A program made the translations under genes and the position numbers. A stretch of 64,000 nt of DNA. Origin: Meloidogyne chitwoodi (taxonomy: Eukaryota > Nematoda > Chromadorea > Rhabditida > Meloidogynidae). The stretch is from contig JACZZP010000005.1 of assembly GCA_015183035.1 (NCBI GenBank), positions 1,674,001 to 1,738,000 of the forward strand. Reading direction: 5' to 3'. This document shows, piece by piece, positions 1 to 64,000 of this stretch (the stretch's first letter is position 1; the number at the start of each line of letters is the position of its first letter). The notes beneath the pieces are model-generated. The model saw only the letters and a list, made by a program, of their open reading frames with translations. It did not search any database and was not told the DNA's origin.

Positions 1-743
1 ATTGTATTATTAAAAAAATAATAAAGATCACTTTGTGTACAAATTACTAACCTTTATTAAAAAATATAAAACTTTAACTTAAAATATTTAAAAAAAACCA
101 ATTAGGATTTGACCAAATTCCATTAATAGATAATGACACAGCATATAAAGGATATCCAATAATTCCAAAAATAATTAATAAAAAATAAATTGTTTTATTT
201 ATTGATTGATATCTTTAAAAAATTAAAAATAAATTTAAAAATAAAATTTCAAAAAAAAACTTTAAATATAAAAGAACATTTAATAAACGATCAATTCCAA
301 CAAATAAAACAGTATTTACTGAAGCAAAAAGTGATATTAAAGGAATTGCTTGAATATAAAAACATGTTTTCAATGGAATTAAATTAATTGTTGTTAATGA
401 TAATAAAAGAGGTATTGTAAATCCAAATAAATAAAAAAAATCAAAAAGAGCACCCATTGCCAATAAAATATTGCAAGGGCCACGAAGAGATCTTTTTTTT
501 TAATAAAATAAAATAAATTTATTTTTTAAATTTAATAAATACTTTTCTTTTATAGTAACATAAATTAAAGCTAAATTAGTAATTATTCCAGGCAAACAAA
601 TTATCCATTTTATAAATGAATTTAAAAAAAGATCAAAATAAAATTGTATTTCATTGTGTGTATTATATAACTAAAAATAAATTAAAATAAATTTAAAAAA
701 ATATTTATATTACAGTATTATTCAAGTTGTAAACGTCAGCCAT
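1..743 (-). CDS. srsx-type serpentine receptor, 5' part (runs off window)
   Basis: Seven-transmembrane chemoreceptor of the srsx type, expected in the plasma membrane of sensory neurons. Reading leftwards, a start at 743 (MADVYNLNNT) is followed by an intron. Next comes a first hydrophobic segment containing LPGIITNLALIYV, a second intron, and an exon reading RSLRGPCNILLAMGALFDF through TM2-TM3 to GIDRLLNV at about 232-478. A further exon at about 100-185 gives a TM4-like stretch (LLIIFGIIGYPLYAV). The 'RSxxxxCNIL.A..AL.D' start of TM2 and the xDR motif after TM3 are what suggest srsx. TM5-TM7 lie beyond the left edge, so completeness cannot be judged. The family call is from pattern recognition; another rhodopsin-like nematode receptor class is possible. 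Confidence 0.65.
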
Positions 744-2393
744 TTTAGAAGTAAAAATTTAAAATAAAAAATATTTTTTTTTAAATAAATATTAAATTAT
801 AAATATATTTGTGTTTATTAGATACTGAAAGATATTATTAGTCAATATATAATTATTTAAATAACAATAATATAAAATTATAAATAAAGTAAAAATAATA
901 AGAGGGTAGAAAAGTAAATTTAAAGAGAAACATTTAAATATATGTTTAATATATTATTATTTTTTTATTAATTCTTATTTGATTATTTATTATCGTTATA
1001 ATTTAAATTCATGTTTATTTATAATGTCAAAATATTACCCTTAACATTTTTATTAAATTTTCTTATATTTTAATTTATTTTTTATTTTTTCATTAATTTA
1101 ATTTAATTTTTAAATTAAAATACTTCCTTTTTATATATTTATAAATTGCCCTTATAAATTTAATTAATTTATTATCAAAATATTATTAAAACAGGTGTAA
1201 ATGAATGATATCAAATAAATAAATTTAATAATAAATTATTTAATTTATTATTAATAAAAAAATAAATAAAATTAAAATCAAAATTAATTAAATTAGGAAG
1301 TGATTTTTAATTAAAATAAATTTTTTTGGCATTAAATATAAAAAATTAGTAATTTAAATTCACATAAAATATTAATTTAACAAAAGTCCAAAGTATTAAT
1401 TTTTTATATATTTTAAATAAAAAAAATAAAATACAAATATTCTCAAATATATTTTTAATGTTTTTTAGTAATAAAAAAAGTTCTTTACTTTTTAAAATAA
1501 AAATTGAAAGATAGACTTTTAAATTTTAAAAATTCTTAAATTTTAATATTAAATTATTACTTAATATTTTTTATATTTGTATCCAAGAATAAAATTTATG
1601 ATTAAATTTTTTGATTAATTTTTAAATTAAATCTAGAGATGCTTTTAGTTATAATAACTGATTATTTTTTACATTAAAAATAAGGACAATAAAGCGGCCT
1701 TCTCAATTAAGAAAATAACAAAATATTGGGTGGGATTGATCCTGAGAACTCTCAGAAAGATGGCTGTAATTAATCTATTCAACCAATAAAAAGTTGGTAA
1801 TTTTTTGTTAATTAAGTTTTGCATAATTTATCTTATTCAAAAAAATATTTTTTATTAAAATTTGGCAATTAAATGAAAAAAAAAAACAATTATTGCTTTA
1901 ACAAATTTATGTAAAATGAATTCAGGCATTAAGTTATTGTTGAAATTCATCTTTAGAAAATTTAATGTAATTGAAGTATATAATTTTAGTTAAAATATTT
2001 AAATGATTGTAAAATTCTAAAAAATATAAATATAAAAAAAAAGAAAAAAAATCTTAAATAGTACATTCATGGAAAATTGTTTTTCTTCTCATTATTAAAT
2101 GAGAAAAATTAATTAATTTTTTGTTAATATAAAAAAAGTAAAAAATGGTTATGTATTTCTTATTGAAAAAAGAAGAAGAAAATTTATAATTTTGCTTATT
2201 TAGAAAAAAAAAGTTAAAAATTTGTTTCTAATATTTAATGTTTTTAACATAAATAAATTTTTTATAAAATTAAATAAAAAATTTAGAGTAAAATTAATTA
2301 ATTAAAAATTATTTTAAATTTAATTTTAATAATAAAATGAAAGACAATACATAATAATTATAGATATTTTTAATTAATTAAAAAATATTATTA
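744..2393. other. AT-rich intergenic stretch, no gene seen
   Basis: About 1.65 kb of very AT-rich DNA between the divergent-side end of the srsx-type gene and the 3' end of the isomerase gene. No ORF with protein-like composition is visible on either strand. A slightly less AT-rich patch at 1690-1770 shows no recognisable motif. Confidence 0.6.
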
Positions 2394-4532
2394 TTATAAA
2401 AAACCATCCATTTCTGTTTCAATATCAAAAATATTTAATAAAGAATTATTTAAAAGTTTAGATTGTTGTTTAATATTATTATTATTATTTATTTCATTAG
2501 ATAAAATTAATTTAGTAGAAGATTTACTAATTTTATTAGAAGAATTATTAAATAAAATTCTGTTAGAATGATCTGGTCCTTCCTTTAAAAATAATTAAAA
2601 TAAATAAATAAAATTATTAAAAATTACCTCATAACTAAATGTTCGAAATCCTTTAATAATATTATTATTATTATTAATAAATTGAATTATATGCATTGGA
2701 GGAATATAAAAAATATATCCTCGTTTAGTAATAAATTGTTTTAAAATATTTTTATTTTTATTTAATTCAATACATTTTATATTTTCTCCTTCTGTTAATA
2801 TAAAGGTTGAATAACTATAAATTAATTAAATTAATTATTTTTTTAATAATAAATTTAAAATATTTAAAAATACAAACCATTCAATTGCTGGTAAATCAAA
2901 TATAAATTGTTGTTTATTCTCATTTTTATTATTTATTAAATTAATTTCAATTGAATGAAGAGTAAAATCTCTACATTTTGGTGCATATTCTAAAATATGT
3001 GGATATCCAATAATTGACTGAGGATTAACAACTAAATTAAATTAAATAATTTTAAATAAATAAACAAACAATAATATTCTGGTTTAGTCATTTTATAATT
3101 AAGAATTTTAATTAAATTTTCTTTATCAACAAATTTATTAGTTAATCCAGCACGTATTGTATTATTTGAACAACTAACACATTCTACACATTCTTTTTAA
3201 ATTTTAAAAAATAAAATTTAAATATTAATAAATTAAATTAAATACCTCCACTAAGATAAGCATGTAATTCTTGTGCTCCATAATAAACACATTGCCCAGG
3301 TTCTAGAATTATATGATTTAAATAAATTGGTGATAAACATCCTATATCATTTGGAAAATGCTTAAATTTATTTATTTTAATAAATAAATATTAAAAATTA
3401 ATTTTTACTTTAAACATTTCATTAATTATTTTTATTGTATCAATTGTTAAACAGCCATAAACTAATAAAAAATTAAATATTTAATTTTTAATAAAATTTT
3501 AAAATTATTATTACCTCCATTATTTAATCTGTTTATTAATGATGTTATTAATGAATTAATATTTTCTTTTTTATAATTTAACATTGTAGAGAAACTAAAA
3601 ATATTTTTAAAAAAATAATTTATTTAATTTTATATAATTAGAGTTAAAACTCTGATAAAGATAAAAATGATTTCTAGGAATTGAAAAATTAAATACTAAA
3701 AATTTAAATTCTAATAAATAAAATTAAAAACCAATTTTTCAAGGCTTCAATCATTTCATAAGAATCTGATGAAAATATTTTAGATAAATCAATAAATTGT
3801 TTAATATTTTTATGACCCATTGCTTGACATAATTCAGGAAATGCTTTAATAAATTTAAAAGAATAAATAAATAAAATTTAAATACCTTTTATATTTTTTA
3901 AAATTTCTTCCAAAGGTCTAAAACCACAAAGTAATTGAAATCTACTCAAAGCATAAGCTAATTCTGGTTTATGATTTTGATCAGGATAATTAAAAGGGTT
4001 TTCTTTATTTAATAAAATAGCTTGTTCCTTTTTATTTAAAAATTAATTTTAAATTTAATTTTAAATTAATTTATTTAAATTAACTTTTGTTGGATGTACT
4101 TGAAGTGAAAGTGTATGACGAATTGACATAATTTTCATAATAAAAGGTAAATGACTCAAATAATTATTTTTAAATTAATTAATTAATTTAAAATAAACTT
4201 ACACATTTATTTTTTTATTTTTACCAATTAATAATTCACTCAATTGAACATTTTTTAAGTGAAGCTTTGATGGACCTCAATTTTTATTTTAAAAAATTAT
4301 ATTAATTTTTTATAAAAAATAGTTTTAATTTAAAAAATATATCAATTTCCTTTCTCTAACCATCAGGATGTGTTCCAATCCAAAGTTCTGCATATGGAAC
4401 ATTTTCATCAATTTCAACACCATCATGACCTTCAACAAAAAGTCTTGCAACTTCTGAATTTTTTCCTAATTTACCCCATTCATAATTTTTTATAGTACAA
4501 TTTAAACGTTCAATTTGAGTTGTTGTTAACAT
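2394..4532 (-). CDS. mpi: Mannose-6-phosphate isomerase (type I, zinc-dependent)
   Basis: Interconverts fructose-6-phosphate and mannose-6-phosphate in the cytosol, feeding GDP-mannose and glycoprotein synthesis. The start at 4532 gives [20 protein letters not shown], and the same exon ends with [13 protein letters not shown], the type I N-terminal signature. Downstream exons carry SLQVHPTK (Gln and His zinc ligands, about 4085-4120), HKPELAYAL (Glu ligand, about 3960), [12 protein letters not shown] (His ligand, about 3260) and [12 protein letters not shown] (active-site Arg, about 3140). The last exon ends MDGFL at the stop 2394-2396. At least nine short introns (roughly 40-100 bp) interrupt it. 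All key residues are present, so it should be active. A C-terminal stretch with poly-Asn before the stop is looser than in other animals. No other family fits these motifs. Confidence 0.93.
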
Positions 4533-5753
4533 TATTATTTTAAATATTAATAAAATAATTAATTTAATTAAAATATATATCTAATTTATTTATAAAATAT
4601 ATAAGAATCTATAATCACATTGGATAAAGAATGAACAAATAAAATTGGGGTCAATCATAAAATTAAAAAATAATTAATAGCGAAAAAGATGCTAATAATC
4701 ATTAAATTGTAAAAAATTAATAAAAAAAATTTTCCTTTTTTAATAAGAATTTAATAATTAAATTATAAATATATTATTTAATTAAAAAAGATAATATATT
4801 TGCTAAATTTAAATTTATATAAATTAATAATAATTAGAAAAGACAAATTACTATATAAAATTAAATTAAAAATTTAAATTTTAATAAATAAACATAAAAA
4901 CAAAAATTTTTTAATTTTTTTAAGGTTTATATTTAAAAATAATATAATAATACTAAAAATAATTTAAAAAAAATTAAAATAATTTTAACGTAAAATCAAA
5001 AATACGGGAATTTAAAAAAAGGAGAAGGGGGAGTTTGTCAATGCTGTGACTGAGAATGATTGGTTTCTGATTAAAAATGAAAGAAAAATGCGCGGCCGCT
5101 TTTTAAGCGTTTTTAATGGAATTTGCGTAGTTGAGGGATGCGGGTTTGCGCAGTTGAAAAAAAGTAAAAATTGTATTTAATATATTTATATATCTAATTT
5201 ACAAAAAAAAAAGAGTAAATTTTTAAATGAAAAAATGAATTTAAATAAAAATTAAAAAAATAATTATTTATTTAAATTTATTAGTAATTTAAATATTTTT
5301 ATTTTATTTTAACTATGTATTAATTAATTTAGAAAATTAAACAAGATTTTTGAATTATTTTAAATTAAAAAAATTATTTTCAGTCATTTACACAAATTTT
5401 TCAATTAAAAAAAAAATTATTAATCCAAGATTTATCTTTTTTAAAATTAATTAAAAAAATATAATTTAATTTTTGAAATAAAAGAGAAAATTTATAAACT
5501 TTTAATTAAAATGTTTCCAATCCATTTGGATGCCTAGGGCAATTCGCACTTAATTTACAAACAGTCAAGAAAAAAATACCGGTTTTTTTAAACTTTTTAT
5601 TTAAAATACTTAATATTTTAAATAATTATTTTATGGATTATAATTAAATTTAAAAATAATAAGTTATTAAATAATAATATATTTTTATTAAAAATAATAT
5701 AATAATAATTTAAAAATAATTGAGATATAAAAATAAATTAAAATAATTAATTT
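4533..5753. other. Intergenic region upstream of mpi
   Basis: Mostly AT-rich. A patch at about 5015-5165 is clearly less AT-rich and contains a GCGGCCGC octamer near 5092-5099 and two GCG-containing words. It may be an upstream regulatory region or an old repeat; nothing in the sequence decides. No coding sequence is visible. Confidence 0.5.
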
Positions 5754-8700
5754 TTAAATAAAAATTTCTGCTGATTTAATTTCATTTTGTGCCATTTCTT
5801 CAGCACTTTGTGCTTCAATTTGATGAATATCATATAATTGAAGTGAAGCAGATGAATTACTCATTTCAGAACCTCTTCTATGTGAATGATGTGTTCCACT
5901 TGGAAAATTAATTCCTCCACCAAAAACTTCAGAATTTGAACGTTGAATACAATCATCAGAAGAACGTCTTATTTAAAAAATATAATAATTTTTTAATTTA
6001 ATAATTAAATTTTAAAAAAATAAAAAATTATTTTTTTTTAACCTAAAAGTTGTTTCTCCACCAGCTGAAATAGAAAATGAATTTCTTTGTCTAAAATTAG
6101 TTGGTAGAATATCAGCGAAATTTTCAACAATAATTTGAGGCTTTTTTGGTGAATAACGTCGAGCGATTGATGGACTATAAATAAATAAAATAAATAAAAT
6201 AATTATTTAAATAATTATTTAAAAATACATTAAAGCAGAAAGACTTGATCCAAGACGAGATCTTTTTCTATAATAATTAATTTCAATATTTTTTTCTTTT
6301 TTAATTTCTTTAATTATTTCAATTTTATTATTTTCATTATTATTTTTATTTTTTAATTTAATCTTCTTCCAAAAAGATAAATTTTTTATTATTTTATTTT
6401 TATTAAAAGAATTTGTTGATAATTGTTTTATTTGTTGAATTTCTTCTTCTTCATTAATATCAGAAATTGTACTTTTATTATTATTATTACTTTTATTATT
6501 ATTTAAAAAATGTTTTTTATTTTTAGAATTAATTGTTGCTCTTCTTCTTTTAGGAGGAAGCATCCAACTTTTTCTACGACAACTTTTTTTAATTCCAAGC
6601 AAACGCCAAAATGTTATTCGAAATCTCTAAAATTTAATAAATTAAAAAATAAATTATATTTATTTTTTACTTTATTTATTGCAGAATAAATAAAAAAATT
6701 AAGAGAAGAATTTAAATATCCAAGAGCACTAAGCCAATGAAAAATATATTCAGTATCATGCATCCATTGACCAATATATAATTTATATATTTTATAAATA
6801 TTCATTGAAAAATAAGGAGCCCAACAAATTAAAAAAACACCTTTTTTTAAAAAAAGAAAGAATTATATTTTTAAATTAAATTTAAATTATTTACCCATAA
6901 CAGTAGCTACTAACTTTGTTGCTCTAGCCTCACGTCTAATAGCTAATCCTTGTTTTGATCGAAGTTTTGCAATTAAATCTTAATTAATTTAAAAATTGTT
7001 TTTATTTTTTAATTTTTTTTAGAAGAATATGTAGTAAGAGAATATTGTTTAAAGTTTAATTCAAATATTAGACTTTAATTAATAATAAATATATTTTTGA
7101 TTTAGTAAAAATAATTTTAAATAAAAAATTAACCAAGTGCCCAATCTTTTAAACCAGCTAATTTTTTTCTAGCCATATAAACAGAATCTCTTCTTGCAAA
7201 TTGAATCATTTGACCAATAGATGGATGATTTGATGGTCTATCTCCCCAACCAGAAATTAATTCAGAAAGTCTTCTCATTCTTTTTCTATTATCCTTTTAA
7301 ATATAAATAAAATAATAATATTAATTTATTTACTTTATCTTCTGGAAAAAGTAAAGAATTTCTGACAGAAATTCTATGTTTATTATGAGTATTAGGTGGT
7401 TGGTAAGAATGTCTTCTTTTTTGATTTTTAAGTTTTAAAGAATGTAAAGTATTTATTTCATTTTTATTTTCTTTTTTTTTATTTATTTGTAATCCTTTAA
7501 AAACAACTTCAGAATGTCTTCTTCTTTTTGGTAAAATAAATTGTTGAGGAACTCCAAGTAAATTATCTGAATTATTTGATAAAAGACGAGATTCTAATTC
7601 TAAAATAAAAATAAATAAATAAATAAAATATAATTATTTATTTATTATTACCATTATTATTATTAATTTTTCCTCTATTATTTTGATTAATTTCATTTGA
7701 TGGAACAGTAATTGCATCTAATAAAATAGATGGTGGTCTACTACTATTATTACTATCATAATCCATTATTAAATTATTATTACTACTTTTTCCTTCTTGA
7801 CTACTTAAATCATCACAATCAAGTGATGTTGCAAATGATGAACCAAATAATATATTATTATTTTGTTTATTTATTAAATTACTATTATTTGTAGATGTTT
7901 GGCCAGAACCTGAACTTGTTACTTGAAGAATATGTTGAAGCTTTATTAAAATTAATTCATTAATATCTTTTAAATAAACTAAAATTTTCTAGAAAGTTTA
8001 AAATAATAAAATATTCTAGTCTAAATATTTATATTTTAAATTTAGTAAAATATTATGTATTTTAAACAATATTTAGTTGATTGTGTCTATCATAAAAGGT
8101 TTTAAATATATTAATTTAGTATAATTAAGATCAGATCTGGATGACCCCATTTAAAATATACTTGTAATGAAATATTAGACATATTTAATTTTTATCATTT
8201 AAGATATTTTTTAGATTATTAATTTAAATTTAATTAAAATTATTTTAAAAATATTATTTATTAATTTACTTGTTCTCTTTCACTTTCATTTAAAGAAGAA
8301 GCATGTTCAGCAGCAGTTTCTTCTATTTTTCTAAGCAAAGGTTTTTCCCAAGTTAACATATTTCTGTGTTTTTGGTCAACACCTCTAACAGTTTCTATAG
8401 CTGATGTAGCTATATTTCCAATATCAGCACCAAATCCAAGAAATTGACCACCAGCCATTTCTTGAAGTTGAATAGCTCTTAGACGACGACGTAATGTATA
8501 AAATATATAACTTTAAAAAATAATTAAATTAATTAAATTTAAATAATTAAAATTACCCATAAATAATTGACATAAAAAGAAGAGGAAGAAAAAAAGCAAA
8601 AATAGAAGAACCAAACCTAAAAAAATAATTAAAATATTTTTAAAAAATTAAAAAAAACAAACAAACATATAAGTTGGATTATAAATACCACAATGATGTT

Positions 8701-9752
8701 TTTGAATTAAAAATTGACGAGTTTCTGCATTTGAACCAAAAACTAGAGGTAAAGAAAGTAAAATACTAAACACCCAACATAAAAGTATTGAAATATATAC
8801 TCTAAATAATTAATTAATTAATTATAAAATTAAAATATTAAATAAAACTCTTATTATATTTAAGAGTAAATATTGTTTTTTAAATAACCTTCTTTTATGT
8901 TTATGTGTTTTATATTCAGCAGGTTTTGTTGCAGCAACGAGCCTATAATATTATAGAATTATTTACAAAAATAAAAGAAAAAATTGTTAATCTAAAAGAA
9001 TATTTTCTAAAAAAGGGAAAATAATTTAAATAAAATTATAATTATTTAATTCTCTACCTATCCATACTAATTAATAATAAATGAATTATTGATGAAGTTG
9101 AAGCAAGTACATCAATTACACAATAAATATAACAAATAGTTATTGATAAATGCCAATGAAGAGAATTAATCTTTATTTATTTAATTAAATATTTATTTTA
9201 TTTTATTTTTTTAATAACAAGAACAAAATAATCTTAAATTAATCCTTTTAATTAAAATTTAGATATCAAAAAAAGAAATACAAAAATGTTAATATTATTT
9301 AATAAAATAAACTTACAGTCATATAAATATGAAAAGGCATAACCATTGTGCCAACCATTAAATCAGCACAGGCAAGACTTAATAATAAATAATTTGTTGG
9401 AGTTTGAAGTGATTTATTTGAAAGAACAGCAGCAACAACAAGAGTATTACCTAAATATAATAAATATATTTAATTAAAAAATAAATATTTATTTATTTTT
9501 TCTTTACCAATTATACAAGAAATAGGCATTGCAATAAGTATAAGCCAAATCCTTTAAAAAATATTTAAAAAAAAATTAAATTATTAATTAAAAATACCAT
9601 TGTGGATGAAAATTAATATCATTTTCGATAATTTCTTCAAATGAATTAATTGAATTATTATTAAATAAATTAATTGTATTTATTGGTATTAAATTATTAT
9701 TATTATTTAATTGTTTAACAACATTTTCTTCATAAAATTTTAAATTTATCAT
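5754..9752 (-). CDS. Biogenic-amine-type G-protein-coupled receptor
   Basis: Rhodopsin-class receptor for a monoamine, expected in neuronal or muscle plasma membrane. The start at 9752 ([12 protein letters not shown]) opens an Asn-rich extracellular N-terminus. Then come TM1 ([19 protein letters not shown]), TM2 with [12 protein letters not shown] and TM3 with [19 protein letters not shown], whose Asp is the amine-binding residue (about 9085-9170). TM5 is near 8590-8680. A very long third intracellular loop (about 8510-6990) is rich in Ser and Asn. TM6 has [15 protein letters not shown] and ICWAPYF, and TM7 has [14 protein letters not shown]. The long tail ends [10 protein letters not shown] at the stop 5754-5756. 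Two signature motifs deviate: DRL instead of DRY (split by an intron at about 9060) and NFFIY instead of NPxxY. The long loop 3 and short tail after helix 8 resemble D2/octopamine/tyramine-type receptors, but I cannot assign a ligand. About a dozen small introns. Confidence 0.82.
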
Positions 9753-10750
9753 TTATTCAAAATTCTGTTTTTATAAATAAATAATTAAAATAAATTAGAA
9801 AAATAGAGAAATAAATTTGTAACTTTTTAATTATTTAAATTAAATATATTTAAATTAATAGATATTTTGGTTATTATTATTATTTAAATTAAAAATTAAT
9901 TCAAATTAGAGCCTGGCTCGATCGGTATTTTTTTTCGATATTTTTCAGTTTTTTTGATAATCGTTAACGGTTTTTAATCGAAAAATACTGACCAACACGT
10001 TTGTCCAATATTAAATATTATTATGGAAAATAATTTAAAAAAATTAAATAAATACTTTAATATTTATTAATAATAAAGATGGATAAAATATATTTTTTAG
10101 ATTTTGGGGGATAATAAATATATGTATATTATATATTTACGTTCAAATGGATTTTATATTAAAAAATTAATATTTATTATTTTAAAAAATAAGATCAAAA
10201 CACATTAATAAAAACAAAAAATGCTGCTAAATGATTAATGTTTTCTATGAAAAATATTTTTTTTCTAAATTTTCTTTTACAAAAATGATTCATTAATAAA
10301 TCATAATAAAGTTTTTTTTTAATTATATTTTTCTTATAAATTTGATATTAATTAAATTTATAATTTTAAATAGTTTTGTTTTAGTAAATATTTTAAATTT
10401 GGCATTTTATTTTACTCTTTTTGTGATATGCTTATTTAATTTTTAATTTGAAAAAAAAAACAACATCTTGGGAAATAAATAAATAAATAAATAAATAAAC
10501 GATAAGAAAATAAATAAAAATAATTTATTTAATTATAATTAAATAATCTGTGTATTATTAAATTAATAAAACAATAAAAAAATCTTTTTTATCAGTTAAA
10601 AACTTAATTAAATTTTTATTGATTTATTTAAATATAACATAATTAATTTAGCAATATTTATTAATTTTTTTTATAATTTAAAAATAATTTTTATTATTTA
10701 ATTGTTGCCATTTTTGATTTAAAAATAAATCTATTGGGAATTCAAATATG
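9753..10750. other. AT-rich intergenic stretch
   Basis: Upstream region of the amine receptor and left flank of the LTR element. At 9905-9995 a less AT-rich segment contains short repeated TTTTTCGAT/ATCGAAAAA words, compatible with an old inverted repeat or promoter sequence. A run of AAAT repeats lies at about 10477-10500. No gene seen. Confidence 0.5.
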
Positions 10751-10755
10751 TCAAT
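10751..10755. repeat. Left target-site duplication of the LTR element
   Basis: TCAAT immediately before the 5' LTR, matched by TCAAT immediately after the 3' LTR at 22402-22406. A 5-bp duplication is typical of Ty3/Gypsy-type integrases. Confidence 0.85.
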
Positions 10756-11009
10756 TGTTATATCAAAAGTGATTTAACAGTTGTCTAATATAATTACCCC
10801 TTTAAAAGAAAAATAAAGATTGGCCAATCCACTCATTCTAAAAGAATTTAAGCTATATCCTTTTTATTTCCCAATCGCTTTGTTATAAAATTGTGCTAAA
10901 TAAATAAATAGTTAATAAAGTCTTTATTATTTGGTTAGGACACGTCCGACCGGGTCCCTCACGGGAAACGGTCGGACCCAATGTCCTATAACACACCAAA
11001 AATATAATA
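10756..11009 (+). repeat. 5' LTR
   Basis: A 254-bp repeat starting TGTTATATC and ending ATATAATA; the ends form an imperfect 8-bp inverted repeat. It contains AATAAA words near 10811 and 10914 (possible polyadenylation signals) and a strong GC-rich hairpin at 10944-10977. It matches 22148-22401 with no difference I can find. No promoter element can be assigned with confidence. Confidence 0.95.
10944..10977. promoter_or_regulatory. GC-rich hairpin inside the LTR
   Basis: Perfect 9-bp arms GTCCGACCG and CGGTCGGAC surround a loop that itself contains the pairing GGTCCC/GGGA words. It is the only GC-rich stretch of the LTR and is repeated in the 3' LTR at about 22336-22369. In RNA it would lie near the transcript ends, so a packaging, dimerisation or 3'-end-processing role is possible; this is inference. 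Confidence 0.6.
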
Positions 11010-11027
11010 TGGAGGTCCTATGGATAA
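11010..11027 (+). other. Putative tRNA primer-binding site
   Basis: The sequence directly after the LTR starts TGGAGGTCCTATGG. A TGG complementary to the universal tRNA CCA end, placed exactly at the LTR boundary, is the usual minus-strand primer position. The specific tRNA was not identified. Confidence 0.65.
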
Positions 11028-11555
11028 TTTTTTTGAACCCCAAAATGTAAATGTAAAAATTTAATTTTAAAATTTCAAATATTTTAATTAATAATACTAC
11101 GAGTGCACTCGCGTTTAATATTTACAATTTTATTTTCATAAAACTATTTATAAATTATATTTAAATATACTTAATATCACATGTTATTTTCTAAATAATC
11201 TTTTAATTTATAAATAAAATTTTTAAACTGACTCTCTAATAATAAAAATATTTTTAATATTTACGTTTTATTGTTTTATTTTGAGTTAAAAATTCTTTTC
11301 ATAAACAATAATTATAAAAATATGGTTAAGTTATTGTTAATTTTTCCCCTCTTTTCATATTTAATATAACTTTTATAATCACTCGTAAATATATAAATAT
11401 CAGCTGTCATGTATTTGGTCTGCTCTTAAATTTTAATACTTGTATAAGCTATATTTTTCGCCCACGTATTAAATTAACATTTATTCAACAAATAATGCTT
11501 ATATAACAAATAACAAATGCTTGATTTATTTTAATAAAATAACAATTTAAAGAGA
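11028..11555. other. Leader of the LTR element, no coding seen
   Basis: AT-rich leader between primer-binding site and the antisense ORF. On the minus strand an AATAAA word near 11523-11530 lies just downstream of the antisense stop codon and could polyadenylate an antisense transcript. Confidence 0.5.
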
Positions 11556-11911
11556 TTAAACGGCCGAAATAACAAATTCCGGTTTCAAATTAAATTTTGG
11601 AACAAGCTTTTTAACAGGTACTTTCTTCGGACTTCGGAGCAGTAGTTTTTTCAATTTCAAATAAATAATAAAAAGGGTGAGGAACAAAAGGATGAGGAGA
11701 ACAATTTGAAGGAAATTAAAAAAATGAATAAAGTAGATGTGCTCAACAACTGTGAAGTAATTGGAGCCAGAAGATACTGAAGTATGGGGCCGAGATGTTA
11801 ACAAAATAGTTGGTTGGTACGCATTACAGATGATTGGATTGTCCCACTCAATTAAAGACCAACAAGATGTACTACAATTTATTGTATTCGGACAGTCGAT
11901 AAGTTCAAACT
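11556..11911 (-). CDS. Antisense membrane-protein ORF in the element leader (hypothetical)
   Basis: On the minus strand a reading frame opens after a good splice acceptor (TTTTAG at 11912-11917). It runs to a stop at 11556-11558. It encodes a cysteine-rich segment with five Cys (starting FELIDCPNTINC, with a CW pair), a Ser/Thr-rich stretch, one strong transmembrane segment (QIVLLILLFLTLFIIYL) and a lysine-rich tail. That is the layout of the C-terminal end of a type I membrane glycoprotein. An internal Met at 11804 would still give 82 residues, but the upstream in-frame part looks coding. An AATAAA follows the stop. I do not recognise the family. The upstream exon, if any, was not found, so it could also be a fragment of an unrelated gene caught by the element. 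Confidence 0.45.
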
Positions 11912-12651
11912 CTAAAATTTTCAGAAATTAATAAAAATACAAATTAATAAAAATTTTTTAATTTTAAATAAAATCACAAATACAAAAACACAAAAATACA
12001 AAAATATAAATTTACAAAATATATTTAAAATATAATATTTAATTAAAAATTAAACTACAAAATAACAAAACACAAATTTATATTTTTAATTTTAGGCAAT
12101 TAGTCAGATCAAAATCCATTTCTATTTTTAGGGCCCCTCTTAAATATTTAAGCTTAATCTTATGCTTAAAATAAATTAAATTAATTATAAAAATATTCTT
12201 ACTTAATGGGGTAAGAAAATAAAAGATAAATTCACGTGAATAAATAAATAAAGAGAGTGATCGTCTTTCGTTAGCTGGCCAGTGGCGTCTGACAACTAAT
12301 CACATATAATATACATAAATAGAAGGATTTAGAAAAACTAAACGCCTAATAAATTAACAACTAAAAATAAATTTTTAGATTAATTATTTAATTAAACTAC
12401 AATCACATTATTTTCTTAAAATAAATATTTTATTAGCAACTAAAAATAATTTCTTCATTAAACTACAAATATTAAATTTATTTATATATTAACAGCAAAA
12501 TAAATAAACAAAAACTTATTTGATTAAAACAAATATTTTTCTTCAACAACAAAATAAAAATTTTTAATTAAAACTGGAAACTTCTGAAGAGGAACTTTTC
12601 ACAGCCGACGAGGAAGATCCGAGTCCAGCAAGAAGAACGCGCCAACAAACA
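11912..12651. other. Leader of the LTR element, second half
   Basis: AT-rich DNA before the gag start. A plus-strand acceptor-like TTTTTAATTTTAG occurs near 12084-12096 and a minus-strand donor-like GTAAGA near 12194-12199, so leader introns on either strand are possible. Nothing else recognised. Confidence 0.4.
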
Positions 12652-15600
12652 ATGGAAGAAATAAAACAAAAAATAACAGATTTGGAAAAGGACTTAGTAA
12701 AAATAGGAATAAGTAATTCTTCACAAGGATTACCACTACCTGAGTATTATGGAGGAAGTGAGGATTTCGAGATGTATTTAAGGAAGTTTAATAAATTAGC
12801 GACTGCTCACCAGTGGTCGGCGGCCAGAAGTACACAAATTTTGCCCTTATATTTAATTGAGGAAGCGCGAGCGATCTATGATTCATTGGATGGGGATACC
12901 AGAAGCACTTGGAAAACTCTTACAGATGCTTTAGCTTTAAAATTAAAAAAATTAAATTCGAAGGAGGCGGCGCGACGTGTATTATCAAATAGAAAACAAA
13001 ATCTAAAAGAATCAATTCTTGAATATGCGCAAGCGATCAGAGGATTAATTAACAAGTCTTTCCCTGAAAATTCTTTTATACAGATTAGAGGCGAGACTCC
13101 TGAAGCACGAACAGAACGAATAAAAAACTGGCGTGATGATATTGCTAAAGATTATTTCAGAAATGGATTAAGGATGGAAATAAAGGAAAGACTCGCTTTT
13201 TGCCCCACTAATTCTATGGAAGAAACGATCAGCCAAGCTAAAGAAATTGAGGAAATTCAAAATGCACTAAAAGAGGATAAAAGTCGGCTGTACCAAAATA
13301 ATTTATCTGAAAAGGCTTTAATAGAAGTAAATGCTGTTCGAGCCGAAGTTAATGCTATTAAGGAACAATTTGAACAAAAACGTGCACCTCAACAACAGAA
13401 TTGGCGAAGTGGTCAAAATAACTGGAATAGACGTGGAAATTTTCCCCAACGAAATAATTGGTACCAGAAGAGGAATGCTGAGGGAAAAGGGGGATTTTTT
13501 GGACAAAGTAAAATAAATTATCAGAATAATAATTGGAAAGGAAACTTTAATAATCGGGGAAGTGGTTTTCAAGGAAGATGGGGACAAAGAAGAGGATCTG
13601 GAGCATTTAATTCTAATAGAATCCCGATAACGAATCAAAGGAATTTTGAGTCTGGAGCAGCTCCATCAACTTCAGCACGCATAAGTAGTTTAACAATGCC
13701 ATTTATTACAATAATGATGGTATTAATTGCATTTTTGCCGGGAACTTTGTCTCAATATCAAATATGCCCGAGGGATAAAATAGGAGTTCCAGTAGATTTT
13801 CCGATGCCACAAGACTGCGAATTGCCACAATCACAAAGAGTAGAAATAAAGGATGTAAAATTATTTTTACCGAAATTAGTGCCTCGTTATTTTACTATTT
13901 ATCGATGTTGGATTGAAAAATATGAACAATGTACTGACTCGTTTTTAAAAATTTTTACAGAAGAGTTACAACCAAAAATTGAAAGAACTTTAAGTACACC
14001 TAATATTTGTTGGCAAATGACTAAAGATTTAAGGCTAACTAGATTTAATGAGGTTACGTGGAAAACTTCTAATCCTATTAAAACTGAATATTCTTGGATG
14101 GGAAAAAATTGTGTAAAAGGAAGAAATTTCTTTTTAGAGGAAGGAGAAGGAGCAATAATTAATAAAAAGATAGAAACAACTTTTGGAGTGTCAAAAACAT
14201 TAAAAAAGCATGAAATGAATGGTTCTTTTGAGGATCATGAGAAGGCAGTATCGGTCATAATTTGGAAGGCGCCATCTGAGGAATATATTTATACACATTA
14301 TCCGTATGGTCCAACACAAGCTGAAATATTTTATAAAAATAATTCTAGAATAGGATTAGTAAAAATTGAAGAGTTGGAATACGTTTTCTCTCCGTTAGAA
14401 AACCAAACAAGGAGTTTAGATATTTTAGGCGTTCCAGAAAATGCATGGCTGATGGATAATGATATTTTAATAGAAATTCAGGAAACTTCAGATAAAAATG
14501 TTCAAAAAAGGCAAGTTCAAAAGAAACAAAATTTTAGAAGAACAACGACTACACCTATTCCTACAACTACTAAACCAAAATTAATAACTACAACAACAAT
14601 AAATCCATTATTAGCTAAAACAACAACTCGTCCATTATTAACAACAAAACAACCAATTTTAACAACAAAATCGCCAAATAAATTAATAAACATAAATTCT
14701 ATGCCAGCAGGCCCAAATGATCAACAATCTAATTTAAATTATTTAAAAGAAGACCCAGGTCCTCCTGGACCAAAAGGACAGCCTGGAATACCAGGGCAGA
14801 AAGGAAATACGGGTTTTTCAGGTTCACAAGGAAGGCCAGGAATGAATGGACAAAATGGCTTAGACGGATTTCCAGGATCACCCGGGCTAAAGGGAGCAAA
14901 AGGAGACACAGGAAAGACAGGGATTGAAGGAGTACCAGGAATTAATGGACAACAGGGAGCAGATGGATTACCAGGATTACCCGGGATGCAAGGATCAAAA
15001 GGAGACCGAGGAAGTCCAGGTAATGAAGGAGTACCAGGAAGGGATGGACAAAATGGCGCTGATGGACTACCGGGATTACCCGGGCTGCAAGGACTAAAAG
15101 GAGATCGTGGAACTCCTGGAATAAATGGAAAAGATGGCTTACCCGGACCTAAAGGCGAACCAGCATATTTTGATACAAATTTTAATATTAATATTCCTCC
15201 CAATGTTAAACGTGAACTTTTTGATCTAGAAGAAGAACAAAGAGTAAGAGATAAGATAATGGAGGAAAATCATAGAAAAAGTCGTTTAAATTATCTGTCA
15301 TGGGAGGAAGCACAAGCTAGGGATGAAATTATGAGAAAGCAATGGATGGACTCGTGTCAAACGAAGAATCATCAACTTGAAGTTGCAAAAATTTTGGCAG
15401 AACAAAACCCTAAGGGAGCAGCTAGATTATTATATGGACGAGATGATATTACTGCTTTCTTAGAAAAAGATATTCAATTAAGATGGACGATTAGTTTATG
15501 TACCCCAGTGGAAATTGAGGAAATTATTTGGAATCAGAAAATTGATGAAAAATGTTTTGAATTTCTACCTATAAAAATTAAAGGGAAAATTCTATTTGCG

Positions 15601-18600
15601 GCCCCAGGAAGCCCAGATTTGATTTTTGAATCAAAAATATTATCTTGCGAAAAATTGAAAATGGTAGTAAATCAAACAAAAATTTTGGATTTTGATCAAC
15701 AGAAACATGCCTTAAGAATTAAACCATTAATTGATAATAAAACTGGAATTCTTTTTAAAGCAGGAAATATTTTTGAGAAGGAAAAATCGGAAACTAAAGA
15801 TCTTCAAAAATTTTCAGATTTAATTCACCAGCAAGTTATGAGCCTTCCGGATGATATTCAACAACAAGATGTTGAGGAAATTTTTGCGGGAATTTTTGAA
15901 CCGAATAAAATATTAGAAGATACAGGAAATTTGACGTTGGAAGTAATACAAAGTATAAAGGATACTATGAACACAGGAATGGAAAAAGGTAAAGAAGTAG
16001 CCGAAAATATTCACGAAAAAGGAAGTGAAATAATTTCTGAAACTAAAAATTTTATTAATGAAAAATGGACAATGATGGAAAGATTATATTGGATTTTGAT
16101 ATCTTTCGCTATATTATCTGCACTGACAATAATTTTATATTTATTCTGGAAATTTCGTATTATTTTCACATTAATCTGGAAAGGAATTAGAATTGGAAGA
16201 TCAATAGCTAGGATATTTTTCTTAAAAAATAAGAAAGAAAATGCTAAAGGGAACGAAATAAAAATTGCGGCGGTTGAATTGGATGAATTGAATCCAGGAC
16301 CTTCAGCACCACAACTGGATCAATTGGAGGAAAAGGCGTACATTTTAGATTATATTCCTTCAATTTGTACAGTAAAAAGTCGAAAAAGATGTTATGTTGA
16401 AGTAATTTTAGAAGGAAAAATACAGAAAGCTCTAATTGATTGCGGCGCAGATATTTCTTATTGCGGGCAGTCAGTAGCCAAGAAATGTGATATGAAAATT
16501 ACTCCTGGAGACGTACCTATGGCATGGGCAGCAAACTCAACACCAATAGTATTTTTAGGATCTGCGATGGCAATCATTGAATTTGGAGACTCAAAATTAC
16601 GATGGCCATTTTTAATTTCTGAAGATGAAGCTTGCCCAGGAGGATTAGTAATTGGAACTGATTTAATGGAAGAAAAAGAACAAATTCATTTAAATTTTAG
16701 AAATAAAACTATACAATTAGGAGAGGATTTATTGCCAATGATAGCCGCTATGGATCATGTTGAATCGTCAAAAAGACAAATTGAAGTGCGACTATTAAAT
16801 AATCATGTTTTGCCACCTAGATCTGATTCTTTTGTGTGGGGAACGGTTAATAAAAGCTTTGATCCATCGGAAGAATTTTTAGTTGAAGAATGGGAGAAAC
16901 ATGAATATTGGCCATTAAAAATAGGAAAAACTTTATCAAAACCAGGATCATCACGACAAATTCCCTTACGTTTATTAAATTTCGGAAATTCGCCTATTCG
17001 TATTTATGCAAAATCAAGAGTTGGAATTTTGGAGCCAATTAGTCGCGAGGAAAATAAATTAAATTCAATTGAAATGTTTAAAAGAAAAGATGAATATGTT
17101 TCACCAGAAGTGGATTGGGAAAATGAATTACCGAAATTACCAGATTCTGAGGATAAAAATAAAAAGATTTCTGAAAAATTAAATTTACAGGGTACTGTAT
17201 TATCTGAGGAAGGAATTCGGGATTTAAAAAAATTAGTTGATGATAATAAGGAAGCCTTCGTTACTTCAGATGGAATAATTGGACTTTATAAAGGAAAAAT
17301 TGTACATCAAATTGAATTAGAACCAGGAACGCGTCCAATACAACAGAGGCCTTATACTATCCCTCACGCCCTCAGGGAAGAAGTAGAAAAACAAATTAAG
17401 GAAATGTTGAAGCAGAATATTGTTAAACCATCGTCATCAGCATGGGCATCACCTATAGTACTTGTAAAAAAAGCTGATAAAAAATCTTGGAGATTCGCTG
17501 TTGATTATAGAGCGCTAAATAAATGTACAAAAAAACAAACTTATCTTTTACCTAGGATTCAGGATTTACTTGACGTAGTAGGAGGAAAAAGCTTATTTTC
17601 TATTTTTGATTTACAAAGTGGATTTCATCAAGTAAAAATGGATAAAAAGCACACTGAAAGAACAGCTTTTATTACACATTGTGGATTGTATGAATTTTTG
17701 AGACTTCCATTTGGACTCGCAGGAGCACCCCACACCTTTCAGAAGGTGATGGAGGAAATTAGGCAACAACTTTCTAGAAGCTTTTTAGTATATTTGGATG
17801 ATGTAATTTTGGGAAGTCAATCAGAAAAGGAACATTTAAATGATCTAAAAGCTTTCTTAAGTGTGATGTGTGAAGTAGGAATGAAATTAAGAGCTGAAAA
17901 ATGCAGATGGGGATGCGCGGAAATTCGTTACTTAGGATTTTTAATTTCAGAAAAAGGCGTAAGAATGGATGACAGTGATTTGAGGCCAATACTTACAATA
18001 AAGAAACCTGAAAATTTGGCAGAATTACGATCTTTAATTGGAATGTTTAGTTATTTCAGACGCTTTATTCGAGGATTTGCGGAAATTATGGCCCCCATTT
18101 ATGACTTAACTAAAAAGGAATCTACACGAGCATGGACTGAAAAACATGATAAAATTCTGGAAGAAATGAAATCAAGATTAACTTCAGCCCCAATCTTAGC
18201 GACACCACGTTTTGGAAAACCTTTTATTTTGGAAACTGATGCTAGTTGTACTGCAATTGGAGCATGCCTTCTACAAGAAAATAATCAGAAGGAAATTCAC
18301 CCTATAGCTTTTTATTCTAGAACATTAAATAAACATGAGAAAAATTATAGTGTTGTGGAGTTAGAAGCATTGGCTCTTGTTTCCGCTCTAAAACAATTTC
18401 GAATTTATTTGGAAGGAGCAGGAACATCCACAGTAATAACAGATAATTCGGCGCTGACTTCTCTTTTTCGCCGAAAAGATCTTCAGGGAAGATTAGCTCG
18501 TTATCAAATTGTACTACAAGCTTTTGATGTTAATATAATTTATAGACCAGGAAAATTTAACAAGGTAGGCGATCATCTTTCAAGGTACCCACCTGAAGAG

Positions 18601-20937
18601 GAAATGCAAATTAAATCTTTGGAGTTAAAGGATAAAATTTCGATTGAGCAAATAATTGAAGGACAAAATCAAGACCAGGAAATTAATTCACTTTGCCTGG
18701 AGGAAGATGAAAATATTCAAAAAATAAACGGAATAATTTATAAAAAATTTAAAAATGATTGGAAAATTTTAATACCAAAGGATTTAAAAAATAAAATTAT
18801 TACAGAGTTTCATGAGGATCCCCTCCAAGGAGCACATTTAGGATTGCAGAGAACTCTTGAAAAAATAAAACGAACAATGCATTGGAAGGGAATGTCAAAT
18901 GATATTTTAGATAAAATACGTATTTGTGAAGTTTGCCAAAAAAGAAAAGTGGTCGGAAAACATTTGAGTCGAGAGGAGATTTGTCCTATTGAACCAGCAT
19001 CAAGACCTTTTGATAGAATAAACTTAGACTTGTTGGGACCCATTCAAAAATCAATGCGAGGATACCAATATATTTTTGTGGCTGTGGACTCATTTAGTAA
19101 ATGGGCCATAACAGTACCGATCAGAACTCAGACCGCAAGCACAATTAGCGATATTTTTATAAAGGAAATAATATGCCGATTTGGAATACCTTCCCTAGTT
19201 ATTACAGATCAGGGCACGCAGTTTATGTCAACAACATTTCAGGATCTAGCTAAAATTCTTAATTTTCGTCATCAACCTACAACTGCCTATCATCAATCTG
19301 CAAATGGTCTTGTAGAGCGTTTCAATAGAACTTTAGCTGATATGATAGCGACGTGTACTGATCAAGGGAAAAATTGGATCGAAACACTTCCCCATGTTAC
19401 TTTTGCTTATAATACTTCTTATAATGGACAAGTAAAAAATTCACCCTTTTTCATAATTCATGGATTTCTTCCAAAATTGCCTACTGAAGCTGCATTAGGA
19501 ATAGGAAGAGAAAAATTTGAGGATATGAATGTTTACGTAAAAAGACTGATTGAAAATTTAGAAATAGTTAGAAAGGATGTCAAGACACGCCTAGAGGATT
19601 GTGTTAATGTAATGAAAGACCAACAAATTAAAATAAATAAAAAGGAATGGGAAAAAGGAGATAAAATTCTAGTACGAAAAATGGAAAATATTAAAAAATT
19701 TGGTGAAAGATTCGATGGCCCTTTTGAAATTATTAAGGTTGAAACCCCAAATTTATTAATTTCTGAATCAGGAAATGAATTGGGTTCATGGTTAGTTCAT
19801 ATGGATAGATGTAAACATTTCTTTACACCCGAAAAAGATGATGTTAGGAAATTGAGGAATAAAATTGTTGATGATAACAATATAGAAAGTTCGGATGAGG
19901 AATTGGATGATTTTATTAACATAAACGCTATCACTAACGAGTTGAATTTGTCTAACACTCTAACTAATGATACTAATGAAATAAATAAAATAAATGAAAA
20001 AGATTTTAATAATAATAAAAAATTTCAGGAAAGTGAAATGTCTGACTCAGAAATTTCTATAATAGATACTATTAATAACGACAATAATATTACACTTCCA
20101 TGGCACTTTGAGAAGGTATCATCGCCTGAAATTTCAGATGAAGAAGAGCGATTGATTCCAATGACTAGTGCTGAATTGAAGAAAAAGAAGAAGGAGAAAA
20201 AGGAGGAGAAAATATTGAATAAGGAAAAACAACAACGGATTAATAAAGCCCAGAGAAGAGGTGAAGAGATTGGAAAGAAATTGTTAAATAAAAACGATCA
20301 GGACAAGGATGACGTGGACTGGGAATTGTCAGCCCAAACACGCCGTATTAGAAGAAAATATGAGGATGACATATGCCAAAAGGATAAGTTAATATGGAAG
20401 GACATACTTGAACGGGGAGATAAGCTTCAAAGTAAAATACAAGAAAGGATGGACAAGGAAATAAGAGAAATAAAGGATAAATTAAAAAGAAAGTATGAGC
20501 AGAATAACGACTTCAAAAAGTATGCAAAACGAATCGTGGAAAGAGCAGAAAAAGATAAACAAGAAGACTTGGTTCCTGAGAAGCTACCTCTCGAGAAAGA
20601 AGTATTCTTAGTGGAAAAGAAAAAAGAAGAGGAAGGAAAAGTGTGGATAGGTCGACGGATGCGGACTAGACAGTCCGAATTTGATAGTAATATAGTTGGT
20701 AGGGGCATAAAAAATACTTATTCGATTTCTCCGGTGAGAAATCGCCCCTGTTATGTGGATGAAAAGGAGAAGCTGGATAAGCTACAAAAAAAGGAAAAAA
20801 TAAAAGAAGGGGAAAAGTTAAAAATCGAAAAGAAAGATGCGAGCACAAATACAGTCATAAGTTCAATAGTATTGGATCGAATCTTTGAAAATTTAGAGGA
20901 GATAAAAGAATTCCTCATGATGAAACCAACAAAATGA
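12652..20937 (+). CDS. Gag-glycoprotein/collagen-Pol polyprotein (2761 aa)
   Basis: Single ORF. Residues 1-230: helical gag/capsid-like region. About 240-335: Asn/Gly/Arg-rich basic nucleocapsid-like region without a CCHC zinc knuckle. 347-368: internal hydrophobic signal. 369-1190: env-like module with collagen (see separate entries). About 1240-1345: retropepsin with LIDCGADIS and a later VIGTDLM. About 1560-1770: reverse transcriptase with FAVDYRALN, DLQSGFHQV and YLDDV (Asp pair near 1716). About 1858-1980: RNase H with ETDAS, VVELEAL and TDNSAL. About 2053-2095: HHCC integrase domain. Core integrase with NLDLLG, TDQGTQF and GLVERFNRTL, the last Asp and Glu separated by 35 residues. 2300-2761: highly charged Lys/Glu tail of unknown role. 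No frameshift or stop separates gag from pol, so processing must rely on proteases. The Met at 12652 is the first in frame and starts a plausible gag helix. Confidence 0.95.
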   Translation: MEEIKQKITDLEKDLVKIGISNSSQGLPLPEYYGGSEDFEMYLRKFNKLATAHQWSAARSTQILPLYLIEEARAIYDSLDGDTRSTWKTLTDALALKLKKLNSKEAARRVLSNRKQNLKESILEYAQAIRGLINKSFPENSFIQIRGETPEARTERIKNWRDDIAKDYFRNGLRMEIKERLAFCPTNSMEETISQAKEIEEIQNALKEDKSRLYQNNLSEKALIEVNAVRAEVNAIKEQFEQKRAPQQQNWRSGQNNWNRRGNFPQRNNWYQKRNAEGKGGFFGQSKINYQNNNWKGNFNNRGSGFQGRWGQRRGSGAFNSNRIPITNQRNFESGAAPSTSARISSLTMPFITIMMVLIAFLPGTLSQYQICPRDKIGVPVDFPMPQDCELPQSQRVEIKDVKLFLPKLVPRYFTIYRCWIEKYEQCTDSFLKIFTEELQPKIERTLSTPNICWQMTKDLRLTRFNEVTWKTSNPIKTEYSWMGKNCVKGRNFFLEEGEGAIINKKIETTFGVSKTLKKHEMNGSFEDHEKAVSVIIWKAPSEEYIYTHYPYGPTQAEIFYKNNSRIGLVKIEELEYVFSPLENQTRSLDILGVPENAWLMDNDILIEIQETSDKNVQKRQVQKKQNFRRTTTTPIPTTTKPKLITTTTINPLLAKTTTRPLLTTKQPILTTKSPNKLININSMPAGPNDQQSNLNYLKEDPGPPGPKGQPGIPGQKGNTGFSGSQGRPGMNGQNGLDGFPGSPGLKGAKGDTGKTGIEGVPGINGQQGADGLPGLPGMQGSKGDRGSPGNEGVPGRDGQNGADGLPGLPGLQGLKGDRGTPGINGKDGLPGPKGEPAYFDTNFNINIPPNVKRELFDLEEEQRVRDKIMEENHRKSRLNYLSWEEAQARDEIMRKQWMDSCQTKNHQLEVAKILAEQNPKGAARLLYGRDDITAFLEKDIQLRWTISLCTPVEIEEIIWNQKIDEKCFEFLPIKIKGKILFAAPGSPDLIFESKILSCEKLKMVVNQTKILDFDQQKHALRIKPLIDNKTGILFKAGNIFEKEKSETKDLQKFSDLIHQQVMSLPDDIQQQDVEEIFAGIFEPNKILEDTGNLTLEVIQSIKDTMNTGMEKGKEVAENIHEKGSEIISETKNFINEKWTMMERLYWILISFAILSALTIILYLFWKFRIIFTLIWKGIRIGRSIARIFFLKNKKENAKGNEIKIAAVELDELNPGPSAPQLDQLEEKAYILDYIPSICTVKSRKRCYVEVILEGKIQKALIDCGADISYCGQSVAKKCDMKITPGDVPMAWAANSTPIVFLGSAMAIIEFGDSKLRWPFLISEDEACPGGLVIGTDLMEEKEQIHLNFRNKTIQLGEDLLPMIAAMDHVESSKRQIEVRLLNNHVLPPRSDSFVWGTVNKSFDPSEEFLVEEWEKHEYWPLKIGKTLSKPGSSRQIPLRLLNFGNSPIRIYAKSRVGILEPISREENKLNSIEMFKRKDEYVSPEVDWENELPKLPDSEDKNKKISEKLNLQGTVLSEEGIRDLKKLVDDNKEAFVTSDGIIGLYKGKIVHQIELEPGTRPIQQRPYTIPHALREEVEKQIKEMLKQNIVKPSSSAWASPIVLVKKADKKSWRFAVDYRALNKCTKKQTYLLPRIQDLLDVVGGKSLFSIFDLQSGFHQVKMDKKHTERTAFITHCGLYEFLRLPFGLAGAPHTFQKVMEEIRQQLSRSFLVYLDDVILGSQSEKEHLNDLKAFLSVMCEVGMKLRAEKCRWGCAEIRYLGFLISEKGVRMDDSDLRPILTIKKPENLAELRSLIGMFSYFRRFIRGFAEIMAPIYDLTKKESTRAWTEKHDKILEEMKSRLTSAPILATPRFGKPFILETDASCTAIGACLLQENNQKEIHPIAFYSRTLNKHEKNYSVVELEALALVSALKQFRIYLEGAGTSTVITDNSALTSLFRRKDLQGRLARYQIVLQAFDVNIIYRPGKFNKVGDHLSRYPPEEEMQIKSLELKDKISIEQIIEGQNQDQEINSLCLEEDENIQKINGIIYKKFKNDWKILIPKDLKNKIITEFHEDPLQGAHLGLQRTLEKIKRTMHWKGMSNDILDKIRICEVCQKRKVVGKHLSREEICPIEPASRPFDRINLDLLGPIQKSMRGYQYIFVAVDSFSKWAITVPIRTQTASTISDIFIKEIICRFGIPSLVITDQGTQFMSTTFQDLAKILNFRHQPTTAYHQSANGLVERFNRTLADMIATCTDQGKNWIETLPHVTFAYNTSYNGQVKNSPFFIIHGFLPKLPTEAALGIGREKFEDMNVYVKRLIENLEIVRKDVKTRLEDCVNVMKDQQIKINKKEWEKGDKILVRKMENIKKFGERFDGPFEIIKVETPNLLISESGNELGSWLVHMDRCKHFFTPEKDDVRKLRNKIVDDNNIESSDEELDDFININAITNELNLSNTLTNDTNEINKINEKDFNNNKKFQESEMSDSEISIIDTINNDNNITLPWHFEKVSSPEISDEEERLIPMTSAELKKKKKEKKEEKILNKEKQQRINKAQRRGEEIGKKLLNKNDQDKDDVDWELSAQTRRIRRKYEDDICQKDKLIWKDILERGDKLQSKIQERMDKEIREIKDKLKRKYEQNNDFKKYAKRIVERAEKDKQEDLVPEKLPLEKEVFLVEKKKEEEGKVWIGRRMRTRQSEFDSNIVGRGIKNTYSISPVRNRPCYVDEKEKLDKLQKKEKIKEGEKLKIEKKDASTNTVISSIVLDRIFENLEEIKEFLMMKPTK
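13687..16233 (+). other. Env-like membrane glycoprotein module inside the polyprotein
   Basis: Residues about 346-1194. A hydrophobic stretch (MPFITIMMVLIAFLPG, from 349) ending LSQ resembles a signal peptide with its cleavage site. Then comes a domain with Cys in CPRDK, QDCEL, YRCW, EQCTD, NICWQM and KNCVKG, with NxS/T sites. A KR-containing basic site is followed by a Thr/Pro mucin-like stalk (about 626-690), then collagen, then a second domain with Cys in DSCQ, SLCTP, EKCFEF and LSCEKL and further NxT sites. An amphipathic helical stretch precedes a transmembrane segment (WILISFAILSALTIILYLF, about 1146-1166) and a basic cytoplasmic tail. Paired Cys domains, glycosylation sites, signal and anchor suggest a surface glycoprotein. 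I cannot match it to a named viral glycoprotein family by eye. Confidence 0.7.
14758..15162 (+). other. Collagen triple-helix domain, 45 Gly-X-Y repeats
   Basis: Residues 703-837 are 45 consecutive Gly-X-Y triplets without interruption (starting GPPGPKGQPG, ending GPKGEP), rich in Pro at X and Y and in Lys/Asp/Glu. That is enough to form a stable trimeric collagen rod of roughly 40 nm. No Cys lies inside the helix. The DNA shows near-repeats of GGATTACCAGGATTACCCGG-type units, so the array probably grew by internal duplication. Nematode cuticle collagens are one possible source, but their flanking Cys clusters are absent here. The long minus-strand ORF over this segment is a by-product of the repeat. 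Confidence 0.93.
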
Positions 20938-22147
20938 GAGAAGAATTAAAAAGGAAGATTGTAAATATTTTAAATCAGGATTAACAACATATAAAAATAA
21001 AAATAAATAAAAATATATAAAATAATAAAAATACAAAAACATTAATATAATCAACAATAATTAATTTTAAATAACTAACAAATAAATAGTCTATTACTTA
21101 ACCAATTCTAAAAATTTATTTTACTATTCAATACTTATAATAAAAATAATAAAACAACAAATTATCCACTTAAAATTAAAATATTTTCTAATTACAATCA
21201 TCAACAAATATTCAAATATAATAAACAACAAACACAATCAATAACTAACAATAAAATATATTTGATTTCTCACTAAAAATACAAATATTTAATAAAAATA
21301 TTAAAAATAAAATATTCTCTGATGTCTTATTATTAGAGATCGGATTTTTAGTTTTCCTAATTAATATTAATCAACAGAATATAATAAATAACAAATATTT
21401 AAAAAGAAATTTAAATAAACTTTTTAAAATGTTAATATTACTTAAAACGTCTAAAGAAAATAATTTGGACAACAACAACAAATAAAATATTTAAAATAAA
21501 AATATTTGTTAATTAAAAATAATTTCTTTCATTAAAAAATTTTATTACCTTCAACACCCGAGGCTATACAATTCGTTTCAAAAATTAGCATCAAAATAAT
21601 CAACAACATATTTTGAAGAATTAAATTAACTTACAAAAATAATAAATTTAATAGAAATAAAATATTTTATGAGGAAGAAAATAAAGCTAATCAATTTTAT
21701 TAAAGTTGGATTTTTAATAAATTAAATGAAGATGGAAAAGCTAAAAACTTATTTTTCCTTTTTTTTCCCTATTTTGTGCAGGTGGCACTGTCAAAAGTTT
21801 TGGGCCGCTTTCTTTTGTTTGATTGCTCGCTACTTTACTTTTGCTTGGCCGATAATTAAAAGAATTAAAAAGGCTTGGAAAAGAATTTTAAAATGTTTTT
21901 AATTTGGCTTCTCTTCCCAAATTTCGATTTTGCTGCTGCTGGTATTACTTTTAATCAATCTTTTATTGATATTATATATTACAATGGATGTTCAACAAAC
22001 AGAAAAATAAATAAAATAAAAGAGAATCATTTGATAATTTTCATAGTCATATGTAACCCCTAAACAAAGTGCGCCTTTAGGCTTAACCTAATTTAAATTT
22101 ATATTTCAAAAATAAGCGCGGGGCGCGCTTTATTTGGAGGGCCGGTA
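20938..22147 (+). other. 3' region of the LTR element with possible small spliced ORFs
   Basis: AT-rich to 21720, then less AT-rich. A strong acceptor (pyrimidine tract ending TTTTGTGCAG near 21770-21780) is followed by a frame ending in a hydrophobic segment plus a basic tail (KRIKKAWKRILKCF, stop near 21899). Overlapping it, an ORF at 21875-22063 has a signal-peptide-like start (MFLIWLLFPNFDFAAAG). A GGAGGG purine word at about 22136-22141, six bases before the 3' LTR, is the best polypurine-tract candidate. A palindromic GCGCGGGGCGCGC lies at 22116-22128. Whether any subgenomic transcript uses these is unknown. Confidence 0.4.
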
Positions 22148-22401
22148 TGTTATATCAAAAGTGATTTAACAGTTGTCTAATATAATTACCCCTTTAAAAG
22201 AAAAATAAAGATTGGCCAATCCACTCATTCTAAAAGAATTTAAGCTATATCCTTTTTATTTCCCAATCGCTTTGTTATAAAATTGTGCTAAATAAATAAA
22301 TAGTTAATAAAGTCTTTATTATTTGGTTAGGACACGTCCGACCGGGTCCCTCACGGGAAACGGTCGGACCCAATGTCCTATAACACACCAAAAATATAAT
22401 A
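22148..22401 (+). repeat. 3' LTR
   Basis: 254 bp, identical to 10756-11009 by eye, including the GC-rich hairpin and the TGTTATAT/ATATAATA ends. Confidence 0.95.
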
Positions 22402-22406
22402 TCAAT
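22402..22406. repeat. Right target-site duplication of the LTR element
   Basis: TCAAT directly after the 3' LTR, matching 10751-10755. Confidence 0.85.
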
Positions 22407-24122
22407 AAATTAAAAAAAAGCTTCAAAATCCTCAAAGGAATTATTAATTTTATATTTTTTTATAGAAAAGATGAAAGAACAAAAAAAGAAAAAAAGTTTT
22501 AAAAATAAAACAAAAATAAATTATTTTTCTTTATTTATGAATAAAATTAGTAAAAGTTTATTATTAAAAATAAATAAATATTTTAATAATAATAAGAGAT
22601 CTCTTCACAATTCCTTTATCTATAAAAGAAGAATTTTTATTAAATTTTTTTTTTAAATAAAGTACATCATTTAAAGAGAGCAAAGCACAAGAAATTTATT
22701 TTAAATAAATTTTTTATTTAAAATAAAAAAAATCTGTCGATTATTGAAAAATTATTTTATATTTATTTATATGTAAATTAAATTATTTATTTGATTGTGT
22801 TTCCTCTTTTTTGGAATTTAAAAAATGTGTGAAGAAAATGAAAAAAAGTATTTGGCTTAATTTTGTTGTCAATATATAAATATAGTAAAGGAGTGGAATA
22901 AAAAAGAAAAACTTAAGTTATGTGCCAATAAAAGAAAAGGCGTAGGATGGAACGGAAAAAAATAAAAATGAGGAAATATGTAAAAAAAGGTAATATAAAT
23001 AAAATAAAATAAAGAGAATTTTTATTTTTGATTATTATTAAAGATTTATAAATATTTAAGAAGAACCTAATTTTGAAGTATTTAAAAAATATATTTATTA
23101 GTTCAATAAAAGAAATAATAATAAATTGAAAATATTAAAAAATATTTTAGAAAGTAAGAGACAAATAAATTAATTTTCTTTTACTAATTTTTTTAAATAA
23201 AAAATAATAATAATAAATAACTTTTTGAAATTAAAAAATATTTAATTAAAAAAAATAATTGTTTTTTTATTAGAAAATATTTTAAAAATAAATTTAAAAA
23301 CAAAAATAAAATTTAAAAAAAATGAAAAGATGTAAATAAATAAAATGTTTCTGAGTAATCTTTTTCAAAATATTTTTTTTTTGCACTTTTTTAAATGTTT
23401 ATATTTATGAATAATTATTTTTATTTAATTAAAATAATAATAAATATTACTGATATTAAAATTAAAAATAAAAATCAACCAATAAATCTGAAAAATTAAA
23501 TAAAAATATTAAAATAGAGAAAATACGGCAAATTATTTTATTTTTAATAGGTATAATTAAATAATAATATTTATTAATAATTAAAAAAAGAAATAAATAA
23601 ATAACAGATGTTAATTTTGAATAATAAAAATATATTTACTTGATTAATTATTTATTTATTTATTTATGCTTATTATTTTGATTGATTATATATTTAATAT
23701 TATATTTTATTTAAAATAAATTATTATTTTTTAATTAAATAAAATATTTAAATATATTTTTATCCAAAAAATTAAATGAAAGAAAATAAACTTTTAAAAA
23801 TTAAAAAATTTAATTTTAATAATTTTATATTTTCTAGTTATTTTAATAAATAAAAAATAAAATAATTTGACATAAATTGTCATGAAAAATAAACCAAATA
23901 GAAAAAAAATAAAGTTTAATTTTTCTAGAAAATTAAAAAAAGACAATTTTTCTCACATCCATTTATTTGTATGTTGTAAAAAACCTTTGAAATAAATGAA
24001 TATTTAATTTAATAAAAAAAGGAAAAAAATTAAATGAAGCAAAAAAAGAGAAAATTGTTCTAAACTTTTTTTAACTAAAAGAGTAAATAAATTAGTAATT
24101 TTATATATTTATTATGGAGCAG
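22407..24122. other. AT-rich intergenic stretch
   Basis: Very AT-rich with many AAATAA/TTATTT runs. A short Lys-rich ORF at 22471-22656 has no protein-like features beyond base composition. No gene recognised. Confidence 0.55.
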
Positions 24123-24313
24123 GCCAGTTTACCGCAAGGCCAATTTACCGCAGGGCTATAACTTATTTTATATTTACCAAAAATTTTCGACCCAAACATG
24201 GTTCGACTCATTTCGATGAGCTGAGTCGAATGACATTAAGATCTCTATTATATGACAATTATAAACTGAGGTATAGCCCTGCGGTAAACCGGCCTTGCGG
24301 TAAATCGGGGTGT
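24123..24313. mobile_element. Small MITE-like inverted repeat
   Basis: About 190 bp with near-perfect inverted ends of about 35 bp. Each end holds two copies of a TTTACCGC word followed by AAGGCC or AGGGC, reading into GGGCTATA on the left and out of TATAGCCC on the right. The middle holds a palindrome TTCGACTCA...TGAGTCGAA (24202-24230). No coding capacity. Exact ends and a target duplication are not clear. Confidence 0.7.
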
Positions 24314-25099
24314 ACCCTTTATTATTTTCTTTTTTTGTTTTATATAGGTACATAAATTGTTAAATCTTCTTTTAATTTTAAAAATTAAAGAAAAATTTAT
24401 TAAAAATATTTTAAGTCTAAAAAAATCAAAAAATTCTTTTCTTTATTTATGGTCTTACCTGCTATGGCATAATTTCTGTAAATTTATAATTAATTTAAAA
24501 AAAGAAATTCCCTAACTTTTGTTAATATTTAAAATGAAGTACAATAATAATAATTAGGAGGGGAAACTTTTCGGGGAATTTTTGGAACGGGGAGTGACGG
24601 GGACGGGGAAAATTGAAAAAAATATCCAAATTCCTCGGAATTCGGGGACGGAGGAGGGGAAGAACTCTAATGATAATGTTAGAGAATTAATTAGCATTTA
24701 AAACAGTTATTTTAACAAATGTCTAGCCATATTATTTTGGCAAAATATTTATGAAAATAAAATGTGGGTTTAAAATAGCAAAGTTTTGATACCTAAAAAT
24801 AGTAATTAATTAAATTAGTAATTTAGTTGGAGGTTATATTCAACTTGCAAAAATAATAAATCGAGAAATTCAAGAAGACACTTGGTACACAAATATTTAT
24901 TTTCCTTTTGTTGAGAATAATTAAATTAATTATATATTTTATAAAAAATGAGCTTAATATCCAGAATTATTTAAATATAATTAAAAACAGATATAGGATA
25001 TGTTCACTATATTCTAGTCAACTTTTCTTTTATTTATTTATGTAAGCCAACTTTATATATAATTAAATACAAAAAAATAAAAATAAAAAACAATTTTTA
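24314..25099. other. Intergenic, with a G-rich patch
   Basis: AT-rich except for about 24558-24662. That patch has many GGGGA and GGGGAAC words on the plus strand and is strikingly G-rich for this genome. It could be a degraded repeat or a G-quadruplex-prone stretch. No ORF. Confidence 0.45.
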
Positions 25100-26909
25100 T
25101 TATTTTTTAAAGTCATTCCAAGCATTATTTAATTGTTTAAAATAAATATCCATTTCTGTATTATTTTGCTTTTTATTCCTTCCAATTCTCTAAAATTTAA
25201 ATATTAAAATAAAATCTTTTTTATTTTACCTCAGAAGGAAGAGGACAAATATTTGGTGGTGATACTTTTTGTTTTATAAAAATAAATTTTAGACAAAATA
25301 TTTTCTCTAAAATTTGCCAAAAAGTTTTACAAAAATTTCTTTTAAGAATTGGATGAAAACTAAAAAAAAATATTTAAAATTATTGTTTAATTAATTTAAG
25401 TAAAATATTTTAATATTTTTATTAATTAAAGTGTTGAATATGTTTTAAATATTTTTTATTATTAGAAATTATTAATGGGGAATATTAATATTATAAAAAT
25501 AAATCAGCTTAAACTAATTATTCTTGAGCATATTATATTTACTTAAATTTTAATAAATATTAATTTTAGCAAAAACAAAATCTAAAAATATATTTTTTTA
25601 TTTATTATTTATTAAAATGTTAAATAAATATTAATATTTTAATAAACATTTTTAAAATATAACAAAATTTATTTATTTAACACTCTTAATTAATTAATTA
25701 AATTAAAAAACAAACAAAATAGCAGTTAAAGGTGTTGAAATATTAATTAAAGAATGTAATAAAAATATAATAGAAGAAAAAATAATAATTCTATTAATTT
25801 CTACAATTAATTTAAATTTTAAATTTATTGTAACAAAAAATGAAAGAAATGTTCCAAAAAAATGACATAAAAAGTTTGGTCCTAATTGACGTCCTGTACG
25901 AATATTTTCAATCATCTTTAAATAAATAAATAAATTTTTTTAAAATAAAATATTTTAAAAAATACCTGATAACGAACAGAAAGTGTATTTAATGTTTGAG
26001 TATTTTTATTAATTTTAAAATTATTTCTATTATAATAAGCAATTAAAGAAATAATCTAATTAAATAAATAAAATTTAATTTAATTTTTAAAAATAAAAAT
26101 AAATTTTTTACAAATATTTCAGAAAAACCCATTAACATTGTTATAAGTTCAGTCCAAAATGTAAATTCAGAAATTGAATTTAATTTATCAAACATTAATG
26201 TTTGATAATAAGTATTAGCAATTGAAAGTGTTGTCTAAAAAGATAATTAAATATATTTATTTAATAAAATTAAATTAAATAATTTAAAATTTATTAATAT
26301 ATAGTGTTAATGGAATTTTTAATTTAATAAAAAAATAAAAAATTTAAATTAATTTTTATTAAAAAATAATAAAATTACCACAATAATTATCCAAATAATT
26401 GTAAATGTCCATTTTAAATTATTTTCATAATTTTTAACAAAAATTGTTGCAAAAATTCTTTCTAATATTAAAACATGACCAATTAAATTTTCAAAAATTA
26501 TTGCAAAAAAAGTAATACTAAAAAATACAAAATAACTAGACATTTCAGAAGAACTTGTATTTATTTTAATATTTATTAAAGAAGATAAAACAATAAAAGG
26601 TCTACTTATTAAAAATAAAAAAACAATAAAACATTGGGAAATTAAAATACAACGAAGATTACGATGTAAAACCTTTATTAAAAATAAATTAAAATTAAAT
26701 TAAAATTATTATATAAAACATACTGAACATTTAGCAAAAATAAAAATAGATAATAAAGTAATTGGTAATGCAAATAAATAAATAATTAATTCAATTATAC
26801 TTAATATTATAAATATTATATTAGCTAAAGGTAATAATTCTGGCATTATTGTAGAAGAATTATTTGTTATAATTGTTATATTAATTTGTTGTTGTTGTTG
26901 TTCTGACAT
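25100..26909 (-). CDS. Sre-class serpentine receptor
   Basis: Predicted chemosensory seven-transmembrane receptor. Start 26909: MSEQQQQQINITIITNNSS is a short glycosylatable N-terminus followed by TM1 (IIFIILSIIELIIYLFALP). Later exons give LHRNLRCILISQCFIVF (TM2), the FVFFSITFFAIIFENLIGH segment with a following LERIFATIF (TM3 and its cytoplasmic edge) and a TM4 near 26350-26400. The segment SVRYQMIENIRTGRQLGPNF (about 25890-25990) matches the 'RYQxxEN' signature between TM5 and TM6 of class Sre. TM6 and TM7 follow, then a polar tail ending LNNAWNDFKK at the stop 25100-25102. About seven small introns. The RYQ-EN motif is the main reason for the class assignment. Ligand unknown. Confidence 0.75.
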
Positions 26910-28440
26910 TTTTAATTAATTTAAATTAATGTATTCTTTCGTAAAAAATATAAAATATTTTTTTAACTAATAAAAAAGTCAACTTTTTATATTATAATTG
27001 TAATAATATTAAATTAACTTGAAGAAAAATTAAATATAATAATAAAGTAATATTAAATTGCCTTATTTAAAATATTTGTAAACTCCAAAAATTAAAATTT
27101 TTATAATGTAATATTATATATTGCAAAATAATATATTTAAAATATTAAAGTTAATCTTAGGCCAAATATATAGTTTATTTTAATATTATTTAAATAATAA
27201 TAATAGGTATATATTTATAAATTTAGAAACAGGTGGTGCCTTTTCTAATAATACATATAAAATAATAATTATATAACTATAAATATAAATAAAATTATTT
27301 TTATTAAATTTTAGATTAAAAATTAATAAAAATGTTAATTAACTTAATTTAATTATTAATTGCTAATTTAAATAATATAAAGAGGTAAAAAATAATTTAT
27401 GGTTAATTTTTAACTTTTACAATTTTAACACATACTAATTAATTTAAAAAAAATAAAAGAATTGCTGGAACTGAGCTTTGATATTCAAAATTTTAAATAA
27501 TTAAATTTAGTTAAATTTTATAATTCTTGTAAAATTAATTATTTATGAATTTACGAATTATATAAATATATTTTATTAATTTTCTGTAATTAAAAGTTAA
27601 ATAATATTTTTAAAAATTATTATTTAAATAAAATATTTAAATAATTATTTATTTATTCAAAATATATAATAATTTTAAAATTATTGTTAAAAAAACATTG
27701 TCAAAGAAATCTTTGTTGGAAATTTAATTATTAAAATTTTAACAAATATTTAAAAGAAATTAATCAAATTTTATTAAAAAATTGGAGTTTAAAAGTTATT
27801 ATATTTTATTTTACATTATTTTTTTAATTCTTTTATTTAAAAAGTACAAAAGAAATAAAAATAAATATTTAAAAAAATTGATGAAAATTTTTGTTTAAAA
27901 ACAGTTAAGTTAAAACATTTCTTATTTTTTGTGCTTTTACATTAAAAAATAAGTTTTAAATATATTTAAATAATTATATGTATATTTTGACTAAAAAAAC
28001 ATTGTTGATTGTCATCAAATCACCATTCCCTTTTTATTAACTAAAAAATATATCAAATTTTAATTAATTTCATAAAATATCAGATTATTTTAATTTTTAT
28101 TTAAGAAAATTCAATTCCATTAAATAAAATCTTTTTATATGTAAATTCAATCTCTTTTTCAATTTAATCAAATTTAAAAATATACTCATTTTCATATCAA
28201 AATAATAAATAAACAATTAAATATAAAAAAATAATCAATTAAATTATTTGCTTAAAAAGAGATTATGCAAATCATTAAAACTAAAAAATTTAAAGAATTT
28301 AAAAAATATTTGATTTTTTCTTTTAAATGCTCTTATGATATTTTGAAATGAATGAGTAAACTTTTTAAAAGGTTAAATTTAAAATATTTAAAAATTCATA
28401 TAAATTAAAAATTATAATTTCAAAATTTTTATATTCCAAT
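26910..28440. other. AT-rich intergenic stretch
   Basis: About 1.5 kb of extremely AT-rich sequence upstream of the Sre gene. No ORF or structured repeat stands out. Confidence 0.55.
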
Positions 28441-28860
28441 TCCGCCTATAATAATAAAATAGGTCGTTTTTTTGAATTTTTGGAATAACTTTATAAATTT
28501 TGATTTTTTTGTGGGTAAATGTATATACATTCGATAGCATTTTTAAAGGGCTATCGAATGCATATAAAAGTTTTTTGAAAAAATTCGAACAATATCGAAA
28601 AAATGTCAAAAAACGTGTTTTTTTACAAGAGAAAAAGAGGCAGTGGCTGCGGTTTTTTGACCACAACTTTTTTGTGGATAAAGGTACAGAGTTGGTCCCG
28701 CCGGTAGGGCACACCTTCAGACTTTGGGCTATCCAATGGTATAAAAATTGTTCGGATCGGATAAAGATTAGAGTAGTTATGTTTTTGACAAGAATTAAAA
28801 AATTGAGATTTATGAGATGGTAGGCAATGACAAAAGAACTTTTATTTTAAAATGGATAAG
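28441..28860. repeat. Unclassified repeat with hairpin
   Basis: Base composition changes sharply to less AT-rich. A perfect 11-bp hairpin (CATTCGATAGC/GCTATCGAATG, 28528-28560) lies near its left edge. ORFs exist on both strands (28500-28823 plus, 28412-28714 minus) but neither has recognisable domains, so both are probably incidental. The CATTCGATAG word recurs in other elements of this window. Confidence 0.45.
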
Positions 28861-28865
28861 GTGAG

Positions 28866-28935
28866 ATGTGGTGTAGTGGTAGTGTGCTGGATTTGCTAAT
28901 TTCAATGAGGGTTCGAATTCGTAGGTCAAAAATAT
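28866..28935 (+). repeat. tRNA-like (SINE-type) sequence
   Basis: GTGGTGTAGTGGTAG resembles a tRNA A box and GGTTCGAATTC a B box, spaced about 35 bp apart, as in RNA polymerase III promoters. The acceptor and T stems do not pair well, so it is not a functional tRNA gene. It sits directly before the 33-bp satellite. Confidence 0.5.
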
Positions 28936-28952
28936 TTTTTTTAAATGTTTCA

Positions 28953-29850
28953 AGGCCATTTAGACGCAAGTCAAGTAATCGCAAGGGTCCATCTAGACGC
29001 AAGTCAAGTAATCGCAAGGGTCCATCTAGACGCAAGTCAAGTAATCGCAAGGGGCCACTAGACGCAGGACATGTAATCGCAAGGGGCAAGCTAGACGCAA
29101 GTCAAGTAATGGCAAGGAGTCATCTAGACGCAAGAAAATTAATCGAAAGGGGCAATCTAGACGCAGGACAATTATTCACAAGGGGCCATCTAGACGCAGG
29201 ACAATTAATCGCAAGGGGCCATTTAGACGCAAGACAATTAATCGCAAGGGGCCATCTAGACGCGGGCAATTAATCGCAAGGGGCCATTTAGACGCAGGGC
29301 AATTAATCGCAAGGTGCCACTAGACACAGGGCAATTAATCGCAAGGGGCCATCTAGACGCAAGTCAAGTAATCGCAAGGGTCAATCTAGACGCAGGACAT
29401 GTGATCGCAATGGGCCATTTAGACGCAGAACAATTAATCGCAAGGTGTCATATAGACTGAAGACAATTAATCGCAATGGGCCATCTAGACGCAAGACAAT
29501 AAATCGCAAGGGGCCATCTAGACGCGGGGCAATTAATCGCAAGGGGCCATTTAGACGCAAGACAATTAATCGCAATAGGCCATCTAGACGCAAGAAATCT
29601 ATCGCAAGGGGCCAGCACGACGCAAAGTAATCGCAAGATGCCATCTAGACGCAGGACAATTAATCGCAAGGAGCCATTTAGCCGAAGACAATTAATACAA
29701 GGGGCCATCTAGACGCAGGTCAAGTAATCGATAGTGGCATTTAGACGCAAGACAAGTAACGCAAGGGGCCATTTAGACGCAAGACAATTATTCGCAAAGG
29801 GCCAGCTCGACGCAAAGTAATCGCAAGATGCCATCTAGACTAAAGACAAG
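28953..29850 (+). repeat. 33-bp tandem satellite, about 27 copies
   Basis: Head-to-tail repeats of a unit reading roughly GGCCATCTAGACGCAAG then an A/T-rich part ending ATCGCAAG. Copies vary: some have GTCAAGTAATCG, others GACAATTAATCG or GGGCAATTAATCG, and a few are shortened near 29600-29640 and 29810. Because the unit is 33 bp, open frames with 11-residue repeats occur on both strands. No start context or domain suggests real proteins. The unit contains a TCTAGA palindrome. Confidence 0.93.
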
Positions 29851-29974
29851 TTATGCCTTTTTATACAAAAAATCAAATTTAAAAGTAATTTAAAAATTCA
29901 AAAAAACTATCTATATTTCTCTTATAAGATAGGTGGAACTAGCGCACTGAAAAAAGAAACTTCGCGCGTGTTCT

Positions 29975-30255
29975 ATATGAGCTCTATTTATGCCTATATG
30001 AGCTTGATTTGAGCTAGAGATGAACTCGATTTAATCTCAAGAGGAGCATGATTTGAGCTCAAGATGAGCATGATTTGAGCTCAAAAGGATCTCGATTTGA
30101 GCTAATGATGAGCACTCAAAAGGAGCTCGATTTTAGCTCAAGATGAGCATGATTCGAGCTCGATTAGCATGATTTGAGCTCATGATGAGCATGAGTTGAG
30201 CTCAAAAGGAGCTTTATTTGAGCTCAAGATTAGCATGATTTTAGCTCAATTTAAG
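29975..30255. repeat. GAGCTC/GAGCATGATTTGAGCTC short-period repeat
   Basis: Irregular tandem repeats built from GAGCTCAA, GATGAGCATGATTTGAGC and GGAGCTCGATTTGAGC words, with a period of about 18-20 bp. Starts near 29975 and fades at about 30255. No coding signal. Confidence 0.85.
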
Positions 30256-30256
30256 C

Positions 30257-31157
30257 TTACCGTACCGGTCAATCCAAAATTACCGCGGTAATTTTCGGTA
30301 ATTCGGTAATTTTTTCCCTTGTCTTTTCCCTTTAATTTATTTGACTTTTCAATATGAGAAGGGAGAAAAGTTGGGGAAGAGAAGAAAAATTAAAAAGGAA
30401 TGGTTTATCAATAAATAAATTAGTCAAAGTTCCAGTTGTAAGATGGTTGAGTGGTTAGTGTGCTAGTATATAACTTAATTTTGACGCAGGTTCGACTCCT
30501 ATGTTATTTACAAAATATCTGGCGATGATTTATTATTTATTTGATTTTTTCTTGTTAATTTTAAATTAAAAAAAAAGTCATATTTTTAAAGGGCAGCTTA
30601 GCCAAACCGTTGACCCCGAGAGTTGGACGAATCCAACTCCTGGAGCGCGGTAGGCCCGCCAAAAATGAAGGAAAAGGTTTTCTTTTAAAGTTTTATTTAA
30701 CAGATAAAAGTAAAAATAGGGGGAACTGGATAACTTGGGGATCAAATAATCATTAGGTTATTAGGTCTTTAAGTGTCTGTTATGGTTCTCGTTCCCCGAT
30801 TTATATACCACCAAAAATTAAGGCGTAATACAATATTAAATTATTAATATATAAGCCTATATTTTTGCCTGCGGCGCTGAAAAAGTAATTTACGCATAGT
30901 AATCGGTGCATGTTCCACTTCCGGAACTGGAACCACGGAACTACTTAATTCTGGAGCTTTTTGAACTGCTGTTGCTCATTATTTGGAACCTCGTTTTAAA
31001 GACCAATGCCCTTAATAAACATTTCCTACAATATTTTCTTTTTTAATGTAAAAAAATTTTTTTACCGAATTACCGCGGTAATACCGAAAAATTGCACCGG
31101 TAATTTTCCGGTAACGGTAAATTACCGAATTACCGTTACCGTTACCGGAAAAACGCA
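30257..31157. repeat. Region bounded by inverted TACCG-rich repeats, possible degenerate transposon
   Basis: The left end (30257-30320) and right end (31060-31157) share TTACCGCGGTAAT and GGTAATTCGGTAA words in opposite orientation. The DNA between is less AT-rich at 30590-30660 and 30850-30990. A tRNA-like sequence lies at 30437-30507. No transposase is visible. It may be one non-autonomous element or two independent palindromic repeats. Confidence 0.4.
30437..30507 (+). repeat. tRNA-like (SINE-type) sequence
   Basis: GATGGTTGAGTGGTTAG (A-box-like) and GGTTCGACTCC (B-box match) in tRNA spacing. Only part of the T stem pairs. Likely a tRNA-derived repeat rather than a working tRNA. Confidence 0.55.
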
Positions 31158-31401
31158 TATGAATAACTCTAATATATACTAATAAATTATATAATAGAAA
31201 GTCCGCAAAAAAAGTTCGCAGAAAGAGCCACCCGTTCTTCATAAGTACCAAATATTTTACTTTTTCAAAATATAAAATTATTGATAAAAACATTGTCACA
31301 ATAAAGTCGAAAAACAGGTCACACAAAAACACTAATCTGTTAGAAATGACCTAATTATATTTTTTTAAATATTGAATAATCAAGACAAAATCACAATTTT
31401 A

Positions 31402-37263
<5,862 letters not shown>

Positions 37264-39440
37264 TTTTAATAATTAAAATAAAATTTAAAATATGTATTTT
37301 AATAAATATTCTAATTAAATAAATAAGAATATTTAAATAATAATTATATCCTATTTAATATTATAAAATATATTTAAACAAAACAAAATAAAATTTGAAA
37401 AAATAAAGGCTAATTGAGGAGATTAAAATAAAAAAAAACAAATTTTATTCAGAACAGCTGTGTTGGTGACAATAGATAAAAAAGAATAAATAATGAAGAG
37501 AAATAAATAAATATAAAAAGGATAAGCAACCAACCAGTCAACCCATCTCTCATCTTTTTTTTCTCAAATATTAAACAAAAAACACACTACGCATAAATAT
37601 ATTATTATTATTTTATTATTTATTTATTTTATTATTTATATAAACGTACGTAAATGTTCTCCACCTCCCCCTTAACTACTCTTCTTCTTCATTTATTGGC
37701 CTTGCCGAAGTTAAAAGAAAAAAGACTTTTTTCCTCTTATTACTGCAGTTTTGACGTAAATGCCCCTTATATATTTGTGTTCTTTTGCGGTTGTCATTTT
37801 TTGTTTTAGTTTTGTCCAAGCCAATTATTATTTTTATAATATTTTTGCTAATTAACAACCGAGAGAAAATAAATATAATAAAAAAAATCAAAAAAACTTT
37901 TTTTAGTTAGAATTTAATGAATATAATTTTTTAGAATAAATTTTATTAAAATATTCAATTTAAAAATGAGTATAATTTTATTTAAATATTTAAAAAATAG
38001 AAATTAAAATATATTATTTAATGAAAAAGTTTGTTTTTGAAAAAATAATTTAAAATAGGCTTTAATAATATGCGTGGGCATTTTATTTAAAATATAACTA
38101 AATTGTAAATTGTTTATTAAATTTATTACGTATAATAGACGAAAAAAATTAAAATCTGAGAATATTAAAAGTAATTGATTTAAATAAAAAAGAAGAGGAG
38201 GAGGAAGTAGGCAAATAAAAAAGGTCAATACAATTATTTAAAAAAATATTTTTTAAAAGAAAATAAAATATATTTATTTGTGTTGAGGTTTTAAAATAAT
38301 ATAAAATATTTAAAGAAAAGCAGGAGGAGGTGAAAATTCAAAAAAAAAAATTTTTTAAGGATTTATAATAAATTGTTGGTAAAAGAATCTAATGACGTCA
38401 AATTTTATTTCTTTAGGATAGAAATAAATTAAGTAAAAGGTTTTTGTCATTGAAAAGAGAAAAGAAAAGGAAAAATAATAAATTTATAATTTTTTTCTTC
38501 TTTACCCTTTATAAATATTTTATCCATTTAATTCATAAACAAAAAATTTTTTCAACTAAATAAACTAATGTTGGAATTAAATAATGCTTTTGACATTTAA
38601 ATAAATAAAAAAAAGAAAAAGAACATATTTATTTATTCCCTTTAGCTATTTAGTCCTTAGTTTTTTTATATGTCATTTTCTCTTTTTTATTTATTTAAGA
38701 AATATATTTTATGGAAATTGTAAAAAACAGAAGATAGGAAATATATGTAGAAAAAGTGTTCTTTTTTATTATTTTTTAAATATTTATAAAATGAAAAATT
38801 TGAAAAGGAAGAAAAATATTATTTAAAAAAATTAAAAAAAAAGATTTTTAAAAATATAAAATTTTGCTTCCTATAAATTTTTCTTAAAAAAGAAATGCAT
38901 TTTAAAAAAGAATAGTTTTTTTTTTAAAAAAATTTATTTCTATGAATTTTTCTTTTTATTTTTTAAATTTTAAAGTGTTAGAACATTGTTTTAAGCAATA
39001 TAATAAGAAAAGCTTTTAATGACGTAAATTGAGAGAATTGGACAACGAAAAGCAGTAATAGTAGTTTATATTTAATAGAGAGTATTACAAAGAAGAGAGA
39101 ATTTTAAAAGAGTCTTATTGAAGAAAGAGAAAAGAATAAAAAGAGAATATAAAACAATTATTTAAAATGTTAAAAATACAAAATGTCCAAATGGACAAAA
39201 TTTATAAATTGTCAAACTCTAAAAAATTTTTTATATTATTTTGTGAGTTTAGTTAGGGGCATTCAGAATATTTTAGTAAATAAATACTATTAAAATAATA
39301 CTTATAGATTTGTGAGTGTTCATAAAATCACTGTTGACAAATCAAAAATATTTATTCAAAAATTAATAAAAAAATTATTTCGCAAATGAAAAAAATCATT
39401 TAAAAATTAAAATCAAAAATTTCATTAATTTTTAATTCGT
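37264..39440. other. AT-rich intergenic stretch upstream of the kinase
   Basis: About 2.2 kb, AT-rich. A cluster of pyrimidine-rich sequence and a less AT-rich patch occur at about 37640-37800. Three TGACGT(C/A)A-like words occur (near 38392, 38999 and 37752), weakly reminiscent of CRE sites. ORFs at 37676-37891 and 38004-38228 (minus) look incidental. Confidence 0.4.
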
Positions 39441-41950
39441 CTAAATGTCAAAAAATTCTTCATCTGTATTAAATTCTTCAGCAACACAATGCTTGGAAAT
39501 GTTATAAATAAATGGATTAGTAGTTAAATTATCGCCAAAATTAGTCTCAACTGAACAACATTGGGCCTAACTACAGTTTCCGTACTTTTTTTGTTTTCGG
39601 ACGAGTTATATGTCATTCGAAATAGCTCGTCGAGCTGAGTCGAATGACATAAAAACTAGTCCGCGGAAACAACTATGGGCTAAGTTACAGACCCCCGAAA
39701 ATTGAAAAACCATAGGGGGGAGTAAGCTCATTTTTGTGGCAAAAAATAAAATATGAGTATGATAGCTCATTCGATAGGTCTCGAAGAGACCTATCGAATG
39801 AGACCAAAATTGTCGTGATTGGACGATTTTGAACAAAGTTATGCATGATCGAAGTTTGCTGGAAACACGTCAAACTTGGACCTATTGGGAGTGTTTTATG
39901 ACTTCTTCATTTGGGAGCCCATCTCTCGTTGGCTTTTTGTTACATGCGTCATTCTACGGCGCAAATTACAACAAAATAATTTATTCAGTGAAAATAAATG
40001 CAGCCGCAGTAATCACTTAAAATAACCTTACTCCCCCCTATGGTTTTTCAATTTTCGGGGGTCTGTAACTTGGCCCAAAGTTGTTTCCGCGGACTAGTTT
40101 TTATGTCATTCGACTCAGCTCGATGAGCTCTTTCGAATGACATATAACTCGTCCGAAAACAAAAAAAGTACGGAAACTGTAGTTTAGCCCAACATTGTAA
40201 ATCAAGACGTGGATGATAATAATCATAATTTTCTTTTATTAATATAGCTTTACCTTAAATTAATTAATTTTTAAATAAAATTCTGCAAAATATTTCTTAC
40301 CAATTTGTTCTCCATTTTGAGTAAAAAAAATATATGGTAATTTATTATTAATTTTTGAAGGTGGATAAACTAATCCACAACCAAAAACATCATCATTTTT
40401 AATTGAAAATAATGGAAAATTAATATAATGATCTTTATTTTTAAAATAATAATAAATTCTTTCTTCTTTTGTAGATAAAATAATACAAGAATCTTTATGA
40501 TCCGTAAGACCTATTTTTAGGCATGCTTTTTCTTCAATTTGAATTTTAATTTCATAATAAAATAATGTAAATATTCTATTATTAAGACAGCATTGTGACA
40601 TTCCAGAATTTTCATTTTGTTTATTAAACGATTTCTCAGTTCTTATAAAAGCTACTAATTTATTATTCCCTAAAAAGAGTCATATATTTAAGTAAAATAA
40701 TAAAAATCTTGTTCTATTTAAAAAATATAAAAAACTAGCCATTTTTATTTCTACAATTAATATATTCAATAATTGTATCACTTTTAATTTGAATAAATCC
40801 ATTGCCATTTATACAAAAAACATTTGGCCTATTAGTGTTTACACAATTATTTTCACAGCATGGAAACTCAATAAATTTCCATTTGTTTTTAACATGTAAA
40901 AAACACTAAAAAAATATTATTTTTTAGTTAAATTAATTTATTTATAAAATTAATTCCAAATTATAATTAAATAATTTAGTAATTATTTTTGTTATGTTAT
41001 GGTGGTCGATGGAAAGAAAAATTAGGAATTAAAAAAATTAAACTAACAACTATTTTTCCTTCCTTTAATTGTTTAAATTCAACGGAAAATTCATCAATTA
41101 TTTTCTTAAATTCAACAGAAGAATCTTCTTCTTTAGTCTAAAACGGAAAAATTAGTAAAATAAATTAAAAAAATTAATTGTTAAATATTTAAAATATTTT
41201 TATTTTTTTCCAAAATTAATAAAATATTCTAATAAACTAACCACTTGTTTTCCTTCCTTTAATTTTTTCAATTCAAAGGTTAATTCATCAATTTTTTTGT
41301 GATCTTCCATATTATTTAATTTATCCATTTTTAAAGTCAAATCCTCAATTTTTTTGTTAAGATCAGTATTCATTTTATTTGACTAAAAATATAATTATTA
41401 AAATTTGTTGTAATAATTAAAAAATTACTTACCTTTTTTACATCATTTTTTAAAGTTTTAATTTCTTTTTCATATTTATCTTCTATTTGTTCAATTTTTA
41501 CTTGTAATAAAGAGTTCTTAACAAGTTCTTTTATAAATTCCCTTTGAAGTTCCTGAAATAAAACTTACTATAAAAATATAAATTTATTTTCTTAAACTAC
41601 ACATTATTTCGAATTTTCTCTTTTTTAAGAAATTTATAAAAATTAAATGGGGATATAAATATTATATTTACGGACAAAACTTTGGACTTGGTCTTTGTTT
41701 TTTAAATTAATTTTTACGTTAAAATATTAAAAAATATTTTAAAATCAATTTAATATATTACCAGAGTAGACGTAACAGAACTTTTAACACTTTCATTAAA
41801 AAGGCTAATTTGAGAGTCAGTTATATTTGAAATAATATCCTGAATATGTTAATTAATTTTTAAAATTAGTTTTATATTTTTAATTTTTCATTAACAATTG
41901 GTAAATTTTACCTCTCTGTTCAAATCTGGAGTTGAAGATCTTTCACTCAT
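39441..41950 (-). pseudogene. Coiled-coil/SPRY-domain protein, coding exon split by a MITE
   Basis: The start at 41950 gives MSERSSTPDLNRE. Exons then encode two or three coiled-coil heptad segments (for example KKIDELTFELKKLKEGKQVV, about 41222-41320). A Cys-rich SPRY-like domain follows with WKFIEFPCCENNC, NVFCINGNGFIQI, FYYEIKIQIEEKACLKIGL and GCGLVYPPSKINNKLPYIFF. The final exon reads to DLQ, is interrupted by the 628-bp element at 39563-40190, and resumes CSVETNFG to FFDI and stop at 39441. Read without removal, the frame enters the element and stops at 40048, replacing the last ~40 native residues by element-encoded ones. Strongly similar to the gene at 44304-45729, which shows the uninterrupted version. 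No signal peptide, so intracellular. SPRY expansions are known in plant-parasitic nematodes, but an effector role is not shown. It may still make a protein with a changed C-terminus. Confidence 0.82.
39563..40190. mobile_element. 628-bp MITE with long inverted repeats, inserted in a SPRY gene
   Basis: Ends GGGCCTAACTACAG and CTGTAGTTTAGCCC; inverted arms extend about 150-170 bp (through CGTACTTTTTTTGTTTTCGG, GGAAACAACT and a run of seven Gs). A 6-bp duplication AACATT flanks it (39557-39562, 40191-40196). A perfect 17-bp hairpin sits at 39766-39802. A unique inner part (39805-40020) holds only short ORFs. Superfamily not assigned. Confidence 0.92.
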
Positions 41951-42209
41951 TTTATAAAATTTAATAAATAAAAAATTCTGAAAATTTTAAAAATATTAAA
42001 AATTAAATATAAGTAATCAATTAAATACCTGTCTTTTATAGAGCAAAAAATAATAATTTAAAAAGGAAATATTTGAATGTTTAAATTGACCAGATAAGTT
42101 AATAATTATAGATATTCAACTTGCTTTGGAATAATAATTGAAGGAGAGAAAACTATAAGAGTATTTTTTAATATGAAAAAACTGCCCACTAATATTTTCT
42201 CTGGCTCCC
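41951..42209. promoter_or_regulatory. Presumed promoter-side flank of the minus-strand SPRY gene
   Basis: About 260 bp between the start codon and the foldback element; AT-rich, with no identified box. Confidence 0.3.
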
Positions 42210-42836
42210 GGAAAATTGGGCAGTGGAAAGTTGGGCAGTGGAATATTGGGCAGTGGAAAATTGGGCAGTACTCGGAAAATTGGGCAGTGGAAAATTGGGC
42301 AGTGAAGAAACAGTACAAAAACATGCAAGAAAATACAAAAATACATGAAAATTCAAAAATACAAGGAATACAAAAATACAGGAAAAATACAAAAATACAG
42401 GTAAAATACAAAAATACAGGAAAAATACAAAAATACAAGAAAATACAAGAAAATACAAAAATACAGGAAAAATACAAAAATACAGGAAAAATACAAAAAT
42501 ACAGGAAAAATACAAAAATACAAGAAAATACAAAAATACAAAGAATACAAAAACACTTAAAAAATGTGCTACTCATAGTTGTATTTGATGTGTTGGCAAT
42601 CTTCACCAATTGGGGCGCCACCCCAAATAATCGCAGTGGCATAGTAAAAACGTGTTTTTAGGCGTTATCGAGGTCCCTGATTACGAATCTGATCTTATCA
42701 CTAATCCTTATCATTTTAACAGTAATTTTAAAAATCACAGATTTTATCATGGATATTTTCCAAATTACTCAACTTATTAATACAAAAGAATCTGCTATTC
42801 AATATTTACAATAACGTAACATTTTAAGGTCTGTAC

Positions 42837-43548
42837 CAGGGTTGTTCCGGGTTGACCTCGAGTGTCGGGTCGGGTAGATTTTCATAAATTTCGGGTTTCG
42901 GGTAGTTTTAGTGCCGCAGGCGAAAATTTTGCATATTTTTTCCTTAATTGTCAAAAATTCAGTTTTTTGCGCCTCAGGCGAAAATTTTTAAAAAATTTTG
43001 CATTTCAGTAAGACAAAAATTTTTTAAACTTGTTAAACCTCTTACAAAAAATTCCTTTTAGCGCCGCAGGCGAAAAATTTTAAAAATTATTCCACCTTAG
43101 TTGCCAAAAATTCACCTTTTTTAGTGCTACAGGCGAAAATTTAGGACTTTTAATTTATTTAAAAAATTGAAAAACGAGCGAAAAATAAAATCAGACGGTA
43201 ATTAATGTACACGAAATTATTTATCCATCTGTAGGAATCGAACCCACATTTCCTATAGAGTAGACTACGCTACTAACCACTCAACCACAAGCGCACCTAT
43301 AATAAGTTATTTAAAATAAGAATAAATTTTTCTTTATTTATTTTTTCTCTCCTCCATGCCAAAAGGGTCAGAGAAGTAAAGATAAAGAGAAGGGAAAAAA
43401 TTTTTATAATGTCGGGTATCGGGTAATGCTGAAAGGGTCGGGTCGGGTTTCCGGGTCGGGTTGTCGAAAATTTCTCGGGTCGGGTTTCGGGTCGTCGGGT
43501 CGAAAAAAAGGCCGGGTTTCGGGTTTCGGGTAACCCGGCGCAACCCTG
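42837..43548. mobile_element. Non-autonomous hAT-like element, 712 bp
   Basis: Starts CAGGGTTGTTCCGGG and ends CCCGGCGCAACCCTG, flanked by the 8-bp duplication GTCTGTAC (42829-42836 and 43549-43556). CAGGG ends and 8-bp duplications are hallmarks of hAT transposons. Inside are GGGTCGGG-rich subterminal repeats and four copies of a GCCGCAGGCGAAAATTT word (42913-43140). A tRNA-like sequence sits on the minus strand. No transposase. Confidence 0.88.
43227..43296 (-). repeat. tRNA-like sequence inside the hAT-like element
   Basis: On the minus strand GTGGTTGAGTGGTTAGTAGC (A-box region) and GGGTTCGATTCC (B box) are in tRNA spacing, and the T arm can pair TGTGG with the following CCTACA. The acceptor stem is not convincing. 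Probably a tRNA-derived SINE carried by the element. Confidence 0.6.
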
Positions 43549-43914
43549 GTCTGTACCCCCAGTATGCCCATCATGTAATCAGCAAATTAGCTAAAATCTT
43601 GATAAAATCTTGATAAAATCTGTGATTTTAAAAATTAGTGATAAGAAAAAACTAATAACAGATTCGTAATCAGCGACCTCGATAACCCCTAAAAACACAT
43701 TTTTACTATTCCTCTGTGATTATTTGGGGTGGCGCCCCAATTGGTGAAGATTGCCGATGTGTTTTTGTATTTTCCATTATTTTTGAATTTTCCTGTATTT
43801 TTGTATTTTCTTTTAAGTTTACGTACTGTTTCTTCACTGCCCAATTTTCCACTGTCCAATTTTCCGAGTACTGCCCAATTTTCCACTGCCCAATATTCCA
43901 CTGCCCAATTTTCC

Positions 43915-44303
43915 TGACACGTTTTCTCTATATACCATGATTATTAGAGTAAAAACGCTCGTATGTATATGTGGAAAAATATCTATCAAGTTGACCTAGT
44001 AGTAGTTTTAGGGATGAGCAAAATACTATTTGGGCATTTTTAAAATAATTTCCTATAATTTTTTTATTGAATACATTGCTTTGTTGATTTTAAACCTTCA
44101 AATATATACCTCAATAATAGATTATTTTTTCCATATACCAAACTAGAAGAGGGAAGTAATGGGCGTCGTTGGAATTATTGCCTCTCTTAGTTAAGTATTT
44201 TTTACAAATAATTATTTATAATTCATTACTTATATTTAATTTTTGCTCGTTTTTTTATAAATTTTAAATAATTTTCAGAATTTTTTTTATTAAATTTTAT
44301 AAA
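43915..44303. promoter_or_regulatory. Presumed promoter-side flank of the plus-strand SPRY gene
   Basis: About 390 bp, AT-rich; no clear TATA or initiator assigned. A TTTTCAG near 44273 could be a trans- or cis-splice acceptor about 25 bp before the ATG. Confidence 0.35.
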
Positions 44304-45729
44304 ATGACTGAAAGCTCTTCAACTCCGAATTTGGATAGAGAGGTAAAATTTGCAAATTTTTTAAATAAAAAATACAAAATTTGATATTAAATTGTGCATG
44401 AGCTGAAAAATAAATAAATATTATATTTACGGACATTGGTATAATTTAATTAAAAGTAAATATTTTTAAAATTAAGAAATTGACGGCTGCAGACAGTTTA
44501 AATGTTGAAGAACTTCAAAAGAAACTTACGAAAGAAATTGTTAAGAATGCTTTATTACAAGCAAAAGTTGAACATTTGGAAGATAAAAATGATTGTTTAG
44601 CAAAGGAACTTACAAAAGTAATTTAAATAATAATTAAAATTTTAATAATAATTTTTTTTAGTCAAATGAAATGTATATTGTTATTAACAAAAAAATTGAT
44701 TATTTGACCTTAAAAATGGTTAATTTAAATAATATTGAAGATCAAAAAAAAATTGATGAATTAACCTTTGAATTGAAAAAATTAAAGGAAGGAAAACAAG
44801 TGGTTAGTTTATTATATATATATTTTTTTGATATTTAATTAATAAGTGTTTTGTATTAATATTTTTATTTTTGTTTCTCATTATTAACTTTTTCAGTGTT
44901 TTTTATATCTTCCAAACAAATGGAAATTTATTGATTCAAGATGGCCATGTTGTGAAAAGAAATGTATAAATGCTGATAATCTAGATGTTTTCTGTATGAA
45001 TGGGAATGGATTTATTCAAGTTAATAATAATGGCACTAATGTTGAATATCTTAATTGTAGAAAAGAAAAGGGTAGATTTACTATTATTTTTTAAATAGTA
45101 AATATCTTCATTTAGAATTAATTTTTAAATAATTTAGGAACTAATAAAGGTGCTGTTGTAAATGCTGAGAATAGATTTATTAAACCAAGTGGAAATTCTG
45201 GATTGTTACAATGCTGTTTAAATTGTTCATCTTATTTATTTTTTTATTATGAAGTTAAAATTCAAATGGAAGAAAAAACATCGATAAAAATAGGTTTTAG
45301 AAAAGACAATGATACTTTTATTCGTTTATGGCCGAAAGAAGAATCAATTTATTATTATTCCCAAAACAAACATTGTTATATTAAACTTCCATTATTTTCA
45401 ATTAAAAATGATGATATTATTGGTTGTGGATTAGTTTATCCACCTTCAAAAATTAATAATAAATTACCTTATGCCTTTTTCACTAAAAATGGAGAACAAA
45501 TTGGTAAGAAAATTATAAAGAATATTTAAAAATTAATTAATTTAAAGGTAAAGCTGTATTATTAAAAGATAATCATGAATTTTATCAAGCATATCTTAGT
45601 ATGATTTATTGTTCAGTTGAAACTAATTTTGGCAAAGATTTAGAGTCAAAACCTTTTCTTTATAACATTTCCAAGCATTGTGTTGCTGAAGAATTTTATA
45701 AGGATGAAGAATTTATTGAATACAAATAA
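44304..45729 (+). CDS. Coiled-coil/SPRY-domain protein, intact paralogue
   Basis: The start at 44304 gives MTESSSTPNLDRE. Exons encode coiled-coil segments (LNVEELQKKLTKEIVKNALL, KKIDELTFELKKLKEGKQVV), then a SPRY-like domain with WKFIDSRWPCCEKKC, DVFCMNGNGFIQV, FYYEVKIQMEEKTSIKIGF and GCGLVYPPSKINNKLPYAFF. It finishes with SMIYCSVETNFG and FYKDEEFIEYK, stop 45727-45729. About six introns of 40-90 bp. It is head-to-head with its paralogue at 39441-41950 and shares exon structure, so the pair arose by inverted duplication. Cytosolic, since no signal peptide is visible. SPRY domains bind other proteins; the partner is unknown. Confidence 0.87.
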
Positions 45730-46358
45730 AAAGTTTAAATAAATGATTTGATATTAATTTAAATAATTAATACACATCATTTGTTTATTTTTTAAATTTT
45801 TGGATATACAACTTTATTTTTAATATTCTTTTTACCTAAAGAGATTAAATGATAATATTTCATGGACATATTATTAATTGGAAATGAGTCCATCAGAATT
45901 TATTTATGTGTTAATTGCAATTTAAATAAAATTTAAAGTTCAAGTTTATTTTGAATTGCAAAACATTAATTAATTATATACTTAAGCATGTATATTCTCT
46001 CTTTCCAAAAATAATTATAATATAAATACAGACACTTTACTAAAATAATATATATATTAATCATAATATTATCCAACTGTAACGTCTGTTTTCATTAATC
46101 ACTAAAACTAATAAAATATGTAAATAAATTAATCTTCTCATCATTTAGTAGATAAACATAAAAATAAATTGAAAATATTAAATTAATTAAATGATTCATA
46201 AATTATTAGTGGTAATACTTATAATTTAATTGGGAATATTTAAACAGCAATATTCACAAATTTAGTTTATCAAAATAATTTATTTTCTCAAATTTTTCTA
46301 GATTTAATAATATAACAATTTTATTATTTATTTTATAATTTTTTATTAAATTTAAAAA
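45730..46358. other. AT-rich intergenic stretch
   Basis: About 630 bp between the SPRY gene and the secreted-protein gene. Nothing recognised. Confidence 0.5.
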
Positions 46359-47702
46359 ATGGCTATAGTATTTTTAGTCATTTTATTTGTATTTTCAGGT
46401 GCTATACTGCTCACTAAGGTTGTCGGTTCCGGGTATCCGGTAATGGAACGGACAACCTTACTGCTCACCAACTGCACAATTGATGATAAAATGTTTTCCT
46501 ACAAAAATGTTAATATATTGGAGAATGAAATAAACACTCCAATATTACCATTAGTTGTTGAACAATTAACAGACTGTCATGGGTAATTATTTTGATAAAC
46601 TTTAAATTAACACGAGTCGAGACTATGTAAAAAATAAATAAAATTTTATTTTGGCTTTTACCTGACTGATTCTTTATATTTAAAAATTTAAGAATTTTGT
46701 TTTGTTATATAAGTCAAATGAGTTTGCTCAATAATAAAGGAAATTGGAAATCTACAAAAGCCTTTGAGCTAACAAAGAAAGGCGAAAGTAAATTTTGTCA
46801 AAATGCATTTAATGATGTTAAACACAAATATCCAAATCTTAAAAATCAGAATTGGCATAGAATGATTGTTATTAAATATGAAATTAACTCATTGGAAATA
46901 CAAACTGATATTTTCCCAGAAGAGTTAATTTAAAATCAACATTTAATAATAAAAACCTTTTTAGAGAGAATCGGTTTCTTAAAGAAATAACTCCAACAGA
47001 AATTGTCACTTTTCTCCTCGGTAGAGATGAATCAGTTAAAGGTAAATATTTAAGAATTCTAGTTATCACTCTAATATTCAAAGGTAAAATTCTGAATGAT
47101 AGTCAAGTTGACAAAGAATGGCTTAATTTTAGTCCAAAATTAAAACCTTTACTTGATGATTATGCAGGGATATTAGCTTTAAAATTTTATGGCAAAACGT
47201 CTTCAAAATATGCAACTAAAACCAGCCAATCGAGTGTTTTTATGGTCTTATTTAATAGATGTCTAATAAATAGGGTAATTAATCAAATTAAAAATAATTA
47301 TTAAGAATTGCAAAATTATTTTTTATTTTCAGACAGAGAAACCAACCTATAAACCGTCAATTGATGTAATTAATTTAAAATTTTAATTTTAAATATTTAA
47401 TTTCTGGCAAACTATTTTTTAAAATTTAAATACTTATATCTTTCTTTCATTTTATTTTAATTTATAAGGATTTATATGCAATAAGCTCATCATATGAGCC
47501 CCATAAATTAAAATTGTTTGTAAATATTTATGAACTTGGATGTCTTCCAATAATTAATCAAAAACTTAAAAATAATGATTTGGATAAACAATGCAAATAT
47601 ATTTATAAAAATATCCAATTGGATTGGAAAAACCTGAATGTGATTGATTGGATTATGTTTTTTGAGTTGTCTTGTTATAAACATAAAGATAAAAAAGATT
47701 AG
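46359..47702 (+). CDS. Predicted secreted protein of unknown family
   Basis: The start at 46359 gives MAIVFLVILFVFSGAILLT, a clear signal peptide. The chain runs on through DKMFSYKNVNILENEINTP and VVEQLTDCHG, splices at about 46582, and continues LFCYISQMSLLNNKGNW to NWHRMIVIKYEINSLEIQ. A 45-nt intron starting at about 46922 joins to ENRFLKEITPTEIVTFLLGR. Later exons give LKPLLDDYAGILALKFYGK, EKPTYKPSID and a last exon DLYAISSSYEPHKLKLFVN to HKDKKD, stop 47700-47702. About 330 residues. I recognise no domain. A 46-bp palindromic transposon plus its duplication lies in exon 1 and adds exactly 18 codons without breaking the frame. Secretion and position near SPRY genes make an effector candidate conceivable, but that is speculation. 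Confidence 0.7.
46415..46460. mobile_element. 46-bp micro-MITE within a coding exon
   Basis: Perfect 10-bp ends TAAGGTTGTC and GACAACCTTA, flanked by the 8-bp duplication CTGCTCAC (46407-46414, 46461-46468). Inside are GGTTCCGGG and GGAAC words resembling the hAT-like element ends at 42837. Insert plus duplication is 54 bp. Confidence 0.85.
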
Positions 47703-47941
47703 AAAATTACATTATATTACTCACAATAATTATTTTATTAAATTATATACCGTATTTCCTCGATTAATTACCCTCCTCCCATTAATTTCCCCCCCTCGAT
47801 TAATTACCCCCTCTAGCGATAGGTTGAAAAATTAATTGCCCTCCCTCCATTAATTTCCCCCTATTAATTACCCCAAATTAAGCAAAACTGTTATAATTAT
47901 TATAACAAATTTATTAAAACAATCAATATTAAAAAAAAATA

Positions 47942-48359
47942 TTAAGTTTCAAAATCAAAAAATAAATCTAGATCATCCTCAATTCCATTGAGATCAACAC
48001 CATAGCCATCCTCGTCATCAAATTCATCATTCTCAATTTGTGTTTGCTGACAATCGGTTGCATTTGATTTTGTACGCATTTCAGAAAGAATTTCAAGTCC
48101 CTTCTCACCAATAGAACCATTAGGTTTGAAACATGCTATTAAATCATCTTCTGAACCATCAAGTGAATTTGAAAGTCCACAAGCTGAAATTATTAAAATA
48201 TAAGAAAATGAAAATTAAAAAAACCCAAAAATGATTTGATCATAACGTCTTTAGAAAGTTTCAACCAGGATTTGTAAACCCAATCAAGAACAATATCCAA
48301 TGATGGTGGCTTAGGATTTCCAGATGCATCCCTTTCTTTCCAAGTGCCAAAAGGCATAT
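47942..48359 (-). pseudogene. C-terminal fragment of a pogo-type DDE transposase
   Basis: The minus-strand frame reads FGTWKERDASGNPKPPSLD, IVLDWVYKSWLKLSKDVMIK and SFLG. After a probable intron it continues ACGLSNSLDGSEDDLIACF and ends DLDLFFDFET at 47942. 'P...VLDWV..SW..LS...I..SF..CGL' is the conserved tail that follows the DDE domain in pogo-like transposases. The catalytic domain is missing, and the frame upstream is cut by a nested element, so it is non-functional. Confidence 0.7.
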
Positions 48360-48361
48360 TA

Positions 48362-49229
48362 CTTAGGGTGAGTCATAAAAAATGAGCCACCTAACAAAAA
48401 TATTTTTTTCTTAAAATCGGATGAATCTAAATCAACAAATTAGTTTCCAATCGATGAAAAATATTGTTTCCATAAATCTGGCACTTTTTAGATCCAATTT
48501 TTGTGCCAGCTTGCCAATTTATAGTCAAAAAACTGCTGACAGACGTCCCCTGATCAGTGAGTTGTATACCGCGAATTAAATGCTTGAGCGGACCGAACAA
48601 AAATTAATAATATAGGGGAAGATTAGGGCTATAAGCATGATAAGGAAGAAGTTCCTATCCCAGCTTCTGAATTTTTTAGAGAGCAATATGCAAAAACGTG
48701 GTCGCCGACGTCAACCTGAGGATTATGAAAATTTTTGTGAATGGCGGAAATATAGTTGACAATTAAGATCCGAGTACTTTAAACATTTTAAAAATACTTT
48801 TGGTGGGATTCTTCTCGATGGCTCTGAGTACAGCTTCAAATCCGTCGAGGCTAGGCTTAAAAGCTTAGGTTGCGCTAGAGACTCGTGTCACCGTAAAAAA
48901 ATTTTTTGAATCATTTTTTCGTCGTGGATCTATAGAAAACATCCTGACCTAGAACTCTATTAATGTTTTTAGTTGCCTGCTCTGCTGTAAGCCCAGCTAG
49001 AATTTTTTAAGCATGCGCGCGCGAACTTGATTATTTGGCGGCATTTTTCAAAAATCAGTAATAAATCGTATAAACTATATAAAAATAAAATTTAAATGCC
49101 ATTAGGAAGTTCTAAGTGTAATCTATCGAATGACATATAGAACTTTCTAAATGGACCATTAACAGTGAAGATAAAAATTTTCTTGTAATGCACATTCGAG
49201 GTGGCGCATTTTTTATGACTCACCCTAAG
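48362..49229. mobile_element. Nested TA-inserted (Tc1/mariner-type) element, 868 bp
   Basis: Ends CTTAGGGTGAGTCATAAAAA and TTTTTATGACTCACCCTAAG, flanked by TA (48360-48361, 49230-49231). Interior is less AT-rich. Short frames resemble no transposase that I can confirm. It contains the shared CTATCGAATGACATA word at about 49116-49130. Confidence 0.85.
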
Positions 49230-49566
49230 TATAACGGAGAAGGAAAAATAAGCGTGCCCTTCTCCTAACGCCAAAAAAGCAAATATTGCCTGTGCTCTGC
49301 AAATTTCCTTTGCAGACAGGTAGGCAGTCAACTACCTATTTACCTCAAAAATGTGTTGAAAATATAATTGCCCTCCCTCCATTAATTGCCCCACCTCGAT
49401 TAATTACCCCCTCTAGCGATAGGTTGAAAAATTAATTACCCAGGGTAATTAATCGAGGAAATACGGTAATTAATTATTATTATTTACTAATATCTAATTT
49501 AATTAATTAATATTTTTATAAAATTATTCTCTTCTATAAATTTATAATAAAATATTTTATATATTT

Positions 49567-50761
49567 TTAAGGTTTATTCCAACGTATAAATATTAGCATT
49601 TGTTTTCGTAATTTTCTGAAAAAAATAATATTTTATTAAAATTAAAAAAAATATTTTAAAAATTACCTACTCATACATAAATAAATTATAGGATTTAAAC
49701 CACAAACACAAGTAAATGTTAACATCCAAAGAGGCTAAATTTTAAATTATTTTTATTAAATTATTTTTTTGTTACTTTAAATATTTTATAGTCAGAAGTT
49801 TCTTCAATCCATGATTTTAAAAACCAAGTTACCATTGTTATATTAAGAGTAAAAAACATAAAAATTGATTGTATTAACAATCTGCATTCTTCTGGTTTTA
49901 ATAAACTAACATATAAAACAGAATTTTTATTATTTCTAGCTCTCTATAAAATAATTAATTTTAATTTAAATATTTTTAAAATAAATAAAACCATTTTTAT
50001 AAGTAAACTAATAACAACACTATAAATTGCTAATGTTGTTAAAGGTAAAGGTATCATAATAATAACTCCTCTTAGATCAAATCTTGTTGTTAATTTTCTT
50101 TCTTCAATATTTTCATATTCATTAAATGCTAAAGTATCACGATCATATAATAATCCAGAATTACCATTTGAAGCAAAACAAATATAAAGAAGAGCTAATA
50201 GCCATGAGATAATAATAATTGACTTTAAAAATATTTAAAAATTAAATTTATAATTATTTAAAAAATTGTCAAAATTTAACTTTATTACATTAAATAAAAT
50301 CTTTTCTAATTTTGATTCTGTATATTCAAGTGTTGAGAGGCGATAAGTTTTAATTACTACAATTAATCGGTTTGCTGCCAAACATGTTTGTTGAAATATT
50401 AATAACATAAAGGATACTGCATATATATTTCCACAAATCTTTAAAAATAAATAATAATAATTTAATTAATTTACTCTTTCAAATATTAATGGATATTTTA
50501 TATCAAAACATGTAGCAAAACTAAAAAGAACATCCATTAAAAGAATAAAACTTTCATATATTCCAATTGAAAACATTTGTTTATAACAAATCATATTTCT
50601 ATATTCTTTATGAATTATAAATAACTGAAAAAAAATTAAAAATTGTAAATAAATTTTTAATAGTTTAAAATTAAAAAAATAACCGGAAGAGTAGTAATTT
50701 GAAGTCCAAGTAAAAAAGTTGAAAAAAGTAATAGAGCACGTGCAATATAGTAAATAAGCAT
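49567..50761 (-). CDS. Chemoreceptor-type seven-transmembrane protein
   Basis: The start at 50761 gives MLIYYIARALLLFSTFLLGL (TM1). Then come HKEYRNMICYKQMFSIGIYE, TM2-TM3 ending LIFQQTCLAANRLIVVI (NR in place of DRY), TM4 IIIISWLLALLYICFASNG and a loop. TM5 is IIMIPLPLTTLAIYSVVISL, TM6 LIQSIFMFFTLNITMVTWF and TM7 MLTFTCGLNPIIYLCMS. A basic tail ends FIRWNKP at 49567. Six or so small introns. The 'AANRLI' and 'GLNPIIYL' motifs resemble nematode srt/srx-type receptors, but I cannot choose the class. No disruption seen. Confidence 0.72.
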
Positions 50762-52089
50762 ATTATTATTTTTAAATAAATAAAAACTCAATTTAATTAA
50801 TATTTATTTTAATTAATGGAAGTTTTAAAAAATTATAAAATAAATTTTAAAATAATTAAATAAAATTTAAATATTAAATAATAATATTTTAATTATTAAA
50901 CAATAATACAAATTTTTTGCTTAAAATTTTTTAAATAAATGAAAAGAAAATTTTTTGTAAGAATAAAACAATAGATCCAAAAATGGTTAAAATAATTTTT
51001 TAAATAAATATTTATTGCATTTTTATTTTATTAAGAAAAGATATATTTTGTACAAATGCCAAAAAATACAATTTATTATTATTTAAAAAATATATAAAAT
51101 ATTTTATTTTAATTTTAATAATTATATAAAAATTTAAATTAAATTTAAAAAATATTATTTATTAGAAAAAGAGGTAAGTTAATAGATTATTATTTTTTAA
51201 ATTACCTAAAAAGGTATTTAATTAATTAACTCGACATTTTTGTATTCTCTGACATAAAAGGCATAAATTAAAATTTAATTTCTCTTAAATAAAAAATTAA
51301 AACTAGGTAATTTAAGTTAAATTTTATTATTTTTCGAATTTCTTTTACGTATACTTTGCTTTAATTAAAGCTGAATTTTTTTCGTAAAGTAAATTTTTTT
51401 AAATTTATGTACATATTTAATAAATATTTTGTTTATACTTTAAATTATCTATGATTTTTTATTAAAATATTTTTAATATTTAATTAAAATTATAATTCTA
51501 ATTTTAAAGTAAAAATATAAAATGAAATCAAAAATAATTTATAAAATTGCAAATTCAAAATTAATAAAATATATCCATTAAATGATAAAAATATATTTAA
51601 GCTATCAAACTACGTTTTTATTTCCTTTAATACTTATATTTAAATTTTTGCTTTTATTTCTCACGCAATCACAAATTATTTTAAAAATAAATTAATATAA
51701 TACTAAATTTAAAATATATAAAATTTGAATAAATAAATTATAAAATATTAAATTTTTAATAAAAACAATATTATTTAGATATATGTATAAATATATTTTA
51801 AAAATAATATTATAATTTTAAATATTAAAAATATATGTTTGCTTACTTTTAATTAAATATATCCTTATTATAGAAATTTAAATTTATAATTAAATTATAC
51901 ATATTATAAATAAAAATAAATATAAAAAGGTAAATTAAACTAAATTTTTAATAAATTAAATATAATTATATAAAGAAAATTAAATTTTAATAATTAAATT
52001 GGCCTTTATTCGCCCACTTATTTTTTAATAAAAATAACAAACAAATTAAGCACAAAGTTTTTATAATATTTTCATTAATTTTATACTAT
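50762..52089. other. AT-rich intergenic stretch
   Basis: About 1.3 kb of very AT-rich sequence between the receptor and the first MLT-10-like gene. No gene or structured repeat recognised. Confidence 0.55.
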
Positions 52090-55249
<3,160 letters not shown>

Positions 55250-55738
55250 CAAATTAAAAATATAAATTAACAAAAAAAATTTCAAATTTTTAAATTATTT
55301 ATAATTAATAAAATAAAAAAGCACTAAGTAATTTTGCAACTATTTATTTAATTTTTGTTACCAATATAACTATTTTAAAAAATTGTACATATGTTGCAGA
55401 CAGTCAGATTTAACTTTTTATATTAAATATATAAATTTTCCTTTTAATTCTATTCCTTTTTATTTATTGTATTGTAAATGCGGAAAATAAATTTTATTTA
55501 TGTTTTGGCTTAAACTGGATTAATAATTCAGAATAAAAGTGTGAAATATTTATTTAATTCTTTTTTTTTGAAGAATAATGGATTAAAGTTAAATTAAGTA
55601 ACAACGGCAACATAAAAGCTTAATCAATCACATTAATCATTAGAAGAGATTTTATTAAACGAAACAATTTATTTACATTTAAAGTTTGAGTTAGGTGTAA
55701 AGATTTAACTTCTGTTCCTTTCTGAATTTATACATATA
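55250..55738. other. Intergenic region between the tandem MLT-10-like genes
   Basis: About 490 bp: downstream of copy 2 and upstream of copy 1 on the minus strand. AT-rich, no recognised element. Confidence 0.5.
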
Positions 55739-58700
55739 TTATAGACTTCCATGTTCTTCATTGATAGTATGTACAGCACCTCCATGTTCTTCATGTACAT
55801 GTTCACTACCTTGATGGCTACCACCCATAATATGTGGAGATAAAACCTTTTAAAAATTATCTAATTATTTATTTTTTATTTAAAACCTCAATAAGAAATG
55901 ATTCTGTTGAATTAAAACGAGGAGAAAGAAAATTTGGACTTAAAACAACAATTCCTAAACTTTCCGGAGATCCAACTCTTGGAGATCCACCAACTATAAA
56001 ATAATATTATTTTATAAAATTATAATAATTTTTTAAACAATCTAATTATATAATTGAGAATGTGTGTCTGTCTGTTTGTTTGTCCGGTTTTTATAGACAA
56101 ATGATTGGGGGAAGTGAAAATGGGGGTTTTTATAGTAAAGTTGCAAATTTAAAATAAACTTGAACTTAGAACTTGAAAAATAAACGAAATTAAAACTTGA
56201 AAATTAACTTGAAATTAAAACTTGAAAATAAACTTGAACTTAGAACTTGGATACTATATAAACCCTGTATTTTTATCAGTCTAACGCCACTATGTACATT
56301 TCAACAATACAACATAAACAACGCTCTTTGCTGCATTTGCTTCAATATGACGCTGAAGAACTCTGCTGCTCCAGCGAAATCATAAGAAAAGAAGCCGTGC
56401 TGAGGAGTCTGAGTCGGAGACGGATTCTTGAGTCAGAGAATCTTGAGTCTCAGTATTTATGTGTTTTGTTCTTTTAAAAAGTTTGTAAGTATAAATGTTT
56501 TTATTGCAGGATATTTTAAGTTTATTTTTTTTTGCTAGCGGAGAAGGACGCCCGAAGGGCGTCCAACTCCGCTAGTATTATATAAAATAAAATAATTAAA
56601 TATTTACTTGGTGTTAATATTTGCATAAACAAAGACTTCGGACTGAGTATTCTTGGTTCAAACGCTTTTGGAGATAAAACTTGTGCCATAAAAACATCAG
56701 GATTTAAAATAAAAGCACTAAAAGCTTCAGGAGAAAGAACCTCTACTCTAAATGCCCATGGACTAAGAATACGTGCAACCATTGCCATTGGAGAAAGAAT
56801 TGAAGCAATAAATGCATGTGGAGATAGAACATGAAGCTTTAAAAAATATTAATTAAACAAATCGAATAATTAGGGTCCTCTCAATAAAAAAAGTTTTTAC
56901 CGTCATAAATTCAGGAGAAATAATTTCAGTAATAAATGCACTTGGTGATAGATATACCTAAAATAATAAATAAAACTTATTAATAATTTTTACTTGTAAG
57001 ACTAAACATTTAAAATAAAATAACTAAATTATAATTATGTATTATTTACTCCTTCTAATATAACACCATCTACTCTTTGAACAAATGCACTAGGCGTAAG
57101 TAGAACAGTTCGAGGATATTTTTCTCCTGGCCTTTCCTCTTCTGGTGAAACTCCTTTATCAATTGTTTGATTAGAATCCTGATTAATATCTTCAATAATT
57201 GATGTTTGTCTACGAAAAATTCTTTTATTATAATTATTTTCAGAATTTCTTTTTGGAAAATCATCAAGTTTTGATAATTTAATAATTTTTTCTTCAATTT
57301 TAGAAATATCAATATTTATAGGATTTATTTCACCTAAAAATTAATTATTATATTAAAATAATATTTTATAAAAATACCTAATATTTCACTTCTTTGCCAT
57401 TTATTTAAAATTGTATATTGATTTGATAATAAATCCCTTTTTTGTTTTTTATTTAAACTTGATTTTAATAAATCAATTCTTTTTTCATAATTTTTAATTT
57501 TTTGAAATGCTGGTAATATTTTTAATTCAAAATATTCAATATCTGGTTCAAGTTTTTCCATAAGTTTTAATAATTGTTTATTAGCTCCACTCATTTCTAA
57601 TAACATTTCTAGCCATTCCATTGTTTCTATTTCATTTAATGAAAGTAACTTAATATTATATTTAGGTATTTAAAAGGAACTTTATAATTTAATTAAAAAG
57701 AACACCTGAAATATTTTTGGGATTGAAATTGCTCCATTTTCATGAAAGCTAAGTAAATCTGGCGAAAGTAATTTTTGTTGTTGTTTTTTGTTATTATAAA
57801 ATAAAGAAAAAATATCTGGTGAAAGTAAAGAAATACTATTTTGTTTTCCTTCAAATATTTTTTCAAAAATTAATTTTAATTGATTAGATAAATCAAATGC
57901 TTTTTGTTCCAATCCATAATATTTAATGGATTTAATTGGTGATAAATATTTATTAATTTGACTAAATAATAATTAATTATATTTTATATATTAATTTACT
58001 TTATATTATTTTGACTAATTTTTTGTAAAAAATTATTTACAATTTCAGTTTGTTCAAAATACCATTGAAAACGTTTTAATAATTTAATATTTTTATGTTG
58101 ATCTGAATAAAGAAATATTTAATAATTTATTATTATAAAAATATACCAAAATTTTGTTTTGATCGTTTTATTCTCCAATTATTTAATTTATTGCCTTTTT
58201 TTGATAATTTATTTACATTTTTGACTTGAGAATTTAATTGTTTTCTTACTTTATTAATTATTGATATTCTTCTATTAACTAAAGAAACTTATTAAAATAG
58301 GTATATTAAAATAAATTAAAAGGGAAATACCTTGTTTTTGTTTAATAATTGGAAGTCTTTTTGGATTATTAAAAAGTAATTTCTAAATTATTTTTGTAAC
58401 ATTATTTTTGTATTGAAGAAATGATTGATATTAATAAACAAAACAAAATTATACAAAACAAACAAATTAACAAAATAAAAACAAAAAACACATTGTCAGA
58501 ACCAAACAAAAAGTCAAACAAAATTATCAAAACATAAAAATCATATATATAGTATATCAAAACTAGTCAGAAAACCATGATAAATCAAAGGAATTACAAA
58601 AATAACATTAACAAAACAACAAATTAATAAAATAAATACATTTAAAAAACACAAAACAAATATTAAAAATACAAAACATAATAAACAAAAACATTAACAA

Positions 58701-59694
58701 ATATTTAAAAAAATATCAACAGAACAAATATAAAAAAATTTAAAATATTTTAAAAAGCATTAACAATACAAAAAGTATAAAACGATATAAAATAAATAGA
58801 CTAAACATTTTAAACTATTAGATGAAACAAACAAATTGACAAAACAAAAACATTAAAAACACAAAACATTACAAAACAAAATAATTAAAAAACTCAACAA
58901 AAACATTACAACATAAATACAAAACAAAAACATTAAAACATAAATCATAAGCAAAACACAGAATTACAAAAACTCAAGAAAAATATTACAACAAAAATAC
59001 AAAACAAAAACATTAAAACATAAATCATAAGCAAAACACAGAATTACAAAAACTCAAGAAAAATATTACAACAAAAATACAAAACAAAAACATTAAAACA
59101 TAAATCATTAGCAAAACACATACAAAACGTTAACTCAACAAAAACATTACAAAAACATTACGAAAACATAAAACATTAATAAAATGTTTTCTTCGGTATT
59201 CCTACAATATAGAATTTAATATAAACTTACCAAAGTGTTTTCAACAATTCCATTATAAGAACAACATAATTGTTGTTCATATTCTTCATTATTTTTATTA
59301 AAATTTTCTATTTGAAATAATTTAACTAAACATTTTGCATAATTTATTGGTGATAAAGTATTTTGTTTAATATTTATATTTAAACATTCATTAAATAAAA
59401 TTTTGTCAGTTTGCTGTTTTATTTGTTTTAATTTTAATTTAGCTATTACTTTTAATAATGACATTAATGCTGCACGTTGAAATAATAATTCTAATTTTTC
59501 TGGATTTAATTGAAATAAATATTTTTGTTCTTCTTCTTTATTATTATCAATATTTAAATCTTAAATTTATTTATTAAAAAATATTAATTATTTTTAATTA
59601 ATTGCTTGCCTTCTATCATAATTACTTTCGGCATCATATTAATTATTAAAAGGAAATTTATTAAAAATGACAATCCAAAATATATTATAAGCAT
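55739..59694 (-). CDS. MLT-10-like moulting-cycle protein, copy 2
   Basis: Same layout as copy 1 but with a different first exon. The start at 59694 gives another signal peptide ([20 protein letters not shown]), joined by an apparent GC-AG intron (donor AAG|GCAAGC at about 59607-59612) to [12 protein letters not shown] in the same phase as copy 1. The central 2 kb, introns included, is nearly identical to copy 1 ([23 protein letters not shown]). From about 57256 leftwards the copies diverge: [12 protein letters not shown] is shared, but an exon with [18 protein letters not shown] differs. The tail ends [18 protein letters not shown] at 55739. An inserted Helitron-like element occupies one intron. 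All motifs are intact, so both copies are probably functional secreted or cuticle-associated proteins. Confidence 0.84.
56041..56575. mobile_element. Helitron-like non-autonomous element in an intron of copy 2
   Basis: Absent from the matching intron of copy 1. The right end has a strong hairpin GGACGCCC-GAA-GGGCGTCC, wrapped by CTAGCGGAG/CTCCGCTAG, and finishes in CTAG followed by T. The left end begins TC preceded by A. A 3' hairpin followed closely by a CTRR end, insertion between A and T, and lack of target duplication are Helitron features. Short ORFs inside (56197-56477) look incidental. Confidence 0.6.
58881..59120. repeat. 80-bp tandem repeat in copy 2 intron
   Basis: The unit starting GAATTACAAAAACTCAAG repeats at 58961 and 59041, with partial copies on either side. 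Copy 1 has only a single equivalent, so the array expanded after the duplication. Confidence 0.85.
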
Positions 59695-60255
59695 TATTTT
59701 AAATGATTTTTTAAGAAAATTTTATTTATTAATTTTAACAAGTGCATTTTAAATGATTTTTTTTCCATTTCGTGCACGTAAAACTAAAATTTATGGATTA
59801 GAATTAATCTTTGGATTAAGCGACAGTCAATATCAAGTATTTTTTGAGTAATTATTAAATAAAAATGAAATTTTCTGTTATATCTAAAATATAAACAATA
59901 CGGCTAAATTCTTAAAAAATTAATGTGTAAAAATTGAAAAAAAGTTATTAAGTATTTTATCTCGCTATAATTCAAAAGATTAATGTCAAGTAACAAGAAG
60001 TGTTGCCAAAAAATAAAAATTATATTAAGAATTTTTTTTAAAAAATATCAAAAAAGTTTCACTATCGAATGCATTTTCACAAATATTTCAATATTAATTT
60101 ATTCTAACAAGCTAAAATTATTTTCTTTTTGAACAAAAAGGGGTCAAATAACAAATTAAATTTTTTTTTAAAATTAATTATTATCAAAATATATATATAA
60201 TATTAAATAAAAATTATTAAAATAATATATAATTAAAATAAAAAATATTTAGTAT
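59695..60255. other. Intergenic region between MLT-10-like copy 2 and the STAT gene
   Basis: AT-rich. CTATCGAATGCATT at about 60062-60075 matches a word shared by several elements here. Otherwise nothing recognised. Confidence 0.5.
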
Positions 60256-63200
60256 TTATGACATTCGAAAATTAAATTGCTGTTGTTGTTGTTGTAATTG
60301 TTGTTGTTGATGTCTTTGTTCTGCGGAAGGATTTAAATGTTGTTGTTGTTGGTTATAATTTAAATGTTGAAAAACATTTTCTTCTGTTATTTGTTGTTGA
60401 GTATTTGGTAAAATTAGTGTTGATGATTGTTTTTGAACAGATGACATTTGTTGATATAAAATAGAAGTATTATTATTATTAATTGATGAAGGTTCTTCTG
60501 TATTACTACTATTAATTGTAAAAAAATAATTTTTATTTTTTTGTTGATCTTCTTGATTAATATTATTTGTAGATAATGCAGCACTAGAAGAAGAAGAACA
60601 ACAAGAAGAAGTACAAATAGTATTAGAAGAATTATTAATAGTAGTAGTAGATGAAGAATATAATTGTGTATTATTATTAGAATTTATTAAATCAATTGAA
60701 GAGCTCATAATTGAAGTAACAGATTGATTATTATTATTATTATTAGAATTAATTGAAGATATTATTGGGGTAAACATTGTATAAGATGGATTAGCCTAAA
60801 ATAAAAATTAAATTTTAATTAATTAATTATATTTAATAATTACTTTAGAAAGGGAAGGAACAATTGGTCGATTCATTGTTGGCATTATATTATTACATAA
60901 TACAATATTATTATTATTTGAAAAATAAAATCTTTCAGATTGACATTCATTTTGTTTATTATTATTATTTTTAGAAGAAGATAAAATTTGTTTTTTAAAA
61001 GAATATGTTGTTGATATATTATTATTATCTTCTTCTAAATGGGATGCTAATGCTGAAGAAGAAGGCACAGAACGAATAAAATTATTATTATTTCCATCAC
61101 CAACATTTCCATCTTTATTATTATTATCTAATAATAGTTGTTGTTGTTGTTGTTGAAATAAAAGAAATTTATTTGTTGGAATTGAAACTAATCTTTGATT
61201 TTTTTGTTGTTGCTAATTTAATTTAAAAATTATTTAAAAAATTTCAACAATTTGTTAACCTCCAAATTTTCTAAAGGTTGTTGTTCCTGTAAAAATTGCG
61301 AATAAATATCAATCAAATCTCTCGGTGTTTTTTTATATCGATGCATTATTTGATTAATTTCTCGTTCAAAATTAATATTTTCATCATTAATTGTTTGTTG
61401 ATTATTTAGTTCTTGAAGAGAATCAGCTTTTGTTGAAGTCTAAAATTAAATATAAGATCAATTTATAATTATTAAATAATATTCCCAAGTCGCTGAAATA
61501 TGAGGGACTAAATAATTGTAAGAATAATATAATGGATTATCATAAGTAAATTATTTTATAATCAAATATACATTTTCTGTGGCAAATTCATCATCTGGTT
61601 CAATATTATTATCTGCAACATTTGTTTTACATGTAACAACAGCAACTCTCATTGGAGTGAAACTTGTTTAAAATAATATTTAATTTAATTAATTTCCTTT
61701 AAATTTACTTAATTGAATGTTGTTTTCCAATAGGCCCTGGATGTAAAGCATTAGATAATATTTCTTTTGTTTTTATTTCTTGTGAATAATCATGATTGTC
61801 ATTAGAAAATTTTTGACAACGTTTTAGAACTTCAGCAACATGTAACCATTCTTTATTTGAATCCAAAACAAAATCAACCTTTTAAATATTTTAAAATTTA
61901 TTATTAGTATTTAAATATAATTGTTTTAATTATTACCTTTTCAGAAAGAATAATATCTTTTAAATAATTATTTAAATTTTTTGATTGAAGTTTTTTTACA
62001 TCTAATGGTTCCTGAAATTTATTAAATAAAATTTTAGCTGAAGCAAAGTTCAGTTTCCAAAAATAAAACGTTTTATTCGAAAAAATCTTCTCTGTATATT
62101 ATTAAAATTTTAATATAAAAAATTAAATTAAATATTTAATATTAATTAGTCAATTTCTTCCTTTTTTTAATTAATATTTATAAAAAATATTATTATATAA
62201 ATTTTTATACCAAATCTAGAAATTCATCATTTGAACATTTAACTGTAATACAAACACAAGCACCAGCCACTAATGATAAACGCATAACAAGTCCTGATCC
62301 AGGAAGTGTTCGAAGTAAAGAATGTACCTTTAAATTAATTTTAATTAAAAATAATAATTTTAAAAATAAAATTATTTTCACTTATTTACAAATATATTAT
62401 TTTTCGTTATTGTTTTTGCTTTATCTTTTGTCTAAAATAATTAATAGGCTAAAGGCAAGAGCCAAAGAGTAAGTGAATATATATATATTAATTTTAAAAA
62501 TCCAAAGTAACATTATTTTGATTATTTTTGTCAAAATAAAAATTATATAATATTTACCATTTTGTAATGGTCTCTTTTTTAATTTAATTTAAAAAATTTA
62601 AATATTAATTTAATTACTGTATTTAATTCCATAAATCCCTGTAATAATTCTGCTTCCCATAAATTTCTTGTTTCTGTTTTTTGATCACTAAATAAATGTA
62701 ATAATTCAAGCATTCCTCTCCTATATGAAAATATTATTAAATTAAATTTTAATATTATTATTTTATACCAAACACTAAATCTTAAATCACAATTTGGTGA
62801 AGTAAAATGTAAATGTGGACAAAGAACATTTTTAAAATTTATTCGAATATCAGGCATAAATTGAAGATTTTGTTGATTAAGTGAAAATTGGTCAATAATA
62901 TATTCAGTTGGTTGATTTATTGATGAAACTTTATAATTAATTAAAAAATAATTTATTTAAAAAAATTATTTTACAATTTTCAGTGCATTCTGAACAATGC
63001 ATTTTTTGTTGTAAAATTGTAAAGTCTTCATCAGTAAATGTTCTAGTTACTTCTGCATTCATTGCAAAATAAAGAGAATAAAGTAATTTAAAATGTTTCC
63101 AATCAATTTCTTTTTTTAAATAAAATAAAATTTAATTAAAAATATAATTTAAATACCTCCATCATGCCATTGAAGTAAAAGACCATCTAAAACATTTGTA

Positions 63201-63966
63201 CCATAAAGCCAAAAACAAGTAGCTGTATATGAACTCATCATTCTTTGAACTTGACAATCCTAAAGGGAAATTTAATATATATATATTTTTAAATTTAATT
63301 TACTTGATTTCTTCTTGTTGCAATTGTAAATGGTAATGAAAGTGTATGTGCTGTAGTAAAAGCACCAGAAAAACTAAATAATTCAGCTCTGACATGAAAA
63401 TAAAAAAGTGGACGTTTTCCAGTCTGAACAGCAGAACGAGTTTCAAGTAAAGTATCCTTAAAAAATAAAATAATTTTATAAAAATATTATTTTTTACCTT
63501 TTGTCTTGTAGTGCAAAGTAAATGAGGATATGTTGCACACCAGCCACCATGTTCTGTGTCATATAATGGAGGAATAGAAATCCATTCTTTTGAATTAACA
63601 TCAGATTTTTTATGTGCTGTATTTCCTCCATCTTTTATTTATTTTTAATTCATAAATTTAATTTTTAAAATAAAAACCTTCTGATGCTTTTGCATTATTC
63701 CTTTTTACTCCAGTTGCTGGTTTCATTGCTAATAAAGCTGCTGTACGTGTTCTATTAAATTAATTAAATTTTTTTTAATTTAAAATAATTTAATAGTTTA
63801 CTAAAAATAAAAAAAAATACTTTCGAATAGGAGAAGGAGGATCAAATGTTTTATGATGTATCATTTCTTGCTGAATTTGTTGTGCAACTTCCTCTGAAAC
63901 AATTTGTATAGAAAAATCACGAAAAAAAGAAAAACGGCAAAGTGAAACAATTTTCATTTGAAATCT
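60256..63966 (-). CDS. STAT-family transcription factor, lacking N-terminal part (outside window)
   Basis: Signal transducer and activator of transcription, a latent cytoplasmic factor that binds DNA after tyrosine phosphorylation. Leftwards from 63966: [20 protein letters not shown] opens the DNA-binding domain, which includes [28 protein letters not shown] and [11 protein letters not shown]. The linker includes [24 protein letters not shown] and [13 protein letters not shown]...[12 protein letters not shown]. An SH2-like domain follows with [20 protein letters not shown] (conserved Arg, near 62282) and [35 protein letters not shown] (near 61790) carries a candidate phosphotyrosine. A long Gln/Asn/Ser-rich tail ends FNFRMS at 60256. 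The match to the animal STAT order of segments is good, although the SH2 is divergent. In C. elegans STA-1 and STA-2 act in TGF-beta/antiviral and epidermal defence signalling; which one this is I cannot say. The tail exons (60256-61230) are less certain. Confidence 0.72.
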
Positions 63967-64000
63967 AAAAATAATTTAAAAAAAAAATATTTTTTTTTTA

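What the first reader, a model, noticed from the sequence alone, without database searches (positions are those of the whole stretch)
13687..16233. Glycoprotein-like module with a collagen rod sits between gag and pol in one polyprotein
Seen: one 2761-codon frame encodes gag, then signal segment, Cys-rich domain, Thr/Pro stalk, 45 Gly-X-Y triplets, second Cys-containing domain and transmembrane anchor, then protease-RT-RNase H-integrase. Known: retroviral and errantiviral env genes lie after pol and are made from spliced RNA. A membrane glycoprotein embedded ahead of protease in the same frame would have to be routed to the ER co-translationally or inserted by an internal signal, leaving pol on the cytosolic side of the anchor. 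That topology is consistent: signal in, anchor out, pol cytosolic. Inference: a trimeric collagen spike could be an attachment stalk or extracellular fibre. I know of no described element with this order.
Basis: partly seen in the sequence, partly recalled or inferred. Interest (0 to 1): 0.92.

Follow-up and report, generated by a model that had tools for sequence, protein, structure and literature searches.

The report
Viral spike gene embedded inside retroelement
A root-knot nematode retroelement carries a virus-type membrane-fusion spike, fitted with a collagen rod, in the middle of its single giant protein, between capsid and enzymes, instead of after the enzymes as in retroviruses; relatives in the same genome share this layout.

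Summary
The window holds one full-length Ty3/gypsy-type LTR element (10756-22401; identical LTRs, 5-bp target duplication). One 2761-codon frame encodes Gag, a membrane glycoprotein, then protease, RT, RNase H and integrase. The glycoprotein is an envelope homologous to the chuvirus-type Monjiviricetes fusion glycoprotein (PF24664): the window copy scores below Pfam's cut-off, four of six relatives that reach this domain score above it, and Foldseek on a low-confidence model ranks chuvirus glycoproteins first, with rhabdovirus G and herpesvirus gB among its hits. The module is no one-off. Of 25 envelope loci in this genome, 11 of 11 beside a Ty3-type RT lie 5' of it and 7 of 7 beside a BEL/Pao peptidase lie 3'; 7 have no pol marker. 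The collagen rod (45 Gly-X-Y) is confined to one lineage, also found in Meloidogyne enterolobii. A P[ST]AP late-domain-like motif is kept between anchor and protease in the four close sequences read, not in more distant ones. Most likely mechanism: one polyprotein threaded co-translationally through the ER, as in flaviviruses. Splicing out of the module is not excluded. Infectivity is untested.

The parts
10751..10755 (+). target-site duplication TCAAT (5' side)
   Evidence: flanks printed; sequence
10756..11009 (+). 5' LTR
   Evidence: 100% identical to 22148-22401; these are the only two full-length matches among 8 in the genome
12652..13686 (+). Gag part of the polyprotein (Gly/Arg-rich C-terminus, no zinc knuckle reported at E <= 1)
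   Evidence: PF03732 25.5 bits, cut-off 24.1
13687..13752 (+). internal hydrophobic segment, signal-peptide-like
   Evidence: 19-aa window mean 1.92; counterpart in family 2 and clade B
13753..14505 (+). N-terminal Cys-rich ectodomain (6 Cys, 3 N-glycosylation sequons)
   Evidence: M. enterolobii P0003 matches at 71% over 38% of the module; beta-rich in the model
14506..14511 (+). Lys-Arg, possible furin/kexin-type cleavage site (family 2 has RRKR)
   Evidence: reading and alignment; cleavage not tested
14542..14721 (+). Thr/Pro-rich mucin-like stalk
   Evidence: 27- and 21-bp tandem repeats at 14580-14677
14758..15162 (+). collagen rod, 45 Gly-X-Y triplets, partly a 99-bp tandem repeat
   Evidence: TRF 14836-15104, 2.7 copies; PF01391 80.6 bits
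15163..16083 (+). C-terminal fusion ectodomain (4 Cys); PF24664-like at 15313-15657
   Evidence: 20.6 bits vs cut-off 27, 21.9 bits; relatives up to 47.1 bits
16084..16152 (+). transmembrane anchor
   Evidence: hydropathy; limits set by eye
16300..16311 (+). PSAP late-domain-like motif in the cytosolic segment between anchor and protease
   Evidence: only P[ST]AP in the four ORF pieces scanned; also in family 2, P0124 (PSAP) and P0123 (PTAP) at the same place
16396..16668 (+). aspartic protease; active-site triplet 16438-16446 reads D-C-G
   Evidence: PF13975 21.4 bits, below cut-off 28.2
17464..18498 (+). reverse transcriptase and RNase H
   Evidence: PF00078 111.9 bits, PF17919 122.2 bits, PF17917 107.8 bits
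18772..19293 (+). integrase (zinc-binding and catalytic core)
   Evidence: PF17921 61.1 bits, PF00665 51.1 bits
22148..22401 (+). 3' LTR
22402..22406 (+). target-site duplication TCAAT (3' side)

Best explanation
A lineage of Ty3/gypsy (Metaviridae-type) retroelements in root-knot nematodes carries a captured chuvirus-type, probably class III, fusion glycoprotein as an in-frame middle section of one Gag-Env-Pol polyprotein. Inferred mechanism: ribosomes make Gag in the cytosol; the internal signal then takes the chain to the ER; the ectodomain is translocated, glycosylated and, in this lineage, trimerised partly by the collagen triple helix; the anchor stops transfer; protease-RT-RNase H-integrase are made back in the cytosol. 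Signal peptidase, a furin-like enzyme and the element's protease then separate the parts. Gag (with the signal at its C-terminus), Env and Pol thus start life on the same membrane, and the P[ST]AP motif next to the anchor recruits ESCRT for budding of an enveloped particle. After cleavage at Lys-Arg the stalk and collagen rod (about 39 nm if fully folded; 0.286 nm per residue recalled) would stand at the N-terminus of the fusion subunit as an attachment stalk. Shown: frame, order, homology, recurrence, constraint on the amino-acid sequence, motif conservation among close relatives. Inferred: ER routing, cleavage, trimerisation, budding, cell-to-cell transfer.
For: One open frame with two hydrophobic segments in the right places. 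PF24664 over the cut-off in 4 of 7 proteins (P0122, the L006 piece of the same family, P0123, P0124) and 2 of 7 (P0127, P0128); in the genome 12 matches, 8 over the cut-off, 0 in the 14 control genomes. Clade A and B envelopes match by hhalign, probability 96.5, E 7e-10. BFVD Foldseek: 32 matches at E <= 0.001, the first three from chu-named viruses, with rhabdovirus G and herpesvirus gB further down. Position census: 11 of 11 Ty3-type loci 5', 7 of 7 BEL/Pao-type loci 3'. Five family 2 copies have LTR pairs 99.6-100% identical; clade B element C7b has 421-bp LTRs 99.8% identical: recent mobility. pN below pS in three envelope comparisons (.188/.854.341/.706.475/.754). P[ST]AP in 4 of 4 close sequences that reach that place. 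M. javanica P0123 and the unnamed P0124 join the same domain to a protease.
Against: The window's own PF24664 score is below the cut-off (20.6 and 21.9 vs 27), as are P0125, P0126, C7b and C8; C3 and C25 do not match. The structure model is poor (mean pLDDT 45.3, pTM 0.31) and query-normalised TM-scores are 0.06-0.15 with large rmsd, so class III is a lead, not a demonstration. A 1:1:1 Gag:Env:Pol ratio is unusual for a budding virus. The window's protease triplet is D-C-G, so this copy may not process itself. The P[ST]AP motif is absent from C25 and from the five clade B env-protease pieces. pS is near or at saturation, so no exact dN/dS. Clade B elements C11 and C7b have a stop before or within pol, C3 a frame break. 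No RNA or protein data.
Confidence: 0.66

Rival explanations
1. Alternative splicing: the module is removed from some transcripts so that Gag-Pol is made without it, and Env is made from a separate spliced RNA; the single frame is a by-product.
For: Cer1 of C. elegans makes an accessory protein from a 5-exon spliced RNA (PMC10309623, section 9). An acceptor-like CTTCAG ends at 13675, just before the signal segment, and TTTTGTGCAG at 21781 after pol; GTRAG donors occur at 12758 (early gag) and 15244. Splicing would solve the stoichiometry problem.
Against: No donor-like site of 8 of 9 or better anywhere in the element and none of 7 of 9 between 12236 and 15020, where a donor at the end of gag would be needed; the 3' acceptor has no counterpart in the one family 2 element examined. 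A spliced-out module need not keep one frame through gag and pol, yet four family 2 copies, C12 and C8 do. A consensus scan is weak evidence in a nematode.
Confidence: 0.24
2. The glycoprotein is real and maintained but is not used for infection: it anchors particles to membranes or acts inside the germ line, as a retained relic of a former virus.
For: No evidence of extracellular particles was available; Cer1 is abundant inside germ cells (PMC10309623, section 4); the C25 relative has a reduced module with signal and anchor.
Against: Cysteines, sequons, a basic cleavage-type site and, among close relatives, the P[ST]AP motif are kept, with pN below pS.
Confidence: 0.15
3. Ribosome skipping (2A-like) at N-P-G-P, 16291-16302, separates Env from Pol.
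For: The window reads LDELNPGP between anchor and protease.
Against: Not found at this place in family 2, P0123 or P0124; the upstream residues do not fit the D-[VI]-E-x-NPGP consensus (recalled).
Confidence: 0.04
4. A host collagen or receptor gene, or an assembly error, was inserted once into one copy.
For: Only one full copy of the collagen-bearing family exists in this genome.
Against: M. enterolobii P0002 has partial Gag, the N-domain and collagen, and P0004 Gag, N-domain and collagen, in one predicted protein; the collagen-free sister family has the same flanking domains.
Confidence: 0.01

Closest known systems
Anakin (BEL/Pao element with chuvirus glycoprotein, mosquitoes; PMC7642597, passages read)
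   Same: LTR retroelement with a captured chuvirus-type glycoprotein
   Different: Anakin is BEL/Pao and this is Ty3/gypsy; here the glycoprotein lies between Gag and protease in the same frame. BEL/Pao elements of this very genome keep it 3' of the peptidase. I did not see in the passages where Anakin's glycoprotein lies.
Errantivirus / gypsy-type insect endogenous retroviruses (recalled)
   Same: Metaviridae pol with an envelope
   Different: Envelope after pol, from a spliced RNA (recalled); envelope likely from a baculovirus (PMC12440569, passage); here position and envelope family differ.
Cer1 of C. elegans (PMC10309623, sections 4, 6, 9 read)
   Same: nematode Ty3/gypsy element with an extra protein
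   Different: The extra ORF follows pol, is spliced, and encodes a nuclear RNA-export factor that does not resemble an envelope.
Atlas virus (hookworm, PMC9094657: search listing and abstract start only) and Tas (named in a PMC7642597 passage)
   Same: nematode element with a captured RNA-virus envelope (phlebovirus type)
   Different: Different envelope class; their gene order (Env after pol) is recalled, not read.
Flavivirus and alphavirus polyproteins (recalled)
   Same: works like: capsid first, internal signal, glycoprotein, anchor, then cytosolic enzymes (flavivirus)
   Different: unrelated genomes; analogy of topology only, not membership

Membership tests
Ty3/gypsy (Metaviridae) | RT, RNase H and integrase of Ty3 type in order PR-RT-RH-IN with LTRs | tested here: met
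   none of the 32 PF05380 (BEL/Pao peptidase) matches lies in the element; RT groups with other strong RVT_1 loci
Retrovirus / errantivirus genome plan | env located 3' of pol | tested here: not met
   module lies between Gag and protease
Chuvirus-type (Monjiviricetes) fusion glycoprotein, PF24664 | profile match over the curated cut-off | tested here: inconclusive
   window 20.6/21.9 bits, below 27; its homologue P0122 (family 2; C-domain E 2e-40) 32.0, P0123 33.5, P0124 27.6, L006 piece 32.5; P0125 23.3 and P0126 25.4 below
Class III fusion proteins (rhabdovirus G, gB) | class III fold | tested here: inconclusive
   Foldseek lists chuvirus G, rhabdovirus G and gB, but the model is poor and TM-scores low; PDB fold search not run, machine busy
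Collagen triple helix | long uninterrupted Gly-X-Y with Pro in Y | tested here: met
   45 triplets, 16 Pro in Y, 3 in X; PF01391 80.6 bits
ESCRT late domain (P[ST]AP) | conserved motif in a presumed cytosolic segment | tested here: met
   4 of 4 close sequences that reach the place (window, family 2, P0123, P0124); not in C25 nor in five clade B pieces
ESCRT late domain (P[ST]AP) | binding to Tsg101 and need for budding | not testable with these tools
   -
2A ribosome-skipping peptide | D-[VI]-E-x-NPGP, conserved in relatives | tested here: not met
   LDELNPGP in the window only
Anakin-type element | BEL/Pao pol | tested here: not met

The most novel reading that the evidence does not exclude
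Root-knot nematodes harbour a family of genuinely infectious, enveloped Ty3-type viruses that express capsid, class III fusogen and replication enzymes as one flavivirus-like polyprotein threaded through the ER membrane, budding by a P[ST]AP late domain; one branch has turned the cleavage-site loop of its fusogen into a trimeric collagen spike about 39 nm long.
Probability: 0.38. Interest if true: 0.94.

Novelty: new variant of a known kind. Interest (0 to 1): 0.87.

Why it matters
Retrovirus genomes are taught as gag-pol-env with Env made from its own spliced RNA. A group of elements that keeps a fusogen in the middle of the Gag-Pol frame shows another way of expressing an envelope in reverse-transcribing elements. 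It also makes a testable case of how a polyprotein can cross the ER membrane and still deliver reverse transcriptase to particles. That the same glycoprotein family sits 5' of RT in Ty3-type and 3' of the peptidase in BEL/Pao elements of one genome is a natural comparison of two capture routes. The collagen rod would be, as far as I recall, the first in a retroelement envelope. A 2023 survey found no clear evidence of chuvirus-type glycoprotein capture by Gypsy elements (PMC10084718, passage).

Tried and rejected
Led nowhere: N-domain search against proteins of about 956-3041 aa (1351 candidates, none at E <= 0.01). Two scans of viral contigs with the clade B and clade A alignments: 194 and 45 pattern matches, none a relative. 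PDB sequence searches: P0122 gave two weak rows, one named sortase B; the A4 profile one designed protein; the A3 profile 24 rows, mostly proteases because A3 runs into the protease, plus Arp2/3 subunit rows. The collagen part flooded the first protein search (3300 matches, 120 listed, nearly all collagens after the first three), so the envelope was searched again with the collagen-free relative (4 matches). PDB fold search not run: machine busy. LTR search in the 12 other RT stretches found pairs in 5 (C30, C7b, C7c, C10, C29), so for C12, C11, C8, C3, C25, C2 and C23 no LTRs were seen within about 9.9 kb.

Considered and rejected: single host-gene insertion; 2A skipping; a small 3' exon after 21781 as a general part (absent from the family 2 element examined). 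The internal Met of the signal segment as a general start was rejected because family 2 has none there. Whether clade A and clade B captured the envelope once or twice was left open: the RT tree needs 2 changes and the two module-less elements C2 and C23 join clade A with only 87/90 support.

Of 43 RT rows I entered 20 (two adjoining C8 rows merged), leaving out 23 weak ones; 22 of these 23 lie beside a BEL/Pao peptidase match. All 32 PF05380 rows were entered. Of 54 rows I dropped the 42 collagen-only rows. Adjoining pieces were merged to 25 envelope loci: 11 Ty3-type, 7 BEL/Pao-type, 7 without a pol marker within 8 kb. The RT tree used one of the five family 2 copies.
Full report
WHAT IS THERE. 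The window is part of contig C26 of a 47.48-Mb genome in 30 contigs. The closest proteins to the module are from Meloidogyne enterolobii (51-71% identity over 38-60% of it) and, for the second family, M. javanica (76%), so the host is a root-knot nematode; M. chitwoodi is a guess from recalled assembly size and the N50 of 2.3 Mb quoted in PMC12002905 (passage). The element runs from 10756 to 22401, with 254-bp LTRs that are identical and a TCAAT duplication. Of 8 LTR matches in the genome two are full-length; the others are a 97%-identical piece of 78 bases and five pieces of 92-98 bases at 81-84%. Degraded Gag pieces lie on C11 at 97% and 93%. Thus there is one recent full copy.

THE FRAME. 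ORF 12652-20937 encodes 2761 aa. Pfam on four pieces gives Gag, collagen, protease (below cut-off), RT, RNase H and integrase in the order Gag - module - PR - RT - RH - IN. The module has exactly two strongly hydrophobic segments, one at its start and one near its end, and the gag and pol pieces have none. Ten cysteines fall 6 + 4 into the two globular parts. Between them lie a Lys-Arg site, a Thr/Pro stalk and 45 Gly-X-Y triplets with 16 Pro in Y and 3 in X. Part of the rod is a 99-bp tandem repeat, 2.7 copies, so it seems to have grown by unit duplication. M. enterolobii P0002 has runs of 18 and 22 triplets and P0004 a run of 15 at its truncated end; P0003 stops before the rod.

WHAT THE MODULE IS. 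The C-terminal ectodomain matches PF24664, "Monjiviricetes fusion, viral fusion glycoprotein", at 20.6 bits, under the cut-off of 27. A second family in the same genome has the same N-domain and C-domain at about 31% and 32% identity (E 1e-36 and 2e-40) without collagen, but with a Thr-rich stalk and an RRKR site (P0122); it scores 32.0 bits, above the cut-off. Of seven proteins scanned, four passed (P0122, the L006 piece from another copy of that family, P0123, P0124), two scored below (P0125, P0126), and P0003, which ends before this domain, did not match. The family rings 12 times in the genome, 8 over the cut-off, and in 0 of 14 control genomes. AlphaFold2 on the whole module gave a poor model (mean pLDDT 45.3, pTM 0.31), with a beta-rich N-domain, a long helix at 539-573 and a beta region after it, and no structure in the stalk and rod. 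Foldseek against BFVD gave 32 matches at E <= 0.001: ranks 1-3 are glycoproteins or uncharacterised proteins of viruses named chu-related or chuvirus-like, ranks 4-5 Tacheng Tick Virus 4 and Shayang Fly Virus 3 (chuviruses as I recall), then among others rhabdovirus G proteins and herpesvirus gB at ranks 14, 16 and 22; an entomopoxvirus protein is rank 11 and an orthomyxo-like virus glycoprotein rank 29. Query-normalised TM-scores are 0.06-0.15 and many rmsd values are large, so I take the agreement of names as support for a class III-type fusogen, not as proof.

IT IS NOT A ONE-OFF. Four copies of the second family have continuous frames of 2855, 2855, 2738 and 1870 aa over the module and RT, and a fifth (C10) is interrupted. 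The five copies have LTR pairs 99.6-100% identical; around the C2 fragment no LTR pair was seen. Looking at the 12 other strong RT loci, I found the pattern hydrophobic segment - 530 to 548 aa - hydrophobic segment - protease in C12, C11, C7b and C8; in C3 the signal segment lies in the preceding frame. Their modules have invariant Cys, R-T-K-R in four and K-V-K-R in the fifth (C7b), and an anchor. PF24664 scores are 47.1 (C11), 39.1 (C12), 24.7 (C7b) and 22.7 (C8), with no match for C3, which aligns with its kin at 27-33%. Clade A and clade B envelopes are homologous by profile comparison (probability 96.5, E 7e-10). The C7b element has 421-bp LTRs at 99.8%, though a stop separates its two frames. 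C25 has a short module and six RT loci (C2, C23, C7c, C10, C30, C29) show none.

POSITION CENSUS. I merged the envelope matches to 25 loci and asked for the nearest pol marker on the same strand within 8 kb (dropped rows in Tried and rejected). Eleven lie beside a Ty3-type RT, all eleven 5' of it (514-1291 bases). Seven lie beside a BEL/Pao peptidase (PF05380), all seven 3' of it (3555-4536 bases). Seven have no marker. So one glycoprotein family occupies opposite sides of pol in two superfamilies of one genome. Five of the eleven belong to families 1 and 2, four of them near-identical copies, so the number of independent lineages is smaller than the counts.

HISTORY. In an RT tree of 14 rows, the window and family 2 form a pair (96/96), with C25 next (100/99). 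In C25 only the anchor region weakly resembles clade A (hhalign probability 13.6). The five clade B elements form another group (100/99). Two elements with Gag-type zinc knuckle and pol but no module (C2, C23) join clade A at 87/90. The envelope label needs two changes on this tree; two captures at the same place, or one capture and a loss, are both possible. Envelope comparisons show pN .188 vs pS .854 (family 2 vs C2 fragment, 197 codons).341 vs .706 (C11 vs C7b, 716 codons) and .475 vs .754 (window vs family 2 C-domain, 326 codons). Synonymous sites are near or at saturation, but constraint on the protein is plain in the first two.

HOW IT PROBABLY WORKS. The simplest reading of the sequence is co-translational: cytosolic Gag, internal signal, ER-lumenal ectodomain, anchor, cytosolic Pol. 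That is the topology of flavivirus polyproteins (recalled). It would leave Gag and Pol both tethered to the membrane that carries Env. A further piece of support is P-S-A-P at 16300-16311, the only P[ST]AP in the four ORF pieces scanned. Family 2 (PSAPPEE), P0124 (PSAPPEE) and P0123 (PTAP) have it at the same place, a few residues before a conserved block, although the flanking residues vary. The rate of the motif in window ORFs of 100 aa or more is 3 in 7513 residues, the element included. This is the ESCRT-binding late-domain motif of retroviruses (recalled) and suggests budding. C25 and the five clade B env-protease pieces lack it; the C12 Gag has one.

AGAINST, AND RIVALS. Equal amounts of Gag, Env and Pol are odd for a budding particle; splicing could fix this. 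I found no strong donor: nothing at 8 of 9 or better in the whole element and nothing at 7 of 9 from 12236 to 15020, though the looser GTRAG occurs at 12758 and 15244 and acceptor-like sites at 13675 and 21781 among many. A consensus scan is weak evidence, and Cer1 shows that a nematode element can splice (PMC10309623, section 9). N-P-G-P at 16291 is not conserved and does not fit the 2A consensus. The window's protease reads D-C-G where the relatives aligned read D-T-G, so this copy may be inactive or variant. No RNA, protein or particle data were available.

LITERATURE. Ten searches of the held library (for most I saw only the listed titles and abstract starts, a part of the papers found). 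None of what I saw reports an envelope between gag and pol in an LTR element. "gag-env-pol" with "LTR retrotransposon" gave 0 papers. "between gag and pol" with envelope and retrotransposon gave 15. "collagen, retrotransposon, envelope, Meloidogyne" gave one genome paper. PMC10084718 (passages) reports no clear evidence of Jingchuvirales glycoprotein capture for Gypsy and Copia, and two nematode glycoprotein insertions flanked by simple repeats. PMC7642597 (passages) describes Anakin. PMC12440569, PMC11952523 and PMC5177903 were seen as passages. Most subscription journals are not in the library, so novelty is provisional.

VERDICT. The collagen rod is a striking elaboration of one branch. I rate it a new variant of a known kind (envelope-bearing retroelement) with a new genome plan.

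Noticed in passing
window 16438-16446: Protease active-site triplet reads D-C-G in the window element, D-T-G in family 2, P0123 and P0124.
   Followed up: partly
window 16291-16302: N-P-G-P running into the P-S-A-P motif, partly resembling a 2A peptide, not conserved in relatives.
   Followed up: yes
window 21757-21900: Strong-looking 3' splice acceptor (pyrimidine run, then TTTTGTGCAG ending at 21781) after pol, followed by a short frame ending in a basic stretch; no counterpart in the family 2 element examined.
   Followed up: partly
window 14836-15104: The collagen rod contains a 99-bp tandem repeat (2.7 copies, 80% matches).
   Followed up: partly
L034:5126-6910 (C25): A sister element has a short membrane module (signal, short ectodomain, anchor) between Gag and protease without PF24664 match; possibly a reduced envelope.
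   Followed up: partly
G000 C29:307519-313077, C23:513349-519456, C3:716946-722480, C30:2112305-2117862, C21, C1, C11: BEL/Pao elements of the same genome carry the same glycoprotein family 3' of the peptidase; at C29, C23 and C3 both matches report open frames of the same length (3037, 2653, 1988 aa), probably one frame.
   Followed up: partly
L033 Gag (C12), residues 171-174 of the piece: PSAPPY in the Gag of a clade B element, another late-domain-like motif.
   Followed up: no
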